Assembly (NCBI GenBank): GCA_022563255.1
Contig: JADFNS010000004.1
Span: 1-64,000 of the forward strand
Reading direction: 5' to 3'
Length of the DNA: 64,000 nucleotides
Origin: Pseudomonadota bacterium
GTDB lineage: Bacteria > Pseudomonadota > Gammaproteobacteria > Steroidobacterales > Woeseiaceae
The translations under genes and the position numbers were made by a program. The notes beneath the pieces are model-generated. The model saw only the letters and a program-made list of their open reading frames with translations, searched no databases and was not told the origin of the DNA. Every line of letters starts with the position of its first letter. Position 1 is the first letter of the stretch. This document shows positions 1 through 64,000 of this stretch, in pieces.

Positions 1-1125
1 GTCGAGGAACCTGTCTCTTTCACGCTTCTGACGGGCTTCTTGGCTTGCGCGGATGGGAGCAAAACCCGGATCGTCATATAACACTTGCAGATAGGCCTCT
101 TTGGGTGGGATGAAATACCCGTCTTCCTGCCCCTTGGCGATTAGCGCCAGGCCTCTCTCACGTTCACCGGCCAGATAGGCGGCAAGGCCCTCTTCATAGT
201 CAACGCTGCAGCACAGGCTGGCTCTGATGATTCCGGCCTCGCGATTGCGGCGCACATCGTCCTTTATCGCCGCAATGAGTTCGCCGACTTTGGCCTCTTC
301 ACCGTCAGCCCGGCGGATGTCGATCAATGCGGCTGCGTGATCGAATTGAAACAGGCGGCCGGCGACCCGACCACCACTTCGTTGCCACATCTGCTCCAGA
401 ATTGGCCGGGCCCGAACATAATCGCCGGCGCTGGCCAGCGCCAGCCCCAGTTCGCTGCGGGCATCAAGCGACTCCGGGTCCTCGGCAAGGCGCGCCTGTG
501 CGGTCGTGATCGCGTCTTCGGGTTTGCCCAATGTTCTCAATACTACGAGCTGCGGCGACTCTGAAATGGCAAGAGCTTCTTTTTCGAGGCCAATGACGGC
601 GAAATGCCAGGCTGCGTCATTCCAGGCAAATGGATGCTCCATACCCATACGGGCGCCATCCAGGACGCCCAGAATGAAATTGGCCCATTTCCCACCAACG
701 GACGTCCGGTAGCTACGCGCAAACCCGGAAGCTCCCGGGCGGATGGGAGCCCACTTTTCTATTTTTCGGTCAGCCTCGTCCAGCCGGTTTCTGTTGATCA
801 GCGACATAATGTAGTTGAAATTGGCAGGCATCGATAGCGGATTGAGCCGCAGCGCAGTCTCCGCCGCGATAAAGGCCTCTTTATAGCGTCCAAGGTCGTC
901 ATCGAGGATACCTCCCATCCAGGTATAGACGATGGAGTAGTTTGGGTTAATCTGGATGGCCTGCTCGAATTGTGTCAGGGCTTCTTCCAGATTCTCCTGC
1001 TCCTGAATCCACAAGACAAAACCGGTGGCCGCGTGGGCTTCGGCGAGGCTCGAATCAAGAGCCATCGCGAGCTCCGCATGGGATGTTGCCCTGGCAATGG
1101 ATTCGGTGGCGGTTAGGTCGTCGTC
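1..1125 (-). pseudogene. C-terminal TPR continuation of the interrupted TolB-like/TPR gene (partial at window edge)
   Basis: Reading the minus strand in the frame of the preceding ORF, all 375 codons after the amber stop are open down to base 1. They encode TPR-like helices, for example HAELAMALDSSLAEAHAATG, then QFEQAIQINPNYSIVYTWMG and EAFIAAETALRLNPLSMPAN. This matches the expected C-terminal half of the TolB-like/TPR family, so only the single TAG separates the two halves. No credible ribosome binding site restarts translation just after the stop. Either the gene is inactivated by a point mutation, or the TAG is a sequence error in the GTAGGACGACGACC stretch. The C terminus lies outside the window. 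Confidence 0.75.
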
Positions 1126-2139
1126 CTACCCACTCAGCAAGAGGACGGCCATAGCCAACTCCGCATGAGCAAGCGCATATTCGGGGTCGAGCGTAATCGC
1201 CTTTTCGAACTCGCGAACCGCGCCCGCAATGTTAGCCCGGTTGCGCTGAACCACCAGGTACCGGCCCCTCAAGTAAGCTTCGTGAGCCTCGGTATTTGCT
1301 GTTGCAATCACCCGGGGCGCCGCCGCAACCTGCAGCCCCAGATGTTCCTTGAGGGCGTTGACTATAGCCGCCGAAATTTCGTCCTGCACCGCGAAGATAT
1401 TCGCCAGTTCCCGATCATAGGTCTCCGACCAAAGATGGAAGCCGTTGCTGGCATCGATAAGCTGGGCGGTGATGCGTATTTGAAGGCCCGCCTTGCGGAC
1501 GCTGCCTTCCAGAATCAGGGCCACATTCAATTGCTCACCGATATCGATAGCGTCCCGATTCTCGCCCTTGAACTGAAACGATGAGGTACGCGCCGCCACC
1601 CGGAGACCGGGTATCTTGGACAGGACGTTCAGAAGTTCTTCCGAGATGCCATCGGAGAAATACTCCTGATCCCCCTCGGGACTCAAATCAGCAAAAGCAA
1701 GAACGGCGATCGATTTATCAACAGTCTCTGATTTGCCATGCTCGGTTAAGGCCTCGGTCGTGGCCTGCACCAGTTCAGAATCCCGCGACGGATCGAGTAC
1801 GAACTTGTCGAATGCAAAGTAGCCCAGCGCCAATATCAGTACCGCGATAATAATGTAATCGAGCTTGCGTCCGGTTACATGCGCGATTGACTGGCTGCGA
1901 TCGACGTCCTCTTCCTTTTTTATCCCTTCAGGTGTGAGTTCAAACGCCCAAGCAAAGATCAGCGCAATCGGGAAACCGAGGATTATGAGAAAGGCAACGC
2001 CGGAGTGGAACCACTCGGGCAGGTACAAAGCAGGAACCAGTGTCTCGGAGACCTGCAGCAGCAGCCAGCCGACGATCACATAGGCAATCGCTACCTTGAT
2101 GACGTTGCGTCGTCTTAACTCGCCCCAGACTGAGGTCAT
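1126..2139 (-). CDS. Membrane TolB-like/TPR protein, N-terminal part ended by an in-frame amber stop
   Basis: The 337-residue product starts with two membrane helices (about residues 13-32 and 42-65, the second followed by FELTPEGIKKE) and has a third near residues 93-110. A TolB/FlgO-like N-terminal domain follows (KSIAVLAFADLSPEGDQEYF around 142-161, then AARTSSFQFKG and ILEGSVRK), and the first TPR begins after residue 285. Proteins with this layout are about 600-750 residues long. The reading frame ends at TAG (1126-1128), but the same frame stays open with TPR sequence to the window edge, so this is the front part of a broken or misread gene. It is a paralogue of the intact gene starting at 7295. 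These proteins are thought to sit in the inner membrane with a soluble repeat domain; their function is not established. Confidence 0.75.
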   Translation of the reverse strand: MTSVWGELRRRNVIKVAIAYVIVGWLLLQVSETLVPALYLPEWFHSGVAFLIILGFPIALIFAWAFELTPEGIKKEEDVDRSQSIAHVTGRKLDYIIIAVLILALGYFAFDKFVLDPSRDSELVQATTEALTEHGKSETVDKSIAVLAFADLSPEGDQEYFSDGISEELLNVLSKIPGLRVAARTSSFQFKGENRDAIDIGEQLNVALILEGSVRKAGLQIRITAQLIDASNGFHLWSETYDRELANIFAVQDEISAAIVNALKEHLGLQVAAAPRVIATANTEAHEAYLRGRYLVVQRNRANIAGAVREFEKAITLDPEYALAHAELAMAVLLLSG

Positions 2140-2267
2140 GTCTCCCCTGCATATTAGAATCAGAGCTAAGCCGGATTCTACCTTGATCGGTATCCTTGAA
2201 GGCCCAAAATTAGATGAAGTCTAAACAGGCTGAGGTCGAAGTCGGCGCCCGCGAGGGAAACGTCGGA

Positions 2268-2460
2268 TGTCCGCTTTGGGTCATTAGCGGTCGTTCAAGA
2301 GCCTATCATGCGAATGTCTGCTTTCGGGCGTATAGCGGACACTCAGAAACGATTTTCCAGAAGTCCCTGGCTGAACGTCCGCTTTCATCAATAGCGGTCA
2401 TTCAGACAGTGGAATAGTCAGTTAGTTGAGTGTCCGCTTTCGGCCAGAAGGAGACGTTCA
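2268..2460. repeat. Cluster of four degenerate TGTCCGCTT-type palindromic repeats
   Basis: Four roughly 30-bp units begin near 2268, 2315, 2376 and 2431. Each opens with TGTCCGCTTT (or TGTCTGCTTTC, CGTCCGCTTTC) and closes with AGCGGTC/AGCGGAC followed by a TTCA or CTCA end, so each unit is an imperfect palindrome (TGTCCGCT...AGCGGACA). Units are spaced about 47-61 bp apart. The last unit ends exactly on the stop codon of the S4-domain gene. They resemble REP/BIME or small non-autonomous elements known from other gammaproteobacteria. More copies lie at 2896, 3563, 3606 and 48160. Confidence 0.7.
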
Positions 2461-2850
2461 CAAATCTCTGTTCCGCTCTCTCAGTTTTCGCCGGGTGTGC
2501 TTATCGGGACGCCCGTCTGTTCTCGGGGTTAGCAATCGATCTTGTTTTAACGCAGCGGTTTGAAGATCGCGCTCCCGAACCGTTTCCTCGTCTTCGCGAT
2601 AGCTGGCTTTTGCTTCTGCTGCTGGGCCGCGTCGGGTTGGAATTTCTAAGACCTCAAGCGAGTAGAGAAGTCGCTCGCGAACTAGGTCAATTCGATCTCC
2701 GCGTTTGATGCGACTACCCGGCGTTGCTCGGTCATCATTAATTTTCACATGCCCCCCAGACACTGCAGCAGTCGCCCGGCTTCGAGTCTTGAAAAATCGG
2801 CTGTAGTACAGCCATCGATCAATGCGAAGAGAATCAACAGAATGAGACAT
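2458..2850 (-). CDS. hslR: Hsp15-like S4-domain RNA-binding protein
   Basis: The 130-residue product has an N-terminal S4 fold (LRIDRWLYYSRFFKTRSRAT, then GGHVKINDDRATPGSRIKRG) and a long basic, charged C-terminal tail rich in Arg, Lys and Glu. This layout and length match Hsp15 (133 residues in E. coli), which binds free 50S subunits that still carry a nascent peptidyl-tRNA and helps ribosome rescue. I chose ATG at 2850 because it starts just before the S4 fold; the frame is open for 22 more codons upstream, but those overlap a palindromic repeat. No strong Shine-Dalgarno is visible. The stop codon lies inside repeat unit four, so the extreme C terminus may have been shaped by repeat insertion. 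Confidence 0.8.
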   Translation of the reverse strand: MSHSVDSLRIDRWLYYSRFFKTRSRATAAVSGGHVKINDDRATPGSRIKRGDRIDLVRERLLYSLEVLEIPTRRGPAAEAKASYREDEETVRERDLQTAALKQDRLLTPRTDGRPDKHTRRKLRERNRDL

Positions 2851-2895
2851 AGAGGAAGTGATGGGGTCGATGCGGGCGTTCGTTACTTTAGCACT

Positions 2896-2932
2896 CGACA
2901 GGCAGCTTTCGGCCAATAGCGGCCGGTGATTC
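2896..2932. repeat. Palindromic repeat copy upstream of the S4 gene
   Basis: The segment contains CAGCTTTCGGCCAATAGCGG, a copy of the TGTCCGCTTT repeat family in an extended form that also shares the preceding TTTAGCAC and GAC-GGC bases with the copy at 3606. It lies between two minus-strand genes, so it could act as an RNA hairpin between them. Confidence 0.6.
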
Positions 2933-2958
2933 TCCTGCTTGCGACACAGGTTGGCACC

Positions 2959-3486
2959 CTAGATTTGGGATTTTCCTTGAGCAATAAAATCCTGGTATCG
3001 CTGGGTTTGTTCGGCATCTGTCGGGTTGTCTTTAAGCAAAGATTCCATGAACGCCGTAAAACTCTCCGTAAAGGGTATCGGCCTTGCTTGCCACCAAGCC
3101 TGGACGCCCGGAAAGGTTAGCCACCATGCCACTGACGACGACCAGCGGGTCCAGACTTCTTCCGGTATTGCATCGGTTCTCGAGGCATGAAACATAAACT
3201 CAAATCCGCCGAAGACCTCATACATAAACCAAGTGAATCGTATCCTTTCTTGAGGAGTAAGTTTCGAGGTATCTAAGGCCCCCTTCGAGACGATAAGTGA
3301 AATCTCACCATCTTGAGCCAACATCGATTGAATCGCTGCTAGACGATCCTGAGCGCGAGAGTAGTTCTCCGTTCGTTGGGCTTGTGTGTTTTGGCGTACC
3401 TGAACTGCAATATAGATGAGAGACAGGACGACGACGACGCCGCCAACGAGTTCACTTAAATTCGCAAAATATTGCAGATCCATCAT
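2959..3486 (-). CDS. Hypothetical membrane-anchored protein
   Basis: The 175-residue product has one N-terminal membrane helix (about residues 9-28, LSELVGGVVVVLSLIYIAVQ) followed by QVRQNTQAQR and a soluble, Trp-rich helical region with WTRWSSSVAWWLTF and VQAWWQARP. Small proteins that start with a similar helix and a (V/I)RQNT motif are common, uncharacterised proteins of marine bacteria. No catalytic motif is visible. Two adjacent ATGs (3486 and 3483) are possible starts. The gene is flanked on both sides by copies of the palindromic repeat, so it probably forms its own transcription unit. Function unknown. Confidence 0.65.
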   Translation of the reverse strand: MMDLQYFANLSELVGGVVVVLSLIYIAVQVRQNTQAQRTENYSRAQDRLAAIQSMLAQDGEISLIVSKGALDTSKLTPQERIRFTWFMYEVFGGFEFMFHASRTDAIPEEVWTRWSSSVAWWLTFPGVQAWWQARPIPFTESFTAFMESLLKDNPTDAEQTQRYQDFIAQGKSQI

Positions 3487-3562
3487 AGTTCCGATGCCGC
3501 CGATTCAGGTTCGTGTGCAACGGCGGAGGATAACATCCCAACAAAGTGCGTGATATTGTGAC

Positions 3563-3637
3563 TGGCCGCTTTGGGTCAGCAGCCGACGGTCGTGAGTTTA
3601 GCACCTGGACGGCGGTTTCCGGCCAGCAGCGGCCTTC
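3563..3637. repeat. Two further tandem copies of the palindromic repeat family
   Basis: Two degenerate units lie at about 3563-3595 (GGCCGCTTTGGGTCAGCAG) and 3606-3637 (GGACGGCGGTTTCCGGCCAG, continuing into CAGCGGCC). The second aligns with the copy at 2896 over roughly 45 bases, including the leading TTTAGCAC. They fill much of the gap between the hypothetical membrane protein and the GFA-family gene. Confidence 0.55.
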
Positions 3638-3738
3638 TGGCTTCGAGTTTTCTATATAATCGATGCGCTTTAGTGCATCACGTTGTCGGCCTTAATGGTC
3701 GACGGAATTTAACCCTAATTAAGAAAAGGTAACGAGCC

Positions 3739-4176
3739 ATGTCAAATAAGTATGCTGGAGGGTGCGACCATATTCACACCCATTCAAATAACGAACCGAT
3801 AGACATCCACACTTGCCACTGCTCTGTCTGTAAAGGCGTTACTGGGCAAGATACCACTCATGTCGTCTTCTTTAACCACGGAGATCTGAAAGTAGACAAC
3901 CTCGATGGTTTGAAACGTCAGCCGTTCAACGCAAAAAACCAAGATGGGCCGCTGGAGCTGTGTACCTGCTCGGACTGTGGCACCCCGATTATGCTCGATG
4001 ACAAAGAAGGACGAATCCGTGTAATCGTGCCGAACCTCATGGGATATGATTCAGAGAGCCTGCCTGCGACTTACCATGCCTTTTATGACGAGTCCGCTGG
4101 TGCTCCAGCCCCTGACGACGGCCGTCCCGTGTACGAAGGTCTGCGCCCCGACTTCGTTTGGCCAGAACCCGCTTAA
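3739..4176 (+). CDS. GFA-family (CENP-V/GFA) zinc protein
   Basis: The 145-residue product carries the zinc-binding cysteines of the glutathione-dependent formaldehyde-activating (GFA/CENP-V) fold: Cys26, Cys28 and Cys31 in HTCHCSVCKG, and Cys75, Cys77 and Cys80 in LCTCSDCGTP. Family members bind structural zinc; only some have been linked to formaldehyde-glutathione adduct chemistry, and most remain unassigned, so a formaldehyde role is not claimed. The ATG is preceded by AAGAAAAGGTAACGAGCC, an acceptable ribosome binding site. The gene stands alone between repeats and the IS remnant. Confidence 0.8.
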   Translation: MSNKYAGGCDHIHTHSNNEPIDIHTCHCSVCKGVTGQDTTHVVFFNHGDLKVDNLDGLKRQPFNAKNQDGPLELCTCSDCGTPIMLDDKEGRIRVIVPNLMGYDSESLPATYHAFYDESAGAPAPDDGRPVYEGLRPDFVWPEPA

Positions 4177-4210
4177 AACCCGAAGTCGATATCAGACAGG
4201 CTCTCGGATT

Positions 4211-4239
4211 CCCCCCACACCAATGAATTGGTGGGGGGG
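4211..4239. other. Strong GC hairpin after the GFA gene
   Basis: CCCCCCAC plus ACCAA pairs with TTGGT plus eight Gs around a TGAA loop, giving about 12 pairs with one bulged A. It lies 35 bp downstream of the GFA stop codon. No T-tract follows on the plus strand (the next bases are CAAAAAATTG), so it is not a standard intrinsic terminator, but it could block exonucleases or stabilise the mRNA 3' end. Confidence 0.45.
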
Positions 4240-4377
4240 GCAAAAAATTGAAGTTTCTATGGCCGCTCTTGGTGAAAGCGATCGTTGATGGAAGTTGGAT
4301 TTAGACGTGCGCAACAATGCGCGTTGATCACTGGGTAATCGTTCTGCTGGAGTCGAAAAAAGAAACGTAAATCATTT

Positions 4378-4500
4378 ATGGCAGTTCTCCTGTGTGTCCT
4401 ATATACGATCACATCCACACTGGAAAGTTGCAGTCAAGGTGTTGATTTTTCAATAGAAACTCCTGATTTCGAGCTTGAATTCAGCCGACGCGAGGATTAA
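4378..4500 (+). CDS. Possible 40-residue lipoprotein-like ORF next to the IS end
   Basis: A short frame runs ATG to TAA and encodes a hydrophobic start MAVLLCVLYTITSTLESCSQ followed by an acidic tail ending EFSRRED. The frame is open upstream with a basic KKKRKSF run before the Met, so the hydrophobic stretch would look like a signal or anchor with a cysteine near position 18. No good ribosome binding site is seen, and the stop codon abuts the left terminal repeat of the IS remnant. It may be a truncated gene or chance. Very uncertain. Confidence 0.25.
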   Translation: MAVLLCVLYTITSTLESCSQGVDFSIETPDFELEFSRRED

Positions 4501-5036
4501 ACAACATTCTTTCTGTAATTTCGATCATCCCCTGATCGCATTGTCATCATCGAAGACGACGTAGCACTTGTCAGCGGTCTGCCAGTCTTCGGAGATTTCC
4601 ATCAGCACGGCGGAGACGAGTCGAAGGCAAGAAGCTTCGTTCGGAAACAGTCTCGCCACCCGTGTACGCCGTCGTATTTCTTCATTCAATCGCTCCACCA
4701 GATTGGTTGTCCGCAGCCGGCGCCGATGGCTGGCCGGCAAACTGAACGCCGTAAATCCTTCGGGGATCGCCTCTTCGGCCAGGCCTCGAGCATCTCATCG
4801 AGCTCGGCGGCAGCACGTGACACCTGCGTGGAGCTGATCTCCATGCCACACAGTTCCTCGACGATCTTCTTCACCCGCCGGGTGGATACGCCCTGCACAT
4901 ACATCTCGGCAATTGCCAGCAGCAGTGCGCGTTCCGAACGCAGGCCCTTGGTCAGCGACTGCGCATAAAACTCGCCATCGCGCGTCTGCGGCACTTCCAC
5001 TGCCACCTTGAATTTACAGAAACAACGTTACACCAC
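4501..5036 (-). mobile_element. IS256-type insertion sequence remnant with imperfect terminal repeats
   Basis: The left end (AACATTCTTTCTGTAATTTC, 4503-4522) matches the inverted right end (AACGTTGTTTCTGTAAATTC on the minus strand, bases 5010-5029) at about 17 of 20 positions. The sequence extends outward on the right as GGTGGTGT, typical of IS256-like ends. The enclosed DNA is only about 0.5 kb, against about 1.3 kb for an intact element, because the middle of the transposase gene is gone. It sits about 50 bp downstream of the intact TolB-like/TPR gene and cannot transpose by itself. Confidence 0.75.
4525..5006 (-). pseudogene. IS256/Mutator-family transposase, internally deleted
   Basis: The N-terminal piece (from 5006) reads DGEFYAQSLTKGLRSERALL, then EMYVQGVSTRRVKKIVEELC and STQVSRAAAELDEMLEAW, all typical of the start of IS256-family transposases. 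After LDEMLEAW the frame changes and the sequence jumps to the C-terminal piece LPASHRRRLRTTNLVERLNE, RRRTRVARLFPNEASCLRLV and SAVLMEISEDWQT. The central catalytic DDE region (about 200 residues) is missing, so the product would be inactive. The join lies near 4775-4795. Confidence 0.85.
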
Positions 5037-5087
5037 CCTGCGAGTGCAGCGAGTAGCAATGCACCGGTCATGTAAAGGTCCTTGTAG

Positions 5088-7295
5088 TTATGAGGCCGAG
5101 CTCAAATCCATCAGAAAGTTCTGCAGTCGGTCTCGTAGAACGGCTTCTTCGGTTTCCCAGTTTTTCATCGCCGAAATTATGCGGGGATCTGCGCTGAGTT
5201 CGACAAATTGTGCCTGCGCAAAATCGTCCTGCCAGCCAAGATTCGTTGTTACCGGTTGCGTGAAAACCTCGGTTAGTGCGACTTCAATGGCCTCTTCGAT
5301 GTCACCTCGCATTGCAAGTACGCCGATTTTTGTCCGCGGATTCGCCAGAGGGTCGACGCCAAAATCGGACGCGATCCCCAGGATTATCTCAATACGACGT
5401 ATCAATTCATCATGCGGCAGCGTGGTATACCAGGCATCGAAGGACGCACGTTGTGATGTGCGGTATTTAGCCGGTATTGTTGCTGCATCAATATCGAGTA
5501 TTCCCGGGGCATGTTGCTCAAGGTAAGCACTTTCTTCGGCCACCATTCCACGTCGTGCCGCTACCCGCATCAACAATCGAACTGCGCCGCCGTAGGCGAA
5601 TTGACGATCGCCGATGTCATCTTCGATGGCGCGCCTTGCAGAAGCGATACTTGCCTCCTCGTCATCGAGGTTGATCGCCCGCAATAGTTCAATGCGATAC
5701 GCGACTTCACTGGTTGGAGCAACTGCAATGACGAGGCTTCTGAACTCGTCACCTTCTTCGATCAAACCCAACTGATAGAGGAAACCTGCCATAAAGCCTG
5801 GTAGTTCATGATCTCGCGGGTCGACCTGCATGGCTTTGAGAAGTTGCCGAATAAAATCGACACCGTCTCCTAGGGCCAGGGAGATCTGGGCCAGGCGCTG
5901 ATAGGCATTGGGTTGCGTGGGTTCAATTTCTATGGATTTATTCAGCGCACTGCGTGCATCGTCAAATTGCTCAAGTAGCAGGTACAGTGACCCGATCTCA
6001 AAATGAATACGAGCGTTGTAAGGGTCGCGGTGCAATGCATCGAGCTGCACGTTCAATGCCTTGTCGAACTGCTGGAGTCCTTGCAAGAAGCGGCTCAGGA
6101 ATATCCTCGCCTGATACTCATCAGGATGCTCGGCGATCAAGCTTTCAAGCTGGCGAATTGTCTCGAACAGGAAGTCCGGGCTGGGTGCCCCGGCAAACGA
6201 CGCCGCCTTCACGAATAGCTGGATGGCTCGAGCTCCGGCATCGGCTGGGCGCTCAGCCAGAACCTGGTCAGTCATCGCAAGTGCTGCGGAAAACGCGTGA
6301 TCCTGGCCCATTAAACCCGTTTCCAACTGGCTCAGGTAGTTACCGGCGAGCTCCGTTTTGGCATCCAGAAAATCCGGGTCGATAACCAGCGCACCTTTGA
6401 GCAGTCCGTCGGCAGCCAGCAGTCCGCCATAGGAGAAACTGGCTCGTTCTCTAAGCGCCTGCAAATACAGATCGTAGGCGCCCAGGTTTTCTGTCCCGAC
6501 GCTGGCCGGCTCGTTACCACCTCCGCTACGTAGAAGTGATGCCGACAGTGCACCGCCTACCTGAAATGCGATTTCATCCTGAATCGCGAATATGTCATCG
6601 ACTGTCCGGTCAAAGCTCTCGGACCAGACCTGGAAGCCGTCTGCAGCCCGAATAAGCTGCACCGTGATTCGAACGCGGCCTCCGGATCGTTGCACGCTGC
6701 CTTCCAGTATGTGGGCGACCTGTAACGCTTCCGCAATTTCGCGGATGTCCATGTTCTTTCCCTTGAAGGCAAAGCTCGACGTTCGTGCTGCGACTTTCAG
6801 GTTGGGAAACTGTGCCAGCACATGCAGCAGCGTCTCCGTTAGCCCGTCCGAGAAATATTCATTGTCCTTATCGTTCGACATGTTGACGAACGGCAGGACT
6901 GCGATGGATTTATTGCTGATTGATGTTGCATCGCCGGTGGGATCATCGGGCGACTGACTCGCGCTAAAAAATCCGACGAAAACGATCGCGAGTACGACAG
7001 CCAATATCGTCACATAGTCGAGTTTTTTCGTTGGCCGGCGATCGCTCGTGCTGTCTCGATTGAGGTCAGCTTCCCGTTTGATGCCGTCGGGCGTCAATTC
7101 GAAGACCCACGAAAGAATGACTGTCGGAATGAAACCGAAGGCGAATATCAGGATAACCGCTTTCGTAACCCAGTCCGGTGCACCCAGGGTTGGCAGGATC
7201 GTGGTCAGCACCTCGGTCAGCAGCCAGCCGACTACGAGATATGCCGCGGCAACGCGCAATACGTTGCGGCGTTTCAGTTCAGTGACCAGGGACAT
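5088..7295 (-). CDS. Membrane TolB-like/TPR protein
   Basis: The 735-residue intact product begins with ELKRRNVLRVAAAYLVVGWL and two membrane helices, then FELTPDGIKREADL and a third helix near residues 94-112. A TolB/FlgO-like domain follows (KSIAVLPFVNMSNDKDNEYF, AARTSSFAFKG, ILEGSVQRSGG, WSESFDRTVDDIFAIQDEI), then a long series of TPRs to the C terminus. I chose ATG at 7295; an in-frame TTG 15 bases upstream is less likely. The layout is that of its broken paralogue at the left edge. The family is often multi-copy in marine gammaproteobacteria and is suspected of sensing or scaffolding at the membrane, but no reaction is known. An IS remnant sits just beyond its 3' end. Confidence 0.8.
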   Translation of the reverse strand: MSLVTELKRRNVLRVAAAYLVVGWLLTEVLTTILPTLGAPDWVTKAVILIFAFGFIPTVILSWVFELTPDGIKREADLNRDSTSDRRPTKKLDYVTILAVVLAIVFVGFFSASQSPDDPTGDATSISNKSIAVLPFVNMSNDKDNEYFSDGLTETLLHVLAQFPNLKVAARTSSFAFKGKNMDIREIAEALQVAHILEGSVQRSGGRVRITVQLIRAADGFQVWSESFDRTVDDIFAIQDEIAFQVGGALSASLLRSGGGNEPASVGTENLGAYDLYLQALRERASFSYGGLLAADGLLKGALVIDPDFLDAKTELAGNYLSQLETGLMGQDHAFSAALAMTDQVLAERPADAGARAIQLFVKAASFAGAPSPDFLFETIRQLESLIAEHPDEYQARIFLSRFLQGLQQFDKALNVQLDALHRDPYNARIHFEIGSLYLLLEQFDDARSALNKSIEIEPTQPNAYQRLAQISLALGDGVDFIRQLLKAMQVDPRDHELPGFMAGFLYQLGLIEEGDEFRSLVIAVAPTSEVAYRIELLRAINLDDEEASIASARRAIEDDIGDRQFAYGGAVRLLMRVAARRGMVAEESAYLEQHAPGILDIDAATIPAKYRTSQRASFDAWYTTLPHDELIRRIEIILGIASDFGVDPLANPRTKIGVLAMRGDIEEAIEVALTEVFTQPVTTNLGWQDDFAQAQFVELSADPRIISAMKNWETEEAVLRDRLQNFLMDLSSAS

Positions 7296-7431
7296 GCAAC
7301 ATCTACGCAAGGCAGAAGAATGACTAGATTACACCAATTTCGGTGGGTTTTTTCACCGAAACTGCATTACCCTGGATGCGCGACGGATCGTTTTCGTTTA
7401 GTAGGTTTTACATGTTCAGCAAAGGCGTAAG

Positions 7432-7521
7432 TCAGTAATTTGCTTGCAGGTTTCGATTGCTATCCAGCCATTCCTGCGCCAGAACATTGTCTTTGGCAAC
7501 GCCGAAGCCGCTTTTGTACAT
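7432..7521 (-). pseudogene. Possible Sel1-like repeat fragment
   Basis: A 29-residue stretch reads MYKSGFGVAKDNVLAQEWLD and ends in NRNLQANY before a TGA stop. The pattern (M/A)YxxGxGVxxDxxxAxxWLxxxxxxG/N is that of a Sel1-like (SLR) repeat at the end of a protein. Nothing upstream in frame extends it convincingly, so it is probably the surviving tail of a Sel1-repeat gene. Confidence 0.35.
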
Positions 7522-7625
7522 TTTTCCTGGGATGGCGATGTATATTGTATGGAACCCTTACCTAATGAAGTCGCGCCGAGCAGCGCTCACATACTCACAG
7601 CCCTCACTCCCAAGTGAGTAATACT

Positions 7626-7823
7626 TTATTCCGGTTTATAAGTATGCGTCGGTCGAAATCGTCTCATTTGAATTTCGGGCCCGATCACCGGCGTAATCCC
7701 GCACTCATGTAGAGCATCCGCAAAACGCAACTCGAACAGAAATGACTTGCTCTCCGGACGCACACCACCAGCGTTCTTGATCGCTGCCAGCAAGGGTTGT
7801 GCCCAGCTCTCACCACCAGTCAC
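7626..7823 (-). pseudogene. Fragment of an unidentified gene
   Basis: A 65-residue frame starting at GTG encodes GGESWAQPLLAAIKNAGGVR followed by PESKSFLFELRFADALHECG, which has the look of genuine protein sequence with a hydrophobic-amphipathic pattern, but it then runs into a short, basic and low-quality tail (QMRRFRPTHTYKPE). This suggests the N-terminal part of a longer gene truncated by deletion or frameshift. I do not recognise the family. Confidence 0.35.
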
Positions 7824-7878
7824 TGCAAATCCCTTCTACTTGTATATGTAAGGTCTACATAACTGTGTAACAGCCTGA

Positions 7879-8007
7879 CTAGGCCGGATCAAGCATGGAA
7901 AGAGCGCGGTCATAGGCTTCTTGCATCCAGTCCGTCCGGTCTGAATTTGTCGGGGTCTTGAAGTTTATCTCCGGCCAGAGCCGGATATTTTTCTCCGGGC
8001 GCGCCAT
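7879..8007 (-). CDS. Small ORF of unknown function (42 residues)
   Basis: An ATG-to-TAG frame encodes MARPEKNIRLWPEINFKTPT and continues with a DWMQEAYDRALSMLDPA ending. The composition is balanced and protein-like with a helical C-terminal half, but there is no clear ribosome binding site, and the frame is also open upstream with a GTG. It could be a small protein or the last part of a lost gene. It is the only candidate gene in the 300 bp before the DUF885-like gene and is transcribed away from it. Confidence 0.35.
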   Translation of the reverse strand: MARPEKNIRLWPEINFKTPTNSDRTDWMQEAYDRALSMLDPA

Positions 8008-8087
8008 TTTTGATAGGTGTATTCTGGTCACATGATTTACACCCTATCGGTCTTTATATCGGATCAATCCAGTTCAGGGGAGCTGCG

Positions 8088-9776
8088 ATGCACAAGAACA
8101 CCAATGATCAATACAAATTTCTGCGCGGCTTGAAATGGGCCGTCGTATTCGTCGCGATTGTTACGTTGGGCGCATGCAGCGATAACGACAACAAGGAGGT
8201 CGGAAGTTACGACGGCCTGATCGCCCTGTTTTCGGACTGGAGGAAATTTGAAGAACCGCCACTGCTTGACGGTGCCCCTGATTACACGGCAGCACGGTTT
8301 GCGGCCGCGCACGCGGAGCTGAAGGATTATCAGGCGCGCCTGACGGCGATCGATCGTAACGGCTGGAGTATCGAGCAACAGGTCGATTGGCACCTGCTAC
8401 GGGCTGAAATGAATGGTTTCGACTTCAACCACAGGGTTTTAAAACCCTGGGTGCGGGATCCTGCCTTTTACCAGTCCGTCTGGACCATGGAGAGCGACAC
8501 CCCGTCACATGAAGGACCAACGCATCACGCGATACTGGAGCTTTGGACCTATGAATTTCCACTGACCGAGGCGGCCGAGACGCAATTGATCGGAGAATTG
8601 CAGGTCATTCCGCCACTACTACAGCAGGCGCGGGGCAATTTGACCGGCAACGCACGCGACCTCTGGATAGCCGGCATCAGGAACATCAATGACCAGCGCA
8701 GCGATCTGGATGGCATCGTTGCGAGCGCCGGCGAAGATGCCAGCGAAGACCTTACGCAGGCGTTGCAGGCGGCCAAGGATGCCACCTCGTCGTTCGCCGC
8801 GTGGCTTGAGGAACAGGCGCCATCCAAGACGGGCCCATCCGGTGTCGGTAAGGAAAATTACACCTGGTATCTTAGAAATGTTCACTACGTCCCACTGTCC
8901 TGGGACGAAGAAGCGACCCTGCTAAAGCGCGAACTGGACCGCGCCTGGGCATCGCTCCGGCTTGAGGAACACCGCAATCGCGATATTCCGCCCCTCATTT
9001 CCATTGCGAGCGAGGAAGAGTACGATCGGCGCGCCAACGAGTCCGTGACGAAGTACATCGAGTTTCTGCGCGAGCAGGACATACTCCCGGTCGCGGACTA
9101 TTACGATGAAGTTCTGCGCGAGCGTATCGGTTCATTCGTGCCCGCCGAGACCAGAAACTTCTTCTGGACAGCCGTGCATTTCGAACCGACAACACTGTGG
9201 ACTCACTTTTACCATTGGTTCGATTTAGCGCGGATCAAACGCGAACCGCATCCAAGTCCCATACGGCGGGGACCGTTGCTGTACAACATATGGGATAGTC
9301 GTGCCGAGGGCATGGCCACGGGCGTCGAAGAAATGATGATGCTGTCGGGGCTGTACGATGACAATCCGCACGCACGTGAAATCGTGTACATCATGCTGGC
9401 ACAGCGTTCGGCACGAGGTCTTGGCTCCTTGTACGCGCATGCGAATGAATACTCGATGCAGGAAGCCGCGGAATTTCATGTTCGCTGGACACCACGTGGC
9501 TGGATGCGTGAAGACCTCGATTTGCTGGCATTCGAGCAGCATTTGTACCTGCGCCAGCCCGGCTATGGCACAAGCTACGTTACTGGCAAATACCTAATCG
9601 AGCGATTGCTCGCAGAACGATCCAGGCAGATTGGCGACGCCGATTTTCGGCTGTACGATTTCTACAAAGAGATCGACGCTGTCGGCGTCATTCCAGTGTC
9701 GCTCATTCGCTGGCAGCTCACCGGCATGGATGACGAGATTCGCGCGTTATGCGAGGGTTGCTTTGCCGTACCCTGA
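8088..9776 (+). CDS. DUF885-like lipoprotein
   Basis: The 562-residue product has a lipoprotein signal peptide (WAVVFVAIVTLGACSDN, lipobox LGAC), so it should be anchored on the periplasmic side. The body resembles DUF885 proteins: GPTHHAILELWTYEFPL, the region DSRAEGMATGVEEMMMLSGL, and the C-terminal PGYGTSYVTGKYLIERLLAE and VIPVSLIRWQLTG blocks. DUF885 members are putative zinc peptidases with an HExxPGHH-like motif, but I do not see that motif here; the equivalent stretch reads KREPHPSPIRRGP, so catalysis may be lost or altered. I chose ATG at 8088, which has AGGGG upstream, over an in-frame ATG at 8010. It precedes the TonB receptor on the same strand with a 290-bp gap. Confidence 0.6.
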   Translation: MHKNTNDQYKFLRGLKWAVVFVAIVTLGACSDNDNKEVGSYDGLIALFSDWRKFEEPPLLDGAPDYTAARFAAAHAELKDYQARLTAIDRNGWSIEQQVDWHLLRAEMNGFDFNHRVLKPWVRDPAFYQSVWTMESDTPSHEGPTHHAILELWTYEFPLTEAAETQLIGELQVIPPLLQQARGNLTGNARDLWIAGIRNINDQRSDLDGIVASAGEDASEDLTQALQAAKDATSSFAAWLEEQAPSKTGPSGVGKENYTWYLRNVHYVPLSWDEEATLLKRELDRAWASLRLEEHRNRDIPPLISIASEEEYDRRANESVTKYIEFLREQDILPVADYYDEVLRERIGSFVPAETRNFFWTAVHFEPTTLWTHFYHWFDLARIKREPHPSPIRRGPLLYNIWDSRAEGMATGVEEMMMLSGLYDDNPHAREIVYIMLAQRSARGLGSLYAHANEYSMQEAAEFHVRWTPRGWMREDLDLLAFEQHLYLRQPGYGTSYVTGKYLIERLLAERSRQIGDADFRLYDFYKEIDAVGVIPVSLIRWQLTGMDDEIRALCEGCFAVP

Positions 9777-9913
9777 TGAGGGGTATGTTCGAGGCAAATA
9801 ACGAAAGCGGGTAGCCGCAGCATTTACGGTGCCATATTCCATGCGGCTCAACTGTGTTGCTTTTCTACCACAACGATAGCGACAACCGACGGGAGCTTGG
9901 CCGGTTGAACTAC

Positions 9914-9928
9914 TGCGGAACTTCCGCA
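9914..9928. promoter_or_regulatory. 15-bp perfect palindrome upstream of the TonB receptor gene
   Basis: TGCGGAA-C-TTCCGCA is a perfect inverted repeat with a single central base, about 140 bp before the receptor start codon. The DNA between it and the gene is AT-rich. Such a compact palindrome could be an operator for a dimeric regulator of the receptor. No other role is evident, and no consensus is recognised. Confidence 0.35.
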
Positions 9929-10067
9929 TATATCTGCGGTCATTCATATAAATACAAGCCCGGTTATTTCTCACGTAAAAAATACGATTTTCCTTTTGTT
10001 ATTTTTTTACAACAGATATGCTCGGCGGTAGCGTCGTAATTCTCAACATCAATCAGGGGATCCGAAA

Positions 10068-12989
10068 ATGAAATACCTAGTCTCACTTGCCGGAGGACTG
10101 TGCGTCTCTCTGGCGCTGTCAGTCACGGTTGTTCAGCCTGCGAACGCACAGGAAGTTGCGGCCGACGAAGCCATGGAAGAAGTCATCGTTATTGGATCTC
10201 GAATTCGCAGGGACCCGCTCAGCGAGGCGACTGCGATCATGAATATCAGTGCAGAGAAGCTTGATCGTACCGGCTTTACGAACCTTGGCGACATTCTGCA
10301 AGATCTGCCGATAACGGGATCGGCGCCCAATTCACAATTTAATGTGCCGGGTAACTCCGGTTTTCCGCAGGACGGTGCGGGCATTGGCGCGGGTGGAGTG
10401 CAGATATCTTTGCGCAATATCGGCGCGAAGCGGACGCTCATACTCGTCGACGGAAAACGCTGGGTTGCAGGTGCTTCGGCGTCTGGAGTGCCAAGTACCG
10501 TTGACCTGAATACTTTGCCCGCCAATGTGATAAAGCGCATTGAGGTGTTGCAGGATGGCGCCTCAGCCATTTACGGCTCAGACGCCATAGGCGGCGTTGT
10601 AAATATCATTACCAACTCGGACTTCGAGGGTTTCAGGTTCGATGTCCAGACGGGTGGATATCTCTCTACGAATGACGGCGAATCCACCGAGATAGCCGGA
10701 CTCTGGGGCGGCGGCAACGACACAATCCATTTCGTGTTGAGTGCCAGCTATACCGAAGAAAAGGGTATCGAGACGGCCAATCGGTCACGATCGGCCTTCC
10801 CAAATCCGGACGCAACGAGCTGCAACATTCCCGGCTCATTCTGTTCGTCGTTCATACCGCAAGGCGGCATATTTTTTGGCCCAAATTTTGCTGGCGGTGC
10901 TGTTGTTGTACTGAACGACGGCGTGCTGAACGACGGCGGGGCAAACATCCCGGTTTTCGATCCAGCAAATCCAACGGCCGACGACTATCACGCGTTTACC
11001 GGTGCTGACACGTTCAACTACAACGGTCCGGGCTTCAATTTCCTGCGCACACCGAATGAGCGGGTCAACATCTATGGCAGCGTAACTCATGAATTGGCGC
11101 CCAACGTGAACCTGGTGACGAGGTTGGCTTACACAAATCGTACTTCAGCAACGAAGGCGGCGCCGGAGCCACTTTTTATCGGCCCTGGTTCTGGCAATCG
11201 TATAACCGAAAACATTGTCATTTCCGCCTTGAATCCCTTCAATCCGTTCGGCGTCGACCTCTCAGCTGCGGCGGGAACGTTGGCATCTGTCCGTCGCAGG
11301 CCGCTTGAATCCGGAGGGCGTCTTTTCTTCCAGGACATCAACACCTATTTCGTCAGCGTCGGTCTGGAGGGCGAACTCGAGGCGGGTGGTCGCTCTATGT
11401 ATTGGGATCTGACAACGAGTTACGGTGATAATCGTGGCTTCCAGGAGAAATACGGTGCGCACAATGCCGCCAAACTGGCGGTTGCATTAGGTGATCCGGC
11501 GATCTGTGCCATAACACCAAACTGTGTGCCGTTCAATATTTTCGGCGGCCAGGGACCCAACGGTGAGGGCTCGATCACTCAGGAAATGCTCGACTTCGTC
11601 GGCTTTGTCCAGCGTGATTTCAGCGAGCAGACACTGAAGGACATTGCTTTCAATATTACGGGTGACCTTGCTTCGTTGCCGGGCGGCGACATGGCATTCG
11701 CTGCCGGCGTGGAATACCGCGAGCATGAAGGCTCATATCGGCCGGATCCGATAGCCGCGAGTTTCGAAACGGCCGGCATCCCGGCGGGCGCGACGGTCGG
11801 AGCCTTCGACGTCACCGAGATTTACGCAGAAGTGCGTATCCCGCTGATATCCGGTTCCGCAGGTGCGGAACTATTGGAAGTCAATCTGGCAGCACGTAAT
11901 TCGGATTACAGCACCTCTGGCTCGGAGGCGACCTACAAGGCCGGCGTACTATGGCGGCCGATCGAAGACCTTTCCCTGCGTGGATCTGTCTCGACCGGTT
12001 TCCGGGCACCGGGTATCGGTGAGTTGTTCGGCGGCGCGGCGCGCGAGGACTTCGCGTTCCTCGACCCCTGTGCTGATTACAATGCGGATCTTGGCGCGGC
12101 GAATTTCGGTCGCGATGTGCCACAATCGCAGCTTATTCAGGACAACTGTTTAGCGCTCGGCGTCGCGCCTGCTACTGGACAGTTCAATCCGCAATTGTCG
12201 GCTCAGTCCCAAGGCAATTCGAACCTGATAGCAGAAACTTCGGATAGCTGGACGGTCGGTCTGGTCTGGAGTCCATCTTTTGTGGATAACGTCGGCTGGA
12301 TCGAAGGTATAACGGCATCGATCGATTTCTACGATCTGCAAATCGACGACGCGGTACAGGGCCGCGATCCCGCTGACGTCATAACGGCCTGTGTTCTAAC
12401 GCTGGACCCGTTCTTCTGTGACAACGTGCCGCGGACGAGCGGCGGCTTAATCAACGTCGTCAACAACCAGTTGCAGAACATCGGTACGATCGAGACTTCC
12501 GGCTACGACATTGCTGTCAGTTACGTGGGTCCTGAAACGGGTATCGGTCAGTTCAGTGCGGCAATCAACGCAACGCATCTGGACGAGTACATCGAACGGA
12601 CGTTTAATCCCGACGGCACGCAATCTGTATCAGACTTAACCGGCGTCCACACCAACGAGACCTTCGCAAGAGCGTTCCCGGATTGGCGTGCGGTGACTAC
12701 CGTCGATTGGAACTACAATCGTTGGTCCGCCAACATAGCTTTTCGTTGGGTTGACGAAATGACTTTGGATAGCGGCGCCAAGCTGGACTCGGCGGTGTTT
12801 ACCGATCTCCAGGTTCGTTACAATCCGGAATTCCTTGACGATGCGCTGACCCTTACGGTCGGTTTCAACAATCTCTTCGACGAGGATCCACCGGTCTGCT
12901 TCCCGTGTGGCGTCATTGGCCTGAGTACAGTGTCGCACGACTTGCCGGGTAGGGTTGGTTACCTGCGGGTTACGTACCAAGCCAATTAG
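10068..12989 (+). CDS. TonB-dependent outer-membrane receptor
   Basis: The 973-residue product has a signal peptide ending in PANAQ, a TonB-box-like EEVIVIGSRIRR (about residues 37-48), a plug domain (DILQDLPITG, VQISLRNIGAKRTLILVDGK, NTLPANVIKRIEVLQDGASA, IYGSDAIGGVVNIIT) and a long beta-barrel. It ends with the usual receptor closing pattern, LTVGFNNLFDEDPP and a final LRVTYQAN. The length and FxV-GxR plug sequence fit the large receptors of marine and Caulobacter-like bacteria that import oligosaccharides, peptides or other bulky nutrients; the substrate cannot be read from the sequence. CAGGGGATCCGAAA precedes the ATG. It has its own terminator and no adjacent uptake partner except the DUF885-like lipoprotein. 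Confidence 0.92.
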   Translation: MKYLVSLAGGLCVSLALSVTVVQPANAQEVAADEAMEEVIVIGSRIRRDPLSEATAIMNISAEKLDRTGFTNLGDILQDLPITGSAPNSQFNVPGNSGFPQDGAGIGAGGVQISLRNIGAKRTLILVDGKRWVAGASASGVPSTVDLNTLPANVIKRIEVLQDGASAIYGSDAIGGVVNIITNSDFEGFRFDVQTGGYLSTNDGESTEIAGLWGGGNDTIHFVLSASYTEEKGIETANRSRSAFPNPDATSCNIPGSFCSSFIPQGGIFFGPNFAGGAVVVLNDGVLNDGGANIPVFDPANPTADDYHAFTGADTFNYNGPGFNFLRTPNERVNIYGSVTHELAPNVNLVTRLAYTNRTSATKAAPEPLFIGPGSGNRITENIVISALNPFNPFGVDLSAAAGTLASVRRRPLESGGRLFFQDINTYFVSVGLEGELEAGGRSMYWDLTTSYGDNRGFQEKYGAHNAAKLAVALGDPAICAITPNCVPFNIFGGQGPNGEGSITQEMLDFVGFVQRDFSEQTLKDIAFNITGDLASLPGGDMAFAAGVEYREHEGSYRPDPIAASFETAGIPAGATVGAFDVTEIYAEVRIPLISGSAGAELLEVNLAARNSDYSTSGSEATYKAGVLWRPIEDLSLRGSVSTGFRAPGIGELFGGAAREDFAFLDPCADYNADLGAANFGRDVPQSQLIQDNCLALGVAPATGQFNPQLSAQSQGNSNLIAETSDSWTVGLVWSPSFVDNVGWIEGITASIDFYDLQIDDAVQGRDPADVITACVLTLDPFFCDNVPRTSGGLINVVNNQLQNIGTIETSGYDIAVSYVGPETGIGQFSAAINATHLDEYIERTFNPDGTQSVSDLTGVHTNETFARAFPDWRAVTTVDWNYNRWSANIAFRWVDEMTLDSGAKLDSAVFTDLQVRYNPEFLDDALTLTVGFNNLFDEDPPVCFPCGVIGLSTVSHDLPGRVGYLRVTYQAN

Positions 12990-13042
12990 GCAGAGTGCTC
13001 CAAGCACAGAAACGTCTCCCTTGGAGGCGGTGTAAAAACCAG

Positions 13043-13073
13043 GAGGCCATCTCGTTTGAGGTGGCCTCTTTTT
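13043..13073 (+). terminator. Intrinsic terminator of the TonB receptor gene
   Basis: GAGGCCA...TGGCCTC with an inner CTC/GAG pairing around a GTTT loop forms a strong stem, directly followed by TTTTT. It lies about 55 bp after the receptor stop codon. Confidence 0.85.
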
Positions 13074-13093
13074 GTTTGAGCTCGATTGCGGCA

Positions 13094-13351
13094 TGTAGGT
13101 ACCGCATGTTGCAGGCCAGGGCGGCGCGGTGCGGGCTGGGTTTGACGGTGTTGCCGTGCTTTTATGGTGACAGCGTAGAGGGACTGCGACGAATTCCAGG
13201 TTGCGAGCCGTACTTCAGCTACGATCTATGGATGTTGACCCATCCGGATCTCCGGGATACCGTGCGAATGAGGACGTTTCGGGCGTTTGTCGCCGAGGCG
13301 GTAGATCGCAAGGAATCCAGGCTCTCGGGCGAATTGGCAGCCGGAGACTGA
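13094..13351 (+). pseudogene. C-terminal fragment of a LysR-type regulator
   Basis: The frame encodes LQARAARCGLGLTVLPCFYG, GLRRIPGCEPYFSYDLWMLT and HPDLRDTVRMRTFRAFVAEA, which is the end of the effector-binding domain of LysR-family regulators (the GLGLxxLPCF and W-L-THPDLR blocks). The HTH and the first two thirds of the protein are absent; the preceding DNA is the terminator of the TonB receptor. There is no start or ribosome binding site suited to this piece. It is a decayed remnant, perhaps once the regulator of the downstream oxidoreductase. Confidence 0.8.
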
Positions 13352-13383
13352 GCACACAAAGCCGATTTGAGGGAATTCGAACA

Positions 13384-14487
13384 ATGAAACTACGTTACAA
13401 AGTTGCGCTTGGGTTCCTGATTTTTCTGATGGTTGCGACATCGTCACTTGTCGTAATTTTGGGTTACACAGCGGATTGCGGACCGGCACCGGCAGTCTCC
13501 GCGGAATCAGAGTTGATGAAGGCCGTAGTCTATCGTTGCTATGGATCGCCCGATGTTCTTGAATTTACAGATGTCGCGAAGCCGACACCAGCGGACGACG
13601 AAGTCTTGATAAAGATCGCTGCCGCTGCAGTCAATCCGCTGGACTGGCACTTCATGCGGGGTTCGCCGTATTTCATTCGCTTAGGGTCCGGATTGGGCGC
13701 GCCGAAAAACACCAGATTGGGAGTGGACTTTGCGGGGACGGTCGCAGCGGTTGGTAAAAACGTCACGCGGTTCAAACCGGGAGATGAGGTGTTTGGCGGG
13801 GGAAACGGCGCCTTCGCAGAGTATATAACTGTTCGTGAGGACCGGGCGCTGGTACTGAAGCCGGCCAATATCACGTTCGAGCAGGCGGCTAGCGTACCGA
13901 TAGCGGCGATCACTGCACTGCAGGCTCTGCGTGATCTGGGAAAAATAGAGCCAGGTCAGAAAGTTTTGATTAACGGGGCGTCGGGTGGCGTGGGGACGTT
14001 CGCAGTGCAGATTGCCAAAGCGTTCGGTGCGGAGGTAACCGGTGTTTGCAGTACGCGGAACGTGGAGATGGTGCGATCAATCGGTGCTGATCACGTTGTC
14101 GATTACACCAAGGAGGATTACACCAGGAGCGGGAAACATTACGATCTGATCATCGATAACGTGGGCAATCACTCGCTGTCAGCGAACAGGCGGATACTTA
14201 CGCCCAAAGGGATTATGGTCATAGTCGGAGGGCCAAAAGGTAATTGGCTCGGACCTGTCATGGGTCCGATCAAGGCGCTCATGTATTCGCCGTTCGTGGG
14301 ACAGGATTTCGTCATGGTGCTGGCGAGACTTCGCACACAAGACCTGGCATTCCTGAGTGACCTCATGCAAGAGGGTAAATTGACGCCGGTAATTGATCGG
14401 CGCTACCGATTGAGTGAGGTAGCGGCGGCCATCCGCTATTCGGAAGAAGGGCATGCCCGAGGAAAAATAGTCATAGAGTTTAAGTAA
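13384..14487 (+). CDS. MDR-superfamily NAD(P)-dependent oxidoreductase with N-terminal membrane anchor
   Basis: The 367-residue product begins with a membrane or signal-anchor helix (ALGFLIFLMVATSSLVVILG) and then a quinone-oxidoreductase-like medium-chain dehydrogenase: GVDFAGTVAAVGKNV, FKPGDEVFGG, the coenzyme site LINGASGGVGTFAVQIAKAF and the end LSEVAAAIRYSEEGHARGKI. No catalytic zinc ligand set is apparent, so it is of the zinc-free reductase type acting on quinones or enones with NADPH. The ATG at 13384 has GAGGG about 12 bases upstream; a longer frame from 13201 runs through the LysR fragment and is unlikely. A membrane anchor on this family is unusual. Confidence 0.8.
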   Translation: MKLRYKVALGFLIFLMVATSSLVVILGYTADCGPAPAVSAESELMKAVVYRCYGSPDVLEFTDVAKPTPADDEVLIKIAAAAVNPLDWHFMRGSPYFIRLGSGLGAPKNTRLGVDFAGTVAAVGKNVTRFKPGDEVFGGGNGAFAEYITVREDRALVLKPANITFEQAASVPIAAITALQALRDLGKIEPGQKVLINGASGGVGTFAVQIAKAFGAEVTGVCSTRNVEMVRSIGADHVVDYTKEDYTRSGKHYDLIIDNVGNHSLSANRRILTPKGIMVIVGGPKGNWLGPVMGPIKALMYSPFVGQDFVMVLARLRTQDLAFLSDLMQEGKLTPVIDRRYRLSEVAAAIRYSEEGHARGKIVIEFK

Positions 14488-14565
14488 ATCGTGCCGGCTG
14501 TGTCGTGCGACGATTTAGGATGATCGCGCATCATTAGTGGGAATACTATAAAGGGAGACCTACTA

Positions 14566-15123
14566 ATGAATCCTAAAAAGACAGCTTTACTGATTGCCAC
14601 GTGCCTGTTCTTCGTGGCCGCGTTTGCCGGCGACAAAATGCACCACAAAGTAGCGATAGAGATCGCTGGTTCCGGCGATGATGGCGACATTCGTATCGTG
14701 CTCGATAGCGATGATCTCGGCTTTAGCTTGCACGATCTTCAAATCGGTGAAAAACGTTCAATCGTAGATAAGGAAGATCGATCAGTCGTGATTACCCGGA
14801 CGGAAGAAGGTTTTACGTTCGACGTCGACGGCAAGACGATCAGCTTGCCTGCGTTTGACGGCCCAGGGGAGGATCACGTTTGGAGCATAAAAGGCGATCA
14901 TATGTCGGATGTCGACATTCACGTGTTGCACGACGGAATGAACGCGGATTCAGCGCACTTGGACGGCGTTATGATTTTCAGTGGCAAAGAGATCGACGCG
15001 GCAACACAGGATGTCATTCGGTCCGCGCTGGAATCGACCGGTCACAGCAATGTTCAGTTTGTGGCTGATGATGAAGGTGGAAGACACCACGTTCGCGTGA
15101 TCAAAAAGGTTTTGCGCGAATAG
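14566..15123 (+). CDS. Hypothetical secreted protein
   Basis: The 185-residue product has a clear signal peptide (KKTALLIATCLFFVAAFAGD) and a His/Asp-rich mature part, with clusters such as KMHHK, DDGDIRIVLDSDD and GEDHVWSIKGDHMSDVDIHV, ending in GGRHHVRVIKKVLRE. The pattern of acidic and histidine residues could suit metal binding, but no family is recognised. AAGGGAGACC directly before ATG is a strong ribosome binding site. It stands 78 bp after the oxidoreductase and may share its transcript. Confidence 0.7.
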   Translation: MNPKKTALLIATCLFFVAAFAGDKMHHKVAIEIAGSGDDGDIRIVLDSDDLGFSLHDLQIGEKRSIVDKEDRSVVITRTEEGFTFDVDGKTISLPAFDGPGEDHVWSIKGDHMSDVDIHVLHDGMNADSAHLDGVMIFSGKEIDAATQDVIRSALESTGHSNVQFVADDEGGRHHVRVIKKVLRE

Positions 15124-15157
15124 TCTTGCATCGGCGCGGTGCGGACGATCCCTGGCA

Positions 15158-15182
15158 AATCGCGTATTAGCGGGACGCGATT
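15158..15182. terminator. Hairpin between convergent genes
   Basis: AATCGCGT and ACGCGATT form a perfect 8-bp stem with a 9-base loop between the ends of two converging genes, overlapping the TAA of the FMN reductase. There is no T-tract on either strand, so a bidirectional terminator role is only possible. Confidence 0.35.
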
Positions 15183-15804
15183 AGTCGCCTCGACACAATT
15201 TCTGTTGTGTCGGGAGTTCCTTATCGCAAACTTGGCTGTCCCTTGCGTTTCGCAACGCAGTCGCATACCACTCATACTCGTCAAGAAATTTCGTCACACG
15301 ACTGTCGTACGCTTTGTCCAGCGCATTTCCGTCGTCGTCGAACGCCTTGTGCACGTGGGAAACAGGGAACGAGCTCGGGATACTCGGCGTTCCGAGTTCG
15401 GCAAGGATAGCTCGCAAATTTATCAGCGCACGTACGCCACCAAAGGGTCCGGCGGAATAGGTGACGATCGCGCTCGGCTTGTAAACATACTCACGCTGAA
15501 AGTGATCGAGTAAATTCTTTAGAGCGGATGCAATACTGTGATTGTACTCGGCGCTGACGATGACAAAACCGTCTGCAGCTTCTAGAATTTCAGCAACGGC
15601 GGTCATCGCGTCGGGCGCGGTACCCGCATCGTATTCTTTGTACATCCGGTCGAGCTGCGGCAACTCGTAGTCCTGGGAGTCAATCAACGTGACAGAATGC
15701 TCGCGGTCCTTAAGCCTTTGAACGATGAATTGTGCCGCCTTGATGCCCTGGCGATTTTGACGTGCACTTCCGTATATCACAGCGGTATTCAACAGACCAT
15801 TCAT
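15181..15804 (-). CDS. NADPH-dependent FMN reductase family flavoprotein
   Basis: The 207-residue product shows the flavodoxin-like fold of NADPH-dependent FMN reductases: VIYGSARQNRQG at the N terminus (phosphate loop of the flavin), DGFVIVSAEYNHSIASALKN (the conserved EYN-S-G/A-LKN block) and YSAGPFGGVRAL. Relatives reduce flavins, quinones or azo dyes with NADPH. AGGAG lies 6 bases before the ATG at 15804, which decides the start over a TTG two codons upstream. It follows an ArsR regulator on the same strand, 133 bp downstream of that gene, an arrangement often seen for redox or arsenic-linked genes, though no ars genes are present. Confidence 0.85.
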   Translation of the reverse strand: MNGLLNTAVIYGSARQNRQGIKAAQFIVQRLKDREHSVTLIDSQDYELPQLDRMYKEYDAGTAPDAMTAVAEILEAADGFVIVSAEYNHSIASALKNLLDHFQREYVYKPSAIVTYSAGPFGGVRALINLRAILAELGTPSIPSSFPVSHVHKAFDDDGNALDKAYDSRVTKFLDEYEWYATALRNARDSQVCDKELPTQQKLCRGD

Positions 15805-15937
15805 GATCAACTCCTGTTAGTCGACTGAATGATTTAGGATGCGTGAAACGATTCTGGCACACTATAGCTATGATTGAGAAAAAAGAAACAGCGCGAACCG
15901 CCTCTCGACTGTGCAAGTTGTGACGGCCAAAAACATA

Positions 15938-16255
15938 TTAGTTGTTCGCGCAATACAGCCCGTAAATACATTCAATGACCTTGCCTGCTTCGTTGGAATT
16001 GAGCGAATAGAAGACTGTCTGTGCATCGCGGCGCGTCGAGACCAGGCCCTCGCCACGCAGTCTTGAAAGGTGCTGAGACAAAGGCGATTGTGGAATTTCC
16101 AGCAGGTCGGACAATTTGCCGACTGACTTTTCTCCGGTCACAAGCTGACATAAAATCATCAGGCGACCCCGATGACCCAGCGTTTTCATCAGGGCGCTGG
16201 CCTTATCCGCAGCCCGCTGCATCTCATCCAGGTCGAAATTCTCGGGTACCGCCAT
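15938..16255 (-). CDS. ArsR/SmtB-family transcriptional regulator
   Basis: The 105-residue product is a winged-helix repressor: MKTLGHRGRLMILCQLVTGE, then VGKLSDLLEIPQSPLSQHLS (helix-turn-helix) and LRGEGLVSTRRDAQTVFYSL (wing). The ELCVC-type metal site of classical ArsR is absent; cysteines are at the position after MIL (ILCQL) and in the C-terminal CIYGLYCANN, which may serve as a thiol or metal sensor. It probably controls itself and the flavin reductase downstream. Confidence in the family is high; the inducer is unknown. Confidence 0.88.
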   Translation of the reverse strand: MAVPENFDLDEMQRAADKASALMKTLGHRGRLMILCQLVTGEKSVGKLSDLLEIPQSPLSQHLSRLRGEGLVSTRRDAQTVFYSLNSNEAGKVIECIYGLYCANN

Positions 16256-16277
16256 AGGTTCTTACTCTTCCAATTTG

Positions 16278-16893
16278 TTATACAGGGTAGCAGCGTAAAT
16301 CCCTTGCGATTTTCAATGGGCCGCCAAACTTCGATCTTACTACATCTGCGTTTTTCTCCAAATCATTGAGGCTGCGCTTCATGAAATGGCTGATTATCAA
16401 CATTCCGACGTCTGCGTCCTTTGCAATAGAACCGATGACGTCCTCTCGGATGCGTACTCGAAATGCCAGAGCCGGCACGATGCCGTGAGGTCCATGCATC
16501 GCATCAATCTGTATTTCGCTAGCACTGTTTCCCAGTATCGTTACGGCCCCTGTTTTCGAAACTGCCACTCTTGAGTAGCGCCGGAAAATCTGCGGAGTGG
16601 TCGGCATGAAAATGGCTCAAACCAACGAAAGCCAACTCACTGAAACTTGCAGACGCCTCGCCGAATCTCAGAAATGCGTCGCCACCGGCGTTGATCAAGA
16701 CGCGCGATTTGCCATCCACCCAAATCAGGTAGGAGGAAGATGCGCGACCGTCATCGGCGATCGGACCGCCCGAACTCAATACCTGCAAAGCGATGCCCGT
16801 TGCTGGCGGACACTCGTCCGCAATGGATTGATCAGCGGCTGCCAATCCAGGCAGAGCGAGCAGGATCAGTCGGCACAGTTTGTTGTTGATCAA
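16278..16893 (-). pseudogene. Metallo-beta-lactamase-fold hydrolase, deleted and frameshifted
   Basis: The N-terminal part (from 16893) has a signal peptide ending in LAAAD, then LQVLSSGGPIADDGRASSSY, VLINAGGDAFLRFGEA and the metal-binding LSHFHADHSADFPALLKSG. The sequence then shifts frame, most of the middle domain is lost, and the C-terminal part resumes as GPHGIVPALAFRV, DVGMLIISHFMKRSLNDLEK and KFGGPLKIARDLRCYPV. About 200 of the usual roughly 330 residues remain in two frames, so the gene is dead. It sits immediately downstream of the MerR-family gene. Confidence 0.8.
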
Positions 16894-16910
16894 CTTTATT
16901 CCTTTTCCGG

Positions 16911-17297
16911 CTAGCTCATCAGTTCGTCAATCACCGGACATTCGTGAAGAGTTCCATCATGACATTGTGCACTCAGCCGCAGAAGCGCCCGTTCCATTCG
17001 CTTGAGTTTGCGAATCCTCTTGCGTACGTGGATCACGTGCTCTTCCAGCAGATCGTGCACGTCTGCGCACGCCGGCTGCTTCTGATGTGCAAGATTCGTA
17101 AGTCGACGTACCTCAGTCTGACTAAATCCCAACTCGCGGCTGCGCAGGATGAACTGCAGCCATTTCCGGTGAAAGTCTTCGTAGATGCGGTAACCGTTTG
17201 TCGAACGGACGGGCAGTGGCAGAAGCTCAATCTTTTCGTAATAACGGATGGTCTCCGCCGGACAATCACAGGCGCTCGCCAGTTCACCAATACGCAT
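16911..17297 (-). CDS. MerR-family metal-responsive regulator (CadR/PbrR type)
   Basis: The 128-residue product has the MerR helix-turn-helix (MRIGELASACDCPAETIRYY), the coiled-coil dimer helix and three cysteines at 77, 112 and 120 (QPACADV, QCHDGTLHEC). This spacing closely matches the Cd(II)-binding cysteines of CadR (77, 112, 119). The protein should activate transcription by untwisting a promoter with an over-long spacer; exactly such a promoter lies between this gene and the divergent small zinc-ribbon gene. The usual efflux pump target is not present nearby. Confidence 0.88.
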   Translation of the reverse strand: MRIGELASACDCPAETIRYYEKIELLPLPVRSTNGYRIYEDFHRKWLQFILRSRELGFSQTEVRRLTNLAHQKQPACADVHDLLEEHVIHVRKRIRKLKRMERALLRLSAQCHDGTLHECPVIDELMS

Positions 17298-17303
17298 AAT
17301 CGC

Positions 17304-17334
17304 TTGACCCTGTAGTAACTATAGGGTTTACCAT
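17304..17334 (+). promoter_or_regulatory. MerR-type promoter with operator in a 19-bp spacer
   Basis: The -35 TTGACC (17304-17309) and -10 TACCAT (17329-17334) are separated by 19 bp. The spacer is centred on the dyad ACCCTGTAG/CTATAGGGT (17307-17315 and 17319-17327; 8 of 9 pairs match). This is the classic architecture of promoters activated by MerR-family metal sensors, reading toward the GDCCVYCSFG gene. The MerR gene starts only 7 bp upstream of the -35 on the other strand, so the regulator probably controls its own expression too. Confidence 0.85.
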
Positions 17335-17375
17335 ACGGCTTCAATGGCCGCGGCGCCAGCCAGGAATAAGCACGC

Positions 17376-17591
17376 ATGTCCGAGTTCGATGAATATTCTG
17401 TAATTACCTGTCCCCACTGTGGCCACAAGGCGCGTGAACGCATGCCCACGAATGCTTGCCAGTTCTATTACGACTGCAAAGGCTGCGGCGAATTGCTGAA
17501 ACCACATTCCGGCGACTGTTGCGTCTACTGTTCGTTCGGCACAGTTAAATGCCCGCCCATTCAAATGGGGGAAAGTTGCTGCGATGCGTGA
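17376..17591 (+). CDS. Small Cys-rich GDCCVYCSFG zinc-ribbon protein
   Basis: The 71-residue product has CPHCGHKA, a YDCKGCG pair and the signature GDCCVYCSFG followed by VKCPPIQ, giving at least ten cysteines. Proteins with the GDCCVxCSYG signature are frequent companions of MerR regulators and heavy-metal efflux genes; their role is unproven, but metal binding is evident from the cysteine pairs. It lies directly behind the MerR-type promoter, so metal induction is expected. AGGA sits 10 bases upstream of the ATG. Confidence 0.85.
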   Translation: MSEFDEYSVITCPHCGHKARERMPTNACQFYYDCKGCGELLKPHSGDCCVYCSFGTVKCPPIQMGESCCDA

Positions 17592-17601
17592 GAAACGCTG
17601 A

Positions 17602-18066
17602 ACGATTTGCGGACAGCACCGTGATTCCGTTCGCCGCACCATTGAGGCAGGGGCTGGTCCGGCATTGCCCGCGGGCCTGGAACAACAACTGCAGGATATG
17701 TTCGAGTTCGACGGGTTCCTGGTGGAATGGCCACAAAAGGGTCATGAGCTCAGCAAGGTCAGCATGCTTAAAATCGGCGATATTCCTGCATGGAAGCTCG
17801 ATCTCGTGAAATCGGACGGTGCGCACTGACATTTATATCTGGACAGCCACACCGGCGGAATAGGACAGGCCAGTCTTCTCGACGATGTCAACGAACCGAC
17901 ATTGGTCATTCGCCAAAGTGACTTCAGGGAAACATCAGGCTTCACCTTCCCCTACAATATCCAATACCTGGATGATGCCGGCATGCGCTTAGCAGTCGAG
18001 ACGATTGAGGACATCAAGCTGAAAGTCATTCCGTTTGAGCTGGATCAAGAGCTTGTGATCCACTAG
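17602..18066 (+). pseudogene. Outer-membrane lipoprotein-sorting (LolA-like) gene, 5'-truncated and with internal TGA
   Basis: One open frame encodes LEQQLQDMFEFDGFLVEWPQ, IGDIPAWKLDLVKSDGAH, then a TGA (17827-17829), then HLYLDSHTGGIGQASLLDDV, SDFRETSGFTFPYNIQYLDD and IEDIKLKVIPFELDQELVIH to TAG. The pattern (W-L-LV--DG---YLD--TG, then the SDFRE--GF-FPY block) is that of LolA-fold lipoprotein carriers or related secreted proteins. The N-terminal third with its signal peptide is missing. The stop is in frame, with no shift, so only one base change is needed to reopen this part. Confidence 0.7.
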
Positions 18067-18095
18067 TAACTCGCGCAGGATTATCGAACAAAAGC

Positions 18096-18638
18096 ATGGT
18101 GACAACCGATTTAAAATTGGACGAACCCGGCACGTTGCCGCACCCAGGGCCAATTGGGCGGTTGGTCAGGCTGTTGTTCGGAATATTGTGTCTTTGGTAC
18201 GTGCATGGCTTGCTAGATGTATCGGGTGACCTCATCAACGCTAATGGAAGCATCCACCCCGTCGTCTGGAACGGGATATTTCCTGGGCTTTTTCTCGTCA
18301 GCTATGTCGTCAATATCGGCTACTCACGGGCGTGGAAAAAATATCCAGCGATGTTCAGCGCCGTTCTTCTGGCATCCGTGGCCGGGGTCGGTTACATGAC
18401 GTCGGGATCGATAGAGACGCACTGGCTGGCACGGTCGCTCTGGGTCTGGGAGTTCTACTTGTTTGCACATCTGGGGCTGGCGTTCATAGTCGCCGGCGTC
18501 ATCGGCGCGCCCGGGTGTGAGATGCGCGCATTTCATCATTTGTACTCGCGCCTGACCGGCGTTCCTGCGATGGAGCATGCCTGCCCGGTCGGTCCTTTAC
18601 GGTCAATCGATCAGTGGGAAGCCGCAAGAGCTTCTTGA
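18096..18638 (+). CDS. Hypothetical integral membrane protein
   Basis: The 180-residue product is predicted to have four membrane helices (about residues 20-40, 55-75, 83-102 and 118-138), then a conserved-looking soluble tail with GCEMRAFHHLYSRLTG and CPVGPLRSIDQWE. The tail, with its Cys and His pairs, recalls uncharacterised membrane proteins near heavy-metal and redox genes. No enzyme motif is visible. Start ATG at 18096 follows the LolA-like pseudogene by 30 bp, so both may once have been in the metal-induced transcript. Confidence 0.65.
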   Translation: MVTTDLKLDEPGTLPHPGPIGRLVRLLFGILCLWYVHGLLDVSGDLINANGSIHPVVWNGIFPGLFLVSYVVNIGYSRAWKKYPAMFSAVLLASVAGVGYMTSGSIETHWLARSLWVWEFYLFAHLGLAFIVAGVIGAPGCEMRAFHHLYSRLTGVPAMEHACPVGPLRSIDQWEAARAS

Positions 18639-18771
18639 TCGCGGCGCGACGACCGGCAACGCGAACGACCCGGATGCAATGTCCTGAGCGGATCATTCAT
18701 ACCCGTATTCCGTTGAGGGTATTTTTTTGTGTATATTCAGTTACTAGCACTGGGTCAGGGGTACCGAAGTC

Positions 18772-20112
18772 TTGTCGAACAAGAGAATTGCAGTCGATGC
18801 CACCAAAGTATCGATCGGAATGTACATAGCCATGCTGGATCGTCCGTGGCTTGAGACGCCCTTTGTGTTTCAGGGTTTCGAGATCAAGGACCGCCTGGAG
18901 ATCGAGTTATTACAGTCCTACTGCAGTGTCGTGTATGTCGATATCGACCGCGGACATCTTTCCGCGGCTGAAATCCGCTCTTTGATTCTGGCGGGATCGA
19001 AGCGCACGCGGTCGGCGGGCGATGGCCAGCGTGCGCGTCGCAAACCCAGCAAGTGGCTGCGCCGACTTCGTAATTTATTGATGCGCTGGAAAATTCTTCG
19101 GCAACCTGTGCGTGCACCGCAATTGGAGTCGGACGGCTACGCCATTCAAACGACGCTGCGGGGCGAGGCGGAAGCGGCATTTGCTGCCTACAAGAGGATT
19201 TCCCTGACCTACGTGGAATTGATGGCCCTGGTTGCAAAGCAGGGCCGCATAGACGTTGGCAGACTGAAAAAAGCCGTGCAACCGGTTGTCGACAGCGTAC
19301 TTCGCAATCCCAATGCGATGGCTTGGACGATTTTTTCGAGAAGGCGCAGGGGGCGCAACTATAACCGAGCCGTCGGTACGTCGGTTTGGTGTCTTATGTT
19401 TGGTCGCCACCTGGGGTTCGACAGACAGGGACTGGAAGATTTAGCGATTGGCGGATTGCTGCTGGACGTAGGCCTTGTCCGAATTCCGGCCGACATTGTC
19501 GCGGTCGAAGGAGACATCACGCCACAGCAATTCGAGATACTTGCGCAACACGTCGAGTTCGGGCTGGCGATATTGGGGAAATCGCAGGGTTTGCCGCAAA
19601 ACGTCGTCGATATGGTCCAGTACCATCACGAACGCGCGGACGGTTCCGGATATCCGCGTCAAGCAAGAGGGAACCAGATCCCGGTGTACGGGCGCATCGC
19701 CGCCATCGCCGACAGTTATGACGCGATGACGACTGAGAACGCGTACTCCAGGGCTTACGCTGCGTACGACGTTGCCAGAGCGCTAAACGAAATGCGCGGT
19801 AATCAATTCGCGCCAGAAGTTGTCGAGCAATTTCTTCGCACGCTGGGCGTGTTCCCAACAGCCAGCGTTGTCGAACTCAGCAATGGATCGATAGGCGTCG
19901 TGCTTGAGCAAAACAGTGACAACGCATTGCGGCCTAAAGTCATGGTGCTACTCGACAAGAAGCACAAGCTGCTGGACAAACCAAAGATACTTGAAATGTC
20001 GGACCTGCCGCTGGATATAACGCATCCGAAGGCGGTCTGGGTGATTCAGGGTCATGAGCACGGTGCGTTCGGAATCGATCCCATGGATTACTTCAATCCA
20101 TCCGCAAGATGA
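18772..20112 (+). CDS. HD-GYP-type protein with degenerate metal site
   Basis: The 446-residue product has the N-terminal domain common in front of HD-GYP phosphodiesterases (DATKVSIGMYIAMLDRPWLE, residues 8-27) and a C-terminal HD-GYP fold with VQYHHERADGSGYPRQARGN. Active members use HD residues of LLHDIGK; here that motif reads LLLDVGLVR, and the first HD-domain His (usually HSxxV) is replaced (NRAVGTSVW). Cyclic-di-GMP hydrolysis is therefore doubtful, and a binding or receptor role is more likely. The start is TTG at 18772 with CAGGGG upstream; no ATG is available before the conserved N terminus. Its 3' end overlaps the converging reductase gene by 20 bp. Confidence 0.8.
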   Translation: MSNKRIAVDATKVSIGMYIAMLDRPWLETPFVFQGFEIKDRLEIELLQSYCSVVYVDIDRGHLSAAEIRSLILAGSKRTRSAGDGQRARRKPSKWLRRLRNLLMRWKILRQPVRAPQLESDGYAIQTTLRGEAEAAFAAYKRISLTYVELMALVAKQGRIDVGRLKKAVQPVVDSVLRNPNAMAWTIFSRRRRGRNYNRAVGTSVWCLMFGRHLGFDRQGLEDLAIGGLLLDVGLVRIPADIVAVEGDITPQQFEILAQHVEFGLAILGKSQGLPQNVVDMVQYHHERADGSGYPRQARGNQIPVYGRIAAIADSYDAMTTENAYSRAYAAYDVARALNEMRGNQFAPEVVEQFLRTLGVFPTASVVELSNGSIGVVLEQNSDNALRPKVMVLLDKKHKLLDKPKILEMSDLPLDITHPKAVWVIQGHEHGAFGIDPMDYFNPSAR

Positions 20113-21069
20113 CTTTGCCACGTGCTCGCCGTTCCGTGATTGCCCTGAAGGCATCCGCGAACTCGTCAAGGGCGTACGATTCGGTTACTCGAGGTGTCAG
20201 CTTGCCCGCCGCGATCAGGCGCGACAATTCCTGCACGTTCTGAATCTGCAGCTGCGGGTTTTTCGCAGCCCATGTGCCCCACCAAACGCCGATTATGCTG
20301 GCTTCCTTCAATAGCGCGATGTTCGCCGCAAACTTTGGGATTTCGCCAGACGCAAAGCCGATGACCAGGTAACGGCCGTGCCAGGCCGTGGCGCGGAAGG
20401 CCTGGTCGGCCAGATCGCCGCCGACGGGATCGTAGACAACGTCGGCGCCTTTGCCGTCGGTTAGTTCCTTCACCGTTTCCTTCAGGGGCAATGCAGAATA
20501 ATTGATCGTCTCGTCTGCGCCGGCGGCAACGGCAAATTCGAGTTTTTCAGCGGTACTCGCAGCCGCGATGACTCGCGCGCCCATGCATTTGGCGATTTCG
20601 ACCGCAGTAATTCCGACGCCGCCTGCGGCACCGAGCACGAGTACAGTTTCTCCTGGCTGCAGCTGCGCGCTTTGCTTGAGCGCGTGATAACTGGTGCCGT
20701 AAGTGACTGCGAATCCTGCGCCCTGCTCGAAATTAAGGCTCTCCGGTAAAGGCATCGTCATCATTTCGTCCGCGACGCACTTTTCTGCAAACGCACCGCC
20801 ACGTGTCGTGATCACGACCTTGTCACCGATCCCATAGCGGCTAACGTCCGCGCCGACAGCGGTGACGACGCCAGCGGCCTCGTTTCCTGGTACGAACGGT
20901 GTTGGGCTCTTTACCTGGTAGGTGCCGGCGATAGACAAAATATCGGGGAAGTTGATGCCGGCGGCGGCAACGTCGATCAGAACCTGCGCGCTGCCCACGA
21001 CCGGATCGTCACGCTCCTCGATAAGCAGTGACTCGGGTGGGCCGTATGCGTTGCAAACCAGTGCGCGCA

Positions 21070-21070
<1 letters not shown>
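20093..21070 (-). CDS. NADPH:quinone reductase-like MDR protein, last gene of the beta-oxidation operon
   Basis: The 325-residue product is a zinc-free MDR reductase: MRALVCNAYGPPESLLIEER, VPGNEAAGVVTAVG, the cofactor site VLVLGAAGGVGITAVEIAKC and the end TERRARGKVILRMD. It probably reduces an enoyl or quinone substrate with NADPH. Its ATG overlaps the thiolase stop (TAATG), which shows translational coupling. Being fixed at the end of an acyl-CoA degradation operon suggests a role in removing a double bond or handling an intermediate, but acyl-CoA specificity is inference. Confidence 0.88.
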
Positions 21071-22251
<1,181 letters not shown>

Positions 22252-22270
22252 AATTGTTTCCCTCAGCGGT

Positions 22271-23182
22271 TTATTCTGACAAGTCGATACCGAGCTTTTC
22301 GGCGCCTTGAGTTGCAAATTTGGTGGTTTGTTCAAAGCCACCTGTGAATTCTTGCATGCCGTCTTCGCTGTTGATGGTATCCCATGCTGCGGCAATGCCC
22401 TCGGGCGTCACGTCGTCGGGCAACAAGCTGACGCCGTGGGTCTCGAATCCCTTGAACACGGCAAAACTACCGCCACCGGCAGCCAGAACTATTCGGCTCG
22501 GTGCATCCGGTCCGGCAAGAAACACGACGGCCGGGGCCACGGATTCAGGCGACAATAGTTTAAAAGCAGGTTTTGGAATAAGACCCTCGGTCATAGCGGT
22601 GCCGGCCGCTGGCGCGAGGCAGTTCACGCGGATATTGTTCTTCGCGCCCTCCAGATGCAATGTATTCATCAGGCCCACCAGTGCCATTTTCGCCGCACCG
22701 TAGTTGGACTGGCCGAAGTTTCCGTACAGACCGGAACTTGAGGTGGTGAAGACGACGCGACCGTAATTTTGCTCACGCATGATTTCCCAAACGGCCTTGG
22801 CGCAATACGCGCTGCCCATCAGGTGCACGTCGATCACGAACCGGAAATCTTCCATCGACATTTTCAAAAAGGTCTTGTCGCGCAATATGCCTGCATTGTT
22901 GATCAGGATGTCGACACGACCCCAGGCTTTCACGGTCTGCTCGATCATGTCCCGCACGGCTGCAAAGTCAGCGACATTGGCGCCGTGGCTCATTGCCTCG
23001 CCACCTGCCGTCTGAATCTCAGCGACGACGGCCTCTGCACTTGCGGTACGTCCACTATTGTCGCCCAGGTCATTGACCATGACTTTCGCACCGCGTTCGG
23101 CTAGAGCCAGCGCGTGACATCGACCGAGCCCCTGGCCCGCTCCCGTGACGATGGCTATTTTCCCATCAAGTCTGAAACTCAT
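22271..23182 (-). CDS. SDR-family 3-hydroxyacyl-CoA dehydrogenase-like enzyme
   Basis: The 303-residue product carries the SDR cofactor motif TGAGQGLG (13-20), NNAG (95-98) and the catalytic SSS...YGAAK (Tyr161, Lys165). It resembles the (3R)-hydroxyacyl-CoA dehydrogenase domain of peroxisomal multifunctional enzyme 2, including the extended C-terminal part after the Rossmann fold. Paired with the MaoC hydratase just upstream, it should oxidise the (3R)-hydroxyacyl-CoA to the 3-keto form for the thiolase. Its start overlaps the MaoC gene by 17 bp. Confidence 0.88.
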
Positions 23183-23654
23183 TTATCGTCTCCTGTTCAA
23201 CGACCAGCATTGACAATATTTCGGCAACCAGCGCCGGCGTTTCTTCGCCTTCGATCTCAACGGTTACGGCGGTTTTCAACAACCATTGTCCCGGCTTTTT
23301 CTCGGTCACCTCAAGCACTGTCTGCTGCGAACGAATGCGTTTGCCAACCCGCACGGGCATCAGGTAACGCACCTTGTCTGAGCCATAGTTGATGCCCATG
23401 ACCAGGTTTTCGGGAACAATCGCGCTTTGCGCATTCAGATAGGAAAGCAAAGACAGCGACAGAAACCCGTGTGCGATCGGTCCGCCAAAAGGAGTCTTTG
23501 CGGCTTGTTCCGGATCGACATGAATAAACTGGTGATCATTGGTTGCCGCAGCAAATTGGTTGACGCGCTCCTGCGTAATTTCCAGCCATGGCGACGGCGC
23601 CAGCTGTTTGCCTACCAGGCTGGGCAGATCTTGTGCTTTGATCGTTGCAGTCAT
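23166..23654 (-). CDS. MaoC-type enoyl-CoA hydratase
   Basis: The 162-residue hot-dog protein has the R-specific hydratase motif with catalytic Asp40 and His45 (NDHQFIHVD) and GPIAHGFLSLSLL. It hydrates 2-enoyl-CoA to (3R)-hydroxyacyl-CoA. The gene lies 3 bp after an acyl-CoA dehydrogenase and overlaps the SDR gene, giving the order dehydrogenase, hydratase, dehydrogenase, thiolase expected for one beta-oxidation cycle through the R-hydroxy route. Confidence 0.9.
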   Translation of the reverse strand: MTATIKAQDLPSLVGKQLAPSPWLEITQERVNQFAAATNDHQFIHVDPEQAAKTPFGGPIAHGFLSLSLLSYLNAQSAIVPENLVMGINYGSDKVRYLMPVRVGKRIRSQQTVLEVTEKKPGQWLLKTAVTVEIEGEETPALVAEILSMLVVEQETINEFQT

Positions 23655-23657
23655 GCG

Positions 23658-24785
23658 CTAATACGCCCGGAGGGTGGCGAAACGATCGAGGTGAAAGTAA
23701 CGATCGCCGTACAGTGTTTCCAGAATCTTACAGCGTTTGAGAAAAAAACCGATCTCGTATTCGTCCGTCATGCCGATTCCACCGTGCATCTGGATTCCTT
23801 CGGTCGTAACCGTGTGCGTCGTCTCGCAGAGTTTCGCTTTTGTGAGGCTGGCGATTTCCGCGATGTTCTCCTGTTCGTCGTCCAGGGCCTTGAGCGCGTG
23901 GAGCACTGCGGACTTGCACATCTCAATTTCGCCGAACATGATTGCGGCGCGATGCTGCAATCCCTGAAAACTGCCGATCGGCACGCCGAATTGTTTGCGT
24001 TGCTTCAGGTACTCCATCGTGCGCTCAAACGCTTCCTGAGCGATGCCCAGCAACTCCGCAGATTGACCGATGCGGGCAGCGTCCAGAATAGCGTCAAGCG
24101 GCGACAGGCCAGCGCCGAATTCACCGAGTAACGCATCCTGATCGAGCGCCACGTCGTCGAAACGGACGGTCGCCATGCGATGCGTGTCCAGTGCTTTGAC
24201 GCCGTGAACGTCAACACCCGGTGCATTTCCGGCAACCAGGAACAGCGAAATGTCGCCGCTGTCCGCAGTTCTTGCCGAAACGATCAGCGTATCGGCGCTA
24301 CTGCCGTCGATGACGGCGGTCTTCGTTCCGGACAAGACGAAGCCGTCGTCCGTCTTCCTGACCGTCGTCAGGCATTTCTGCGGACGGTGATACGCGGTGT
24401 CGTCGACGGCGAGAGCGAACAGATGATCGCCTGTGGCGACGGCCGGGAGTATGGACGCACACTGCTCTTTCGAGCCCGCCCGTAACAGGGCGGTCACCCC
24501 GGTCAGGGCGCTTGCCAGTAATGGGCTAGGCGTCAACGTTCGACCACACTGCTCCAGGACAATGCCAAGTCCCATGTATCCGTAGCCGAGACCGCCGTAT
24601 TCCTCCGGGACCAGAATAGCGGCCCATCCCATCTCCGCGATTTCTTTCCAGAGCTGCGGTGAATAGCCTGCATCGGCGCCGCCGTCCCGCAGTTCGCGGA
24701 GATGGCTAACCGGAGCTTTTGACTGCAGAAAATCGTGCGCCGCAGCTTTGAGTATTTGTTGTTCTTCGTTCAATACCAGCGTCAT
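23658..24785 (-). CDS. Acyl-CoA dehydrogenase (second subunit type)
   Basis: The 375-residue product has the acyl-CoA dehydrogenase fold: VPEEYGGLGYGYMGLGIVLE near residue 60, AVDDTAYH and SGTKTAVIDGSSAD in the middle, and IQMHGGIGMTDEYEIGFFLK at the C terminus. FAD-dependent alpha,beta-dehydrogenation of acyl-CoA is expected. It is shorter than its upstream neighbour and lies 9 bp from it. Adjacent, dissimilar dehydrogenase genes like this often encode alpha2beta2 enzymes acting on bulky substrates such as steroid side chains, where the active site is shared between subunits. The substrate here is inferred only. Confidence 0.88.
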   Translation of the reverse strand: MTLVLNEEQQILKAAAHDFLQSKAPVSHLRELRDGGADAGYSPQLWKEIAEMGWAAILVPEEYGGLGYGYMGLGIVLEQCGRTLTPSPLLASALTGVTALLRAGSKEQCASILPAVATGDHLFALAVDDTAYHRPQKCLTTVRKTDDGFVLSGTKTAVIDGSSADTLIVSARTADSGDISLFLVAGNAPGVDVHGVKALDTHRMATVRFDDVALDQDALLGEFGAGLSPLDAILDAARIGQSAELLGIAQEAFERTMEYLKQRKQFGVPIGSFQGLQHRAAIMFGEIEMCKSAVLHALKALDDEQENIAEIASLTKAKLCETTHTVTTEGIQMHGGIGMTDEYEIGFFLKRCKILETLYGDRYFHLDRFATLRAY

Positions 24786-24794
24786 ATTCGATCC

Positions 24795-25979
24795 TTAACC
24801 GGGCAGGCCCAGTATTCTCTTGGCTACGATGTTCAGTTGAATTTCAGAGGTACCGCCTTCGATGGAATTGCCCTTGCTGCGCAACCAGGTTTTCGGTAAC
24901 CGGCCGTCGCTTTCTTCGCCGCCGTCCCAATCGAGAGCGGCGCTGCCGTGAATGGCCATCAGCAACTCGTAACGCCGCATGTTCAACTCGGTTCCGTAGT
25001 ATTTGAATATCGACGAGGTTGCACCGAGGCTCGCACCTGCTTTTACTTCGTCACGCGTACGTTCAACGGTTAATCCGAGGCACATCTCGTCGATTTCGAA
25101 GCGCGCGATATCGGCGCGTAGCATGGGATCTCTGAGCGCGCCGCCGGCGGTACCCATATTGGTTACCGCGATGCTCGACAATGAATCTGCGCCGGCATTG
25201 AGCAGGCCGGTTCCGCCGATCATTTCTCGTTCGTGGGTCAGCAGGTACTTGGCGACCGTCCAGCCACGATTGACGTCACCGACGATCTGGTTCTTCTCGA
25301 TGCGGACGTTGTCGAAGAAAGTTTCAGTAAATGGCGAATTGCCGCTGATCAGTCGAATCGGTTTTGTGGATACGCCCGGTGTCGCCATGTCAAACAGGAC
25401 GAAACTGATGCCTTCGTGTTTTCGCGCTTCGGGGTCGGTGCGAACGATACAGAACATCCAGTCGCCCTTGTCGCCGTAAGATGTCCAGATTTTGGAGCCG
25501 TTCAAAAGGTAGTGGTCGCCGTTGTCAGTAGCGCGGGCTTGCAGGCTGGCGAGATCGGAGCCCGCGTTGGGCTCGCTGTAGCCCTGCGCCCAGCGAATCT
25601 CGCCGCGCGCTATGCGGGGCAAATGTTCTTGCTTGAGCGCCTCGTTGCCAAATTTCATTAGTGCGGGACCGAGCATTGAAATGCCGAAGCTCTCGAGCGG
25701 CGGACGCGCGTGGATGTGCGCCATTTCTTCAGCCAGTATCTTGGTGTGCTCCCGGTCAAGGCCGCCGCCCCCGTACTCGGTCGGCCAGGTCGGGACGGTC
25801 CAGCCGCGCTCAGCCATACGAGTGAGCCAGAGTTTCTGGTCCTCGCTACTGAACTCCGGATTGCGCCCGCCCCAGCACAGGTCGGCTTCTGATCGGTACG
25901 GGATCCGCATGGCTGCGGGGCAATTTTCGTTCAACCACTCGCGTGTCTGCAGCCTGAATTCGTCTAGCTTGCTCATCAT
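24795..25979 (-). CDS. Acyl-CoA dehydrogenase, first gene of the beta-oxidation operon
   Basis: The 394-residue product has WPTEYGGGGLDREHTKILAE, GYSEPNAGSDLASLQ (flavin and substrate side), LNGSKIWTSYGDKGDWMFCI and the closing GNSIEGGTSEIQLNIVAKRI typical of acyl-CoA dehydrogenases. I chose ATG at 25979, six bases after AGGA; a second ATG follows at once. It starts the operon that runs through the second dehydrogenase, MaoC, SDR, thiolase and MDR genes. Its promoter must lie in the 84-bp gap shared with the divergent GST gene. Confidence 0.9.
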   Translation of the reverse strand: MMSKLDEFRLQTREWLNENCPAAMRIPYRSEADLCWGGRNPEFSSEDQKLWLTRMAERGWTVPTWPTEYGGGGLDREHTKILAEEMAHIHARPPLESFGISMLGPALMKFGNEALKQEHLPRIARGEIRWAQGYSEPNAGSDLASLQARATDNGDHYLLNGSKIWTSYGDKGDWMFCIVRTDPEARKHEGISFVLFDMATPGVSTKPIRLISGNSPFTETFFDNVRIEKNQIVGDVNRGWTVAKYLLTHEREMIGGTGLLNAGADSLSSIAVTNMGTAGGALRDPMLRADIARFEIDEMCLGLTVERTRDEVKAGASLGATSSIFKYYGTELNMRRYELLMAIHGSAALDWDGGEESDGRLPKTWLRSKGNSIEGGTSEIQLNIVAKRILGLPG

Positions 25980-26063
25980 TGTTGATCCTGGTAATAGCTT
26001 GAAAATCAAAAGTGAGCGGGTTACGCTCAATTCACTTGCAAAATAAAAGCGAAGGGGATTGCC

Positions 26064-26687
26064 GTGTTTCGTCTTTATGGGTTTCCTACCCAAAACTCTA
26101 TGAAAACTTTGTATGTATTGGAAGAGTCAGGCCTCGATTTCGAATTTGTCCTCGTTGATCTTGAGAAAGGTGAACATAAATCGGACAGCTTCCGACAGAA
26201 AACGCCGATGGGCAAGGTACCCTTGCTGGAGCACGATGGCGAGTACCTTTTTGAATCCGGTGCCATATGCCGTTACGTCGGCAGCGTCTCGAACTCGCCA
26301 CTATACCCTGCAGACCTGCTGCAAAGGGCGCGCGTCGATCAGTGGTTGGATTTCTTCTCCTGCCATCTCGGTCGCTGGTTCTCAACACTGTTTTTCGAGC
26401 AGGTCATCAAGCCAAAATACGGTCTGGGCGATCCGAACGAGGCCAGTTTGGAGGAAGCGACCAAGTTCGCGCACCAACAACTCGGCATATTGGACGGATT
26501 GCTGCAAGATTCGGACTGGCTCGCGAATGACGCGGTCTCAATCGCCGATCTGTTCGCGTTCGCCTACGTGGAGCAGTACCGCGTGATCGAGTTTTCGCTG
26601 AACGAGTATCCGCATGTGCAGGCCTGGTTCGACCGTATTGAGGCGCGCGACAGTATCGCCAAGGCCCGTGCGAGATTGCCGAAATGA
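26064..26687 (+). CDS. Glutathione S-transferase family protein
   Basis: The 207-residue product has the thioredoxin-like N-terminal domain (MFRLYGFPTQNSMKTLYVLE, with Ser12 as possible catalytic residue; KTPMGKVPLLEHDGEYLFES with the cis-Pro and glutathione-binding ES) and an all-helical C-terminal domain ending in YPHVQAWFDRIEARDSIAKA. It should conjugate or reduce substrates with glutathione. The start is GTG, preceded by GAAGGGG at good spacing. It is transcribed divergently from the acyl-CoA dehydrogenase operon, so the two may share control. Confidence 0.88.
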   Translation: MFRLYGFPTQNSMKTLYVLEESGLDFEFVLVDLEKGEHKSDSFRQKTPMGKVPLLEHDGEYLFESGAICRYVGSVSNSPLYPADLLQRARVDQWLDFFSCHLGRWFSTLFFEQVIKPKYGLGDPNEASLEEATKFAHQQLGILDGLLQDSDWLANDAVSIADLFAFAYVEQYRVIEFSLNEYPHVQAWFDRIEARDSIAKARARLPK

Positions 26688-26770
26688 ACCAGCGCTAAGG
26701 AGGCGGTAGTCCCGCAAATTCGCGGATAGCATAAGGTACACTCTCAAATCGTTTTATTTGGGGGCAAGCC

Positions 26771-28075
26771 ATGCAGGCTGCGCAAGACGGAATCATCGCC
26801 AGGGCGGCGAGGGCGCTGTCAGAAATCGAACCCAACGAACTGAAAGCGACCCTGGTTGCGACGTTGTTCATCTTCATCCTGATGGCGTCCTACTACATTC
26901 TCCGTCCGGTGCGCGATGCCATGGCAAGCGACTGGACGGATTCAGAAGTCAGTTTTCTGTGGAATATCAATTTTTTTATCAGTGCCGGAATCGTCGCGAT
27001 ATACGGGTTCGCTGTTTCCCGGGCCAGACTCCGAAACGTCGTTCCCGCGATGTACGTTTTCTTCGCAATTACGTTCATCGCCTTTTATTTCAGCGTCTCG
27101 CTGCTTGCAGATCGCGGCCTCGTCGATAAGGCTTTTTATCTCTGGGTCAGCGTGTTCGCCCTTTTTCACATTTCGGTTTTCTGGACCTTCATGGCGGACA
27201 CGTTCAACCCGGGTCAGGCAAAGCGGGTTTTTGCGATCATCGGCGCCGGTGCGAGCGCGGGCGCTCTGGTCGGACCGGCAATACCCGCGTTATTCGCGGG
27301 CATATTGGGCATCGATACATTGATGCTAATCGCATCGCTGGGGCTGATGCTCGTAATACCGCTGGTATTCTACATCTATCACCTCAAAGGCACGGAGCTC
27401 GGGAACAGCGATCTTGAGGCGGACACATCGAAAGCGGTGATTGGCGGTAACTGGTGGCAGGGTTTCCGGTCGTTCATAACAAACCCTTACCTGCTGGGGA
27501 TAGGCGCGTTTATTCTGCTCTATGTATTTATTGGTTCATTCGTTTACTTCGAGCAGAAGAATCTTCTCGCAGAGTTTTCCCGGACTGAGAGGACGCAAAT
27601 TCTTGGCAGTATCGACTGGCTCGTCAACGTGCTGACGTTCGGCCTGGCGTTTTTTGTCACGGGGCGCATTGTCAGCCGGGTAGGAATGCCGGTGGCACTG
27701 GGGCTGATGCCAATACTGGTTTGCGCAGGAATGTTGATACTCGCGTTTGCTCCTATGCTCACTGTGCTGCTGGCACTGCAAGTGTTTCGCCGCGGCGGCA
27801 ACTACGGTCTGACGCGTCCAGCGCGAGAAATGTTGTATACGCGGGTCACGCGAGAAGAGCGCTTTAAGGCCAAGCCGGTAATTGATATTGTTGTCTATCG
27901 TGGCGGCGATGCGGTTAGCGGCACGCTGTTCGCGTTCCTGACCGACGGAATCGGCTTCGGTCTTGCGGCGGTTGCCATGGTTGGTGCCGGAATAGCAGCG
28001 GCCTGGACCGGTGTTGGTGTTTGGCTCGGCAGGAAGTTTGATGTAACAGGACAAGCAGGGGACAAGAATGAGTAA
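26771..28075 (+). CDS. NTP/NDP-exchanger-like (TLC family) membrane transporter
   Basis: The 434-residue product is a polytopic membrane protein with about 11-12 helices. It opens with ALSEIEPNELKATLVATLFI and YYILRPVRDAMASDW, a pattern typical of the bacterial proteins related to the ATP/ADP translocases of Rickettsia and Chlamydia (MFS superfamily), and keeps the family-like GNYGLTRPAREMLYTRVTRE block near the C terminus. In free-living bacteria the substrate is unknown and nucleotide exchange should not be assumed. GGGGGCAAGCC precedes ATG. Its end overlaps the acyl-CoA ligase start by 8 bp. Confidence 0.8.
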   Translation: MQAAQDGIIARAARALSEIEPNELKATLVATLFIFILMASYYILRPVRDAMASDWTDSEVSFLWNINFFISAGIVAIYGFAVSRARLRNVVPAMYVFFAITFIAFYFSVSLLADRGLVDKAFYLWVSVFALFHISVFWTFMADTFNPGQAKRVFAIIGAGASAGALVGPAIPALFAGILGIDTLMLIASLGLMLVIPLVFYIYHLKGTELGNSDLEADTSKAVIGGNWWQGFRSFITNPYLLGIGAFILLYVFIGSFVYFEQKNLLAEFSRTERTQILGSIDWLVNVLTFGLAFFVTGRIVSRVGMPVALGLMPILVCAGMLILAFAPMLTVLLALQVFRRGGNYGLTRPAREMLYTRVTREERFKAKPVIDIVVYRGGDAVSGTLFAFLTDGIGFGLAAVAMVGAGIAAAWTGVGVWLGRKFDVTGQAGDKNE

Positions 28076-29696
28076 GCCATGGTTCGCTCAATATGACGCG
28101 TGGGTGCCAACGACGATTGACGCCGACAAATACAAGAATGTTGTCGAGATGTTGTTGCAAGCTGGCGAACGATTCGCCGACAACGTCGCATTCAGTAGTT
28201 TCGGGGCGACCAAGACCTATGCGGAAGTGCTGTCCTTGTCCCGCGATTTTGCGGCGTATTTGCAAAATGAGATCGGCATCAGGAAAGGCGATCGCGTTGC
28301 CTTGATGGCGCCTAACATGATGGCGTTTCCGGTCGCGATGATCGGAATTCTGCGCGCCGGTGGCGTGCAGGTGAACGTCAATCCGATGTACACGCCGCGC
28401 GAACTTGAGCATCAGCTCACGGATGCAGATGTCGACACGATAGTCGTATTTTCCGGGTCCACCGGAACGCTTGCGGAGGTTATCGAAAATACGAGCATCA
28501 AGAACGTGATCGTCGCTGAACTCGATGATTTGCTCGATCTCGGTTTACCGTCACCTCCGGTTGACGAAAGATTGCAAGCGCCGGTCGCGTTTCTGGATGC
28601 AATCGCCGCGGGTGCCGATATGGAGTTCGTGGCCGTCGACATCGAAGGCGATGACCTGATCTACCTGCAGTACACGGGTGGCACTACGGGGCTTTCGAAG
28701 GGTGCGATGTTGACGCACCGGAACCTGGTGGCAAATATCGTGCAGTTCGAATGCGTTGCGGGCGATTACATCAAGTTTGGCGAGGATGTCGTTGTCACGG
28801 CCATTCCGATGTACCACATCTTCGCGCTGATGGTGAACACGCTCTCGTACTTCAAGTTCGGCGCGACCAATGTGATGATCACCGATCCGCGTGACATGCC
28901 TGCGTTTGTTGAAGAGTGGTCGAAGTGGAAAGTGTCGGTTTTCACGGGCGTGAATACGCTCTACAACGGCCTGTTGCACACGCCCGGGTTTGCCGATCTG
29001 GATTTCTCCGCTTTGAAAATTTGTGTCGGCGGGGGCGCTCCTGTGCAAAAAGCGGTTTCCGACAAGTGGAAGGAAGTGACGGGTCGCCACATCAAGGAAG
29101 GTTACGGTCTTTCGGAGACTTCGCCCATTTTGACGACCAATCCGTTCGGCATGACGGAGTTTCTGAGCAGCATCGGTATTCCTTTTCCGTCGACCGATAT
29201 TTCTTTGCGTGATGACGACGGCAATGAGGTCGCTCAGGGCGAGGCAGGAGAGCTTTGCGCAAAAGGCCCACAGATCATGAAAGGCTACTGGCGTCGCGAC
29301 GACGAGACGGCGGAATGCATGACGGACGATGGCTATTTCCGTACGGGCGATATTGCAACGATGGATGAGAACGGATTTTTTCGCATTGTCGATCGCAAGA
29401 AAGACATGATCCTGGTGTCGGGCTTTAACGTCTATCCGAACGAGATCGAAGCAGAAGTCGCGGCATTGGCCGGCGTGCTTGAGTGCGCCTGCATCGGTGT
29501 GCCGGACGAAAAGACCGGGGAGGCTGTGAAGTTATTTGTGGTCAAGTCGGACGACTCGTTATCGGCCGATGCGGTGACCCAATACTGCCGAGAACGTCTC
29601 ACCGGCTACAAGGTGCCGAAGCAGGTCGTGTTTCTCGATGAGTTGCCGAAGTCAACGGTTGGGAAAATCTTGCGGCGCGAGCTCAGGAATTACTGA
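28068..29696 (+). CDS. fadD: Long-chain fatty-acid-CoA ligase (AMP-forming)
   Basis: The 542-residue product carries the ANL-superfamily motifs: YTGGTTGLSKGAMLTHRN (P-loop, A3), GYGLSETSP, the FRTGDIATMDENGFFRIVDR (A7/A8) region and the C-terminal PKSTVGKILRREL with the catalytic Lys. It activates fatty or other carboxylic acids to acyl-CoA. The gene overlaps the transporter by 8 bp (ATGAGTAA), so uptake or exchange and activation are co-expressed. It probably feeds the acyl-CoA dehydrogenases on both sides. Confidence 0.93.
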   Translation: MSKPWFAQYDAWVPTTIDADKYKNVVEMLLQAGERFADNVAFSSFGATKTYAEVLSLSRDFAAYLQNEIGIRKGDRVALMAPNMMAFPVAMIGILRAGGVQVNVNPMYTPRELEHQLTDADVDTIVVFSGSTGTLAEVIENTSIKNVIVAELDDLLDLGLPSPPVDERLQAPVAFLDAIAAGADMEFVAVDIEGDDLIYLQYTGGTTGLSKGAMLTHRNLVANIVQFECVAGDYIKFGEDVVVTAIPMYHIFALMVNTLSYFKFGATNVMITDPRDMPAFVEEWSKWKVSVFTGVNTLYNGLLHTPGFADLDFSALKICVGGGAPVQKAVSDKWKEVTGRHIKEGYGLSETSPILTTNPFGMTEFLSSIGIPFPSTDISLRDDDGNEVAQGEAGELCAKGPQIMKGYWRRDDETAECMTDDGYFRTGDIATMDENGFFRIVDRKKDMILVSGFNVYPNEIEAEVAALAGVLECACIGVPDEKTGEAVKLFVVKSDDSLSADAVTQYCRERLTGYKVPKQVVFLDELPKSTVGKILRRELRNY

Positions 29697-29705
29697 TCTC
29701 GAATA

Positions 29706-29886
29706 TCAGGTCGCTGGCAGCAACACCAGGTCGCCATCAACGCCGATAAATTTTCTCATTTTGTTGGCGCAGCGGAGAGCCATTGCCTCAAGAACTATGT
29801 TGTGAATCTTGCCCGTCCTGCAGCGGTATCAGATCATCCAGAAGCGTGACGGCGGCAATCGTCTCAAGCTGTTGTGGCTGTGGCAT
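29706..29886 (-). pseudogene. Small ORF (about 60 residues) split by a one-base frameshift
   Basis: From ATG at 29886, preceded by AAAAGGATCGAA, the frame reads MPQPQQLETIAAVTLLDDLI and PLQDG, then leaves sense and stops at TGA (29788-29790). Dropping one G from the GGG run near 29810-29830 brings the other frame into line as KIHNIVLEAMALRCANKMRK and FIGVDGDLVLLPAT before a stop at 29706-29708. Both halves look like one coherent protein with a helical middle. It is antisense in the gap after the acyl-CoA ligase. The family is not recognised, and a sequencing error is possible. Confidence 0.45.
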
Positions 29887-30057
29887 TTCGATCCTTTTTC
29901 GCTAACTGACCGGAGTTCGTCTACGATAGAAAGTGAGGGAATTTCACAAGCAGTACCTTATCGTTTCACGTTTTATACCCTATTTTGGGTACGCATCCAC
30001 GCCTGTGAAGCGAGTAATATTTTATAACCCTGCTTGCTCGCCGGATTCAGCTTACGT

Positions 30058-31833
30058 ATGACCGATTACAAACCGCCACTCAAAGATATTCTTTTCAATA
30101 TTCACGAACTGTCGAGTATCGACGGTGTGTTGCGGTTCGAAAACTACAGCGAGTTCGATATCGAATTGGTGGATCAGGTTGTCGGCGAGGCGAGCAAATT
30201 TGCTGCCGATATTTTGAGTCCGATAAATATTCCTGGCGACCGGACGGGTTGCAAAGTAGAGGACAAGAAAGTTGTCATGGCGCCGGGATTCGCGGCGGCC
30301 TACGGAAAATTTGTCGAGAACGGCTGGCAGAGCCTCGTCGTTTCGCCCGAGTTTGGCGGCATGGGCATGCCGGATGTCGTTGGCGTTGCGGCCGCCGAGA
30401 CCTGGCAGTCGGCCTGCCTCTCATTCGCCTTGCAGCCGATGCTGACAGCGGGCGCCGTGATTGCCCTTGAGAAACATGGGTCAGCCGGGATTCGTGCGAT
30501 GTATCTGCCGCAGCTGGCCAGCGGCGCCTGGACGGGCACGATGAATCTGACCGAGCCGCAGGCAGGATCTGATCTCGCGGCGGTATCGACCAGGGCCGTT
30601 CGGGATGGCGACCACTATCGAATTACCGGCGCAAAGATTTTTATCACCTGGGGCGATCAGGAGTTTTCCGAAAACATTGTGCATTTGGTGCTGGCGCGCC
30701 TGCCAGATGGGCCAGAAGGCATTCGTGGATTAACGATGTTTCTGGTGCCCAAGTTTCTTGTCAACGAGGACGGCAGTCTCGGAGACAGAAACGACGTGTA
30801 CGTGACGTCGATCGAGCACAAACTCGGGATTCATGGCAGTCCGACCTGCGTCATGAATTTCGGTGAGAGTGCCGGCGCGATCGCTTATTTAATCGGTGTG
30901 GAAAACAAGGGCATTGCCTGCATGTTTTCGATGATGAATCACGCGCGTATAGAAGTTGGCGTTCAGGGTCTCGCTATCAGTGAGCGAGCGTACCAGCTGG
31001 CCCTTTCTTACGCCCGTGACCGCACTCAGGGAAGAGCGCCTGGCAGCGAGGGTAAAGTCACGATCATCCATCATGCTGACGTTCGGCGCATGTTGCTTGT
31101 AATGAAATCGCAAATAGAGGCGATGCGTGCCGTGGCCTGCGTAACTGCCAGCGTTCAGGATTTTTCTCATTACGACGGCGACGCGGCAAACCGGGAAAAG
31201 GCGTCGCGCCGGCTCGCCTTGCTGACACCCGTCGTAAAGGGCTGGATGACCGAGCTTGCGCAGGAAATCACGTCGCTTGGCGTGCAGATTCACGGGGGCA
31301 TGGGCTATGTTGAGGAGACCGGCGCAGCCCAATACATGCGCGATGCCAGAATTCTCACGATTTACGAAGGTACGACAGGCATTCAGGCCAATGATTTTGT
31401 CGGGCGCAAAATTCTTGCGGACGAAGGCAGAGCGATCCGGGAGCTGCTTGCAGACATGCGCGTGCTCGACAGTCCGCTGGCTGGTGACGAACGTCTCGCC
31501 GATATTCGTTCTGCTCTCGCGAACGCGATAGCAAATTTCGAACTGGCGACAACGTGGTTGCTTGAAAACGGACCACTGGATCCGCATGCGGCCGGGTCTG
31601 CATCCGTGAATATTCTGATGCTGGCAGGTACCGTACTGGGCGGCTGGCAGATGGCGCGGGCGGCCCTCGCTATCGTGGCGGGCGCGGCGTCCGACGATCC
31701 CGATTTCGCTGCAGCAAAATTAATTACCGTGCGATTCTACGCGCGGCACATCATGCCACGGTCGCAGGTTTATGGTGACGCAGCGATGGCTGGTAGCGAC
31801 CTTGTTATGGATTTGCCGGAAGAGTTCTTTTAG
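30058..31833 (+). CDS. Large acyl-CoA dehydrogenase (about 590 residues)
   Basis: The 591-residue product belongs to the long-form acyl-CoA dehydrogenases with an extended N-terminal domain (KPPLKDILFNIHELSSIDGV, the usual opening of this subgroup). It has MNLTEPQAGSDLAAVSTRAV, FITWGDQEFSENIVH, VQIHGGMGYVEETGAAQYMR and the catalytic-loop block ILTIYEGTTGIQANDFVGRK. Its role is FAD-dependent oxidation of acyl-CoA. It follows the acyl-CoA ligase on the same strand after 360 bp. ATG at 30058 has no strong ribosome binding site, but the family N terminus begins here. Confidence 0.92.
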   Translation: MTDYKPPLKDILFNIHELSSIDGVLRFENYSEFDIELVDQVVGEASKFAADILSPINIPGDRTGCKVEDKKVVMAPGFAAAYGKFVENGWQSLVVSPEFGGMGMPDVVGVAAAETWQSACLSFALQPMLTAGAVIALEKHGSAGIRAMYLPQLASGAWTGTMNLTEPQAGSDLAAVSTRAVRDGDHYRITGAKIFITWGDQEFSENIVHLVLARLPDGPEGIRGLTMFLVPKFLVNEDGSLGDRNDVYVTSIEHKLGIHGSPTCVMNFGESAGAIAYLIGVENKGIACMFSMMNHARIEVGVQGLAISERAYQLALSYARDRTQGRAPGSEGKVTIIHHADVRRMLLVMKSQIEAMRAVACVTASVQDFSHYDGDAANREKASRRLALLTPVVKGWMTELAQEITSLGVQIHGGMGYVEETGAAQYMRDARILTIYEGTTGIQANDFVGRKILADEGRAIRELLADMRVLDSPLAGDERLADIRSALANAIANFELATTWLLENGPLDPHAAGSASVNILMLAGTVLGGWQMARAALAIVAGAASDDPDFAAAKLITVRFYARHIMPRSQVYGDAAMAGSDLVMDLPEEFF

Positions 31834-31853
31834 CGACGCATCACTGTTTGCCG

Positions 31854-33260
31854 TTAGCGAAGTTTTCTCAGCCACTTTAATTTCTTTTCCGTATACGGCG
31901 CGTAACGAATATCTAGGTCCGGCCACCAGCCGCGTTTCATCACAGCTTTCATGTGACTAAACGTCTCGAAGCCGCGCTTGCCGCTGTAAGCGCCCATGCC
32001 GCTGGCGCCGACGCCGCCGAACGGCAGTTCATGCACGGCCATGAACATCATGACGTCGTTAACGCAGGCACTGCCACAGCTGACGTCGTTGAGAAATTTG
32101 GCTTCGGCCATTTTGCTGTCGGTGAAAATGTAAGCGGCAAGTGGCTTGTCGCCGTCGCGAATGAAGGCGATGGCGTCTTCCAGGTTCCCGGCACGGACGA
32201 TCGGTAGAACCGGTCCGAAAATTTCTTCCTGCATGATCGGGCTGTCAGCCGTGACGTCGGTGATGACGGTCGGCGCAATGTACCTGTCAGCAGCGTCGGC
32301 CTGCCCACCTATGACGGTGTGTCCGGATTTCATCAGCTGACTGACCCGTTCGAAGTGGCGATCATTGATGATGCGACCGTAGGAGTCGGACTTCTGCGGA
32401 TTTTCGCCGTACATGTCGTTGATGCTCTTTTCGAGCAAAGGTATCAGTTGGGCTTCGGTGTCGGCGTCGGCGAGGATGTAGTCGGGCGCAATGCAGGTCT
32501 GGCCGGCGTTCGTGAATTTGCCCCACACGATGCGGCGCGCCGTCGCTTCCATGTTGGTATCGGGCAAGACGACGCAGGGGCATTTTCCGCCAAGTTCCAG
32601 CGTCACCGGTGTCAGGTGTTTTGCCGCAGCGGCCATCACAATACGACCTACGGTGCCGCCGCCCGTGTACAAGATATGGTCGAAAGACAGTTCGAGCAAC
32701 GCGGTCGTTGTCGCGGCGGCGCCTTCGACGACCTTGACGCAATCAGGGTCCAGGTACTCAGGGATCAGGCGCGCCAGCAGTGCAGATGTCGCCGCTGCGA
32801 GTTCGGATGGCTTGAGCAAGACGCAGTTACCGGCCGCGATGGCCGCGCACATGCCAGCCAACGTCAGCTGAACCGGGTAGTTCCAGGCGCCGATGATCAG
32901 CACGACGCCAAGCGGCTCGGGTTGAATCCAGCTCTTGCCGGGCTGACCTACGACGGGCGTGGAAATTCTTTTCGATTTCGTCCAGCGATTCAGGTTCTTG
33001 CAACAATAGGCCGCGTCGCCACTGATGTACGAAATCTCGGTAGTGAACGACTCCATTGGCGCCTTGCTGAGATCGGCGCGCAATGCCGCCATCAAGTCGT
33101 CCTCGCGTTCGACCATCATTCTCTCGATCGCTTCGAGCTGCGACCGTCGCCACGCCAGATCCTTACTCTTGCCACTGTTGAACGTAGCCTTGAGAGCGGC
33201 AAACACTTCGGTATAGTCGGGATCGATTATTGGCGCCGCCTGCGTTGCTGATTCAGACAT
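31854..33260 (-). CDS. Aldehyde dehydrogenase (class 3-like)
   Basis: The 468-residue product shows the ALDH catalytic set: PLGVVLIIGAWNYPVQLTLA (Asn of the oxyanion hole), TLELGGKCPCVVLPD (general-base Glu) and NAGQTCIAPDY (nucleophilic Cys). The short length and the sequence VLIIGAWNYP resemble class 3 ALDHs that oxidise fatty or aromatic aldehydes. ATG at 33260 starts the conserved region; codons upstream are unlikely. It is 66 bp after ribokinase, possibly in the same operon, and converges with the large acyl-CoA dehydrogenase gene. Confidence 0.9.
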   Translation of the reverse strand: MSESATQAAPIIDPDYTEVFAALKATFNSGKSKDLAWRRSQLEAIERMMVEREDDLMAALRADLSKAPMESFTTEISYISGDAAYCCKNLNRWTKSKRISTPVVGQPGKSWIQPEPLGVVLIIGAWNYPVQLTLAGMCAAIAAGNCVLLKPSELAAATSALLARLIPEYLDPDCVKVVEGAAATTTALLELSFDHILYTGGGTVGRIVMAAAAKHLTPVTLELGGKCPCVVLPDTNMEATARRIVWGKFTNAGQTCIAPDYILADADTEAQLIPLLEKSINDMYGENPQKSDSYGRIINDRHFERVSQLMKSGHTVIGGQADAADRYIAPTVITDVTADSPIMQEEIFGPVLPIVRAGNLEDAIAFIRDGDKPLAAYIFTDSKMAEAKFLNDVSCGSACVNDVMMFMAVHELPFGGVGASGMGAYSGKRGFETFSHMKAVMKRGWWPDLDIRYAPYTEKKLKWLRKLR

Positions 33261-33326
33261 GACAATCCTGATATTGATGGACGATTGTTTGATTCTGCCT
33301 GTGTGCACGCCGTCTGGGAAGCGCTA

Positions 33327-34214
33327 TCACGCGTTTGCACCAGCGGACTGCACAGATTGTGTGGCTGCTTCGACTGCCAGTTTAACGGCGGCGCGCAACG
33401 ATCGACCCTCGGCGAGCATCGCGGCCAGCACGCCGTTGAATGTGTCCCCCGCGCCGGTAGTGTCAGCGACGGGCACTCGTTTCGCCGTTTCGTGGTGCAC
33501 TCCCTCTGCATTGCACAGCAGCGCGCCGCTTTCACCCATCGTGATGATTACGTTTTGTACCCCACGCCTCAATAGCTCGGCGGCGGCGGTAGCCGCGCTT
33601 TGCGCATCGACAACAGCGATACCCGTCAACGTCTCGGCTTCGATTTCATTGGGCGTAATACAGAACAGTTGCTGCAGAAGATCGTCTGTCAACACGGCTG
33701 CCGGAGCTGGGTTGAGGACGACCCGAACATCGCGTTCGCTGGCGAGATTGATTGCCTTCACAATCGATTCCATCGGCGTTTCCAGCTGAATTAAAAGCGG
33801 GTCGGCGTCGTCGAACAGGTATTGCTGCTCGATGAGTATCTCTGCCGACAGCCGCGCATTGGCGCCCGCCGCGATGCTGATGCAGTTTTCGCCGTGGTCG
33901 TCGACGAAAATCATCGCAACCCCCGATGCGATGTCATCGATGATTTGAATATTTTGCGTGTCGATTCCTGCAGCTTTGAGGTTATCAATAGCGGCCTTAC
34001 CGAATTCGTCATCACCGACGGCCGCGAGAAAGCGAACATTGCCGCCGGCGCGCCGTGCAGCGATAGCCTGGTTAGCTCCTTTCCCACCGCAAAAAATCCG
34101 AAATTCATCGCCCAGCACAGTTTGTCCCGGAAGCGGCAGCTCCGGGACCCTGATGACCATGTCGGTATTCGAGCTACCGATGACAAGTATCGATTTCTTT
34201 TTCAAAACAGCCAC
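33327..34214 (-). CDS. rbsK: Ribokinase (PfkB family)
   Basis: The 295-residue product has the PfkB family signatures GGKGANQAIAARRAGGNVRF near residue 43 and DTTGAGDTFNGVLAAMLAEG near 245 (catalytic Asp in GAGD), with NPAPA and TPNEIEAE typical of ribokinases. It should phosphorylate ribose at O5 with ATP. The GTG start overlaps the ApbE gene's end by 13 bp, showing coupling. No ribose transporter or RbsR is adjacent, so the substrate may be scavenged ribose or another pentose from nucleosides. Confidence 0.88.
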   Translation of the reverse strand: MAVLKKKSILVIGSSNTDMVIRVPELPLPGQTVLGDEFRIFCGGKGANQAIAARRAGGNVRFLAAVGDDEFGKAAIDNLKAAGIDTQNIQIIDDIASGVAMIFVDDHGENCISIAAGANARLSAEILIEQQYLFDDADPLLIQLETPMESIVKAINLASERDVRVVLNPAPAAVLTDDLLQQLFCITPNEIEAETLTGIAVVDAQSAATAAAELLRRGVQNVIITMGESGALLCNAEGVHHETAKRVPVADTTGAGDTFNGVLAAMLAEGRSLRAAVKLAVEAATQSVQSAGANA

Positions 34215-35215
34215 CTGGCAGACGGCCGGTATTCGACCCCGGTCGGCGTGAGTACCGCGAAATACGCCGCGAGATGCAGCTCATCCGCGAGGCGCATGCC
34301 GTCTTCGGGGCCGAGAACCAGCAGCGCCGTTGCGATCGCATCAGCATAGGCGGTCGATTCGTGAACAACGGTAACAGCCGCCAGGTTGTGAGTGATCGGG
34401 CGTCCCGTTCCCGGGTCTATCGTATGCGAATATCGGGTTCCTTCGTACTCAAAAAAATTCCGGTAATCGCCGGATGTCGCAGTGCCGGCGTCGCTAAGGC
34501 GAATGACCGAATACGATTTGCCGTGTTGCCGTGACGGATTTTCGATCGCGATGGCAAACTTGCGATTTTCCGAGTTGTGCCCCCGTACTTTCACTTCACC
34601 GCCGATTTCGACGAGATAATTGCGCAACCCGGCGGTGTTGAGTAGCGCGGCCAGTTGATCCACCGCATATCCTTTCGCCCAACCCGACAGATCGACATAA
34701 ATACTTGCAGACGATTTTCGAATGGCCGGTTGCCCGCAGTCCGCGTCCAGATTGGTGTACCCGACTTGCTGCCGGGCGGCCTCAATATCGGTGTCGGCAG
34801 GTGGCCGGTCACGTCCACCTTGCGGTCCGAAGCCCCAGAGATTCACCAACGGGCCGACAGTGATATCGAAAGCGCCGCCGGTTTCCTGGCTGACGAGCAG
34901 GGCACTGGAAATCAACGAGCAAAATTCGAATGAAACCGCAATCCACTCAGTGGATGCACTGAGATTGAATTGAGCAAGCTCGGATCGTGCCCGGTACGTG
35001 GATGCCAGATCCTCCACTTGCTCGAGCTTTTCTTCAATGCGGCCTCTTAAGTTTTCGAGCGTGGTTCCTGACGGCGGATCGATCAGGACAATATTAAACG
35101 TCGTGCCCATTGTTTGCCCGCGCAGTTCGAGAACTGGCAACTTAGGACCGTCGCTGCAAGCAGCGGCGAGAATAACTACGGCGCAGACGGCGGCCTTGCG
35201 GAATTGTGAACGCAT
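34202..35215 (-). CDS. apbE: FAD:protein FMN transferase (ApbE-like lipoprotein)
   Basis: The 337-residue product has a lipoprotein signal (VCAVVILAAACSDG, lipobox AAAC) and the ApbE domain: RGQTMGTTFNIVL, GGAFDITVGPLVNLWGFGPQ, DLSGWAKGYAVDQLAALLNT and GEVKVRGHN, with the metal-binding THIDPGTGRP and ATALLVLGPEDG near the C terminus. It attaches FMN covalently to Thr of flavoproteins such as Nqr or Rnf subunits in the periplasm. No such partner is in the window. It is the first gene of the run with ribokinase and ALDH, an odd combination. Confidence 0.9.
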   Translation of the reverse strand: MRSQFRKAAVCAVVILAAACSDGPKLPVLELRGQTMGTTFNIVLIDPPSGTTLENLRGRIEEKLEQVEDLASTYRARSELAQFNLSASTEWIAVSFEFCSLISSALLVSQETGGAFDITVGPLVNLWGFGPQGGRDRPPADTDIEAARQQVGYTNLDADCGQPAIRKSSASIYVDLSGWAKGYAVDQLAALLNTAGLRNYLVEIGGEVKVRGHNSENRKFAIAIENPSRQHGKSYSVIRLSDAGTATSGDYRNFFEYEGTRYSHTIDPGTGRPITHNLAAVTVVHESTAYADAIATALLVLGPEDGMRLADELHLAAYFAVLTPTGVEYRPSARWLF

Positions 35216-35478
35216 CAGGGATCAGTATGTCATTGTTACGAGCATCTGTGATCGAGAATTCGCGGGCAGATTGGATACAATCGCGATCAACTTGAATCGT
35301 GCTTTGGAAAACGCTTGAAAAACAATGGTTTGTTAAGCGTCGTCCACAAGCAGAATGACGAGCAGCGATACCCGGTAGCTTAAGAATTTATGCGCCGTCG
35401 ATCGTGACAGGTCACTCATGGGTTGCACTCGATAGTTTGGACCCGCAATATTCGCACAATTCTTCTGGAGCTACTCTA

Positions 35479-37374
35479 ATGTTGCAAAAAATTCCATTGG
35501 TTCTTGCGATGGTCGTGCTGGCGATCGGTCTGGTTTCTTGTGCTGAAAAGGATGAATACGATCCGGCACACGATTATTTCTCCTACGCGAACACGGATGA
35601 ATTCGTAACACGACATATCGCGCTCGATCTCGACGTCGATTTTTCCACCGAGCAATTGCGCGGAAGTGTCGTGCTCTACATGAATGCCGCGAATGGGTCC
35701 GGCGGCGACATTATTCTCGATACGCGTGACATCGATATTGACGGCGTCGTCTTCGTTGGCGACGATGGATCGGTGACACCTGCCGAGTTCCGGCTCGGCG
35801 AGAACGACGCTGTGTTGGGTGCGCCGCTCATCATCAGCATACCCGCCGGGGTCAATACCGAATCTGAATTCGCCGTAAGAATCGAATACGAAACCAGCCC
35901 GACAGCGTCTGCGTTGCAATGGCTGCCGGCCGAGTTAACGGCGGGCGGCAAGCATCCGATGATGTACTCGCAGTCACAATCCATTCACGCGCGGAGCTGG
36001 GTACCCTTGCAGGATACGCCGGCGCTGCGAATTACCTACGAAGCTGTAATTCACACACCGGACGAGTTGCTTGCCGTGATGAGCGCAGACAACGATCCAC
36101 TGGCGCCCAGGCGAGGTGAATACCACTTCGATATGCCGCAGCCGATACCGGCGTATCTGCTTGCGATCGCAGTGGGTAATCTGTACTTCGCGCCGCTTGG
36201 CGAGGATACAGGCGTGTACACGGAACCGGAGCTTCTGGATGCGTCTGTATACGAGTTCGCGAACACGCAGGATATGCTGGAGGTCGCGGTGAAGAAGTTC
36301 GGACCGTATCAGTGGGGACGGTATGACCTGCTCGTGTTGCCGCCGAGCTTTCCCTATGGCGGCATGGAAAACCCGCGATTGTCGTTCATTACACCGAGCC
36401 TGCTGGCCGGAGACCGCAGCCTGGTTTCCGTTGTTGCACATGAGTTGGCCCACTCATGGTCGGGGAACCTCATTACCAACGCGACCTGGCGCGACGGCTG
36501 GCTCAATGAGGGCATGACAAGTTACCTCGAAGGCCGGCTGATGGAGATCATCTACGACAGGGATCGAGTCGACGAAAACCATGTGCTCGATTATCAGGAA
36601 TTGCTGCTCGATTTTGCGACGGTGCCGACTTGGCAACAGGGACTTGCGCCCCGATTCGATGTGGGCGATCCCGACGATTTTCAGGGCATCATTCACTATC
36701 ACAAGGGACAATTGTTTCTCCAGTACCTTGAAGAATCGTTTGGCCGGGAAGTGTTCGATTCGTTCCTGCTCGGGTATTTCGAGGACTTCGCGTTTCAGAC
36801 CATCACCACGGAGGCGTTTCTCGATTACCTCGACGAGAAGCTGCTGCGTGCGAGCCCCGACGTCGTATCTCGCGAGCAAGTTGAAGTTTGGATGTACCAA
36901 CCCGGGCTGCCCGCCGACGCGCCAGTGCCATCGTCAAAGACTCTGGACCAGGCGGCCGAACTGGCTGTGGCCTGGGCAACCGGCGACGTGTCAGTCGATG
37001 CGATTCCGGTCGAGCAGTGGAGTCCACAGGCGATGGTGCATTTCCTGAATAATTTGCCGGCGGAACTGGATACGAGTCGCCTCGAACGCCTCGACAGTAC
37101 GCTTGGACTGAGCGCTACACGCAACGCCGAGATTGGCAGAACCTGGTTTATTCAGGTTGCGAAACGCCGGCACGAGCCGGCGTACCAGCATTTCACGGAG
37201 TACCTGAGCCGTTACGGCCGGACACGACTGGTTGCGCCTGTGTTTGCTGCGCTGGCGAACAACGGCCACGATCTCGAACTGGCGCGGTCATTGTTTGCCG
37301 ATGTCCGCCGCGTTTATCACCCGATTACGCTGTCCAGAATCTCCGGTATTCTCGACAAAGCCGCAGTTGAATAA
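35479..37374 (+). CDS. M1-family aminopeptidase (leukotriene-A4-hydrolase-like) lipoprotein
   Basis: The 631-residue product has a lipoprotein signal (VLAIGLVSCAEKD), the M1 exopeptidase motif PYGGMENPRL and the zinc site HELAHSW with the third ligand Glu in NEGMTSYLE 18 residues on. The C-terminal helical domain (WATGDVSVDAIPVEQWSPQA and later helices) matches LTA4-hydrolase-type enzymes. It removes N-terminal residues from peptides, probably in the periplasm. GGAG stands before the ATG. Its last codons overlap the next gene (TTGAATAA). Confidence 0.92.
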   Translation: MLQKIPLVLAMVVLAIGLVSCAEKDEYDPAHDYFSYANTDEFVTRHIALDLDVDFSTEQLRGSVVLYMNAANGSGGDIILDTRDIDIDGVVFVGDDGSVTPAEFRLGENDAVLGAPLIISIPAGVNTESEFAVRIEYETSPTASALQWLPAELTAGGKHPMMYSQSQSIHARSWVPLQDTPALRITYEAVIHTPDELLAVMSADNDPLAPRRGEYHFDMPQPIPAYLLAIAVGNLYFAPLGEDTGVYTEPELLDASVYEFANTQDMLEVAVKKFGPYQWGRYDLLVLPPSFPYGGMENPRLSFITPSLLAGDRSLVSVVAHELAHSWSGNLITNATWRDGWLNEGMTSYLEGRLMEIIYDRDRVDENHVLDYQELLLDFATVPTWQQGLAPRFDVGDPDDFQGIIHYHKGQLFLQYLEESFGREVFDSFLLGYFEDFAFQTITTEAFLDYLDEKLLRASPDVVSREQVEVWMYQPGLPADAPVPSSKTLDQAAELAVAWATGDVSVDAIPVEQWSPQAMVHFLNNLPAELDTSRLERLDSTLGLSATRNAEIGRTWFIQVAKRRHEPAYQHFTEYLSRYGRTRLVAPVFAALANNGHDLELARSLFADVRRVYHPITLSRISGILDKAAVE

Positions 37375-38539
37375 TCGCTTGTCAGGGAGGCGCCTGATTG
37401 GCTTGCTGGCACTCTCATCGCTGTTTGCCTGCGCAGCGGACATGGCGTCCGATGAGGAGAATTTCGGCGACCCCAATAAGCAGCTCTTCTGGAACCTGGA
37501 GCAAAAAATTGCGGGCTTTCGGAACATGGACAAGCTCAGTTGGACGCGATCGGTTCCCGCCGGCGACAGTCCCTATCCTTTGTCCAAAGAGGAAGTCGAT
37601 CTCGGCACCGTGAAGTTCGAATTTGCCGATGAAACCTGGACCGTGAATGACTATGTCGCGCGCCAAAAGGTGGCGGGGCTCATCGTCGTCAACAACGACT
37701 CGATTGCCTATGAGCGATATGAGCTTGGCAATACCGATCAGTCGCGCTGGGTGTCTTATTCAGTCGCGAAGTCGGTTACATCGTTGTTGATCGGTGCGGC
37801 GTTGCAAGACGGTTATATCGAAAGTATCGACGAGAAAATCCCGGACTATCTGCCGAGGCTCAGGAATTCTCCATACGAGCAATCCAGTATCCGGAACCTT
37901 TTGCAGATGGCTTCGGGCGTTGGGTGGAACGAGGACTATACCGATCCAGATTCTGACGTCAGTACAACGCCATGGAATACGCTGGAACTAACCGAGTATT
38001 TGCGCGGCAAGCAGCGTGTCGCGGAGCCTGGTGAAGAATTCAACTACAACACGGCTGAAACGAATCTGCTCGGATCGTTGCTGCGATCGGCGGTCGGTAA
38101 CAACCTGTCGACTTACCTGTCCGAGAAAATCTGGAAGCCATTCGGCATGGAAAGCGATGCTTACTGGGTTCTGAGCGAAGCAGGCGGCGGCGAGTTCGGT
38201 GGCAGCAGCCTGAACGCGACACTGCGAGATTATGCGCGGATCGGCCTCTTTGCGATGCGCGGCGGCGTGTTGCCGGATGGCACGAGAGTCTTGCCAAAGG
38301 GGTGGATTATCGAATCCACGACGCCTTCGAAGGGCCACGCAGGCTATGGTTACCTGTGGTGGCTGCGTGACGGAGGCGCGTTTGCGGCGATCGGGATTTT
38401 CGGGCAGGCGATTTACGTTGATCCGGCAAGAAACGTCGTTATTGCATTGCACAGCGCACGGGACGCGGCCAGCAAGGTCGAGGATTGGGAGCTACAACTC
38501 GCAATGTTCGAGGCTCTCGTTAGCGCCGTCAGCCATTAG
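37367..38539 (+). CDS. Serine beta-lactamase-family hydrolase (lipoprotein)
   Basis: The 390-residue product has a lipoprotein signal (LIGLLALSSLFACAAD) and class C beta-lactamase/DD-peptidase motifs: SYSVAKSV (SxxK), YNTAETNLLG (YxN) and the GHAGYGYLWW (HxG-type) region. Such proteins cleave beta-lactams, D-amino peptides or esters; many are esterases. The start TTG at 37367 overlaps the peptidase stop by 8 bp and puts the signal peptide at the N terminus. Longer frames run back inside the peptidase gene. It converges with the lipase gene 4 bp away. Confidence 0.87.
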   Translation: MNNRLSGRRLIGLLALSSLFACAADMASDEENFGDPNKQLFWNLEQKIAGFRNMDKLSWTRSVPAGDSPYPLSKEEVDLGTVKFEFADETWTVNDYVARQKVAGLIVVNNDSIAYERYELGNTDQSRWVSYSVAKSVTSLLIGAALQDGYIESIDEKIPDYLPRLRNSPYEQSSIRNLLQMASGVGWNEDYTDPDSDVSTTPWNTLELTEYLRGKQRVAEPGEEFNYNTAETNLLGSLLRSAVGNNLSTYLSEKIWKPFGMESDAYWVLSEAGGGEFGGSSLNATLRDYARIGLFAMRGGVLPDGTRVLPKGWIIESTTPSKGHAGYGYLWWLRDGGAFAAIGIFGQAIYVDPARNVVIALHSARDAASKVEDWELQLAMFEALVSAVSH

Positions 38540-38542
38540 GGA

Positions 38543-39406
38543 TCATTGAGCGGGTGGCAGAGCCTGGCAAGCGCTGTTGTCCTGACGTGCATCGATCGAG
38601 TCGCAGTGCACCATCAACGCTTTGTCAGCCGCCAGAAATCTTCCGTCCCGGAGAAATGATTTGGTGTTGCGAATCACGATGTCGCTGCGAGTCAGGTAAC
38701 GGTGAGAATTACCGACCACCAAAAAGTCGCTCATGCCTTCGACCTGCGTTCTGGCAACAGACACCTTGCCATCGTCCGGGTTCGGCAGCAGCGCCGACGC
38801 GAATACATTGATTGTCCCTGTGCCGGCGATCACGCCGAGTTCGAAGTTAACCGGACCTAGCCGGGCCGGGATGCCATCCTCGCCAGTTCCCAGTTGTGCA
38901 CCGGCCGCGCCGCTGATCCACCCGGCTCCGGGCCAGTCCATGGTCTTGTCGACGATTTCGCTGCCCTGGTTCGGCGGCCCGAGCATAACGACGCGCCCGA
39001 GATCCGGAATAGGCGCCTTTTTGTTTTGATATCGAATCAGGATTCCACCGAGGGAATGCGTCACAAAGTGTATGCGTACCGCGCCCGTTTCCCGGCACCT
39101 GGCAAGTCCCAGCCCAACCACCAACGGCGCAATTTCCTCTATCGGTCCCGATTGTGACGGGTAGTCCACGTTCACCGTCGTGTATCCGGCTGCCTGCAGG
39201 GCATCCGCCATCGGTCTCATCATGCGCCAGCTGCGATTCAAACCGTGCAGCAAGACCACGCATTCGCTACTACTATCGCTGGTGACAACTTCGGTTCTGG
39301 GCTCAGCGGCGCAAGCTGAAATAAGGCTTGCGGCCAGTGCAATCACCATCAGTGGTTTAGGAAAACCAGGCTTTATCGGGAGAGATCGCCAATCGTGTAT
39401 GGGCAC
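38543..39406 (-). CDS. Alpha/beta-hydrolase (lipase/esterase-like)
   Basis: The 287-residue product has a signal or lipoprotein leader (MVIALAASLISACAAE), the oxyanion region VVLLHGLNRSWRMMRPMADA and the nucleophile elbow HFVTHSLGGILIRYQ. GPPNQGSEIVD resembles the lid region of triacylglycerol lipases and PGAP1-like hydrolases. Hydrolysis of a lipid or ester in the envelope is likely. It lies 13 bp downstream of the M20 peptidase on the same strand and ends 4 bp from the converging beta-lactamase-like gene. Confidence 0.85.
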   Translation of the reverse strand: MPIHDWRSLPIKPGFPKPLMVIALAASLISACAAEPRTEVVTSDSSSECVVLLHGLNRSWRMMRPMADALQAAGYTTVNVDYPSQSGPIEEIAPLVVGLGLARCRETGAVRIHFVTHSLGGILIRYQNKKAPIPDLGRVVMLGPPNQGSEIVDKTMDWPGAGWISGAAGAQLGTGEDGIPARLGPVNFELGVIAGTGTINVFASALLPNPDDGKVSVARTQVEGMSDFLVVGNSHRYLTRSDIVIRNTKSFLRDGRFLAADKALMVHCDSIDARQDNSACQALPPAQ

Positions 39407-39419
39407 GGTATCAACAGCT

Positions 39420-40826
39420 CTAACGATTGAAGTGGTCTGCCAGAACCTGGGCGACGCAGCTTGTCAGGCGCTTGCCGGTCTCAATGTGCAGAAATTCGTT
39501 CGGTCCGTGCGCATTCGATCTTGGTCCGAGCAAGCCCGTGACCAGGAACTGAGCGTCCGGGAAGCGCTCTCCAAGCATGCCCATGAACGGTATGGTGCCG
39601 CCGGTTCCCATGTACATAGACGGCTTGCCAAAGAATGCCTCCGATGCTTTTTGCATGGATGCTTCCAGCCAGGAGGCGATCTCGGGAGCATTCCAGCCGG
39701 CCATTGTCGATTCGACTTCGAACGAGACGTTCGCGAGCGGCGGCGTGTTGGCCTCGAGCGCAGACTTGACGGCTGCGGCCGATTCCTCGGCATCACAAGT
39801 CGGGGGCAGCCGGAAGGACAGCTTTAGTTTCGTAAAGGGCAACAGCACGTTCCCAGCATCCAGCATTGCGGGCATGCCTTCGGCGCCGGTAACAGCAAGT
39901 GTCGGACGCCAGGTGTTGTTGAGCATGAGTTCGTCGTTCGATTCGTTCGGCGCCGGGTTCTCGACGGCCCACGGGAACTTCTTGTACACCAGGTCCTGCA
40001 GCGTTGCGGCCGCAAGTTTGTTCTGCTCCAAACGCTGTTGCGGAATTTCGACATGCAATGCGTCGATGAGAATTTTTCCGCTGGACTCGTCTTCGACGCG
40101 GCTGATCAATTGACGAGCGGTACGAAAACTCGATGGCACAACACCGCTCGCCGAGCCTGAATGCACGCCCTCGGTCAATACGTCAACGCGCAGCGTGCCC
40201 GTCATGTTGCCGCGCAACGATGTGGTGCACCACAGTTGATCGTAGTTGCCGCATTCGGCGTCGAGGCAGACCACGAGATCAGGTGATCCGATACGATCTT
40301 CGAGAAGATCGATATAAAACGGCAAGTCGAAGCTGCCGCTTTCCTCGCAGCCTTCAATAAGGACTATGCAATGCGCATGCGGAATATTCTGTTCCTGCAG
40401 CGCGCGAATCGCGGTCAGGGAACCGAACGTGGAGTAGCCGTCATCAGCGCCGCCTCGGCCATAGAGTTTGCCGTCCTTGATAACGGGAGTCCATGGGTCA
40501 AGATCATCGTCCCAACCGCTGAACTCCGGTTGCTTGTCGTAGTGTCCGTACAGCAACACGATATCTTCGGAGTCACCGGGAATATCGATGAACAGAACCG
40601 GCGTGCGGCCCTCGATGCGTACGATTTCAATGCTCATGCCCTTGATCGGCTGTGTTTTGCACCAGGCTTCGAGCATCGTGACGGCCCGTTCCATGTATCC
40701 GTGCTGTTCCCAATCCGGGTCGAAGATCGGCGACTTGTTTGGCACCTTTATGTACTCGGAGATTTGCGGAATAATTTCCGAGTCCCACATTCCGTTGACG
40801 AATTCGGTCGTCTTCTTGATATCCAT
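39420..40826 (-). CDS. M20-family metallopeptidase
   Basis: The 468-residue product has the M20 dinuclear zinc set: LLYGHYDKQPE (His, Asp), GRGGADDGYSTFGS (bridging Asp), LIEGCEESGSFDL (catalytic Glu-Glu), LDAECGNYD and a C-terminal MGTGGTIPFMGMLGERF with GPRSNAHGPNEFL (last His). It probably hydrolyses dipeptides or acyl-amino acids in the cytoplasm, as there is no signal peptide. It starts 2 bp after the MBL gene stop and precedes the lipase in an operon-like run. Confidence 0.92.
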   Translation of the reverse strand: MDIKKTTEFVNGMWDSEIIPQISEYIKVPNKSPIFDPDWEQHGYMERAVTMLEAWCKTQPIKGMSIEIVRIEGRTPVLFIDIPGDSEDIVLLYGHYDKQPEFSGWDDDLDPWTPVIKDGKLYGRGGADDGYSTFGSLTAIRALQEQNIPHAHCIVLIEGCEESGSFDLPFYIDLLEDRIGSPDLVVCLDAECGNYDQLWCTTSLRGNMTGTLRVDVLTEGVHSGSASGVVPSSFRTARQLISRVEDESSGKILIDALHVEIPQQRLEQNKLAAATLQDLVYKKFPWAVENPAPNESNDELMLNNTWRPTLAVTGAEGMPAMLDAGNVLLPFTKLKLSFRLPPTCDAEESAAAVKSALEANTPPLANVSFEVESTMAGWNAPEIASWLEASMQKASEAFFGKPSMYMGTGGTIPFMGMLGERFPDAQFLVTGLLGPRSNAHGPNEFLHIETGKRLTSCVAQVLADHFNR

Positions 40827-40828
40827 GG

Positions 40829-41698
40829 CTAGTCCGTGGTCAGCGAGCGAATCAAGGTGCGCGTCATGCGCTCAGTTGTGATGAATCCCCAGTTGTAGTC
40901 GTCGTGATAGACGGCCAGTGGGTTGGCGGCAACAATTTCCTCCGTGCTCATGCCCTCATCCAAAAGGGTTTTGACCCGGTCTTGTGAATCGATCAGTACC
41001 TTGAGGTCGGCATACAGATCGCCTTTGCTGGCGATTGATCCGTGGCCCGGGATGATCCGGGTTTCGTCGTCGGCCAGGGCCAGAATCTTCCGCTGGCCGG
41101 CAATGTAGCCGGCGACACTGCCGCCATTATCGAGGTCGATGAACGGGAAAAGCTTGTGGAACATCAGGTCGCCTGCCGCAATGACATTGGCGTCGCGGAA
41201 CAGTATTGCCGCGTCGCCGTCGGTGTGTGCGTGTTCGATATGAAAGACGAATGCCTCGTAACCGTTGATATGAAACGTCACCGCATCGGAAAATGTTACG
41301 ACGGGCAGGGCGCCAGGGCCGGTGTTGAGCGTGGGCTCCGCAAGCATGCGTTTGTGCACGTTATCGTGGGCGACGATGATCGCGCCCTGACTCGCCATGT
41401 GTTCATTGCCACCGACGTGATCGCCGTGGCTGTGCGTATTGATGACAAAATCGACCGGGCGACCCGCAATCTTTCCGGCGGCGTCCATTAGCGCAGCAAT
41501 GGTCGGCGCCATTGCGTCGTCAATCAGAACAACGTATTCGTCGCCGACCAGCAATGTGACATTGCCGCCGCCAAAGCCGTCTTCGCCATCGAGCATGTAC
41601 ATGCCGGGCGACACTTCGGTCGATTTGAACGACGTCACAGTCTGTTGCGCCGATGCCAGGGGCGCCAGCATGATCAAGAGCACGGCCAGTTTTTTCAT
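40829..41698 (-). CDS. Secreted MBL-fold metallo-hydrolase
   Basis: The 289-residue product has a signal peptide (LAVLLIMLAPLASAQQ) and the metallo-beta-lactamase fold: VINTHSHGDHVGGNEHMAS (HxHxDH), FHIEHAHTDGDAAILF, VIAAGDLMFH and RIIPGHGSIASKGD. It resembles subclass-B-like periplasmic hydrolases of unknown substrate; lactamase activity is not implied. The start ATG at 41698 is preferred over a TTG four codons upstream. It is the first of a run with M20 peptidase and lipase (gaps of 2 and 13 bp), suggesting a shared role in degrading peptides or amides. Confidence 0.88.
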   Translation of the reverse strand: MKKLAVLLIMLAPLASAQQTVTSFKSTEVSPGMYMLDGEDGFGGGNVTLLVGDEYVVLIDDAMAPTIAALMDAAGKIAGRPVDFVINTHSHGDHVGGNEHMASQGAIIVAHDNVHKRMLAEPTLNTGPGALPVVTFSDAVTFHINGYEAFVFHIEHAHTDGDAAILFRDANVIAAGDLMFHKLFPFIDLDNGGSVAGYIAGQRKILALADDETRIIPGHGSIASKGDLYADLKVLIDSQDRVKTLLDEGMSTEEIVAANPLAVYHDDYNWGFITTERMTRTLIRSLTTD

Positions 41699-41749
41699 CG
41701 CTGTGTCCAATGCGGAAACGGGACAGCGATTGTACCCTCGAATGAGGTT

Positions 41750-43279
41750 TTATTGGCGACCCGGGAATGAGAATTGAGCCTTTTCACGAATCCCGCCCGA
41801 TGGCCAGCGTTGGGTTATGGTCTTGCGCCGCGTATAGAAGCGCACGCTGTCGGGGCCGTAGGCGAACAAATCGCCAAACAGTGACCGTTTCCAGCCGCCG
41901 AAACTATGGTAGGCGACAGGGACGGGCAGTGGTACGTTGATGCCGACCATGCCGACCTTGATATTGTCGGCGAAGTAACGCGCCGCTTCGCCGTCGCGCG
42001 TGAAAATACAGGTGCCGTTGCCGTATTCATGATCGTCGATGAGTTGCATCGCCTGTTCCTGGGAATCTGCGCGCACGATGCACAGCACCGGGCCAAAGAT
42101 CTCTTCGCGATAGATGCGCATGTCCGCGCTAACGTTATCGAACAGGCAGGGGCCGAGAAAGAAGCCATCCTCATGTCCGTCGACTACCAGGTCGCGGCCA
42201 TCGGCAACGAGATCGGCGCCTTCGGTAATGCCGAGATCGACATAAGCGCGAACCTTGTCGTAATGGACTTTACTTACGAGCGGGCCCATGTGATTCGCAG
42301 TGTCGGTGCCAGCCCCGACTTTCAGATTGGCGATCTGCTCGCGTAATTTCTTAACCACCGAGTTGGCGGTTTCGTCGCCAACGCAAACGGCCACAGAGAT
42401 GGCCATGCAGCGTTCTCCACAGGAGCCATAGGCCGCGCCCATCAACGCGCTTACGGCATTGTCGATATCTGCGTCGGGCATGACGATCGCGTGATTTTTG
42501 GCTCCGCCCAGCGCCTGTACGCGCTTGCCGTTCTTGGTGCCGGTCGTATAAATGTACTCAGCGATCGCCGTAGAGCCAACAAAGCTGATCGCCTGAACGC
42601 GCGCGTCGTTGAGCAATGTATCGACCGCTTCCTTGTCGCCGTTGACAATATTGAACACGCCGTCGGGCAATCCGGCGGCTTTGAGTAAGCGGCCGGCAAG
42701 CATCGGCGCCGTCGGATCTTTTTCTGAAGGCTTTAGTACGAACGTATTGCCGCAGGCGATGGCCATGGGATACATCCACATTGGCACCATCGCTGGAAAG
42801 TTGAACGGCGTAATGCCGGCGACGACGCCCAATGGCTGAAATTCGGACCAGCTGTCCACACCGGGACCGGCGTTGCGGGAATATTCGCCCTTCAACAATT
42901 CCGGGATACCGCAGGCATAGTCCACTATCTCAACGCCGCGGCCGAATTCGCCCATCGCATCGTCCAGCACTTTGCCGTGTTCATCCGTAATTGCAGCGGC
43001 AATTTCTTCGGCATGCTCCTCGAGCAATTGCTTGAATTTGAACATGATCCGCGCGCGCTTCGCCGGAGGCGTATCGCGCCACTGCGGAAAAGCGGCTTCT
43101 GCAGCCGCGATTGCGCTCTCCACGGTTTCCTGCGATGCCATCGCTACCTGCCTCGTGATCTTTCCCGTCGCCGGATTCGTCACGGGCACGCAACGACTGG
43201 AGTCGGCAACGTCAACGTTATTGATGAAGTGGCCAATAATCTCAGTGTTGTCTACATTCTTTGCAGGAGTTGCGTTCAT
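41750..43279 (-). CDS. mmsA: CoA-acylating methylmalonate-semialdehyde dehydrogenase
   Basis: The 509-residue product matches MmsA/IolA: PLGVVAGITPFNFPAMVPMW, LKPSEKDPTAPMLAGRLLKA, VGSTAIAEYIYTTGT, QALGGAKNHAIVMPDADID and the catalytic Cys in YGSCGERCMAIS. It converts malonate or methylmalonate semialdehyde to acetyl- or propionyl-CoA with NAD and CoA, releasing bicarbonate. It lies 21 bp downstream of an omega-aminotransferase, which fits beta-alanine (or beta-aminoisobutyrate) degradation. The ATG at 43279 follows GGAG-like AAAGATAAAGATG on the minus strand only weakly; the start is set by alignment of the usual N terminus. Confidence 0.93.
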   Translation of the reverse strand: MNATPAKNVDNTEIIGHFINNVDVADSSRCVPVTNPATGKITRQVAMASQETVESAIAAAEAAFPQWRDTPPAKRARIMFKFKQLLEEHAEEIAAAITDEHGKVLDDAMGEFGRGVEIVDYACGIPELLKGEYSRNAGPGVDSWSEFQPLGVVAGITPFNFPAMVPMWMYPMAIACGNTFVLKPSEKDPTAPMLAGRLLKAAGLPDGVFNIVNGDKEAVDTLLNDARVQAISFVGSTAIAEYIYTTGTKNGKRVQALGGAKNHAIVMPDADIDNAVSALMGAAYGSCGERCMAISVAVCVGDETANSVVKKLREQIANLKVGAGTDTANHMGPLVSKVHYDKVRAYVDLGITEGADLVADGRDLVVDGHEDGFFLGPCLFDNVSADMRIYREEIFGPVLCIVRADSQEQAMQLIDDHEYGNGTCIFTRDGEAARYFADNIKVGMVGINVPLPVPVAYHSFGGWKRSLFGDLFAYGPDSVRFYTRRKTITQRWPSGGIREKAQFSFPGRQ

Positions 43280-43300
43280 CTTTATCTCCAACCAACGCTG

Positions 43301-44623
43301 TTAGTCAATCGAGTCGAGTACACGACGAATTGCGGCAAAAGCCTGTTCCATTTCGTCCGGATTCGAATTCAGGAAGGGCGAGAACTGCAAAGTGTCCATG
43401 CCGTTACGGACAACGAGCTGCTCCTCCCAAAAACATTTCTTGTGAGTCTCACCACCACGAGCGCCAGGGGCGCCATCGCGAGGCGCCATTTCTATTGCGC
43501 CCATGAGCCCGAAGTTGCGGACGTCGACGACGTGCTTGTGATCGGCAAAGGAATGCAACAGGTCCTCGAAATGCTGTTCCAGCGCGGCTGCTTGCTCGAA
43601 CGTGCCTTCCTCGTCGTAGACGTCCAGGGTCGCCAGCCCCGCTGCCGCCGCGACCGGGTGACCGGAATAAGTGTAACCGTGGAAGAGTTCGATCATGTTT
43701 GCCGGGCCTTGCATGAAGGCATCGTAAATGGAATCGCGCACGATCACCGCCCCCATTGGAATAACGCCATTGGTCAGCCCCTTGGCGGCAGTGATGATAT
43801 CCGGCGTGACGCCCAGCCGGTCGGCACCGAACGGCGTGCCCAGTCGACCGAAGGCCGTGATGACCTCGTCAAAGATCAGCAATATGCCGTGCGCGTCACA
43901 AATTTCACGCAAGCGCTCGAGGTAGCCGACGGGCGGAGGCAGTACGCCCGTTGAACCAGCGACAGGTTCGACGATGACGGCGGCAATATTGCTGCCACCG
44001 TGCAAATCGCACAGGCGCTGCAGGTCGTTGGCGAGTTCCGCGCCGTGCTCGGGCAGGCCGCGACTGAACGCGTTGCGTCCGAGGTCCTGCGTATGCCCGA
44101 TATGATCGACACCCGGAATGAGATTGGCGCTGAAGGCCACGCGGTTCGGAACAATGCCGCCAACGGACATTCCGCCGAAGTTGACGCCGTGGTAGCCGCG
44201 CTCACGACCGATCAGCCGGGTGCGATGGCCTTCCCCGCGTGCCCGGTGATAACCGAGGGCGATCTTCAGCGCAGTATCGACGGATTCGGAACCGGAGTTC
44301 GTGAAGAAGCAGTGATCCAGTCCTTCAGGAGCCATGGCAACTACGCGGTCGGCCAGTTCGATGGCCTTGTTGTTGGTGACTTGAAAGCTCATGCAGTAGT
44401 CGAGTTCTGCGACTTGCTTTTGTACCGCCGCCACGATTTTTCGATGGCAATGCCCAAGACCTGAAGTCCAGAGGCCGGAAAACAAATCGTACAATTTCGT
44501 GCCGTCAGCCGTGGTGTAGTAGTGGCCGGATGCGCCCGTGATGACACGCGGTTTGGCTTTGAAGTCGCGGTTTGCCGTGAACGGCATCCAGTACGCGTCG
44601 ATATTGCTTGCGGCTGAGCTCAT
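43301..44623 (-). CDS. Omega-amino acid:pyruvate-type aminotransferase (class III)
   Basis: The 440-residue PLP enzyme opens with AYWMPFTANRDFKAKPRVIT, the hallmark of beta-alanine/omega-amino acid:pyruvate transaminases. It has FFTNSGSESVDTALKIAL, ERGYHGVNFGGMSVGG, IFDEVITAFGRLG (Asp binding the pyridine nitrogen) and ITAAKGLTNGVIPMGAVIV (Lys for the Schiff base). It should turn beta-alanine or a similar omega-amino acid into a semialdehyde for the MmsA enzyme next door. It is transcribed divergently from a XRE-cupin regulator, a frequent partner for amine or amino acid catabolic genes. Confidence 0.92.
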   Translation of the reverse strand: MSSAASNIDAYWMPFTANRDFKAKPRVITGASGHYYTTADGTKLYDLFSGLWTSGLGHCHRKIVAAVQKQVAELDYCMSFQVTNNKAIELADRVVAMAPEGLDHCFFTNSGSESVDTALKIALGYHRARGEGHRTRLIGRERGYHGVNFGGMSVGGIVPNRVAFSANLIPGVDHIGHTQDLGRNAFSRGLPEHGAELANDLQRLCDLHGGSNIAAVIVEPVAGSTGVLPPPVGYLERLREICDAHGILLIFDEVITAFGRLGTPFGADRLGVTPDIITAAKGLTNGVIPMGAVIVRDSIYDAFMQGPANMIELFHGYTYSGHPVAAAAGLATLDVYDEEGTFEQAAALEQHFEDLLHSFADHKHVVDVRNFGLMGAIEMAPRDGAPGARGGETHKKCFWEEQLVVRNGMDTLQFSPFLNSNPDEMEQAFAAIRRVLDSID

Positions 44624-44725
44624 GCGGCGTGCTCCGGTTCGATCGATTGACAATAACGAATTCTACGCCCGGAAAGTGATGTTAAACAATCGGTTATTTG
44701 CAATTCGTTAACCTGTTGATTTTAT

Positions 44726-44740
44726 TGGACACAGCGTCCA
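44726..44740. promoter_or_regulatory. Candidate operator for the XRE-cupin regulator
   Basis: TGGAC-ACAGC-GTCCA is a perfect 5-bp inverted repeat with a 5-base spacer in the 156-bp gap between the divergent aminotransferase and XRE-cupin genes. The spacing (10 bp centre to centre) suits a dimer of helix-turn-helix proteins. No -10/-35 is certain. Confidence 0.45.
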
Positions 44741-44779
44741 GAATGTTTACTAAGCTAAACGAATGTCGAGGCAAAATCG

Positions 44780-45328
44780 ATGGACAAGGAAATCGGACTG
44801 CGGCTGAAGAATATTCGTACAGGACGAAACCTGTCGCAGCGCCAACTGGCGCGACAATCCGGGGTTGCAAACGCGACCATCTCCCAGATTGAGGCGGGCA
44901 AGCTGAATCCCACTGTCAGCATGCTCAAGAAGGTGCTGGATGGGTTTCCGATCAGTCTGGGCGATTTCTTCGGCAACGATTTTGAGGCGCCCGACCGCGT
45001 ATTTTTTCGTGCCGCGGACCTCACGGATATTGCGGACGGCGGGGTCTCATTTCGGCAGGTCGGCGCGAATCTCAACAATCGCGCGATACAGTTGCTGACT
45101 GAATGCTACCAACCGGGAGCGGGCACGGGCAAACATGCGATCACCCACGAGGGCGAAGAGTGTGGAATCATTCTTAGCGGATGTCTCGAAGTGACGGTTG
45201 GTGAGCAGTCGGCGGTGCTGAGAAAAGGCGATGCGTATTACTTCAAGAGCAACCAGCCGCACCAGTTCCGAAATCCTGGAAACAAGCCTTGCGAACTGAT
45301 CAGCGCCTGTACGCCGCCTACCTTTTAA
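44780..45328 (+). CDS. XRE-family regulator with C-terminal cupin domain
   Basis: The 182-residue product has an N-terminal XRE helix-turn-helix (LKNIRTGRNLSQRQLARQSG, then VANATISQIEAGKLNPTVSM) and a C-terminal cupin (TGKHAITHEGEECGIILSGC and KGDAYYFKSNQPHQFRNPG). This is the layout of PuuR-type regulators of polyamine and amino acid degradation, in which the cupin binds the inducer. Its divergence from the aminotransferase-MmsA pair and the palindrome in between point to control of that pathway. A GAGG lies 11 bases before ATG. Confidence 0.9.
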   Translation: MDKEIGLRLKNIRTGRNLSQRQLARQSGVANATISQIEAGKLNPTVSMLKKVLDGFPISLGDFFGNDFEAPDRVFFRAADLTDIADGGVSFRQVGANLNNRAIQLLTECYQPGAGTGKHAITHEGEECGIILSGCLEVTVGEQSAVLRKGDAYYFKSNQPHQFRNPGNKPCELISACTPPTF

Positions 45329-45389
45329 TGGGTGACCATTAGTGGCACAGTTACGCCCCTTCAGAATCACCTAAATCAACAGGATAGCT

Positions 45390-46382
45390 ATGGGCCAGTT
45401 CGGCACAGAATTTTGCGACCACATTGCGATTGTTCGCTACGAAAATGACGCCTGGCAGGCGCCTGAAATCGTGCCTTTGGCGCCGTTGCCCATGCATCCC
45501 GCCGCCCATGTTTTTCATTACGCCAGCACCTGCTTTGAGGGCTTCAAGGCCTATCGCTGGGATGATGGAAAAGCTTACATTTACAGGCTGCCGGATCACA
45601 TAGCGCGCATGCAAAATAGCGCAGCCTCGCTGCGATTGCCTGTTCCCGACGCGGATATTCTGACTGGCATGGTAATGGATCTTGTCGGTCGCCATATCGA
45701 CGACATACCGCTGCCTCCCAGCTCGCTCTACTTGCGCCCGACGTTGATCGGAACGTTGGAGAATATTGGCGCCGCCGCTTCCCCATCGACCGAGGCGACG
45801 CTCTTTGTTCTTGCATCGCCGGTTGGCGACTACTTTGCCGGTGGCTCGACGGCCCTGAAACTGCTGATCGAAGAGCAGCATGCTCGATCGACGGAGCAGC
45901 TTGGCAGTACCAAGACGGGCGGTAACTACGCAGCCGCGCTGGGCCCGACGCTGGAAGCAAAAGCGAAATACGGAGTCGATCAGGTGCTGTTCTGTCCGAA
46001 CGACGACGTTCAGGAAACGGGCGCGTCGAATTTTTTGCTCATCAGCGATGACGAAATTGTCACCAAGCCGCTGGACAGCACCATTCTGCACGGCATGACG
46101 CGAGATTCGGTACTGAAGCTCGCCGCGGATATGGGCTACAAGATCAACGAACGAAAATTCACAGTGGCTGAACTGCTTGATTACGTGAAAACTTACGAAG
46201 CCGCGCTGTCGGGTACAGCGGCTTGCCTGTCGCCCGTCGGCGCGCTGGTCCATCGGGGTCAGGAAATCAGCGTACGCGACGGGAAGGCCGGGCCGAATAC
46301 CGAAAAGCTTCGCAAGGCGCTGCAGGATATACAACACGGGCTGGCGCCGGATACCTATGGCTGGCTGACAGAGGTTCCCTAG
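45390..46382 (+). CDS. ilvE: Branched-chain amino acid aminotransferase (class IV PLP)
   Basis: The 330-residue product shows the fold-type IV transaminase motifs: HYASTCFEGFKAYRWDDGKA, LYLRPTLIGT, the Schiff-base Lys in GSTKTGGNYAAALGP, DVQETGASNFLLIS and LDSTILHGMTRDSVLKLA. It transfers amino groups between 2-oxoglutarate/glutamate and Leu, Ile and Val. AGGATAGCT precedes ATG. It follows the XRE-cupin gene by 61 bp on the same strand but is a housekeeping function; co-regulation is uncertain. Confidence 0.93.
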   Translation: MGQFGTEFCDHIAIVRYENDAWQAPEIVPLAPLPMHPAAHVFHYASTCFEGFKAYRWDDGKAYIYRLPDHIARMQNSAASLRLPVPDADILTGMVMDLVGRHIDDIPLPPSSLYLRPTLIGTLENIGAAASPSTEATLFVLASPVGDYFAGGSTALKLLIEEQHARSTEQLGSTKTGGNYAAALGPTLEAKAKYGVDQVLFCPNDDVQETGASNFLLISDDEIVTKPLDSTILHGMTRDSVLKLAADMGYKINERKFTVAELLDYVKTYEAALSGTAACLSPVGALVHRGQEISVRDGKAGPNTEKLRKALQDIQHGLAPDTYGWLTEVP

Positions 46383-46571
46383 ATCGCTTTCGAGAACCGG
46401 TTGTCGTTCTGCGCAAAGACATTTCCTAATTTGCTTATGGCGCTAACGCCCAGCGCGATGAGGTCGCCAGGTGTCGAATTTCGTTTTCATCCACGGTGCG
46501 TGAATCGACATCAATCGAAAATTCGCGTGCGCCGGATTCATCGAGCGCGTTTGCCCGATGCTCATCTGCCG

Positions 46572-47618
46572 TCAGGTCCGCACTGAACTGCAACGCCTGA
46601 GGCTGTGCAGGATGTACAGAGATACAGTGAACAACACCATAGCGACGGCTTGATGCAGGACGCCGAGGATGACGGGTACCGCCATGATCAAGGTAGTGAT
46701 GCCGAGCGCGACTTGCAGCGCAGTCGTGTGCAGCAACGCATTGACGGCCGGGCGGCTGCGATCAGGCAAGTCGGAATTGCGAGCATGCACCCAGAACGCA
46801 ATGACGGCGATTAAGGTCGAGATTGCCAAAATTCGGTGATCCAGTTGCGCGGTCGTCGCGTTGTCGAAAAAATTTCGCCAGAACGGCTGCAGCGCCATCG
46901 TTCCTGGTGGCACCCAATAGTCACCCATCATCGGAAATGTATTGTAAATCTTGCCGGCTTTAAGTCCGGCGACGAAGCCGCCTGAAATTATCGTGACGGA
47001 GGTCATTATTGTCAGCGCCAGCGACTTGCCATACCAGGCGTGTCTGTTGCCGCCGACGGCCGGAAACAACAACGACATTGCAACCCAGAACATGTACGCA
47101 TAGATCAGAAATGCCGCCACGAGGTGCGCGGTCAGTCGGTATTGACTGACGTGCGGCACGTCGACGAGACCGCTGGCGACCATGTACCAGCCGAGCGCGG
47201 CCTGCAGTCCGCCCAGAATGAACATCAACAGGTATTTCGGCCATTCGGCTGCCGCAATGCGGCCGGTCGCGAAAAAGAAAACGCAGGGAAGGAGAAATAC
47301 AATAGCGATGGTTCGGCCCAGCAGGCGGTGGAGAAACTCGAGCCAGAAAATGTCTTTGAACGCGTGGACATCCATGTGCGAATTCACTTTCTCGAATTCT
47401 GGCGACTGCTGGTACATCTCGAACGCACGTTGCCATTCGACATCGGTAAACGGCGGCAACCATCCCGTCAGCGGGCGCCAGTCAACCATCGATAAGCCGG
47501 ATCCCGTCAGGCGCGTGAATCCGCCCAACACCACCATCACAAACACGAGCGCGCAGCAAAGCAGCAACCAGACTGCGACGGCTCGAGACTGCGATTGAGT
47601 TTCGCCCGGATTATTCAC
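46572..47618 (-). CDS. ctaA: Heme A synthase (COX15/CtaA)
   Basis: The 348-residue product has about eight membrane helices and the COX15-type motifs VLGGFTRLTGSGLSMVDWRP near residue 31, FWLEFLHRLLGRTIAIVFLL (His ligand), RLTAHLVAAFLIY, NTFPMMGDYWVPPG and QLDHRILAIST plus GVLHQAVAMVLF (C-terminal His ligands). It oxidises heme O to heme A for cytochrome aa3 oxidases in the inner membrane. The GTG start overlaps the upstream small membrane ORF by 8 bp. No intact oxidase subunit gene is in the window, only a decayed heme-copper oxidase subunit I a short way upstream. Confidence 0.93.
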   Translation of the reverse strand: MNNPGETQSQSRAVAVWLLLCCALVFVMVVLGGFTRLTGSGLSMVDWRPLTGWLPPFTDVEWQRAFEMYQQSPEFEKVNSHMDVHAFKDIFWLEFLHRLLGRTIAIVFLLPCVFFFATGRIAAAEWPKYLLMFILGGLQAALGWYMVASGLVDVPHVSQYRLTAHLVAAFLIYAYMFWVAMSLLFPAVGGNRHAWYGKSLALTIMTSVTIISGGFVAGLKAGKIYNTFPMMGDYWVPPGTMALQPFWRNFFDNATTAQLDHRILAISTLIAVIAFWVHARNSDLPDRSRPAVNALLHTTALQVALGITTLIMAVPVILGVLHQAVAMVLFTVSLYILHSLRRCSSVRT

Positions 47619-47958
47619 TTATAGGGAGTGCCCATCGGTTCCCGCACAAGGCCAGCAATCTTAGCAGGCCCAGTCCGGCCCTGAGTGCCAAAGATCCGGC
47701 AAGGATTATTATCACCGCCGCGATCACCGCCCCGATGCGATGCAGTGTGTGAATGTCAGCGCGCTCGCCACCACCGATAGCGAGTCCTGTGGGACCGACT
47801 TCATGAGACCGGCCCAAGTCGAAAGCAGCACCTAGTAATGAACCGCCACCGAGGTTGCCCATGACCACGGCGGGGCTGTGCAGTCCGGCGGAATAAATTG
47901 CGAGCCACGCCAGGAAAACGGTCAGCATGAAACGTTGACGACAAATGCTGGCCGTCAT
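47611..47958 (-). CDS. Small membrane protein upstream of heme A synthase
   Basis: The 115-residue frame has two hydrophobic segments: an N-terminal one (LTVFLAWLAIYSAGLHSPAV) and a second near residues 75-100 preceded by IHTLHRIGAVIAAVIIILAG. The His-Arg before the second helix resembles a helix of COX15 proteins, so it may be a relic or a partial heme A synthase-like module. It starts 5 bp after a 38-residue membrane ORF and overlaps the COX15 gene by GTGAATAA, so the three are likely co-translated. An alternative ATG is at 47928. Function unknown. Confidence 0.5.
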   Translation of the reverse strand: MTASICRQRFMLTVFLAWLAIYSAGLHSPAVVMGNLGGGSLLGAAFDLGRSHEVGPTGLAIGGGERADIHTLHRIGAVIAAVIIILAGSLALRAGLGLLRLLALCGNRWALPISE

Positions 47959-47963
47959 TTGAA

Positions 47964-48080
47964 TCAGGCATCTTCGTCCGTTTTTCTCCCCTTTCGTCGC
48001 GTGCGATAGCGCGAACTCATGACAATGACGGCGATTGCCAGAAACACCGCAATGACCCCTCCTACTTCCGCTGATTCCAT
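47964..48080 (-). CDS. 38-residue single-pass membrane protein
   Basis: The frame reads MESAEVGGVIAVFLAIAVIV and then MSSRYRTRRKGRKTDEDA before TGA: an acidic N terminus, one membrane helix (about residues 7-22) and a strongly basic, charged C-terminal tail. AGGAG stands 5 bases before the ATG, a textbook ribosome binding site. The orientation should put the basic tail in the cytoplasm. It is probably a small subunit or assembly factor of a cytochrome oxidase, given its coupling to heme A synthase and the decayed oxidase gene just upstream; that role is inference. Its size makes automated tools likely to miss it. Confidence 0.6.
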   Translation of the reverse strand: MESAEVGGVIAVFLAIAVIVMSSRYRTRRKGRKTDEDA

Positions 48081-48159
48081 GTCAACTCCTCACCTGATGG
48101 CACGCGACAAGAGCACAACCTTTATCGGTCGCGCCAGATTCGACATGATACTAACTCTA

Positions 48160-48184
48160 TGTCCGCTTTGCATTGCGGTTTCAA
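48160..48184. repeat. Solitary copy of the TGTCCGCTTT repeat
   Basis: TGTCCGCTTTGCATTGCGGT is a degenerate single copy of the palindromic repeat clustered near 2.3 kb. It lies in the otherwise empty 250 bp between the small membrane ORF and the oxidase pseudogene. The same gap holds a GGCCGTC...GACGGCC inverted repeat near 48246-48280. Confidence 0.45.
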
Positions 48185-48329
48185 CCGGTCGATGCAACAC
48201 CTAAATGTCTAGCTATAGAGAGGAGGATGTTGAAAATGAAGTAGCGGCCGTCGTTAATGTAGTCAAAAAATGACGGCCAATACCCCGAATTATTGGACGA
48301 TGAACTGGTTAAATCGGACCAGGCAATCG

Positions 48330-48877
48330 TCAACGGTTCTTATACAGAAACGGCATCGCGATAACGGGCAGTGCGAGGAAAATTGCAAAAACCAGTGTCA
48401 GGCGCGGCGTTAGCTCGAAGCGGCAACCGCTCGCTGTTGCCAGTACGACCCACGCGATCATCATGAGCAGTGAATAACTGAACGGCACGATATGGCCGTC
48501 GCCTCAGAACAAAAATTCGAAATAGACTTGTCCCTCCATTTTCGCTGGCAGGCCAAACCAGGACGCCGCGATCGCGAACAATGTCAGTCCACCGTAAAAC
48601 AGCGGGGCTTGTTCGTGGTCTTACTGAGACTCCAGCAGGCGGCCGAAAATGCGAGCAACCAGATCATTACTGACAACGTCACATGCACGACAAGTGCAAC
48701 CCGGAAGAAATCAACAAAGGGAAATAGTTCCTGCACCAGGTGTGTTCGGGCCAGGACCAGAAGTATCGAAAAAATTCTCGCTGCGACCAAAGAAATCAGG
48801 CCGAGGGTTAACCATGCCGATGCGGCGAAAATTAAAGGCCAAAAGCTGCGTACGTCAATGCGTGATAATCTCGAGCG
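48330..48877 (-). pseudogene. Heme-copper oxidase subunit I (cbb3/NOR-like), truncated and frameshifted
   Basis: The N-terminal piece reads WPLIFAASAWLTLGLISLVA, ILLVLARTHLVQELFPFVDF and FRVALVVHVTLSVMIWLLAF, which is the start of a heme-copper oxidase subunit I with the HV-LSV low-spin heme ligand region. After SLSK the frame shifts to EQAPLFYGGLTLFAIAASWF, stops at TGA (48504-48506), and continues in frame as GDGHIVPFSYSLLMMIAWVV to a final YKNR stop. The rest of the subunit (catalytic histidines) is absent. The upstream end is uncertain and overlaps the start of the divergent hydroxy-acid dehydrogenase gene. Confidence 0.75.
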
Positions 48878-50026
48878 ATGAAGATCTCGGATTGCAATAA
48901 CATCATGGATTTTCGGCTTATCGCCCGGCGAAAGTTGCCGGCAGCGATATTTCATTATCTCGACGGCGGTGCGGACGACGAGTGGACGCTGGGCCGAAAT
49001 ACGGCGGCGTTTAATGACTACGAGCTATTGCCTGCACAGCTTTCAGATGTCAGCAACGTAAGTCTCAAAACAAAATTATTTGGTGAAGAAGTCGACTGGC
49101 CGGTTATGATCTCACCGACCGGAGCATCGAAATTATTTCATGCTGCTGGCGAGCCGGCGGTCATTCGAGCCGCAGAAAAATTCGGCATGGTCTACAGCCT
49201 GTCCACTCTCGGGACGATGACAATAGAAGACGTTTCTGCAGCATGCAGTGGACCGAAGATGTATCAATTGTACATCTTCAAAGATCGAGAGCTGACCAGA
49301 GACCTGATCGACCGGTGCAAAGCGGCGGGATTCCGGGCGCTTTGCCTAACCGTCGACACTCCCGTAGCAGGTAATCGCGAACGCGATCACGTCTACGGCT
49401 TCGCCACTGGAAAATTCAAGTTGCGCAGCGTTCCCAGCATGCTGCGTCATCCGGGCTGGCTGTACCGGGTGCTGGTCAAAAACGATCTGGACATGGTGAA
49501 TCTCGCAACCAGCGTTCGGCCGGACCAATTCGCTGACATGAGCTTGCTCGAGTATTTCAACAGCCAGCTGGATCGCTCGTTGACCTGGAAAGACGTCGAA
49601 TGGCTGGCGGCGCAGTGGGACGGACCGCTCGTCATCAAGGGCGTGCAGACAGTGGCGGATTGCAGAAATGCGGCCAACTCGGGCGCTACGGCGGTTATGC
49701 TCTCGAATCACGGTGGACGACAGCTCGAGGGAGCGCCCGCGCCGGTCGATTGCATTGCGGATGTCGCGGATGCTCTGCACGACAAACTCGAAATCATCTG
49801 TGATGGTGGTGTGCGTCGCGGCACGCACGTTATAAAGGCTCTGGCGTTGGGTGCCAGCGCTTGCAGCATAGGTCGCGGCTACCTTTATCCGTTGGCCGCC
49901 GGCGGCCAGGCCGGCGTAGAAAGAGGCCTGCAGCTGCTGCGGGACGAGGTCGCAAGAACCATGGCGTTGCTGGGTTGCGATTCCATCGGCAAGCTGGGTT
50001 CAAGCTTCATTCGCCGCCGTCGCTAG
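48878..50026 (+). CDS. FMN-dependent alpha-hydroxy-acid dehydrogenase
   Basis: The 382-residue product matches the L-lactate/glycolate/mandelate oxidase family: AIFHYLDGGADDEWTLGRNT near the N terminus, ISPTGASKLFHAAGEPAVIR, DTPVAGNRERD, the FMN/catalytic-base block SNHGGRQLEGAPAPVDCIAD (His as base), CDGGVRRGTHVIKALALGAS and IGRGYLYPLAAGG. It oxidises a 2-hydroxy acid (probably L-lactate or similar) to the 2-keto acid. No signal peptide or membrane helix is visible. It begins right where the oxidase pseudogene on the other strand would start. Confidence 0.9.
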   Translation: MKISDCNNIMDFRLIARRKLPAAIFHYLDGGADDEWTLGRNTAAFNDYELLPAQLSDVSNVSLKTKLFGEEVDWPVMISPTGASKLFHAAGEPAVIRAAEKFGMVYSLSTLGTMTIEDVSAACSGPKMYQLYIFKDRELTRDLIDRCKAAGFRALCLTVDTPVAGNRERDHVYGFATGKFKLRSVPSMLRHPGWLYRVLVKNDLDMVNLATSVRPDQFADMSLLEYFNSQLDRSLTWKDVEWLAAQWDGPLVIKGVQTVADCRNAANSGATAVMLSNHGGRQLEGAPAPVDCIADVADALHDKLEIICDGGVRRGTHVIKALALGASACSIGRGYLYPLAAGGQAGVERGLQLLRDEVARTMALLGCDSIGKLGSSFIRRRR

Positions 50027-50252
50027 TTAAAAACGCGCAATATCGGGCATATTTCTCGCTGAATTCAAGAAATTGCCTGCGAAGCGAGAGCAATTGACCA
50101 CATATAACCCTCTAAAACACCAACTTATCGTCCGGTGCCGGGTATTGACTGGAAATTGGTGTGCATTTGCGAGTACCATTTCTGCTGCCGTAACCTAAGA
50201 CGGTGCAGTGTTTGAGCCGTCTCAATGACGGGAGTTTTTTGAAGAGGTAGCT

Positions 50253-50465
50253 ATGTCAGGCGAAAGAGTTGAAGGAACCGTAAAGTGGTTCAACGACGAT
50301 AAAGGATTTGGTTTTATCGAACGTGAAGGTGGTCAGGACGTGTTCGTGCACCACACAGCCGTTCAGATGGAGGGTTTCAAATCCTTGAAAGAAGGCCAAA
50401 AGGTCACGATGGAAGTGACACAGGGTGAAAAAGGTCCTCAGGCGGAAAACGTAATCGCCGAGTAA
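50253..50465 (+). CDS. Cold-shock domain protein
   Basis: The 70-residue product is a single cold-shock domain: [20 protein letters not shown] (RNP1 KGFGFIER) and [11 protein letters not shown] (RNP2). It binds single-stranded RNA or DNA and melts RNA structure. The 226-bp upstream region is non-coding; a long leader is common for csp genes and often carries temperature-responsive structure, and ACCGTCTCAATGACGGG-like inverted segments are present near 50215. GAAGAGGTAGCT precedes the ATG. Confidence 0.95.
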
Positions 50466-50514
50466 GCCTGTTTGGATTTTGTATTCGGCGGATGATTTGC
50501 AGTCTGAGACGGCC

Positions 50515-50777
50515 GTGAAAATCCGCATACGAGACAATTCCGTTCGACTACGTCGTGCGCGTGGCGAAATCGATGTCATGCGTGAAAACGGCGTCGTGAT
50601 GTCGCTAACGCATTTTCCGGGCGGAAAGGAATTCCGCTATTCGCTGGAAAGCAGCCCGACGACGGTACGGCGCTGAAAATTCTCGTTGAAAAAGACTTCG
50701 CTTGTCTCACGCCCAGGGAGGGAGAAGACGACGCGGACATGTTCCCGCATCCCGATAGCGGCAAGAGTGAGTGCTGA
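50515..50777 (+). pseudogene. DUF7009-like small gene, internally deleted and frameshifted
   Basis: From GTG at 50515 the frame reads VKIRIRDNSVRLRRARGEID, then THFPGGKEFRYSLESSP, and stops at 50676. A second frame overlaps and continues as DDGTALKILVEKDFACLTPR and EGEDDADMFPHPDSGKSEC to TGA. The beginning (KIRIR-NS-RLR) and end (LKILVEKDFACL...DADMFPHP) are those of small uncharacterised DUF7009-type proteins of about 120 residues, with roughly 40 central residues missing. The TGA overlaps the ATG of the next gene (TGATG), so the pair was probably coupled. Confidence 0.65.
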
Positions 50778-51472
50778 TGTCGAACGGTCGCTACCGTAAT
50801 TTCGAACCGAGAACCCTGAAGTTTCTGCAAGAGCTCAGCGCGAACAACAATCGTGAGTGGTTCAAGGCCAATAAAACCCGTTATGAAGAAGACGTGCTGG
50901 ATGTCGCATTGCGCTTCATCCACTCGATGCAGGACCCACTGGCAAAATTTGCGCCACATTTCACGGCCGTTGCGACCCGCATCGGCGGATCACTGATGCG
51001 CGTCTATCGTGATACCCGTTTTTCGAAAAACAAATTACCGTACAAGACGAACATCGGCATTCAGTTTCGGCACGAACGAGCCAGGGACGTCCATTCGCCC
51101 GGTTATTATGTCCATATTGATCCTGACGAAGTCTTTATCGGCGTGGGCATGTGGCGCCCGGACTCGGATTCTTTGCGCGGGATTCGCGAACGCATCGCGG
51201 CGCGGCCCGGCGAGTGGAAGCACGCTATAGAGTTACCGGCTTTCCGGCGGCAATTCAGTCTCGGTGGCGAGTCCCTGCAACGGCCGCCGCGAGGGTTCGA
51301 CAAGGAGCATCCGCTAATCGACGACATCAAGCGGAAGAGTTTTATCGCGGTTCGGACTCTGGCGGTAGCAGATTGTCTGAAACCGCAATTTCAGCGCAGC
51401 ATCGAGACCTCGTTTAAGCACGCCACCGCGTACATGAAGTTTCTCTGCAAGGCGGTTGGGGTGGAGTTCTAG
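50777..51472 (+). CDS. DUF2461/TIGR02453 family protein
   Basis: The 231-residue product begins FEPRTLKFLQELSANNNREW and FKANKTRYEEDV and contains RVYRDTRFSKNKLPYKTNIG, the signature of the DUF2461 family, whose structure is a beta-rich fold of unknown function. It is often found alone in bacteria. Its start overlaps the DUF7009-like remnant, and its stop overlaps the converging redoxin gene by 4 bp. A GTG two codons upstream is less likely. Confidence 0.9.
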   Translation: MSNGRYRNFEPRTLKFLQELSANNNREWFKANKTRYEEDVLDVALRFIHSMQDPLAKFAPHFTAVATRIGGSLMRVYRDTRFSKNKLPYKTNIGIQFRHERARDVHSPGYYVHIDPDEVFIGVGMWRPDSDSLRGIRERIAARPGEWKHAIELPAFRRQFSLGGESLQRPPRGFDKEHPLIDDIKRKSFIAVRTLAVADCLKPQFQRSIETSFKHATAYMKFLCKAVGVEF

Positions 51473-52056
51473 CGCGCCAGCGCTTTTCTGAGTTCGTCCA
51501 GCAAAGTCTCGGGATTCGGGCGGTCGATGATGCGCTTCGATAATTCGGTATAGCGAATAATTCCGGCGCGATCGATGACCAGCGCCGTCGGCCAGATCGT
51601 ATCGCTGCCATATTCCTTGCGATGATCTTCCGGTACGCCGGATGGGTGCAGCAATCCCAGTTGCTTAGTCACGCTAAGATTTTCGTCGAGCCAAAAGTCG
51701 AATTCGACCTTGAAAAACTCGGCGACGCGACGAGTTGTTTCGAGCGGTTTCGGGGTGACGAGAATGAGACGCGCACCGAGATCGACGATGTCCTTGTAAT
51801 AGACCGTCAGGTCTTCGACCTGGGAACTGCAGAACGGACACCAGCTGCCGCGAACAAAAAGCATCACCGTGGCGGTGCCGTGCAACTCAGCGGAGTGAAC
51901 CGGGTCGCCGTCTTCATCGATGGCATGAAAATCGGGCAGTGGTTGCCCGCGTCGCAATACGGCGGGCACCGGTTTGCCGACCGTGTGCAGACGCCGGTAC
52001 GCGAAAGCCGCGATAGCCACAATGGCGACGATAATCAGGATCGCTGTCGTGTTCAC
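51469..52056 (-). CDS. Membrane-anchored AhpC/TSA-like redoxin
   Basis: The product (195 residues from GTG at 52056) has an N-terminal membrane anchor (TTAILIIVAIVAIAAFAYRR) and a thioredoxin-fold domain with GQPLPDFHAIDEDGDPVHSA, the active site LFVRGSWCPFCSSQVEDLTV (CPFC), VTPKPLETTRR and YGSDTIWPTALVIDRAGIIR (cis-Pro-like region). It probably reduces peroxides or disulfides at the membrane. The start is uncertain: GTG at 52056 places the helix at the N terminus; an ATG at 52110 would add 18 polar residues. It diverges from acetoacetyl-CoA synthetase. Confidence 0.82.
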   Translation of the reverse strand: MNTTAILIIVAIVAIAAFAYRRLHTVGKPVPAVLRRGQPLPDFHAIDEDGDPVHSAELHGTATVMLFVRGSWCPFCSSQVEDLTVYYKDIVDLGARLILVTPKPLETTRRVAEFFKVEFDFWLDENLSVTKQLGLLHPSGVPEDHRKEYGSDTIWPTALVIDRAGIIRYTELSKRIIDRPNPETLLDELRKALAR

Positions 52057-52160
52057 AATATCTTCGTTCCCGGGCCCGTATTCCGGACAGTATCGCCCTC
52101 GATTGGTCATGGACACAAGCACGGTTTTATGGATACTGGCATGAACTTTCACGCACGCAG

Positions 52161-54101
52161 ATGACGATGGGCAGCAATCCGATAATCTGGGAAGCAGATG
52201 TCTTGCGACGACGTGAGTCGGCGATGCATCGATTCATGACTCAGCAGGGGTTTGCGGACTACGCTGCGCTGCATCAGTGGTCCATCGATGAATCTCCCGC
52301 ATTTTGGGAAGCTCTTTGCGAGTTCTGCGAAATTCGTTTTGATCGCCCGGCCAGGAGCGTGCTCGCACGCCCTGAAAATATCATGGATGCTGGTTGGTTC
52401 GACGGCGCGAAACTCAATTTCGCGGCGCATTTGCTGCGCCACTCAGGCGATGCGGCCGCCCTCGTCTTTTGCGGCGAAAACGGCGCGCGCCGCGAGATCA
52501 GCCGTGACGAATTGCGCACAAGCGTCAGTCGCGTGGCCGCAGCTTTACGTACCGCCGGAGTCGCCAGCGGTGACAGGGTTGCGGGATACCTGCCAAATTG
52601 TCCGGAAGCTGTGATAGCCATGCTGGCGACGACGAGCATGGGTGCCGTCTGGTCGTCTTGTTCGCCGGACTTTGGCACCAGCGGAGTGGTTGATCGATTC
52701 GGTCAGATCGAACCGAAGGTCTTGTTTGCTGCAAACGCCTATTTCTACAATGGCAAGGTGTGCGACTCGCGTGCGACGATTGCAGAGGTTGTGGCGGCCA
52801 TCCCGTCGATCGTGCAGACCGTTATCATACCGTTTATCGATTCGGTGCCGCGGACGACAAACATCGACAACGCTCTTGCCTGGGACGAATTTCTCGCCGC
52901 AGAGACAAAACTTGAGTTCACATCGGTCGATTTCAACCACCCGCTCTACATTGTGTATTCGTCCGGCACGACAGGAGTTCCCAAGTGCATCGTTCACGGA
53001 CACGGTGGCACGCTGTTGCAGCAGACGAAGGAACACGTTTTGCACACGGGCCTTACGGCGGGTGACAAGCTGTTCTATTTCACAACCTGTGGCTGGATGA
53101 TGTGGAACTGGCTGGTGTGCGGCCTCGGAACCGGCGCCACGCTGGTGCTGTTTGACGGCGCCCCTTTTTATCGTGATGGCAATATTCTCTGGGACATTGC
53201 GGAGCGCGAGGAGATTGCAATTTTCGGGACGAGCGCCAGGTATCTGTCGGCACTGCAAAAGATGGGGTTCAGGCCCAAAGAGAGATTCTCATTACCAAAG
53301 CTGCGGGCCGTGCTGTCGACGGGATCGCCGCTGGCGCCTGAGAGTTTCGACTATGTGTACGACGCAATTGGTGACGATCTGCAGCTGGCGTCGATCTCGG
53401 GCGGCACCGATATTCTGAGCTGTTTCGCACTTGGTAATCCGATGCTCCCTGTGCGGCGTGGCGAACTGCAATGCAAGGGTCTAGGAATGGCAATGGAAAT
53501 TTTTGACGAGGCCGGGAACCCGGTTATCGGCGAAAGCGGTGAACTCGTTTGTACCCGACCATTCCCATCGACGCCGGTCGGTTTTTGGAACGATCCGGGC
53601 GGCGCTCGATATCGTGCCGCGTATTTCGAACGGTACCCGGGCGTTTGGGCGCACGGTGATTTCGCCGAGCTTACCCACGATGGCGGCGTGATTATTCACG
53701 GTCGCTCGGATGCGGTGCTGAATCCCGGCGGTGTGCGCATCGGGACAGCGGAAATATACCGGCAGGTCGAAAAACTCGACGAAATTGTCGAGAGCATAGC
53801 GATAGGGCAAAATTGGGACGACGATGTTCGCGTGGTGTTGTTCGTCGTCCTGCGTGAGGGTTTGGTCCTTGACGACAGCCTGCGCGATCGAATTCGATTA
53901 ACCATCCGGGAAAATACGACGCCTCGGCATGTGCCGCAAAGAATAATATCGGTGCCGGACATCCCGCGCACGCGAAGCGGCAAGATCGTCGAACTGGCGG
54001 TTCGCTCGGTCGTCCACGGAGAGACGGTGAAGAATTCCGAGTCGCTTGCCAACCCCGAGGCGCTCGCGCATTTTCGCGGGCATGCGGAACTTGAGTCCTA
54101 G
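52161..54101 (+). CDS. aacS: Acetoacetyl-CoA synthetase
   Basis: The 646-residue ANL ligase has the N-terminal block of acetoacetate ligases (FADYAALHQWSIDESPAFWE), IVYSSGTTGVPKCIVHGHGG (P-loop), TCGWMMWNWLVCGL, SISGGTDILSCFALGNP, HGDFAELTHDGGVIIHGRSD and IPRTRSGKIVELAVR with the catalytic Lys. It activates acetoacetate to acetoacetyl-CoA, feeding a thiolase or polyhydroxybutyrate use. The next gene, glycerol kinase, starts 2 bases after its stop codon, so the two are probably co-transcribed. Confidence 0.94.
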   Translation: MTMGSNPIIWEADVLRRRESAMHRFMTQQGFADYAALHQWSIDESPAFWEALCEFCEIRFDRPARSVLARPENIMDAGWFDGAKLNFAAHLLRHSGDAAALVFCGENGARREISRDELRTSVSRVAAALRTAGVASGDRVAGYLPNCPEAVIAMLATTSMGAVWSSCSPDFGTSGVVDRFGQIEPKVLFAANAYFYNGKVCDSRATIAEVVAAIPSIVQTVIIPFIDSVPRTTNIDNALAWDEFLAAETKLEFTSVDFNHPLYIVYSSGTTGVPKCIVHGHGGTLLQQTKEHVLHTGLTAGDKLFYFTTCGWMMWNWLVCGLGTGATLVLFDGAPFYRDGNILWDIAEREEIAIFGTSARYLSALQKMGFRPKERFSLPKLRAVLSTGSPLAPESFDYVYDAIGDDLQLASISGGTDILSCFALGNPMLPVRRGELQCKGLGMAMEIFDEAGNPVIGESGELVCTRPFPSTPVGFWNDPGGARYRAAYFERYPGVWAHGDFAELTHDGGVIIHGRSDAVLNPGGVRIGTAEIYRQVEKLDEIVESIAIGQNWDDDVRVVLFVVLREGLVLDDSLRDRIRLTIRENTTPRHVPQRIISVPDIPRTRSGKIVELAVRSVVHGETVKNSESLANPEALAHFRGHAELES

Positions 54102-54102
54102 C

Positions 54103-55587
54103 ATGGGTGCTTACCTGCTAGCGATCGATCAGGGCACCAGCAGCAGCCGCACGGTGATTTACGATCACGCGATGTCGGTGGTCGCCAGCGCGCAGCAGGA
54201 ATTTCCGCAGATATATCCGCAGCCCGGATGGGTGGAGCACGATCCTGAGGCGATATGGGATTCCGTTTGTGCGGTCACCAGGAAGGCGCTGCACACCGCA
54301 GGTATCGGCGCGACCGACATCACGGCCATTGGTATTACAAACCAACGCGAGACCACGCTCATATGGGACCGCGAAACCGGACAGTGCGTGCACAATGCGA
54401 TTGTCTGGCAGGACCGGCGAACGACCAGGTTTTGTCAGGAACTAAAGGACGATGGACTTGAATCATTGGTCGCGGACAAGACCGGTCTGCGACTCGACCC
54501 GTATTTTTCGGCGACCAAGATTGCGTGGATACTCGACCATGTCGACGGCGCCCGCGCCCGGGCAGAGGCTGGCAAGCTTGCCTTTGGCACCGTCGATTGC
54601 TTTTTGTTGTGGCGTTTGACTGGCGGAAAACAGCACGCGACGGATGCGACGAATGCATCGCGAACCTTGCTCTTCAATATTCATACTCAGCAGTGGGATG
54701 ACGAACTGCTGAAAATATTTGGTATTCCGCGGCAGCTTTTGCCGGCAGTTAAAGACTGTGCTGATGATTTCGGTGTCGGGACGGATGCTTGTTTGGGCGG
54801 CGAAATTCCGATATTGGGAATGGCCGGCGACCAGCAGGCAGCTTTGTTCGGACAGGCAGGTCTGGACGACGGAATGACCAAGAGCACCTATGGTACAGGG
54901 TGTTTCGTCATCGCGAACACAGGCGCCAAGGTGCTGCATTCGGAGCATCGGCTGCTGAGCACAGTCGCAATGCGGCTGGACGGCGAGGTGACCTACGGCC
55001 TGGAGGGAAGCGTGTTCATTGCCGGATCAGCGATGCAGTGGTTGCGGGACGAGATGCAGATCATTGAGTCCGTCGCCGAGTCGGAAGCGATTGCAAAACG
55101 CACGGGCGTCGTTGCGGACGTGATCGTCGTGCCGGCTTTTGCAGGTCTGGGCGCGCCCTATTGGGACCCGGAAGCAAGAGGGGCGATTCTCGGTCTCACC
55201 CGCGGCAGCAGCCGCGATCAGGTCATTACCGCGACATTGCAGTCGGTTGCTTACCAGACTCGGGATCTCATTGACGCGATGGCGGACGACGGCATATCGC
55301 CCAGCGTTATTCGCGTCGACGGCGGCATGGTGAGCAATAATTGGTTTCTGCAGTTTCTGGCCGATATTCTGGATATTACGATTGAGAGGCCCGTTAACAT
55401 TGAATCGACCGCACTGGGTGCGGCGTATCTTGCGGCCTGCAAGGCGGACGTTATTTCCGGTCGCGATCAGATAGCGGATTATTGGCATTGTGAGTCGCAG
55501 TTCAATCCTTCAATGTCACAAGACCAAAGAAAACAATTGCTCGACGGCTGGAAGTCGGCTGTAAATCGAATTCGCACAAACGGATAA
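54103..55587 (+). CDS. glpK: Glycerol kinase
   Basis: The 494-residue product has the FGGY kinase motifs AIDQGTSSSRTVIYDHAMSV, GITNQRETTLIWDRETG, IVWQDRRT (catalytic Asp nearby), MTKSTYGTGCFVIANTG and FAGLGAPYWDPEARGAILGL with the C-terminal FGGY-type signature RVDGGMVSNNWFLQFLADIL. It phosphorylates glycerol to sn-glycerol-3-phosphate. ATG at 54103 begins the conserved fold one base after the upstream stop; the longer frame inside aacS is rejected. No glycerol facilitator or glycerol-3-phosphate dehydrogenase is adjacent. The kinase cluster begins 6 bp after its stop. Confidence 0.96.
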   Translation: MGAYLLAIDQGTSSSRTVIYDHAMSVVASAQQEFPQIYPQPGWVEHDPEAIWDSVCAVTRKALHTAGIGATDITAIGITNQRETTLIWDRETGQCVHNAIVWQDRRTTRFCQELKDDGLESLVADKTGLRLDPYFSATKIAWILDHVDGARARAEAGKLAFGTVDCFLLWRLTGGKQHATDATNASRTLLFNIHTQQWDDELLKIFGIPRQLLPAVKDCADDFGVGTDACLGGEIPILGMAGDQQAALFGQAGLDDGMTKSTYGTGCFVIANTGAKVLHSEHRLLSTVAMRLDGEVTYGLEGSVFIAGSAMQWLRDEMQIIESVAESEAIAKRTGVVADVIVVPAFAGLGAPYWDPEARGAILGLTRGSSRDQVITATLQSVAYQTRDLIDAMADDGISPSVIRVDGGMVSNNWFLQFLADILDITIERPVNIESTALGAAYLAACKADVISGRDQIADYWHCESQFNPSMSQDQRKQLLDGWKSAVNRIRTNG

Positions 55588-55593
55588 GAACCC

Positions 55594-56880
55594 TTGTTAA
55601 AAGCACGGCAAAGAATCGGCAAATACAGGATCCTCGGGAGAATCGCAAAGGGACCGCTGGCGGATGTATATCGCGCTCAGGACACCATTCAAAAAACGAA
55701 GGTCGCCCTGAAGATACCGAAAGCCGGCGACAATGCCGGGCATGAAGAATTTCTTCACGAAGTGCAAGTCGCGACGAAGTTGCGGCATCCGAATATACTG
55801 TCGGTGTTGAACGCGAGCTATATCGACGAACGTTTCGTCATCGCGATGGAGTTGGGCGAAGAGTCGCTTGCCGACCGTATCGAACGCCGGATTTCCACGA
55901 CGCGTGCTCTCGATCTCGCCGGGCAGGCGCTGGCCTCCATGGCCTATGCGCACGAACACAAGATTATCCATTGCGACATCAAGCCGGAAAACTTCATATT
56001 GTTTCCGGGTAACCGGCTGAAACTGGCTGATTTCGGATTCGCCAAGCTTGCCTTGCGGACGTTGAAAGCATCGGGTTCCGGAACAATCGATTACATCGCC
56101 CCCGAACAGGCAATGGGTCGGCCAAAATTTCAGTCGGACGTATTTTCCCTGGGCCTGGTAATTTATCGGCTGCTGTCCGGTAAGTTGCCGGAGTGGCCGT
56201 TCGAGTGGCCGTTTCCCGGCAAGGACAGGTTGGCGGCGCGCGTCAGGCCTGAGCTCATCGAGGTTCTGAAAAAGGCGATCCAGCTCGATCCCAGGCTGCG
56301 TTATCGGGATGCCATTCAAATGCAGGCCGCGTTTGTAAAAGCGCAGAGTCACGCGCGCCGGCAAAAAAGGGCCAGGTCCAAATCCGCTGTTCGCCGCGGG
56401 ACAGCGTGGCGGCAAATGCAATGGCGTGAATTTCGGCGGCAGTTCAGGCAACAACTGGATGCCCGGCACGCGTGCCGGAAGTGCGAAGGACCCGTCGCCC
56501 AGAGCATGCAATCGTGTCCGTGGTGTGGCTTCGATAACCCGGCGCGTGGCACCGAATCCAAAATGCCGTCGAGTTGCCCGCGCTGCGAGCGCGGCGTCAA
56601 GAACGACTGGGATTATTGTGCATGGTGTTATGGGCCGGGATTCGTCGCAGACAGTTCGAGAAGTTATCCGGACCAACGCTATACGGCTCAGTGTGAGAAC
56701 GCGCGCTGTCGCGAGCCATTGATGCCATTCATGCGCTATTGCCCGTGGTGTCACAAGAAAGTACGACGACCCTGGAAACTGCAGGGTAGCCGGCACTCCT
56801 GCAGGGCTTGCAACTGGGGCATCGCGCGAGAATTTTGGAATTACTGTGCGTGGTGTCGTGAGCCGGTGGCACGTGAGTAA
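55594..56880 (+). CDS. Ser/Thr protein kinase with four C-terminal zinc ribbons
   Basis: The 428-residue product has a Hanks-type kinase domain (about 10-250): Lys40 in VALKIPK, Asp128 in HCDIKPEN, DFG at 146-148 and APE at 169-171. The G-loop is altered (IAKGPLADVY). A basic linker (250-290, RRQKRARSKSAVRR) leads to four CxxC-CxxC zinc ribbons with cysteines at 294/297/308/311, 328/331/342/345, 367/372/383/386 and 403/406/418/421, each ending in C-(P/A)-W-C. There is no membrane helix, so it should be cytoplasmic. TTG at 55594 is the likely start. Its stop overlaps the phosphatase start (GTGAGTAA). Ribbon arrays of this kind may bind partners or nucleic acid. Confidence 0.9.
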   Translation: MLKARQRIGKYRILGRIAKGPLADVYRAQDTIQKTKVALKIPKAGDNAGHEEFLHEVQVATKLRHPNILSVLNASYIDERFVIAMELGEESLADRIERRISTTRALDLAGQALASMAYAHEHKIIHCDIKPENFILFPGNRLKLADFGFAKLALRTLKASGSGTIDYIAPEQAMGRPKFQSDVFSLGLVIYRLLSGKLPEWPFEWPFPGKDRLAARVRPELIEVLKKAIQLDPRLRYRDAIQMQAAFVKAQSHARRQKRARSKSAVRRGTAWRQMQWREFRRQFRQQLDARHACRKCEGPVAQSMQSCPWCGFDNPARGTESKMPSSCPRCERGVKNDWDYCAWCYGPGFVADSSRSYPDQRYTAQCENARCREPLMPFMRYCPWCHKKVRRPWKLQGSRHSCRACNWGIAREFWNYCAWCREPVARE

Positions 56881-57703
56881 GCGACCCGACGACATGCTGC
56901 TACTGGACGGCGCGCTCGAGTTTCACTGCGTTGAGTTGCAGGTTGCCGGTGGCAACCTGGTCGCCTATACCTGTCGAGACCCGTACAAGAAAACTGAAAA
57001 CGAAGACACAGTCGCCATTATTCCCTGTGGGCCCGAAGCCGCTGTTTTCGTTGTTGCCGACGGCGCCGGAGGATTGCCGGCGGGCAAGCGGGCGTCGCTT
57101 ACCGCCGTTGAAACACTGGCGGCGTCATTGCAGCGCGCAAAGGACAAAACCACTTCGCTGAGAACCGCAATTCTTAACGGGATAGAGGCCGCCAACGTCG
57201 CTGTACTGGAGATCGGCAACGGGTCGGCAACCACATTGACCGTGATCTCGATAGAAGGACGAAGCGTACGGTCCTACCAGATCGGCGATTCCGAGGCGAT
57301 CGTGATCGGGCAGAGGGGACTGGTGAAAATGCAAACAACGGTGCATTCGCCAACCGGCTTCGCCGTAGAGGCGGGTTTCCTCGATGAGCGAGAAGCGTTG
57401 CACCACGATCTACGACATCTGGTGTCGAATTTCATTGGCACGATCGATATGGGCATTGACGTCGGCGCCGCGGTCGAACTCGATCTCAAAGACACGATTC
57501 TAGTGGCCAGCGATGGCCTGACGGACAATGTGCACGTCGACGAAATCATAGAACTCGTACGCAAAGGGCCGCTGGCGGACGCTATGAGTGCGACCGTGAA
57601 CTTTGCCAATCGTCGCATGCTGATGCCGGGCGCGGGTCAGCCCAGCAAATCCGACGATCTGTCGCTGATACTCTTTCGCAAGCCCAAATGCTCCAGTATT
57701 TAA
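56873..57703 (+). CDS. PP2C-type Ser/Thr phosphatase
   Basis: The 276-residue product has the PP2C metal-binding and catalytic motifs: NEDTVAIIPC, FVVADGAGGLPAGKRAS (Asp-Gly pair near 63), SYQIGDSEAIVIGQRG, VASDGLTDNVHVDEII and KSDDLSLILF. It should remove phosphates from the targets of the two flanking kinases. GTG at 56873 overlaps the kinase stop by 8 bp, showing translational coupling; an ATG 21 bases later is a possible alternative. The N-terminal 25 residues before the fold are unassigned. Confidence 0.9.
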   Translation: MSKRPDDMLLLDGALEFHCVELQVAGGNLVAYTCRDPYKKTENEDTVAIIPCGPEAAVFVVADGAGGLPAGKRASLTAVETLAASLQRAKDKTTSLRTAILNGIEAANVAVLEIGNGSATTLTVISIEGRSVRSYQIGDSEAIVIGQRGLVKMQTTVHSPTGFAVEAGFLDEREALHHDLRHLVSNFIGTIDMGIDVGAAVELDLKDTILVASDGLTDNVHVDEIIELVRKGPLADAMSATVNFANRRMLMPGAGQPSKSDDLSLILFRKPKCSSI

Positions 57704-57840
57704 CATTATCAACAGCTTACCTGATGATGAACGGTCGTCAGGGGAGTATCATCGTGAAAGTGCAGCGATCATGCGGCGATGATGGAACTCAACGTGCCTT
57801 TTGGTGCTCAAACCCTTAGATATCAGTGAGGCCGACGACG

Positions 57841-58725
57841 ATGATACAGACTCATACCACAGCGTTCATAAACGGACTTTTTCGACTGGGAGCGACCATC
57901 GTCGTTTCTGCATTGTTCCTCAACGGCTGCGCAAGCGGCATTTCTTACAATTCCGGCATCAGCCTGCCGGGCGGCGGCAGCGTCGGTGGCGGACTGCCGG
58001 GAGGCGGTTCATCCGGGGGTTCATCGGGCGATTCGTCGGGTGGGGGCATGCAAATGCCGGGCGGCGGCGCCTCGGGCGGCGGCTCCTCCGGTGGTGGTTC
58101 GCCCAGCGGCGGTGGCGCATCGGGTGGCGGCACATCCGGTGCTTCTGGCACCATGGGCGGACAAAGCTCGATTCCGCAGGTCGGACTGCCGGGCGGTGGC
58201 GCCGACGGTCAGGACTGCGATGACGGCGGTATTTCCGGTGGTGGATTCGGCGGCGGCATGGACTGCGACCCGTCAGGTGACATTGGTCAATTTCCGGGTG
58301 ACGCGGAGCGTGCGGAAGAACTGGGTGCGGAACTCGACAAGTCGGTCGGAGAATTTGATGAGGCGCTGGCTGACGAACAACGTGAAATTTCATCTGTCGG
58401 TCGCAATACGGAAGGCTTTGGCAGTGGCTCAAGCGGATCCGGCGGCACGATCAGTCTCGGCGAGCAGGCGGCGGGAGCGTCCGGCGGCAGTGGCGGTGGC
58501 AGTGGTGGCGCTGGCGGTGCGGCGGGTAGCAGCGAGACAGAATCCGGTCCTCTGGACGGCATGAGCGATCAGGATATTCGGGCGCGCACGCCCGACGATA
58601 TTGACGCGACGACATACGACGACATCGTTGCGCGCCAGCTGCGCGAAGCGGCGATCGCAGAAGACGATCCTGAGCTGCGCGAGCGGCTCTGGGAAGAATA
58701 TCGTAAATACAAAGGACTGAAATAG
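57841..58725 (+). CDS. Gly/Ser-rich lipoprotein
   Basis: The 294-residue product has a lipoprotein signal (ATIVVSALFLNGCASG, lipidated Cys near 30), then about 95 residues of low-complexity Gly/Ser with PGGGSVGG-, SSGGGSP- and GGGASGGG-type repeats, a Cys pair region (DCDDGG, MDCDPSG), a short helix-forming acidic part (RAEELGAELDKSVGEFDEAL), a second Gly/Ser stretch, and a charged C-terminal helix (DIVARQLREAAIAEDDPELR). The flexible arm could span the periplasm or be a display linker. ATG at 57841 has GAGG upstream. It sits in the kinase cluster, 137 bp after the phosphatase gene. Function unknown. Confidence 0.75.
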   Translation: MIQTHTTAFINGLFRLGATIVVSALFLNGCASGISYNSGISLPGGGSVGGGLPGGGSSGGSSGDSSGGGMQMPGGGASGGGSSGGGSPSGGGASGGGTSGASGTMGGQSSIPQVGLPGGGADGQDCDDGGISGGGFGGGMDCDPSGDIGQFPGDAERAEELGAELDKSVGEFDEALADEQREISSVGRNTEGFGSGSSGSGGTISLGEQAAGASGGSGGGSGGAGGAAGSSETESGPLDGMSDQDIRARTPDDIDATTYDDIVARQLREAAIAEDDPELRERLWEEYRKYKGLK

Positions 58726-58739
58726 GACCAGCTATCGAC

Positions 58740-59975
58740 ATGTCAAGACTTGCATTATTGCTTGCGGCTCTGGCTGTTTTCAACTCGGGCTGTGCTGTTC
58801 AGGAACTCATCATTGCAGAGGAGACTGAGCTCGCTGTCGCGGTTTCGAGCATCGACGAAGCCGTGCTGCTCGATATTGGAATCGTGGAATTCGATGCCGG
58901 CATTCCGAACAATAATCGCCCGGAAAAGACCGGTATTTACGGGACAATTCGTCGTGCTGAAGCAAAGTACATTCCGTACCATCTCAAGACGACATTGCAG
59001 GGAACCGGTTACTGGGGGGCGGTTCGCGTCATACCTTCTGAACGGGCTTTTACGGACATCATCGTCAGCGGTGCGATCCGGAAATCAGATGGCGAATACA
59101 TAGAGCTGCAAATCGCGGTGAGAGATACGTCGGGACGCCACTGGTTTACCCGCACTTATAAAATGCAGACCGGGCTGGCGTCCTATTCCAAGCGACGGGA
59201 CAGGCGGCGCGACCCCTACCAGAAAGTTTTCAACGATTTCGCCAATGATCTGCAGCAATACGCCGCCCAGTTACCGGGAAAGCAGTTGCGTCAGGTGCGG
59301 CAAATATCGGAGCTGCGGTTTTTCAATGACATGTCGCCAGCGGCCTATCGCGACTACCTTGCGACCGACGATCATGGCGTTACCAGTGTCCTGCGCTTGC
59401 CGGCCGAGAACGATCCTGCAGTTGCCCGTTTGCGACAGATTCGGGAACGCGACCGTCTGGTTGTCGACACGTTGAACGAGCACTATGCCAATTTTTACTA
59501 CGGAATCGCGATTCCGTATCGAAGCTGGCGGCAGCATTCCCGGACGGAGTCGATAAAGTTTCGCCAGGAAAAAAGATCAGCTCACATGCAGGCGCTCGTC
59601 GGCGTGGTCGTGCTGGCAGGCTCAACGCAAATCGACACACGGAGCTCGTCGAGTCGCAATACGAGAAACATCAACAGGGCACTGCAATACGAGGGTATAT
59701 CTCGTGGCTTCAGCACGATTTTCGAGGCCTTCAATCGCAATCGGGAAGCCGGGCTGCATCTGGAGGCGATCGCCGAGTTGTCGGAATCGTTTGGCGGTGA
59801 AGCGGCGCCGATGGTTGTTAATGTCGAGGGACAGGAACGACGCCTGACCGGTACTGCCGAGGCGCAGTACGAGAGCTGGCGACAGTTGTTGAAAGAAATT
59901 TATGAGGCCGAAACGGGGTTTTCCCAAACCGTTGAGGTAGGTGCACCCGTGCGTGTGCCTGATCCGACGGGATAA
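58740..59975 (+). CDS. Hypothetical lipoprotein of the kinase cluster
   Basis: The 411-residue product has a lipoprotein signal (LALLLAALAVFNSGCAVQ) with Cys18 as the lipid site. The mature part begins with an alpha/beta region (LLDIGIVEFDAG, PYHLKTTLQGTGYWGAVRVI, IVSGAIRKSDGEYIELQIAV) that recalls the small lipoprotein domains able to form periplasmic assemblies, followed by helical sequence. The middle contains basic helices (SYSKRRDRRRDPYQ) and a hydrophobic VVVLAGSTQ. No named family is recognised. It lies 14 bp after the Gly/Ser-rich lipoprotein and 14 bp before the transmembrane kinase. Confidence 0.72.
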   Translation: MSRLALLLAALAVFNSGCAVQELIIAEETELAVAVSSIDEAVLLDIGIVEFDAGIPNNNRPEKTGIYGTIRRAEAKYIPYHLKTTLQGTGYWGAVRVIPSERAFTDIIVSGAIRKSDGEYIELQIAVRDTSGRHWFTRTYKMQTGLASYSKRRDRRRDPYQKVFNDFANDLQQYAAQLPGKQLRQVRQISELRFFNDMSPAAYRDYLATDDHGVTSVLRLPAENDPAVARLRQIRERDRLVVDTLNEHYANFYYGIAIPYRSWRQHSRTESIKFRQEKRSAHMQALVGVVVLAGSTQIDTRSSSSRNTRNINRALQYEGISRGFSTIFEAFNRNREAGLHLEAIAELSESFGGEAAPMVVNVEGQERRLTGTAEAQYESWRQLLKEIYEAETGFSQTVEVGAPVRVPDPTG

Positions 59976-59989
59976 GCCGCCGGCACAAA

Positions 59990-62452
59990 ATGCTTGAACT
60001 CAGCAAAGGAAACCAACTAGCCGACAGATACGCACTGATTCGCAGGTTGGGCGGCGGCGGTGAAGCGCAGTTGTGGCTTGCCAAAGATCGCCTGACGGCG
60101 GCGTTCGTCGCGCTGAAAATTACGAACGGTGATGCGCGAAGTACCGAGCGCTTGCGCGCCGAGTGGCAAACCAGCATCCGCCTGATGCACGCGCATATCG
60201 TGCGCGTATTCGAATTTCATGCGGAAGCGAACGCAGCGTTCTATGCTCAACAGTACATCGATGGCACAGACCTGAGCGTGCTTGGTGGCCTGTCGCCGTC
60301 CGAAATACTGGGCCCGGTCGGCTTGCTTGCAGAAGCCCTTCGTTACGCGCATGCCAAGGGCATTGTTCATCGCGACGTCAAAGCGTCCAATGTGCTGCTC
60401 GACGCTCGCGGCGCCCCCTATCTCAGCGACTTCGGCGTTTCCTGCGCCACGGGGGAGGTTGGCGAAGGCGGCTCGCTGATCGCACAAAGTCCGCAGTCGC
60501 TCGCTGGCCAACCCGCGATGCCGGCCGACGACATTTTCGCATTGGGCGGTCTGATCTACGAATTGGTATCCGGTCGTTCACCCTGGTCGTCGGCTGACAC
60601 CGCCGCAGACATTCGGGAGAAGAATCCCGCGTTAGTGAGTTCTGCAGACGGTATTGAATTACCGGCGGCATTGGTGAAGCTGGTGGCGCGCATGCTCGAC
60701 AAGAACGCGAGCAGCAGACCCGACGCTGCGGAGGTTGTGGCAGGACTCAAAGATGCTGGATTCGTGCCGCGAGCGGCTTCGATACGCAGCGATGCACGAC
60801 CGCGGTTGACCGACGAGCTGGTAGAAACCGTTGCATCTGTTCGTTCTGTGTCGCGCAAAGACGATAGCGGTCCCGAGGTCGCCATCACGGACGCCCCGGG
60901 GATTAACCGCAACGTAATGATCGCATCCCTGGGTGCGCTGCTGGCCGTCCTGATTGGCGTGGTCGTCGTCTTGCCGGACAGGGTGGATCAGGAAATGTTG
61001 GAGCAGCCGGCCGACGCCGGGGAAATGCTCGATTCGCCAGGATCACAAGCCGTTGCAGACAGACTTGTTGGCGAGGACATAAGCGACACCGATGCCGCAC
61101 TCGTTGATCCTGAAATTCGCAGTCGCTTAAGGCTCGAGGCGGAACTGCCTGTGCGCAAACTCGAGGGAGACTACGACATTACATTCAGCGAGAACATGGC
61201 CGACTACAGTGGCCTCGATGAAGAAGGTCATGCTCGATTTAAGACGGAACTGGCTCTTGGCGAATTGTTGTCTGCTTTCGAAGTGCTCAATGGGCGGGGA
61301 ATTCAGCGCTGGGCGCCGATGGAGTATCGCAAGGCGAAAGAGCTTTATGCGGCTGGTGACCAGCGGTACCTCGACAGAGAATTCTCGAATGCCGAAGAAT
61401 TGTATCTGCAGGCGCTGACGGTTCTTGAACCGACCTACGAACGCATCGAGCCGGCATTTCTGGCTGCCTATGCGCAGGCACAGGTAGCGTTCGATGAGGG
61501 TGACAGGTTGGAAGCGCTGCGACTGTATGAACTCGCTGTCGCCATAACGCCCAGCCACCCTGGTGCGGTGGCGGGTTATGAACGCGCGAAGAATCTGGAG
61601 GCCGTACTGAGACTTGTCGATCAGGGTCTGGCGTATGAGAAAGATTTGGAATTGGTAGCGGCACAACGAAGCTTTGAGCAGGCAGTCGAACTGGATGGCC
61701 TGTGGGAACCGGCGCAATCCGGACTCGACCGCGTGCAGCGGATTTGGACGGAAATGGAATTCGATCTCCGCATGACCGAGGGATTCGAATCGATTGCGGC
61801 CGGCGATTATCTGGGCGCCCGTGCCGCATTTCGTATCGCTCAACGACTGATTCCGATTTCGACAGAGCCGGCTGACGGCCTGCTGCAGGTTGATCAGGGT
61901 CTGCATCTGGAAAACATCAGTACACTGGAGCGCGAGGCCAGAATCCTGGAAAGCGATGAGCACTGGGATGCCGTCGTGAAGACATACGAAGAGATTCTGA
62001 AAGTGGATAACAGCCTGTCGTTTGCAAATGATGGTTTGCTGCACGCGCGCGAAATGCAGGCCTTGCATGCCCGTCTGGACGACTATATCGCCGAGCCCGA
62101 TCGACTGAGCGTTCCTTCGACAATGCGGAAGGCGACGACGCTGGTCGTCGATATCACCACTCGCGGGAACATTGGTCCGCGTCTTGCGGGTCAACGTGAC
62201 ACGCTGTCGAGGTTGCTGAAACGGGCCGCGACTCCGCTGACCGTGGCCCTGGTGTCCGACAACATGACAGACGTCTCGATTTATAAAGTCGGCAGACTCG
62301 GAAGCTTTATGAGAAAAGAAGTGCGTCTGCGTCCCGGCACCTACATCGCCGTGGGTTCGCGGCTTGGTTATCGTGACGTGCGGTTGGAATTTCGCGTCGG
62401 ACCGGAAAACGATATCGGACCCGTCATCGTCCAGTGTGAGGAACGAATTTGA
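59990..62452 (+). CDS. Transmembrane Ser/Thr protein kinase with TPR-like and PEGA-like C-terminal region
   Basis: The 820-residue product has an N-terminal Hanks-type kinase (about 12-260): GGGGEAQLWL glycine loop, Lys43 in VALKI, HRDVKASN (Asp129) and DFG at 147-149. The APE motif is replaced by SPQSLAG. One membrane helix (309-328) separates the cytoplasmic kinase from a large outer part: acidic linker, three to four TPR-like helix pairs (AEELYLQALTVLEPTYERIE; YELAVAITPSHPGAVAGYER; QRSFEQAVELDGLWEPAQSG) and a C-terminal beta region (VRLRPGTYIAVGSRLGYRDV) resembling PEGA or carbohydrate-like domains. The stop overlaps the next gene start by 4 bp. Confidence 0.9.
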   Translation: MLELSKGNQLADRYALIRRLGGGGEAQLWLAKDRLTAAFVALKITNGDARSTERLRAEWQTSIRLMHAHIVRVFEFHAEANAAFYAQQYIDGTDLSVLGGLSPSEILGPVGLLAEALRYAHAKGIVHRDVKASNVLLDARGAPYLSDFGVSCATGEVGEGGSLIAQSPQSLAGQPAMPADDIFALGGLIYELVSGRSPWSSADTAADIREKNPALVSSADGIELPAALVKLVARMLDKNASSRPDAAEVVAGLKDAGFVPRAASIRSDARPRLTDELVETVASVRSVSRKDDSGPEVAITDAPGINRNVMIASLGALLAVLIGVVVVLPDRVDQEMLEQPADAGEMLDSPGSQAVADRLVGEDISDTDAALVDPEIRSRLRLEAELPVRKLEGDYDITFSENMADYSGLDEEGHARFKTELALGELLSAFEVLNGRGIQRWAPMEYRKAKELYAAGDQRYLDREFSNAEELYLQALTVLEPTYERIEPAFLAAYAQAQVAFDEGDRLEALRLYELAVAITPSHPGAVAGYERAKNLEAVLRLVDQGLAYEKDLELVAAQRSFEQAVELDGLWEPAQSGLDRVQRIWTEMEFDLRMTEGFESIAAGDYLGARAAFRIAQRLIPISTEPADGLLQVDQGLHLENISTLEREARILESDEHWDAVVKTYEEILKVDNSLSFANDGLLHAREMQALHARLDDYIAEPDRLSVPSTMRKATTLVVDITTRGNIGPRLAGQRDTLSRLLKRAATPLTVALVSDNMTDVSIYKVGRLGSFMRKEVRLRPGTYIAVGSRLGYRDVRLEFRVGPENDIGPVIVQCEERI

Positions 62453-64000
62453 GTCTCGACCACCTTTTTGTCACGGATGTAACGGGCGAGCGGCGAATCG
62501 GCAGAGCCGGGTTGCCGCTGCGCGTCGGTACTGGCAGCGAGTGCGAACTTCGGCTGCCGGGTCCTGGCGGCGAACCCATCGCGCTGCTTGATCTGCTGGA
62601 CGGTGTGCCATTCGTACAGCCAGTGGGACGCGACACGTCGCTGCAACTCAACGACGTTCCTCTCGAGGCCAGCCGTCGCCTGCAAGATGGTGATGTGCTG
62701 CGATTCTTTGGCAGCCAGATTCACATCAGCGTTACTGACGAAAGAGTGGGGATCAATGTTCGTCTCGAGGACAGCGCGTACGTAACCCGGCCCCCGGAGG
62801 TTGACGGCGACGCCAATCGTTCAGGTGACGAGTCGATTGCGCCAACCGCATTTAGTCGTGCCGCGCGAATCAGCGCGCAAATGCAGGAGTCGAAGCGCAG
62901 TCCGCTCAAGACCATCGCTGGTGGCGGCTTGTTCGTGTTGCTGCTAGTGTCTTATGTGTTATTTACGTCCAAATCAGTCGAGTTCGATATTGATCCGAGC
63001 GGTCCGGACTGGTTGAATATTGACGGCGGCTGGTTTCGACTGCCGATCGGCAATCGCATGTTGCTGCGCAAGGGCAACTATACGGTCAATGTCGCAAGAA
63101 AAGGCTATTACGACGTCTCGCAGACGTTCGTCGTTGGCGACGATCAGGCCATGACCGTGAAGCTACGGATGCGAAAAAAACCCGGTCGGCTAATGGTCGT
63201 GACAGATGCAGCGATCGCAGCTGTCATTACGTTGGATGAATCGCTGGTGGGCAAGGCGCCGTACGGTCCCGTGGAACTGGAGCCGGGTGAACACTCGATT
63301 CGGGTTGAATCGCCACGCTTCCTGCCGTTCGAAGATTTCATTCACATTGCCGGGCTGGACCAACTCGAGAGCCTGCACGTGCAGTTAATTCCGCGATGGG
63401 CGAACGTCGAGGTACGATCCGAACCCGCAGGCGCAAAAATTTACTCCGGCGATAAGGAGCTGGGTATTACTCCGGCCGTTGTACAGCTATTGGAGGGTAC
63501 GCACGACTTGACCGTGATCAAAGACGGTTTCAGCGCATGGGACGGCAAGATCGTTGCCGTACCCAATGTCGGCCAGGTATTGCCGTCAATTAGACTGCAG
63601 CCGGCAAATGCGAGCCTGCTGGTCAATACGATTCCGCGCGGCGCCAATGTCACCGTCAACGGCCGATATCGCGGTCAGTCGCCTATTACGATTTCGCTTT
63701 CGCCGGATATTGACTACGTCATAGGCATGTCAAAAGCGGGCTATGGAGTGACGAGTCGAAGTTTGCGCCTGAAGGCTGCCGCGAGGGAAACGATTTCCGT
63801 TGACCTGTCCGCTCGCGTTGGCACGGTGACGGTCAACGTCGTACCGAGCGATGCAATCGTATACGTGGACGGTCAGGCTCGTGGCACTGGTAAGACCATC
63901 GTGCGCTTGAGTTCCGCACCGCATCGCATAGAGGTCAAACGTCAGGGCTTTCGCGACTGGTCACGCATGATAACGCCGCGGCCGGGTTATCCGCAGACCG
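62449..64000 (+). CDS. FHA-like/transmembrane/PEGA-repeat protein (partial at window end)
   Basis: An open frame from TTG at 62449 runs to the end of the window (517 complete codons). The first about 95 residues resemble a degenerate FHA domain (RAGLPLRVGTGSECELRLPG, LQLNDVPLE, LQDGDVLRFFGSQIHI) but lack the phospho-binding Ser-x-x-His. A membrane helix (154-173) is followed by at least five PEGA-type beta repeats of about 70 residues, such as SEPAGAKIYSGDKELGITPA, TIPRGANVTVNGRYRGQSPI and VPSDAIVYVDGQARGTGKTI, ending with KRQGFRDW. The start overlaps the kinase stop (TTGA). The C terminus, possibly another catalytic or binding domain, is outside the window. Confidence 0.87.
   Translation, partial: MSLDHLFVTDVTGERRIGRAGLPLRVGTGSECELRLPGPGGEPIALLDLLDGVPFVQPVGRDTSLQLNDVPLEASRRLQDGDVLRFFGSQIHISVTDERVGINVRLEDSAYVTRPPEVDGDANRSGDESIAPTAFSRAARISAQMQESKRSPLKTIAGGGLFVLLLVSYVLFTSKSVEFDIDPSGPDWLNIDGGWFRLPIGNRMLLRKGNYTVNVARKGYYDVSQTFVVGDDQAMTVKLRMRKKPGRLMVVTDAAIAAVITLDESLVGKAPYGPVELEPGEHSIRVESPRFLPFEDFIHIAGLDQLESLHVQLIPRWANVEVRSEPAGAKIYSGDKELGITPAVVQLLEGTHDLTVIKDGFSAWDGKIVAVPNVGQVLPSIRLQPANASLLVNTIPRGANVTVNGRYRGQSPITISLSPDIDYVIGMSKAGYGVTSRSLRLKAAARETISVDLSARVGTVTVNVVPSDAIVYVDGQARGTGKTIVRLSSAPHRIEVKRQGFRDWSRMITPRPGYPQT

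Follow-up and report, generated by a model that had tools for sequence, protein, structure and literature searches.

A probable proton-driven envelope machine combining a TolQ homologue and paired vWA proteins, encoded together with Ser/Thr kinases in Woeseiaceae

Introduction

Proton-driven 5:2 motors power flagella, the Tol and Ton systems, gliding and Zorya defence. A motor built from a TolQ homologue and a pair of vWA proteins was proposed in 2025 and has no known function (PMC12204202). Its Idiomarina query (Fig. 4c-d of that paper) shares with the locus reported here a homologue of TolQ, a heterologous pair of vWA genes whose products carry an Asp in the TM helix, and the lack of a TolR/ExbD gene, a likeness taken from the published description; the word "kinase" never occurs in the main text, and section 8 is silent on several parts that our locus has besides its kinases: a lipoprotein of TolB-like type, a PEGA/FGE-like arm, an Hsp70-FHA protein and a small tailed protein. 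In the AglRQS-Glt machinery of Myxococcus xanthus, GltG, a protein with cytosolic FHA and TM parts, connects the TolQR-like motor with the outer membrane (PMC3169522). Common to both loci are a motor with two TolR-position subunits, an FHA-TM-periplasmic protein, TPR proteins and a short secreted protein; however, AglQ and AglS are of the ExbD type and GltG has a TonB domain, whereas the proteins here (o9/o10 and o6 in the list below) are vWA and PEGA-FGE proteins, and kinase, PP2C, PEGA and FGE parts, all found here, go unmentioned in the sections of that article used for the comparison. The Tol-Pal system likewise offers a TolQ homologue, a fold resembling the TolB N-domain (seen in o4), and TPR and OmpA-type proteins, but our locus lacks TolA and the TolB propeller and has vWA proteins in place of TolR. 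Finally, a threonine phosphorylation pathway is known for type VI secretion (T6SS; PMC5995506), and the PpkA/PppA/Fha pathway also places a kinase, a PP2C phosphatase and an FHA protein in one locus, although here these parts are linked to a TolQ-vWA motor and no T6SS was found.

Against the open-access literature searched, the following is new: the embedding of the motor in a conserved core with o3, o4, and TPR and PEGA/FGE-like arms; a tiny secreted protein at the locus whose tail reads x-P-x-[D/N]-I; and the confinement of the kinase domain to a single crown group in the vWA1 tree. The terms vWA, von Willebrand and kinase are absent from the main texts of PMC12905483 and PMC9389320.

Locus layout and conservation

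The locus has 12 genes, of which the window (the whole 64,000-nucleotide stretch analysed) covers the left half, namely the first six; the remainder lies past base 64000. The six genes run on one strand as originally predicted, from o1 (55594) to o6 (starting at 62449), with a gap of 137 bp between the PP2C gene o2 and o3; the predicted start at 54103 was wrong, as glpK (glycerol kinase) begins there and the cluster proper begins at 55594.

o1, 55594..56880, + strand: cytoplasmic Ser/Thr kinase with C-terminal zinc ribbons; start codon uncertain
o2, 56846..57703, + strand: PP2C phosphatase; start codon uncertain
o3, 57841..58725, + strand: probable lipoprotein, Gly/Ser-rich tether and conserved C-terminal helical head
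o4, 58740..59975, + strand: probable lipoprotein, TolB-N/CsgG-like domain (about residues 36-184) and long helical part
o5, 59990..62452, + strand: Ser/Thr kinase domain, TM, periplasmic TPR arm
o6, 62449..64875 (window part to 64000; end in window coordinates), + strand: FHA-like, TM, four PEGA repeats, FGE-sulfatase-like domain; 808 aa, the first 517 inside the window
o6b, 64891-65145 (beyond the window): small secreted protein
o7, from 65142 or 65172 to 65972 (beyond the window): MotA/TolQ/ExbB protein
o8, 65986-67347 (beyond the window): Hsp70-fold-FHA protein
o9, 67337-68437 (beyond the window): vWA1, Asp-bearing N-terminal TM helix
o10, 68450-69439 (beyond the window): vWA2, Asp-bearing N-terminal TM helix
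o11, 69588-70292 (beyond the window): OmpA protein

A search for the gene order in relatives showed that it recurs across many families, so the six-gene order is beyond chance. The conserved core comprises the motor together with the TolB-N/CsgG-like lipoprotein, the tethered lipoprotein, the TPR arm and the PEGA/FGE-like arm, and was found in Woeseiaceae, other gammaproteobacterial families and Mariprofundaceae. An Rfam scan of 20 kb of this region (L042, whose coordinates plus 56000 give those of the window) gave no match.

The co-occurrence of kinase, PP2C and FHA-like genes would also suit a PpkA/PppA/Fha-type switch for a T6SS encoded nearby or elsewhere. When the locus was extended past 64000, the ORFs of the following 12 kb included no T6SS gene (Pfam to ~70.8 kb), VipB was not found in this genome (84% complete), and among relatives VipB was present in 4/60, as against 55/60 with o4 or a related gene (a distant paralogue being all that G012 had). 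On the downstream ORFs, the absence of VipB and its rarity among relatives we rejected a T6SS link, a reading that we hold to be extremely improbable. The two outcomes set beforehand as counting against the original prediction thus did not come true, the order being conserved and no T6SS following to the right, and its claim of a distinct, envelope-linked system was borne out on both points. Its view of phospho-signalling as the system itself fared less well, as the heart of the locus is a TolQ/ExbB-vWA motor outside the window.

Motor genes

The o7 protein matched PF01618 (4.5e-14), and its gene adjoins the vWA genes in an arrangement conserved in relatives. Residues T200, T223 and T233 were invariant (110/110), and by eye they correspond to the Thr ring of the TolQ pore. 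Both o9 and o10 have a short N-terminus and one TM helix with an invariant Asp (103/103 and 101/101, respectively); their VWA_2 scores (26.7 and 22.1 bits) were under the cut-off of 27, while the MIDAS residues are conserved. PDB sequence searches yielded nothing for o7 and six weak matches for o9, none of them named a vWA protein. In ungapped comparison, the vWA helix matched ExbD/TolR at ~2 sd over shuffles, with offsets of +3 to +6 about as good or better; since this match is weak, a TolR-like role of the helix would rest on its position, the Asp and published models. PF02472 (TolR/ExbD) had seven matches in this genome, none at the locus.

We considered whether these genes might form a surface-motility or adhesin-transport machine like that of Myxococcus, with GltG-type coupling of a TolQR-like motor to the outer membrane. 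The same kinds of parts as in AglRQS-Glt are present (PMC3169522), and PMC12204202 cites vWA adhesins that serve in gliding. Neither a TonB domain nor an autotransporter-like barrel came up in Pfam scans of the locus, the partners of the motor are vWA rather than ExbD proteins, and a locus with two ExbD genes stands apart in this genome at C6:102-103 kb. We also know of no gliding in Woeseiaceae, which we counted against this explanation, and overall we judge it unlikely.

Anti-phage defence, by a Zorya-like motor or a kinase-based system, was suggested by a weak ZorA2 match of o7 (18.9 bits) and by matches of both kinases to the PD-T4-6 and MAD6 profiles. The kinase matches look generic and fell far below the NCBIfam cut-off for MAD6, and no ZorC/ZorD was seen among the matches listed for the ten locus proteins scanned. 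We take Zorya to consist of ZorA, ZorB (MotB-OmpA) and either ZorC/D or ZorE; of this set, the locus offered only the weak ZorA2 match and a weak ZorB match (14 bits, o11). Defence islands are usually patchy, whereas o4 was matched in 36/37 same-genus genomes, in fixed order, and a plasmid collection searched with vWA1 gave no match. With PADLOC matches that were weak or generic only, a defence system was rejected and appears very improbable.

Lipoproteins, periplasmic arms and small secreted protein

The lipobox of o3 reads LNGC by eye; an automatic lipobox pattern fitted 47/80 o3 orthologues, whose starts are uncertain, and left the lipobox undetected in about half of the o3 and o4 sequences. 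The C-terminal helical head of o3 (DDIVARQLREAA..DPELREKLWEEYRKYK) was present in 109/124 sequences and variant or absent in 15/124. For o4, resemblance to TolB was at the fold level, with low TM-scores and no match below E 0.001; in a second structural look the top matches fitted the long helices, not the TolB-N/CsgG-like domain, and a PDB sequence search yielded nothing.

A TolB-N-like lipoprotein alongside a TolQ homologue, a TPR protein and an OmpA-type protein is what one might expect of a Tol-Pal-like machine for envelope maintenance or outer-membrane lipids, working in parallel with the genome's own Tol-Pal. A canonical tolQRAB is indeed present separately in the genome, and therefore both machines can coexist. 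Locus Pfam scans, on the other hand, detected no TolA/TonB domain, TolB propeller or canonical TolR domain, and we regard this explanation as possible, though rather unlikely.

The PEGA repeats and FHA domain predicted for the last window gene, o6, fared unequally: four PEGA repeats were found by Pfam, while the FHA match was weak (17.3 bits vs a cut-off of 20.7). An active formylglycine-generating enzyme should, on our assumption, have a catalytic Cys pair after RGGSW; a Cys within 14 residues after RGxxW occurred in 0/113 o6 sequences that have RGxxW, and by this measure the C-terminal domain would not qualify as such an enzyme. The tiny secreted protein o6b ended in x-P-x-[D/N]-I in 113/113 loci examined, a post hoc count, as the first pattern fitted 96/111 and was widened after variants had been viewed; strand and shuffle controls used an intermediate pattern and single-base shuffles.

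Kinases, phosphatase and FHA parts

Profile checks backed both predicted kinases (Pkinase, 3.3e-36 for o1 and 1.4e-29 for o5) and the phosphatase o2 (PP2C_2, 2.8e-12). The predicted zinc ribbon of o1 scored just below the cut-off (DZR, 7.6e-6), and the TPR arm of o5 was also below cut-off (TPR_2, 5.2e-5), whereas the PEGA repeats also proposed for o5 had no Pfam match in the whole protein, nor at E<=1 in its last 217 residues. The o5 TM helix spans residues 318-336 of the open frame. In 59 Woeseiaceae-like o1 sequences, the VAIK Lys was kept in 58/59, HxD and N in 59/59, the Asp and Gly of DFG in 59/59 and its Phe in 57/59, PE of APE in 59/59 and its Ala in 53/59, and the ribbon Cys tested in 59/59. 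The Asp of NED, ADG, GDS and SDG was kept in 61/61 o2 sequences, and the catalytic K, E, HxD, N and DFG of o5 were intact in 74/74 Woeseiaceae-like sequences.

Outside this group the picture changed. Among order-level relatives, o5 kinase domains were degenerate in 3/14 aligned and atypical in 2/14, and o5 of class- and phylum-level relatives has no room for a kinase domain. Many relatives retain o8 yet show no kinase domain on o5. In many, neither a kinase domain nor PP2C could be recognised in the fetched locus, and in some the Hsp70-FHA gene was missing as well; we therefore favour viewing phospho-signalling as a layer of control on a motor over viewing it as the system itself. Only Woeseiaceae-like loci have the o1 gene directly upstream of the core; in the relative locus L143 it lies downstream. 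With either of the two roots tried, the kinase domain falls only within a single crown group of the vWA1 tree, so the Ser/Thr kinase parts look like later additions to the motor, and phosphorylation like control acquired afterwards.

The o8 protein has an FHA domain (5.6e-13, Pfam), and a VIA-align comparison of its model gave residues 1-322 an overall Hsp70/DnaK nucleotide-binding fold. D10, D149, G297 and G298 (L046 numbering) were invariant in the alignment, and the phosphate loops look degenerate by eye. A PDB sequence search with o8 returned FHA domains only (32 matches, each falling within the FHA part or, in the case of EmbR, starting at residue 304). We take a canonical phosphothreonine-binding FHA domain to carry Gly-Arg, Ser-x-x-His and Asn-Gly motif residues. 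In 91 o8 sequences, Ser was found in 74, His in 74 and Asn in 84, whereas the position expected for the Arg held S in 43, T in 23 and R in 3. Phosphothreonine binding by the FHA parts of o8 and o6 is doubtful, because the former mostly lacks the canonical Arg and the latter is degenerate.

Proposed machine

Judging from sequence, we consider it probable that these genes specify a machine that spans the envelope and runs on proton motive force, with kinases, PP2C and FHA parts as its control. In such a machine, an o7 pentamer would surround the o9/o10 pair, proton flow would turn the pair, and the periplasmic vWA heads could grip and release partners linking to o3, o4 and o6 at the outer membrane, with the acidic o6b tail as a candidate MIDAS ligand. 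In Woeseiaceae, the two kinases, PP2C and FHA parts (on o8, and degenerate on o6) might control the motor from the cytoplasm: o5 would relay a periplasmic signal to its own kinase domain, phosphorylation would recruit or release o8 at the motor, and PP2C would reset it. Surface transport, adhesion or envelope maintenance are possible roles. A more specific proposal, quite unlikely as a whole, sees here an envelope motor of a new class, phospho-gated and proton-driven, in which a heterodimeric vWA rotor would turn in a TolQ-like pentamer, the MIDAS metal would grip the C-terminal F-P-x-D-I tail of o6b, rotation would be coupled to the TolB-like and tethered lipoproteins at the outer membrane, and the motor of Woeseiaceae would be engaged or disengaged by kinases, PP2C and a switch formed by an Hsp70-like FHA protein.

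For vWA-pair motors, the locus provides a partner list and a defined small tail as a candidate ligand, and it places Ser/Thr kinases, a phosphatase and an Hsp70-fold-FHA protein beside such a motor. Since lineages with and without the signalling parts exist, phospho-control of a force-generating envelope machine becomes testable.

Copies of o4 outside the locus

Twelve regions around solitary o4 paralogues were fetched. In nine, o4 stood alone, and two (both f8) held a second copy of the core. The remaining region (L205) carried o4 together with an o5-like match ~3 kb away (118 bits, 818-aa frame).

Gene content and layout of the locus

The source genome comprises 2.45 Mb at 84% completeness, and the window lies on its contig C6 (176,848 bases). 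Gene calls and Pfam searches bore out the six genes of the original prediction, namely a zinc-ribbon Ser/Thr kinase (o1), a PP2C phosphatase (o2), a tethered lipoprotein (o3), a TolB-N/CsgG-like lipoprotein (o4), a membrane kinase with a TPR arm (o5) and an FHA-like/TM/PEGA/FGE-like protein (o6), except that the cluster had been started at glpK, which is not one of its genes, that no PEGA match was found in the membrane kinase by Pfam scan, and that the FHA domain expected in o6 gave a match, but a sub-threshold one. The glpK gene (window 54103-55587) lies upstream of o1 on the same strand in 54/54 Woeseiaceae-like loci where both were seen, with a gap within 50 bases in 36 of them. Reading on in the fetched source region (L042; window coordinate = L042 coordinate + 56000), we found that the locus extends past base 64000.

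Genes at and beyond the right end of the window, in order (window coordinates)
o6, ending at 64875, + strand: terminal FGE-sulfatase-like domain (1.3e-42)
o6b, 64891-65145, + strand: short ORF of 84 aa between o6 and o7
o7, after o6b, + strand: ExbB-like, PF01618 (4.5e-14)
o8, after o7, + strand: Hsp70-fold protein with FHA at the C-terminus (5.6e-13)
o9, after o8, + strand: vWA1, VWA_2 (26.7 bits, below the cut-off of 27)
o10, after o9, + strand: vWA2, VWA_2 (22.1 bits, below the cut-off of 27)
o11, after o10, + strand: OmpA protein (1.8e-13)

A pterin dehydratase gene comes next after o11 and seldom adjoins the locus in relatives. The best supported reading of the locus is a proton-driven vWA motor complex across the envelope, combined in Woeseiaceae with a cytoplasmic phospho-control layer. 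A T6SS locus continuing to the right had been named as evidence against a distinct system; no T6SS gene was present among the ORFs up to base 76000 (ORF list), and on this and further genome evidence T6SS control was rejected.

Conservation of gene order

The named o4 relatives were Woeseiaceae and MAGs labelled only Gammaproteobacteria, Proteobacteria or Chromatiales, which makes the source organism a probable Woeseiaceae-like gammaproteobacterium. Of 92 relatives, the best 80 supplied Woeseiaceae-like loci (one assembly being counted twice), and across these the order on which the original prediction depended was conserved, with all neighbouring pairs co-oriented and in order wherever both genes were present: o1-o2 59/59, o2-o3 60/60, o3-o4 78/78, o4-o5 80/80, o5-o6 74/74, o6-o7 67/67, o7-o8 63/63, o8-o9 58/58, o9-o10 56/56 and o10-o11 45/45, the counts being limited by contig ends. 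Intergenic gaps were large in a few cases, up to 5.1 kb (o2-o3). Across 20 order-level loci the pairs from o3 onward were likewise in order (o3-o4 17/17, o4-o5 19/19, o5-o6 19/19, o6-o7 17/17, o7-o8 16/16, o8-o9 14/14, o9-o10 15/15), and no ordered glpK-o1, o1-o2 or o2-o3 pair was found in them; in one (L143), o1- and o2-like genes lie downstream of the core from o3 onward. In L060, L091, L131 and L137 the frame of vWA1, o5 or o6 is broken up, through either assembly error or gene decay.

A vWA1 profile matched 31/369 class genomes and 15/398 phylum genomes, 12 of the 15 falling within one family (f220), which is Mariprofundaceae by protein names; Mariprofundus sp. NF, Candidatus Kentrum and one Desulfobacterales MAG were among the 120 best matches listed. 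Thirty class-/phylum-level loci (20 from the 31 class matches, 10 from the phylum search) carried the same core as far as their contigs extend, with these exceptions: o4 was unrecognised in L170 and L180, o7 was unrecognised in L170, and o7 stood behind o10 in L163 and L180 (family f106). In these two f106 loci the small tailed gene remains on the o6 side despite the displaced ExbB gene.

The phospho-signalling parts

Catalytic residues were conserved in o1 (59 sequences) and o2 (61 sequences), and the o5 kinase residues were intact in 74/74 Woeseiaceae-like sequences, a layer that would gate the motor by phosphorylation. K, HxD and DFG were kept in 9 of 14 aligned order-level o5 sequences, the others being atypical (L128, L144) or degenerate or without motifs (L129, L133, L143); further order-level o5 frames were too short for a kinase domain, at about 500 aa (L130, L132, L134), or split (L131, L137). 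At class and phylum level, o5 was seen as 24 frames of 283-575 aa among the 30 loci, and the TM segment, where predicted among those examined, lay inside the first 130 residues, so that a kinase domain could not fit; Pfam found none in the two tested, and no PP2C was recognised in the 30 loci as fetched. The Mariprofundaceae loci lack o8, as do L162, L164, L166, L168, L169, L175, L176, L181, L132 and both second copies, L202/L203; by eye, o6 retains its FHA-like N-terminus in L168, L175 and L181.

On a quick-method o9 tree of 53 rows, with some long branches and 17 poorly supported forks, the intact o5 kinase domain needs at least four changes and o8 at least three, rows of unknown or atypical state being excluded from each count. 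When rooted on Mariprofundaceae (our choice), Mariprofundaceae, L164, L162 and L202/L203 diverge first, all without kinase domain and o8; a midpoint root likewise sets those nine rows apart from the remaining 44. With either root, the kinase domain occurs solely within an inner group of these 44 and would most simply be a later gain followed by losses.

Motor anatomy

Both vWA proteins begin with a basic stretch, (F/L)LD...(C/S) and a hydrophobic run, the Asp being invariant (o9 103/103, o10 101/101); the MIDAS D-x-S-x-S was intact in 102/103 and 101/101, respectively. In o7, GT200, T223 and T233 were invariant (110/110). These parts would assemble into a rotating motor. No ExbD was found at the locus, all seven ExbD matches of the source genome lying elsewhere. 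A TolQ-type motor with a vWA pair has been proposed for Idiomarina, among others, and modelled with AF3 (PMC12204202); judged by its parts, the present locus probably encodes a motor of the same type. In an ungapped comparison with ExbD/TolR, the vWA helix scored about 2 sd above shuffles, with offsets of +3 to +6 giving similar or higher scores. The motor may serve surface transport, as in Agl-Glt, or envelope maintenance, as in Tol; the source genome carries a separate tolQRAB set at C25. An anti-phage defence system is unlikely. Elsewhere on C6 (G000:C6:102366-103321; L148, L149) lies a pair of ExbD genes; an ExbB-like gene precedes them (by eye) and a large protein is encoded downstream. 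They make up a motor locus distinct from the present one, possibly of the AglRQS-Glt type.

A small protein with a fixed tail

Every o6-o7 stretch examined held a short ORF (o6b) that ends in a fixed tail and whose start looks, by eye, like a signal peptide. A narrow tail pattern matched 96/111 loci and [FYLW]P.[DNE][IVL] matched 110/111 (opposite strand 0/111, shuffled fragments 0/2220); x-P-x-[DN]-I, a post hoc pattern widened once MPSDI and LPADI had been seen, matched 113/113, although the sequences are related and the 113 tails are therefore not 113 independent events. Beyond this pattern, F/Y at -5, I/V at -13, P at -17 and F at -19 occurred in 100%, 100%, 93% and 100% of 68 Woeseiaceae-like o6b and in 91%, 78%, 71% and 62% of 45 others. 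The remainder is acidic and variable in Woeseiaceae, and Mariprofundaceae o6b comprises little beyond the signal-like segment and the tail. The tail is retained where little else of the protein is, and the motor may bind it.

Second copies and o4 paralogues

In two f8 genomes (G056, G043) the complete core occurs a second time (L202, L203), lacking the kinase domain and o8 and with the small-protein tail LPADI. Distant o4 paralogues stand apart from other locus genes in several relatives (L196-L201, L204-L207); in L205, an o5-like match lies about 3 kb from the solitary o4 paralogue.
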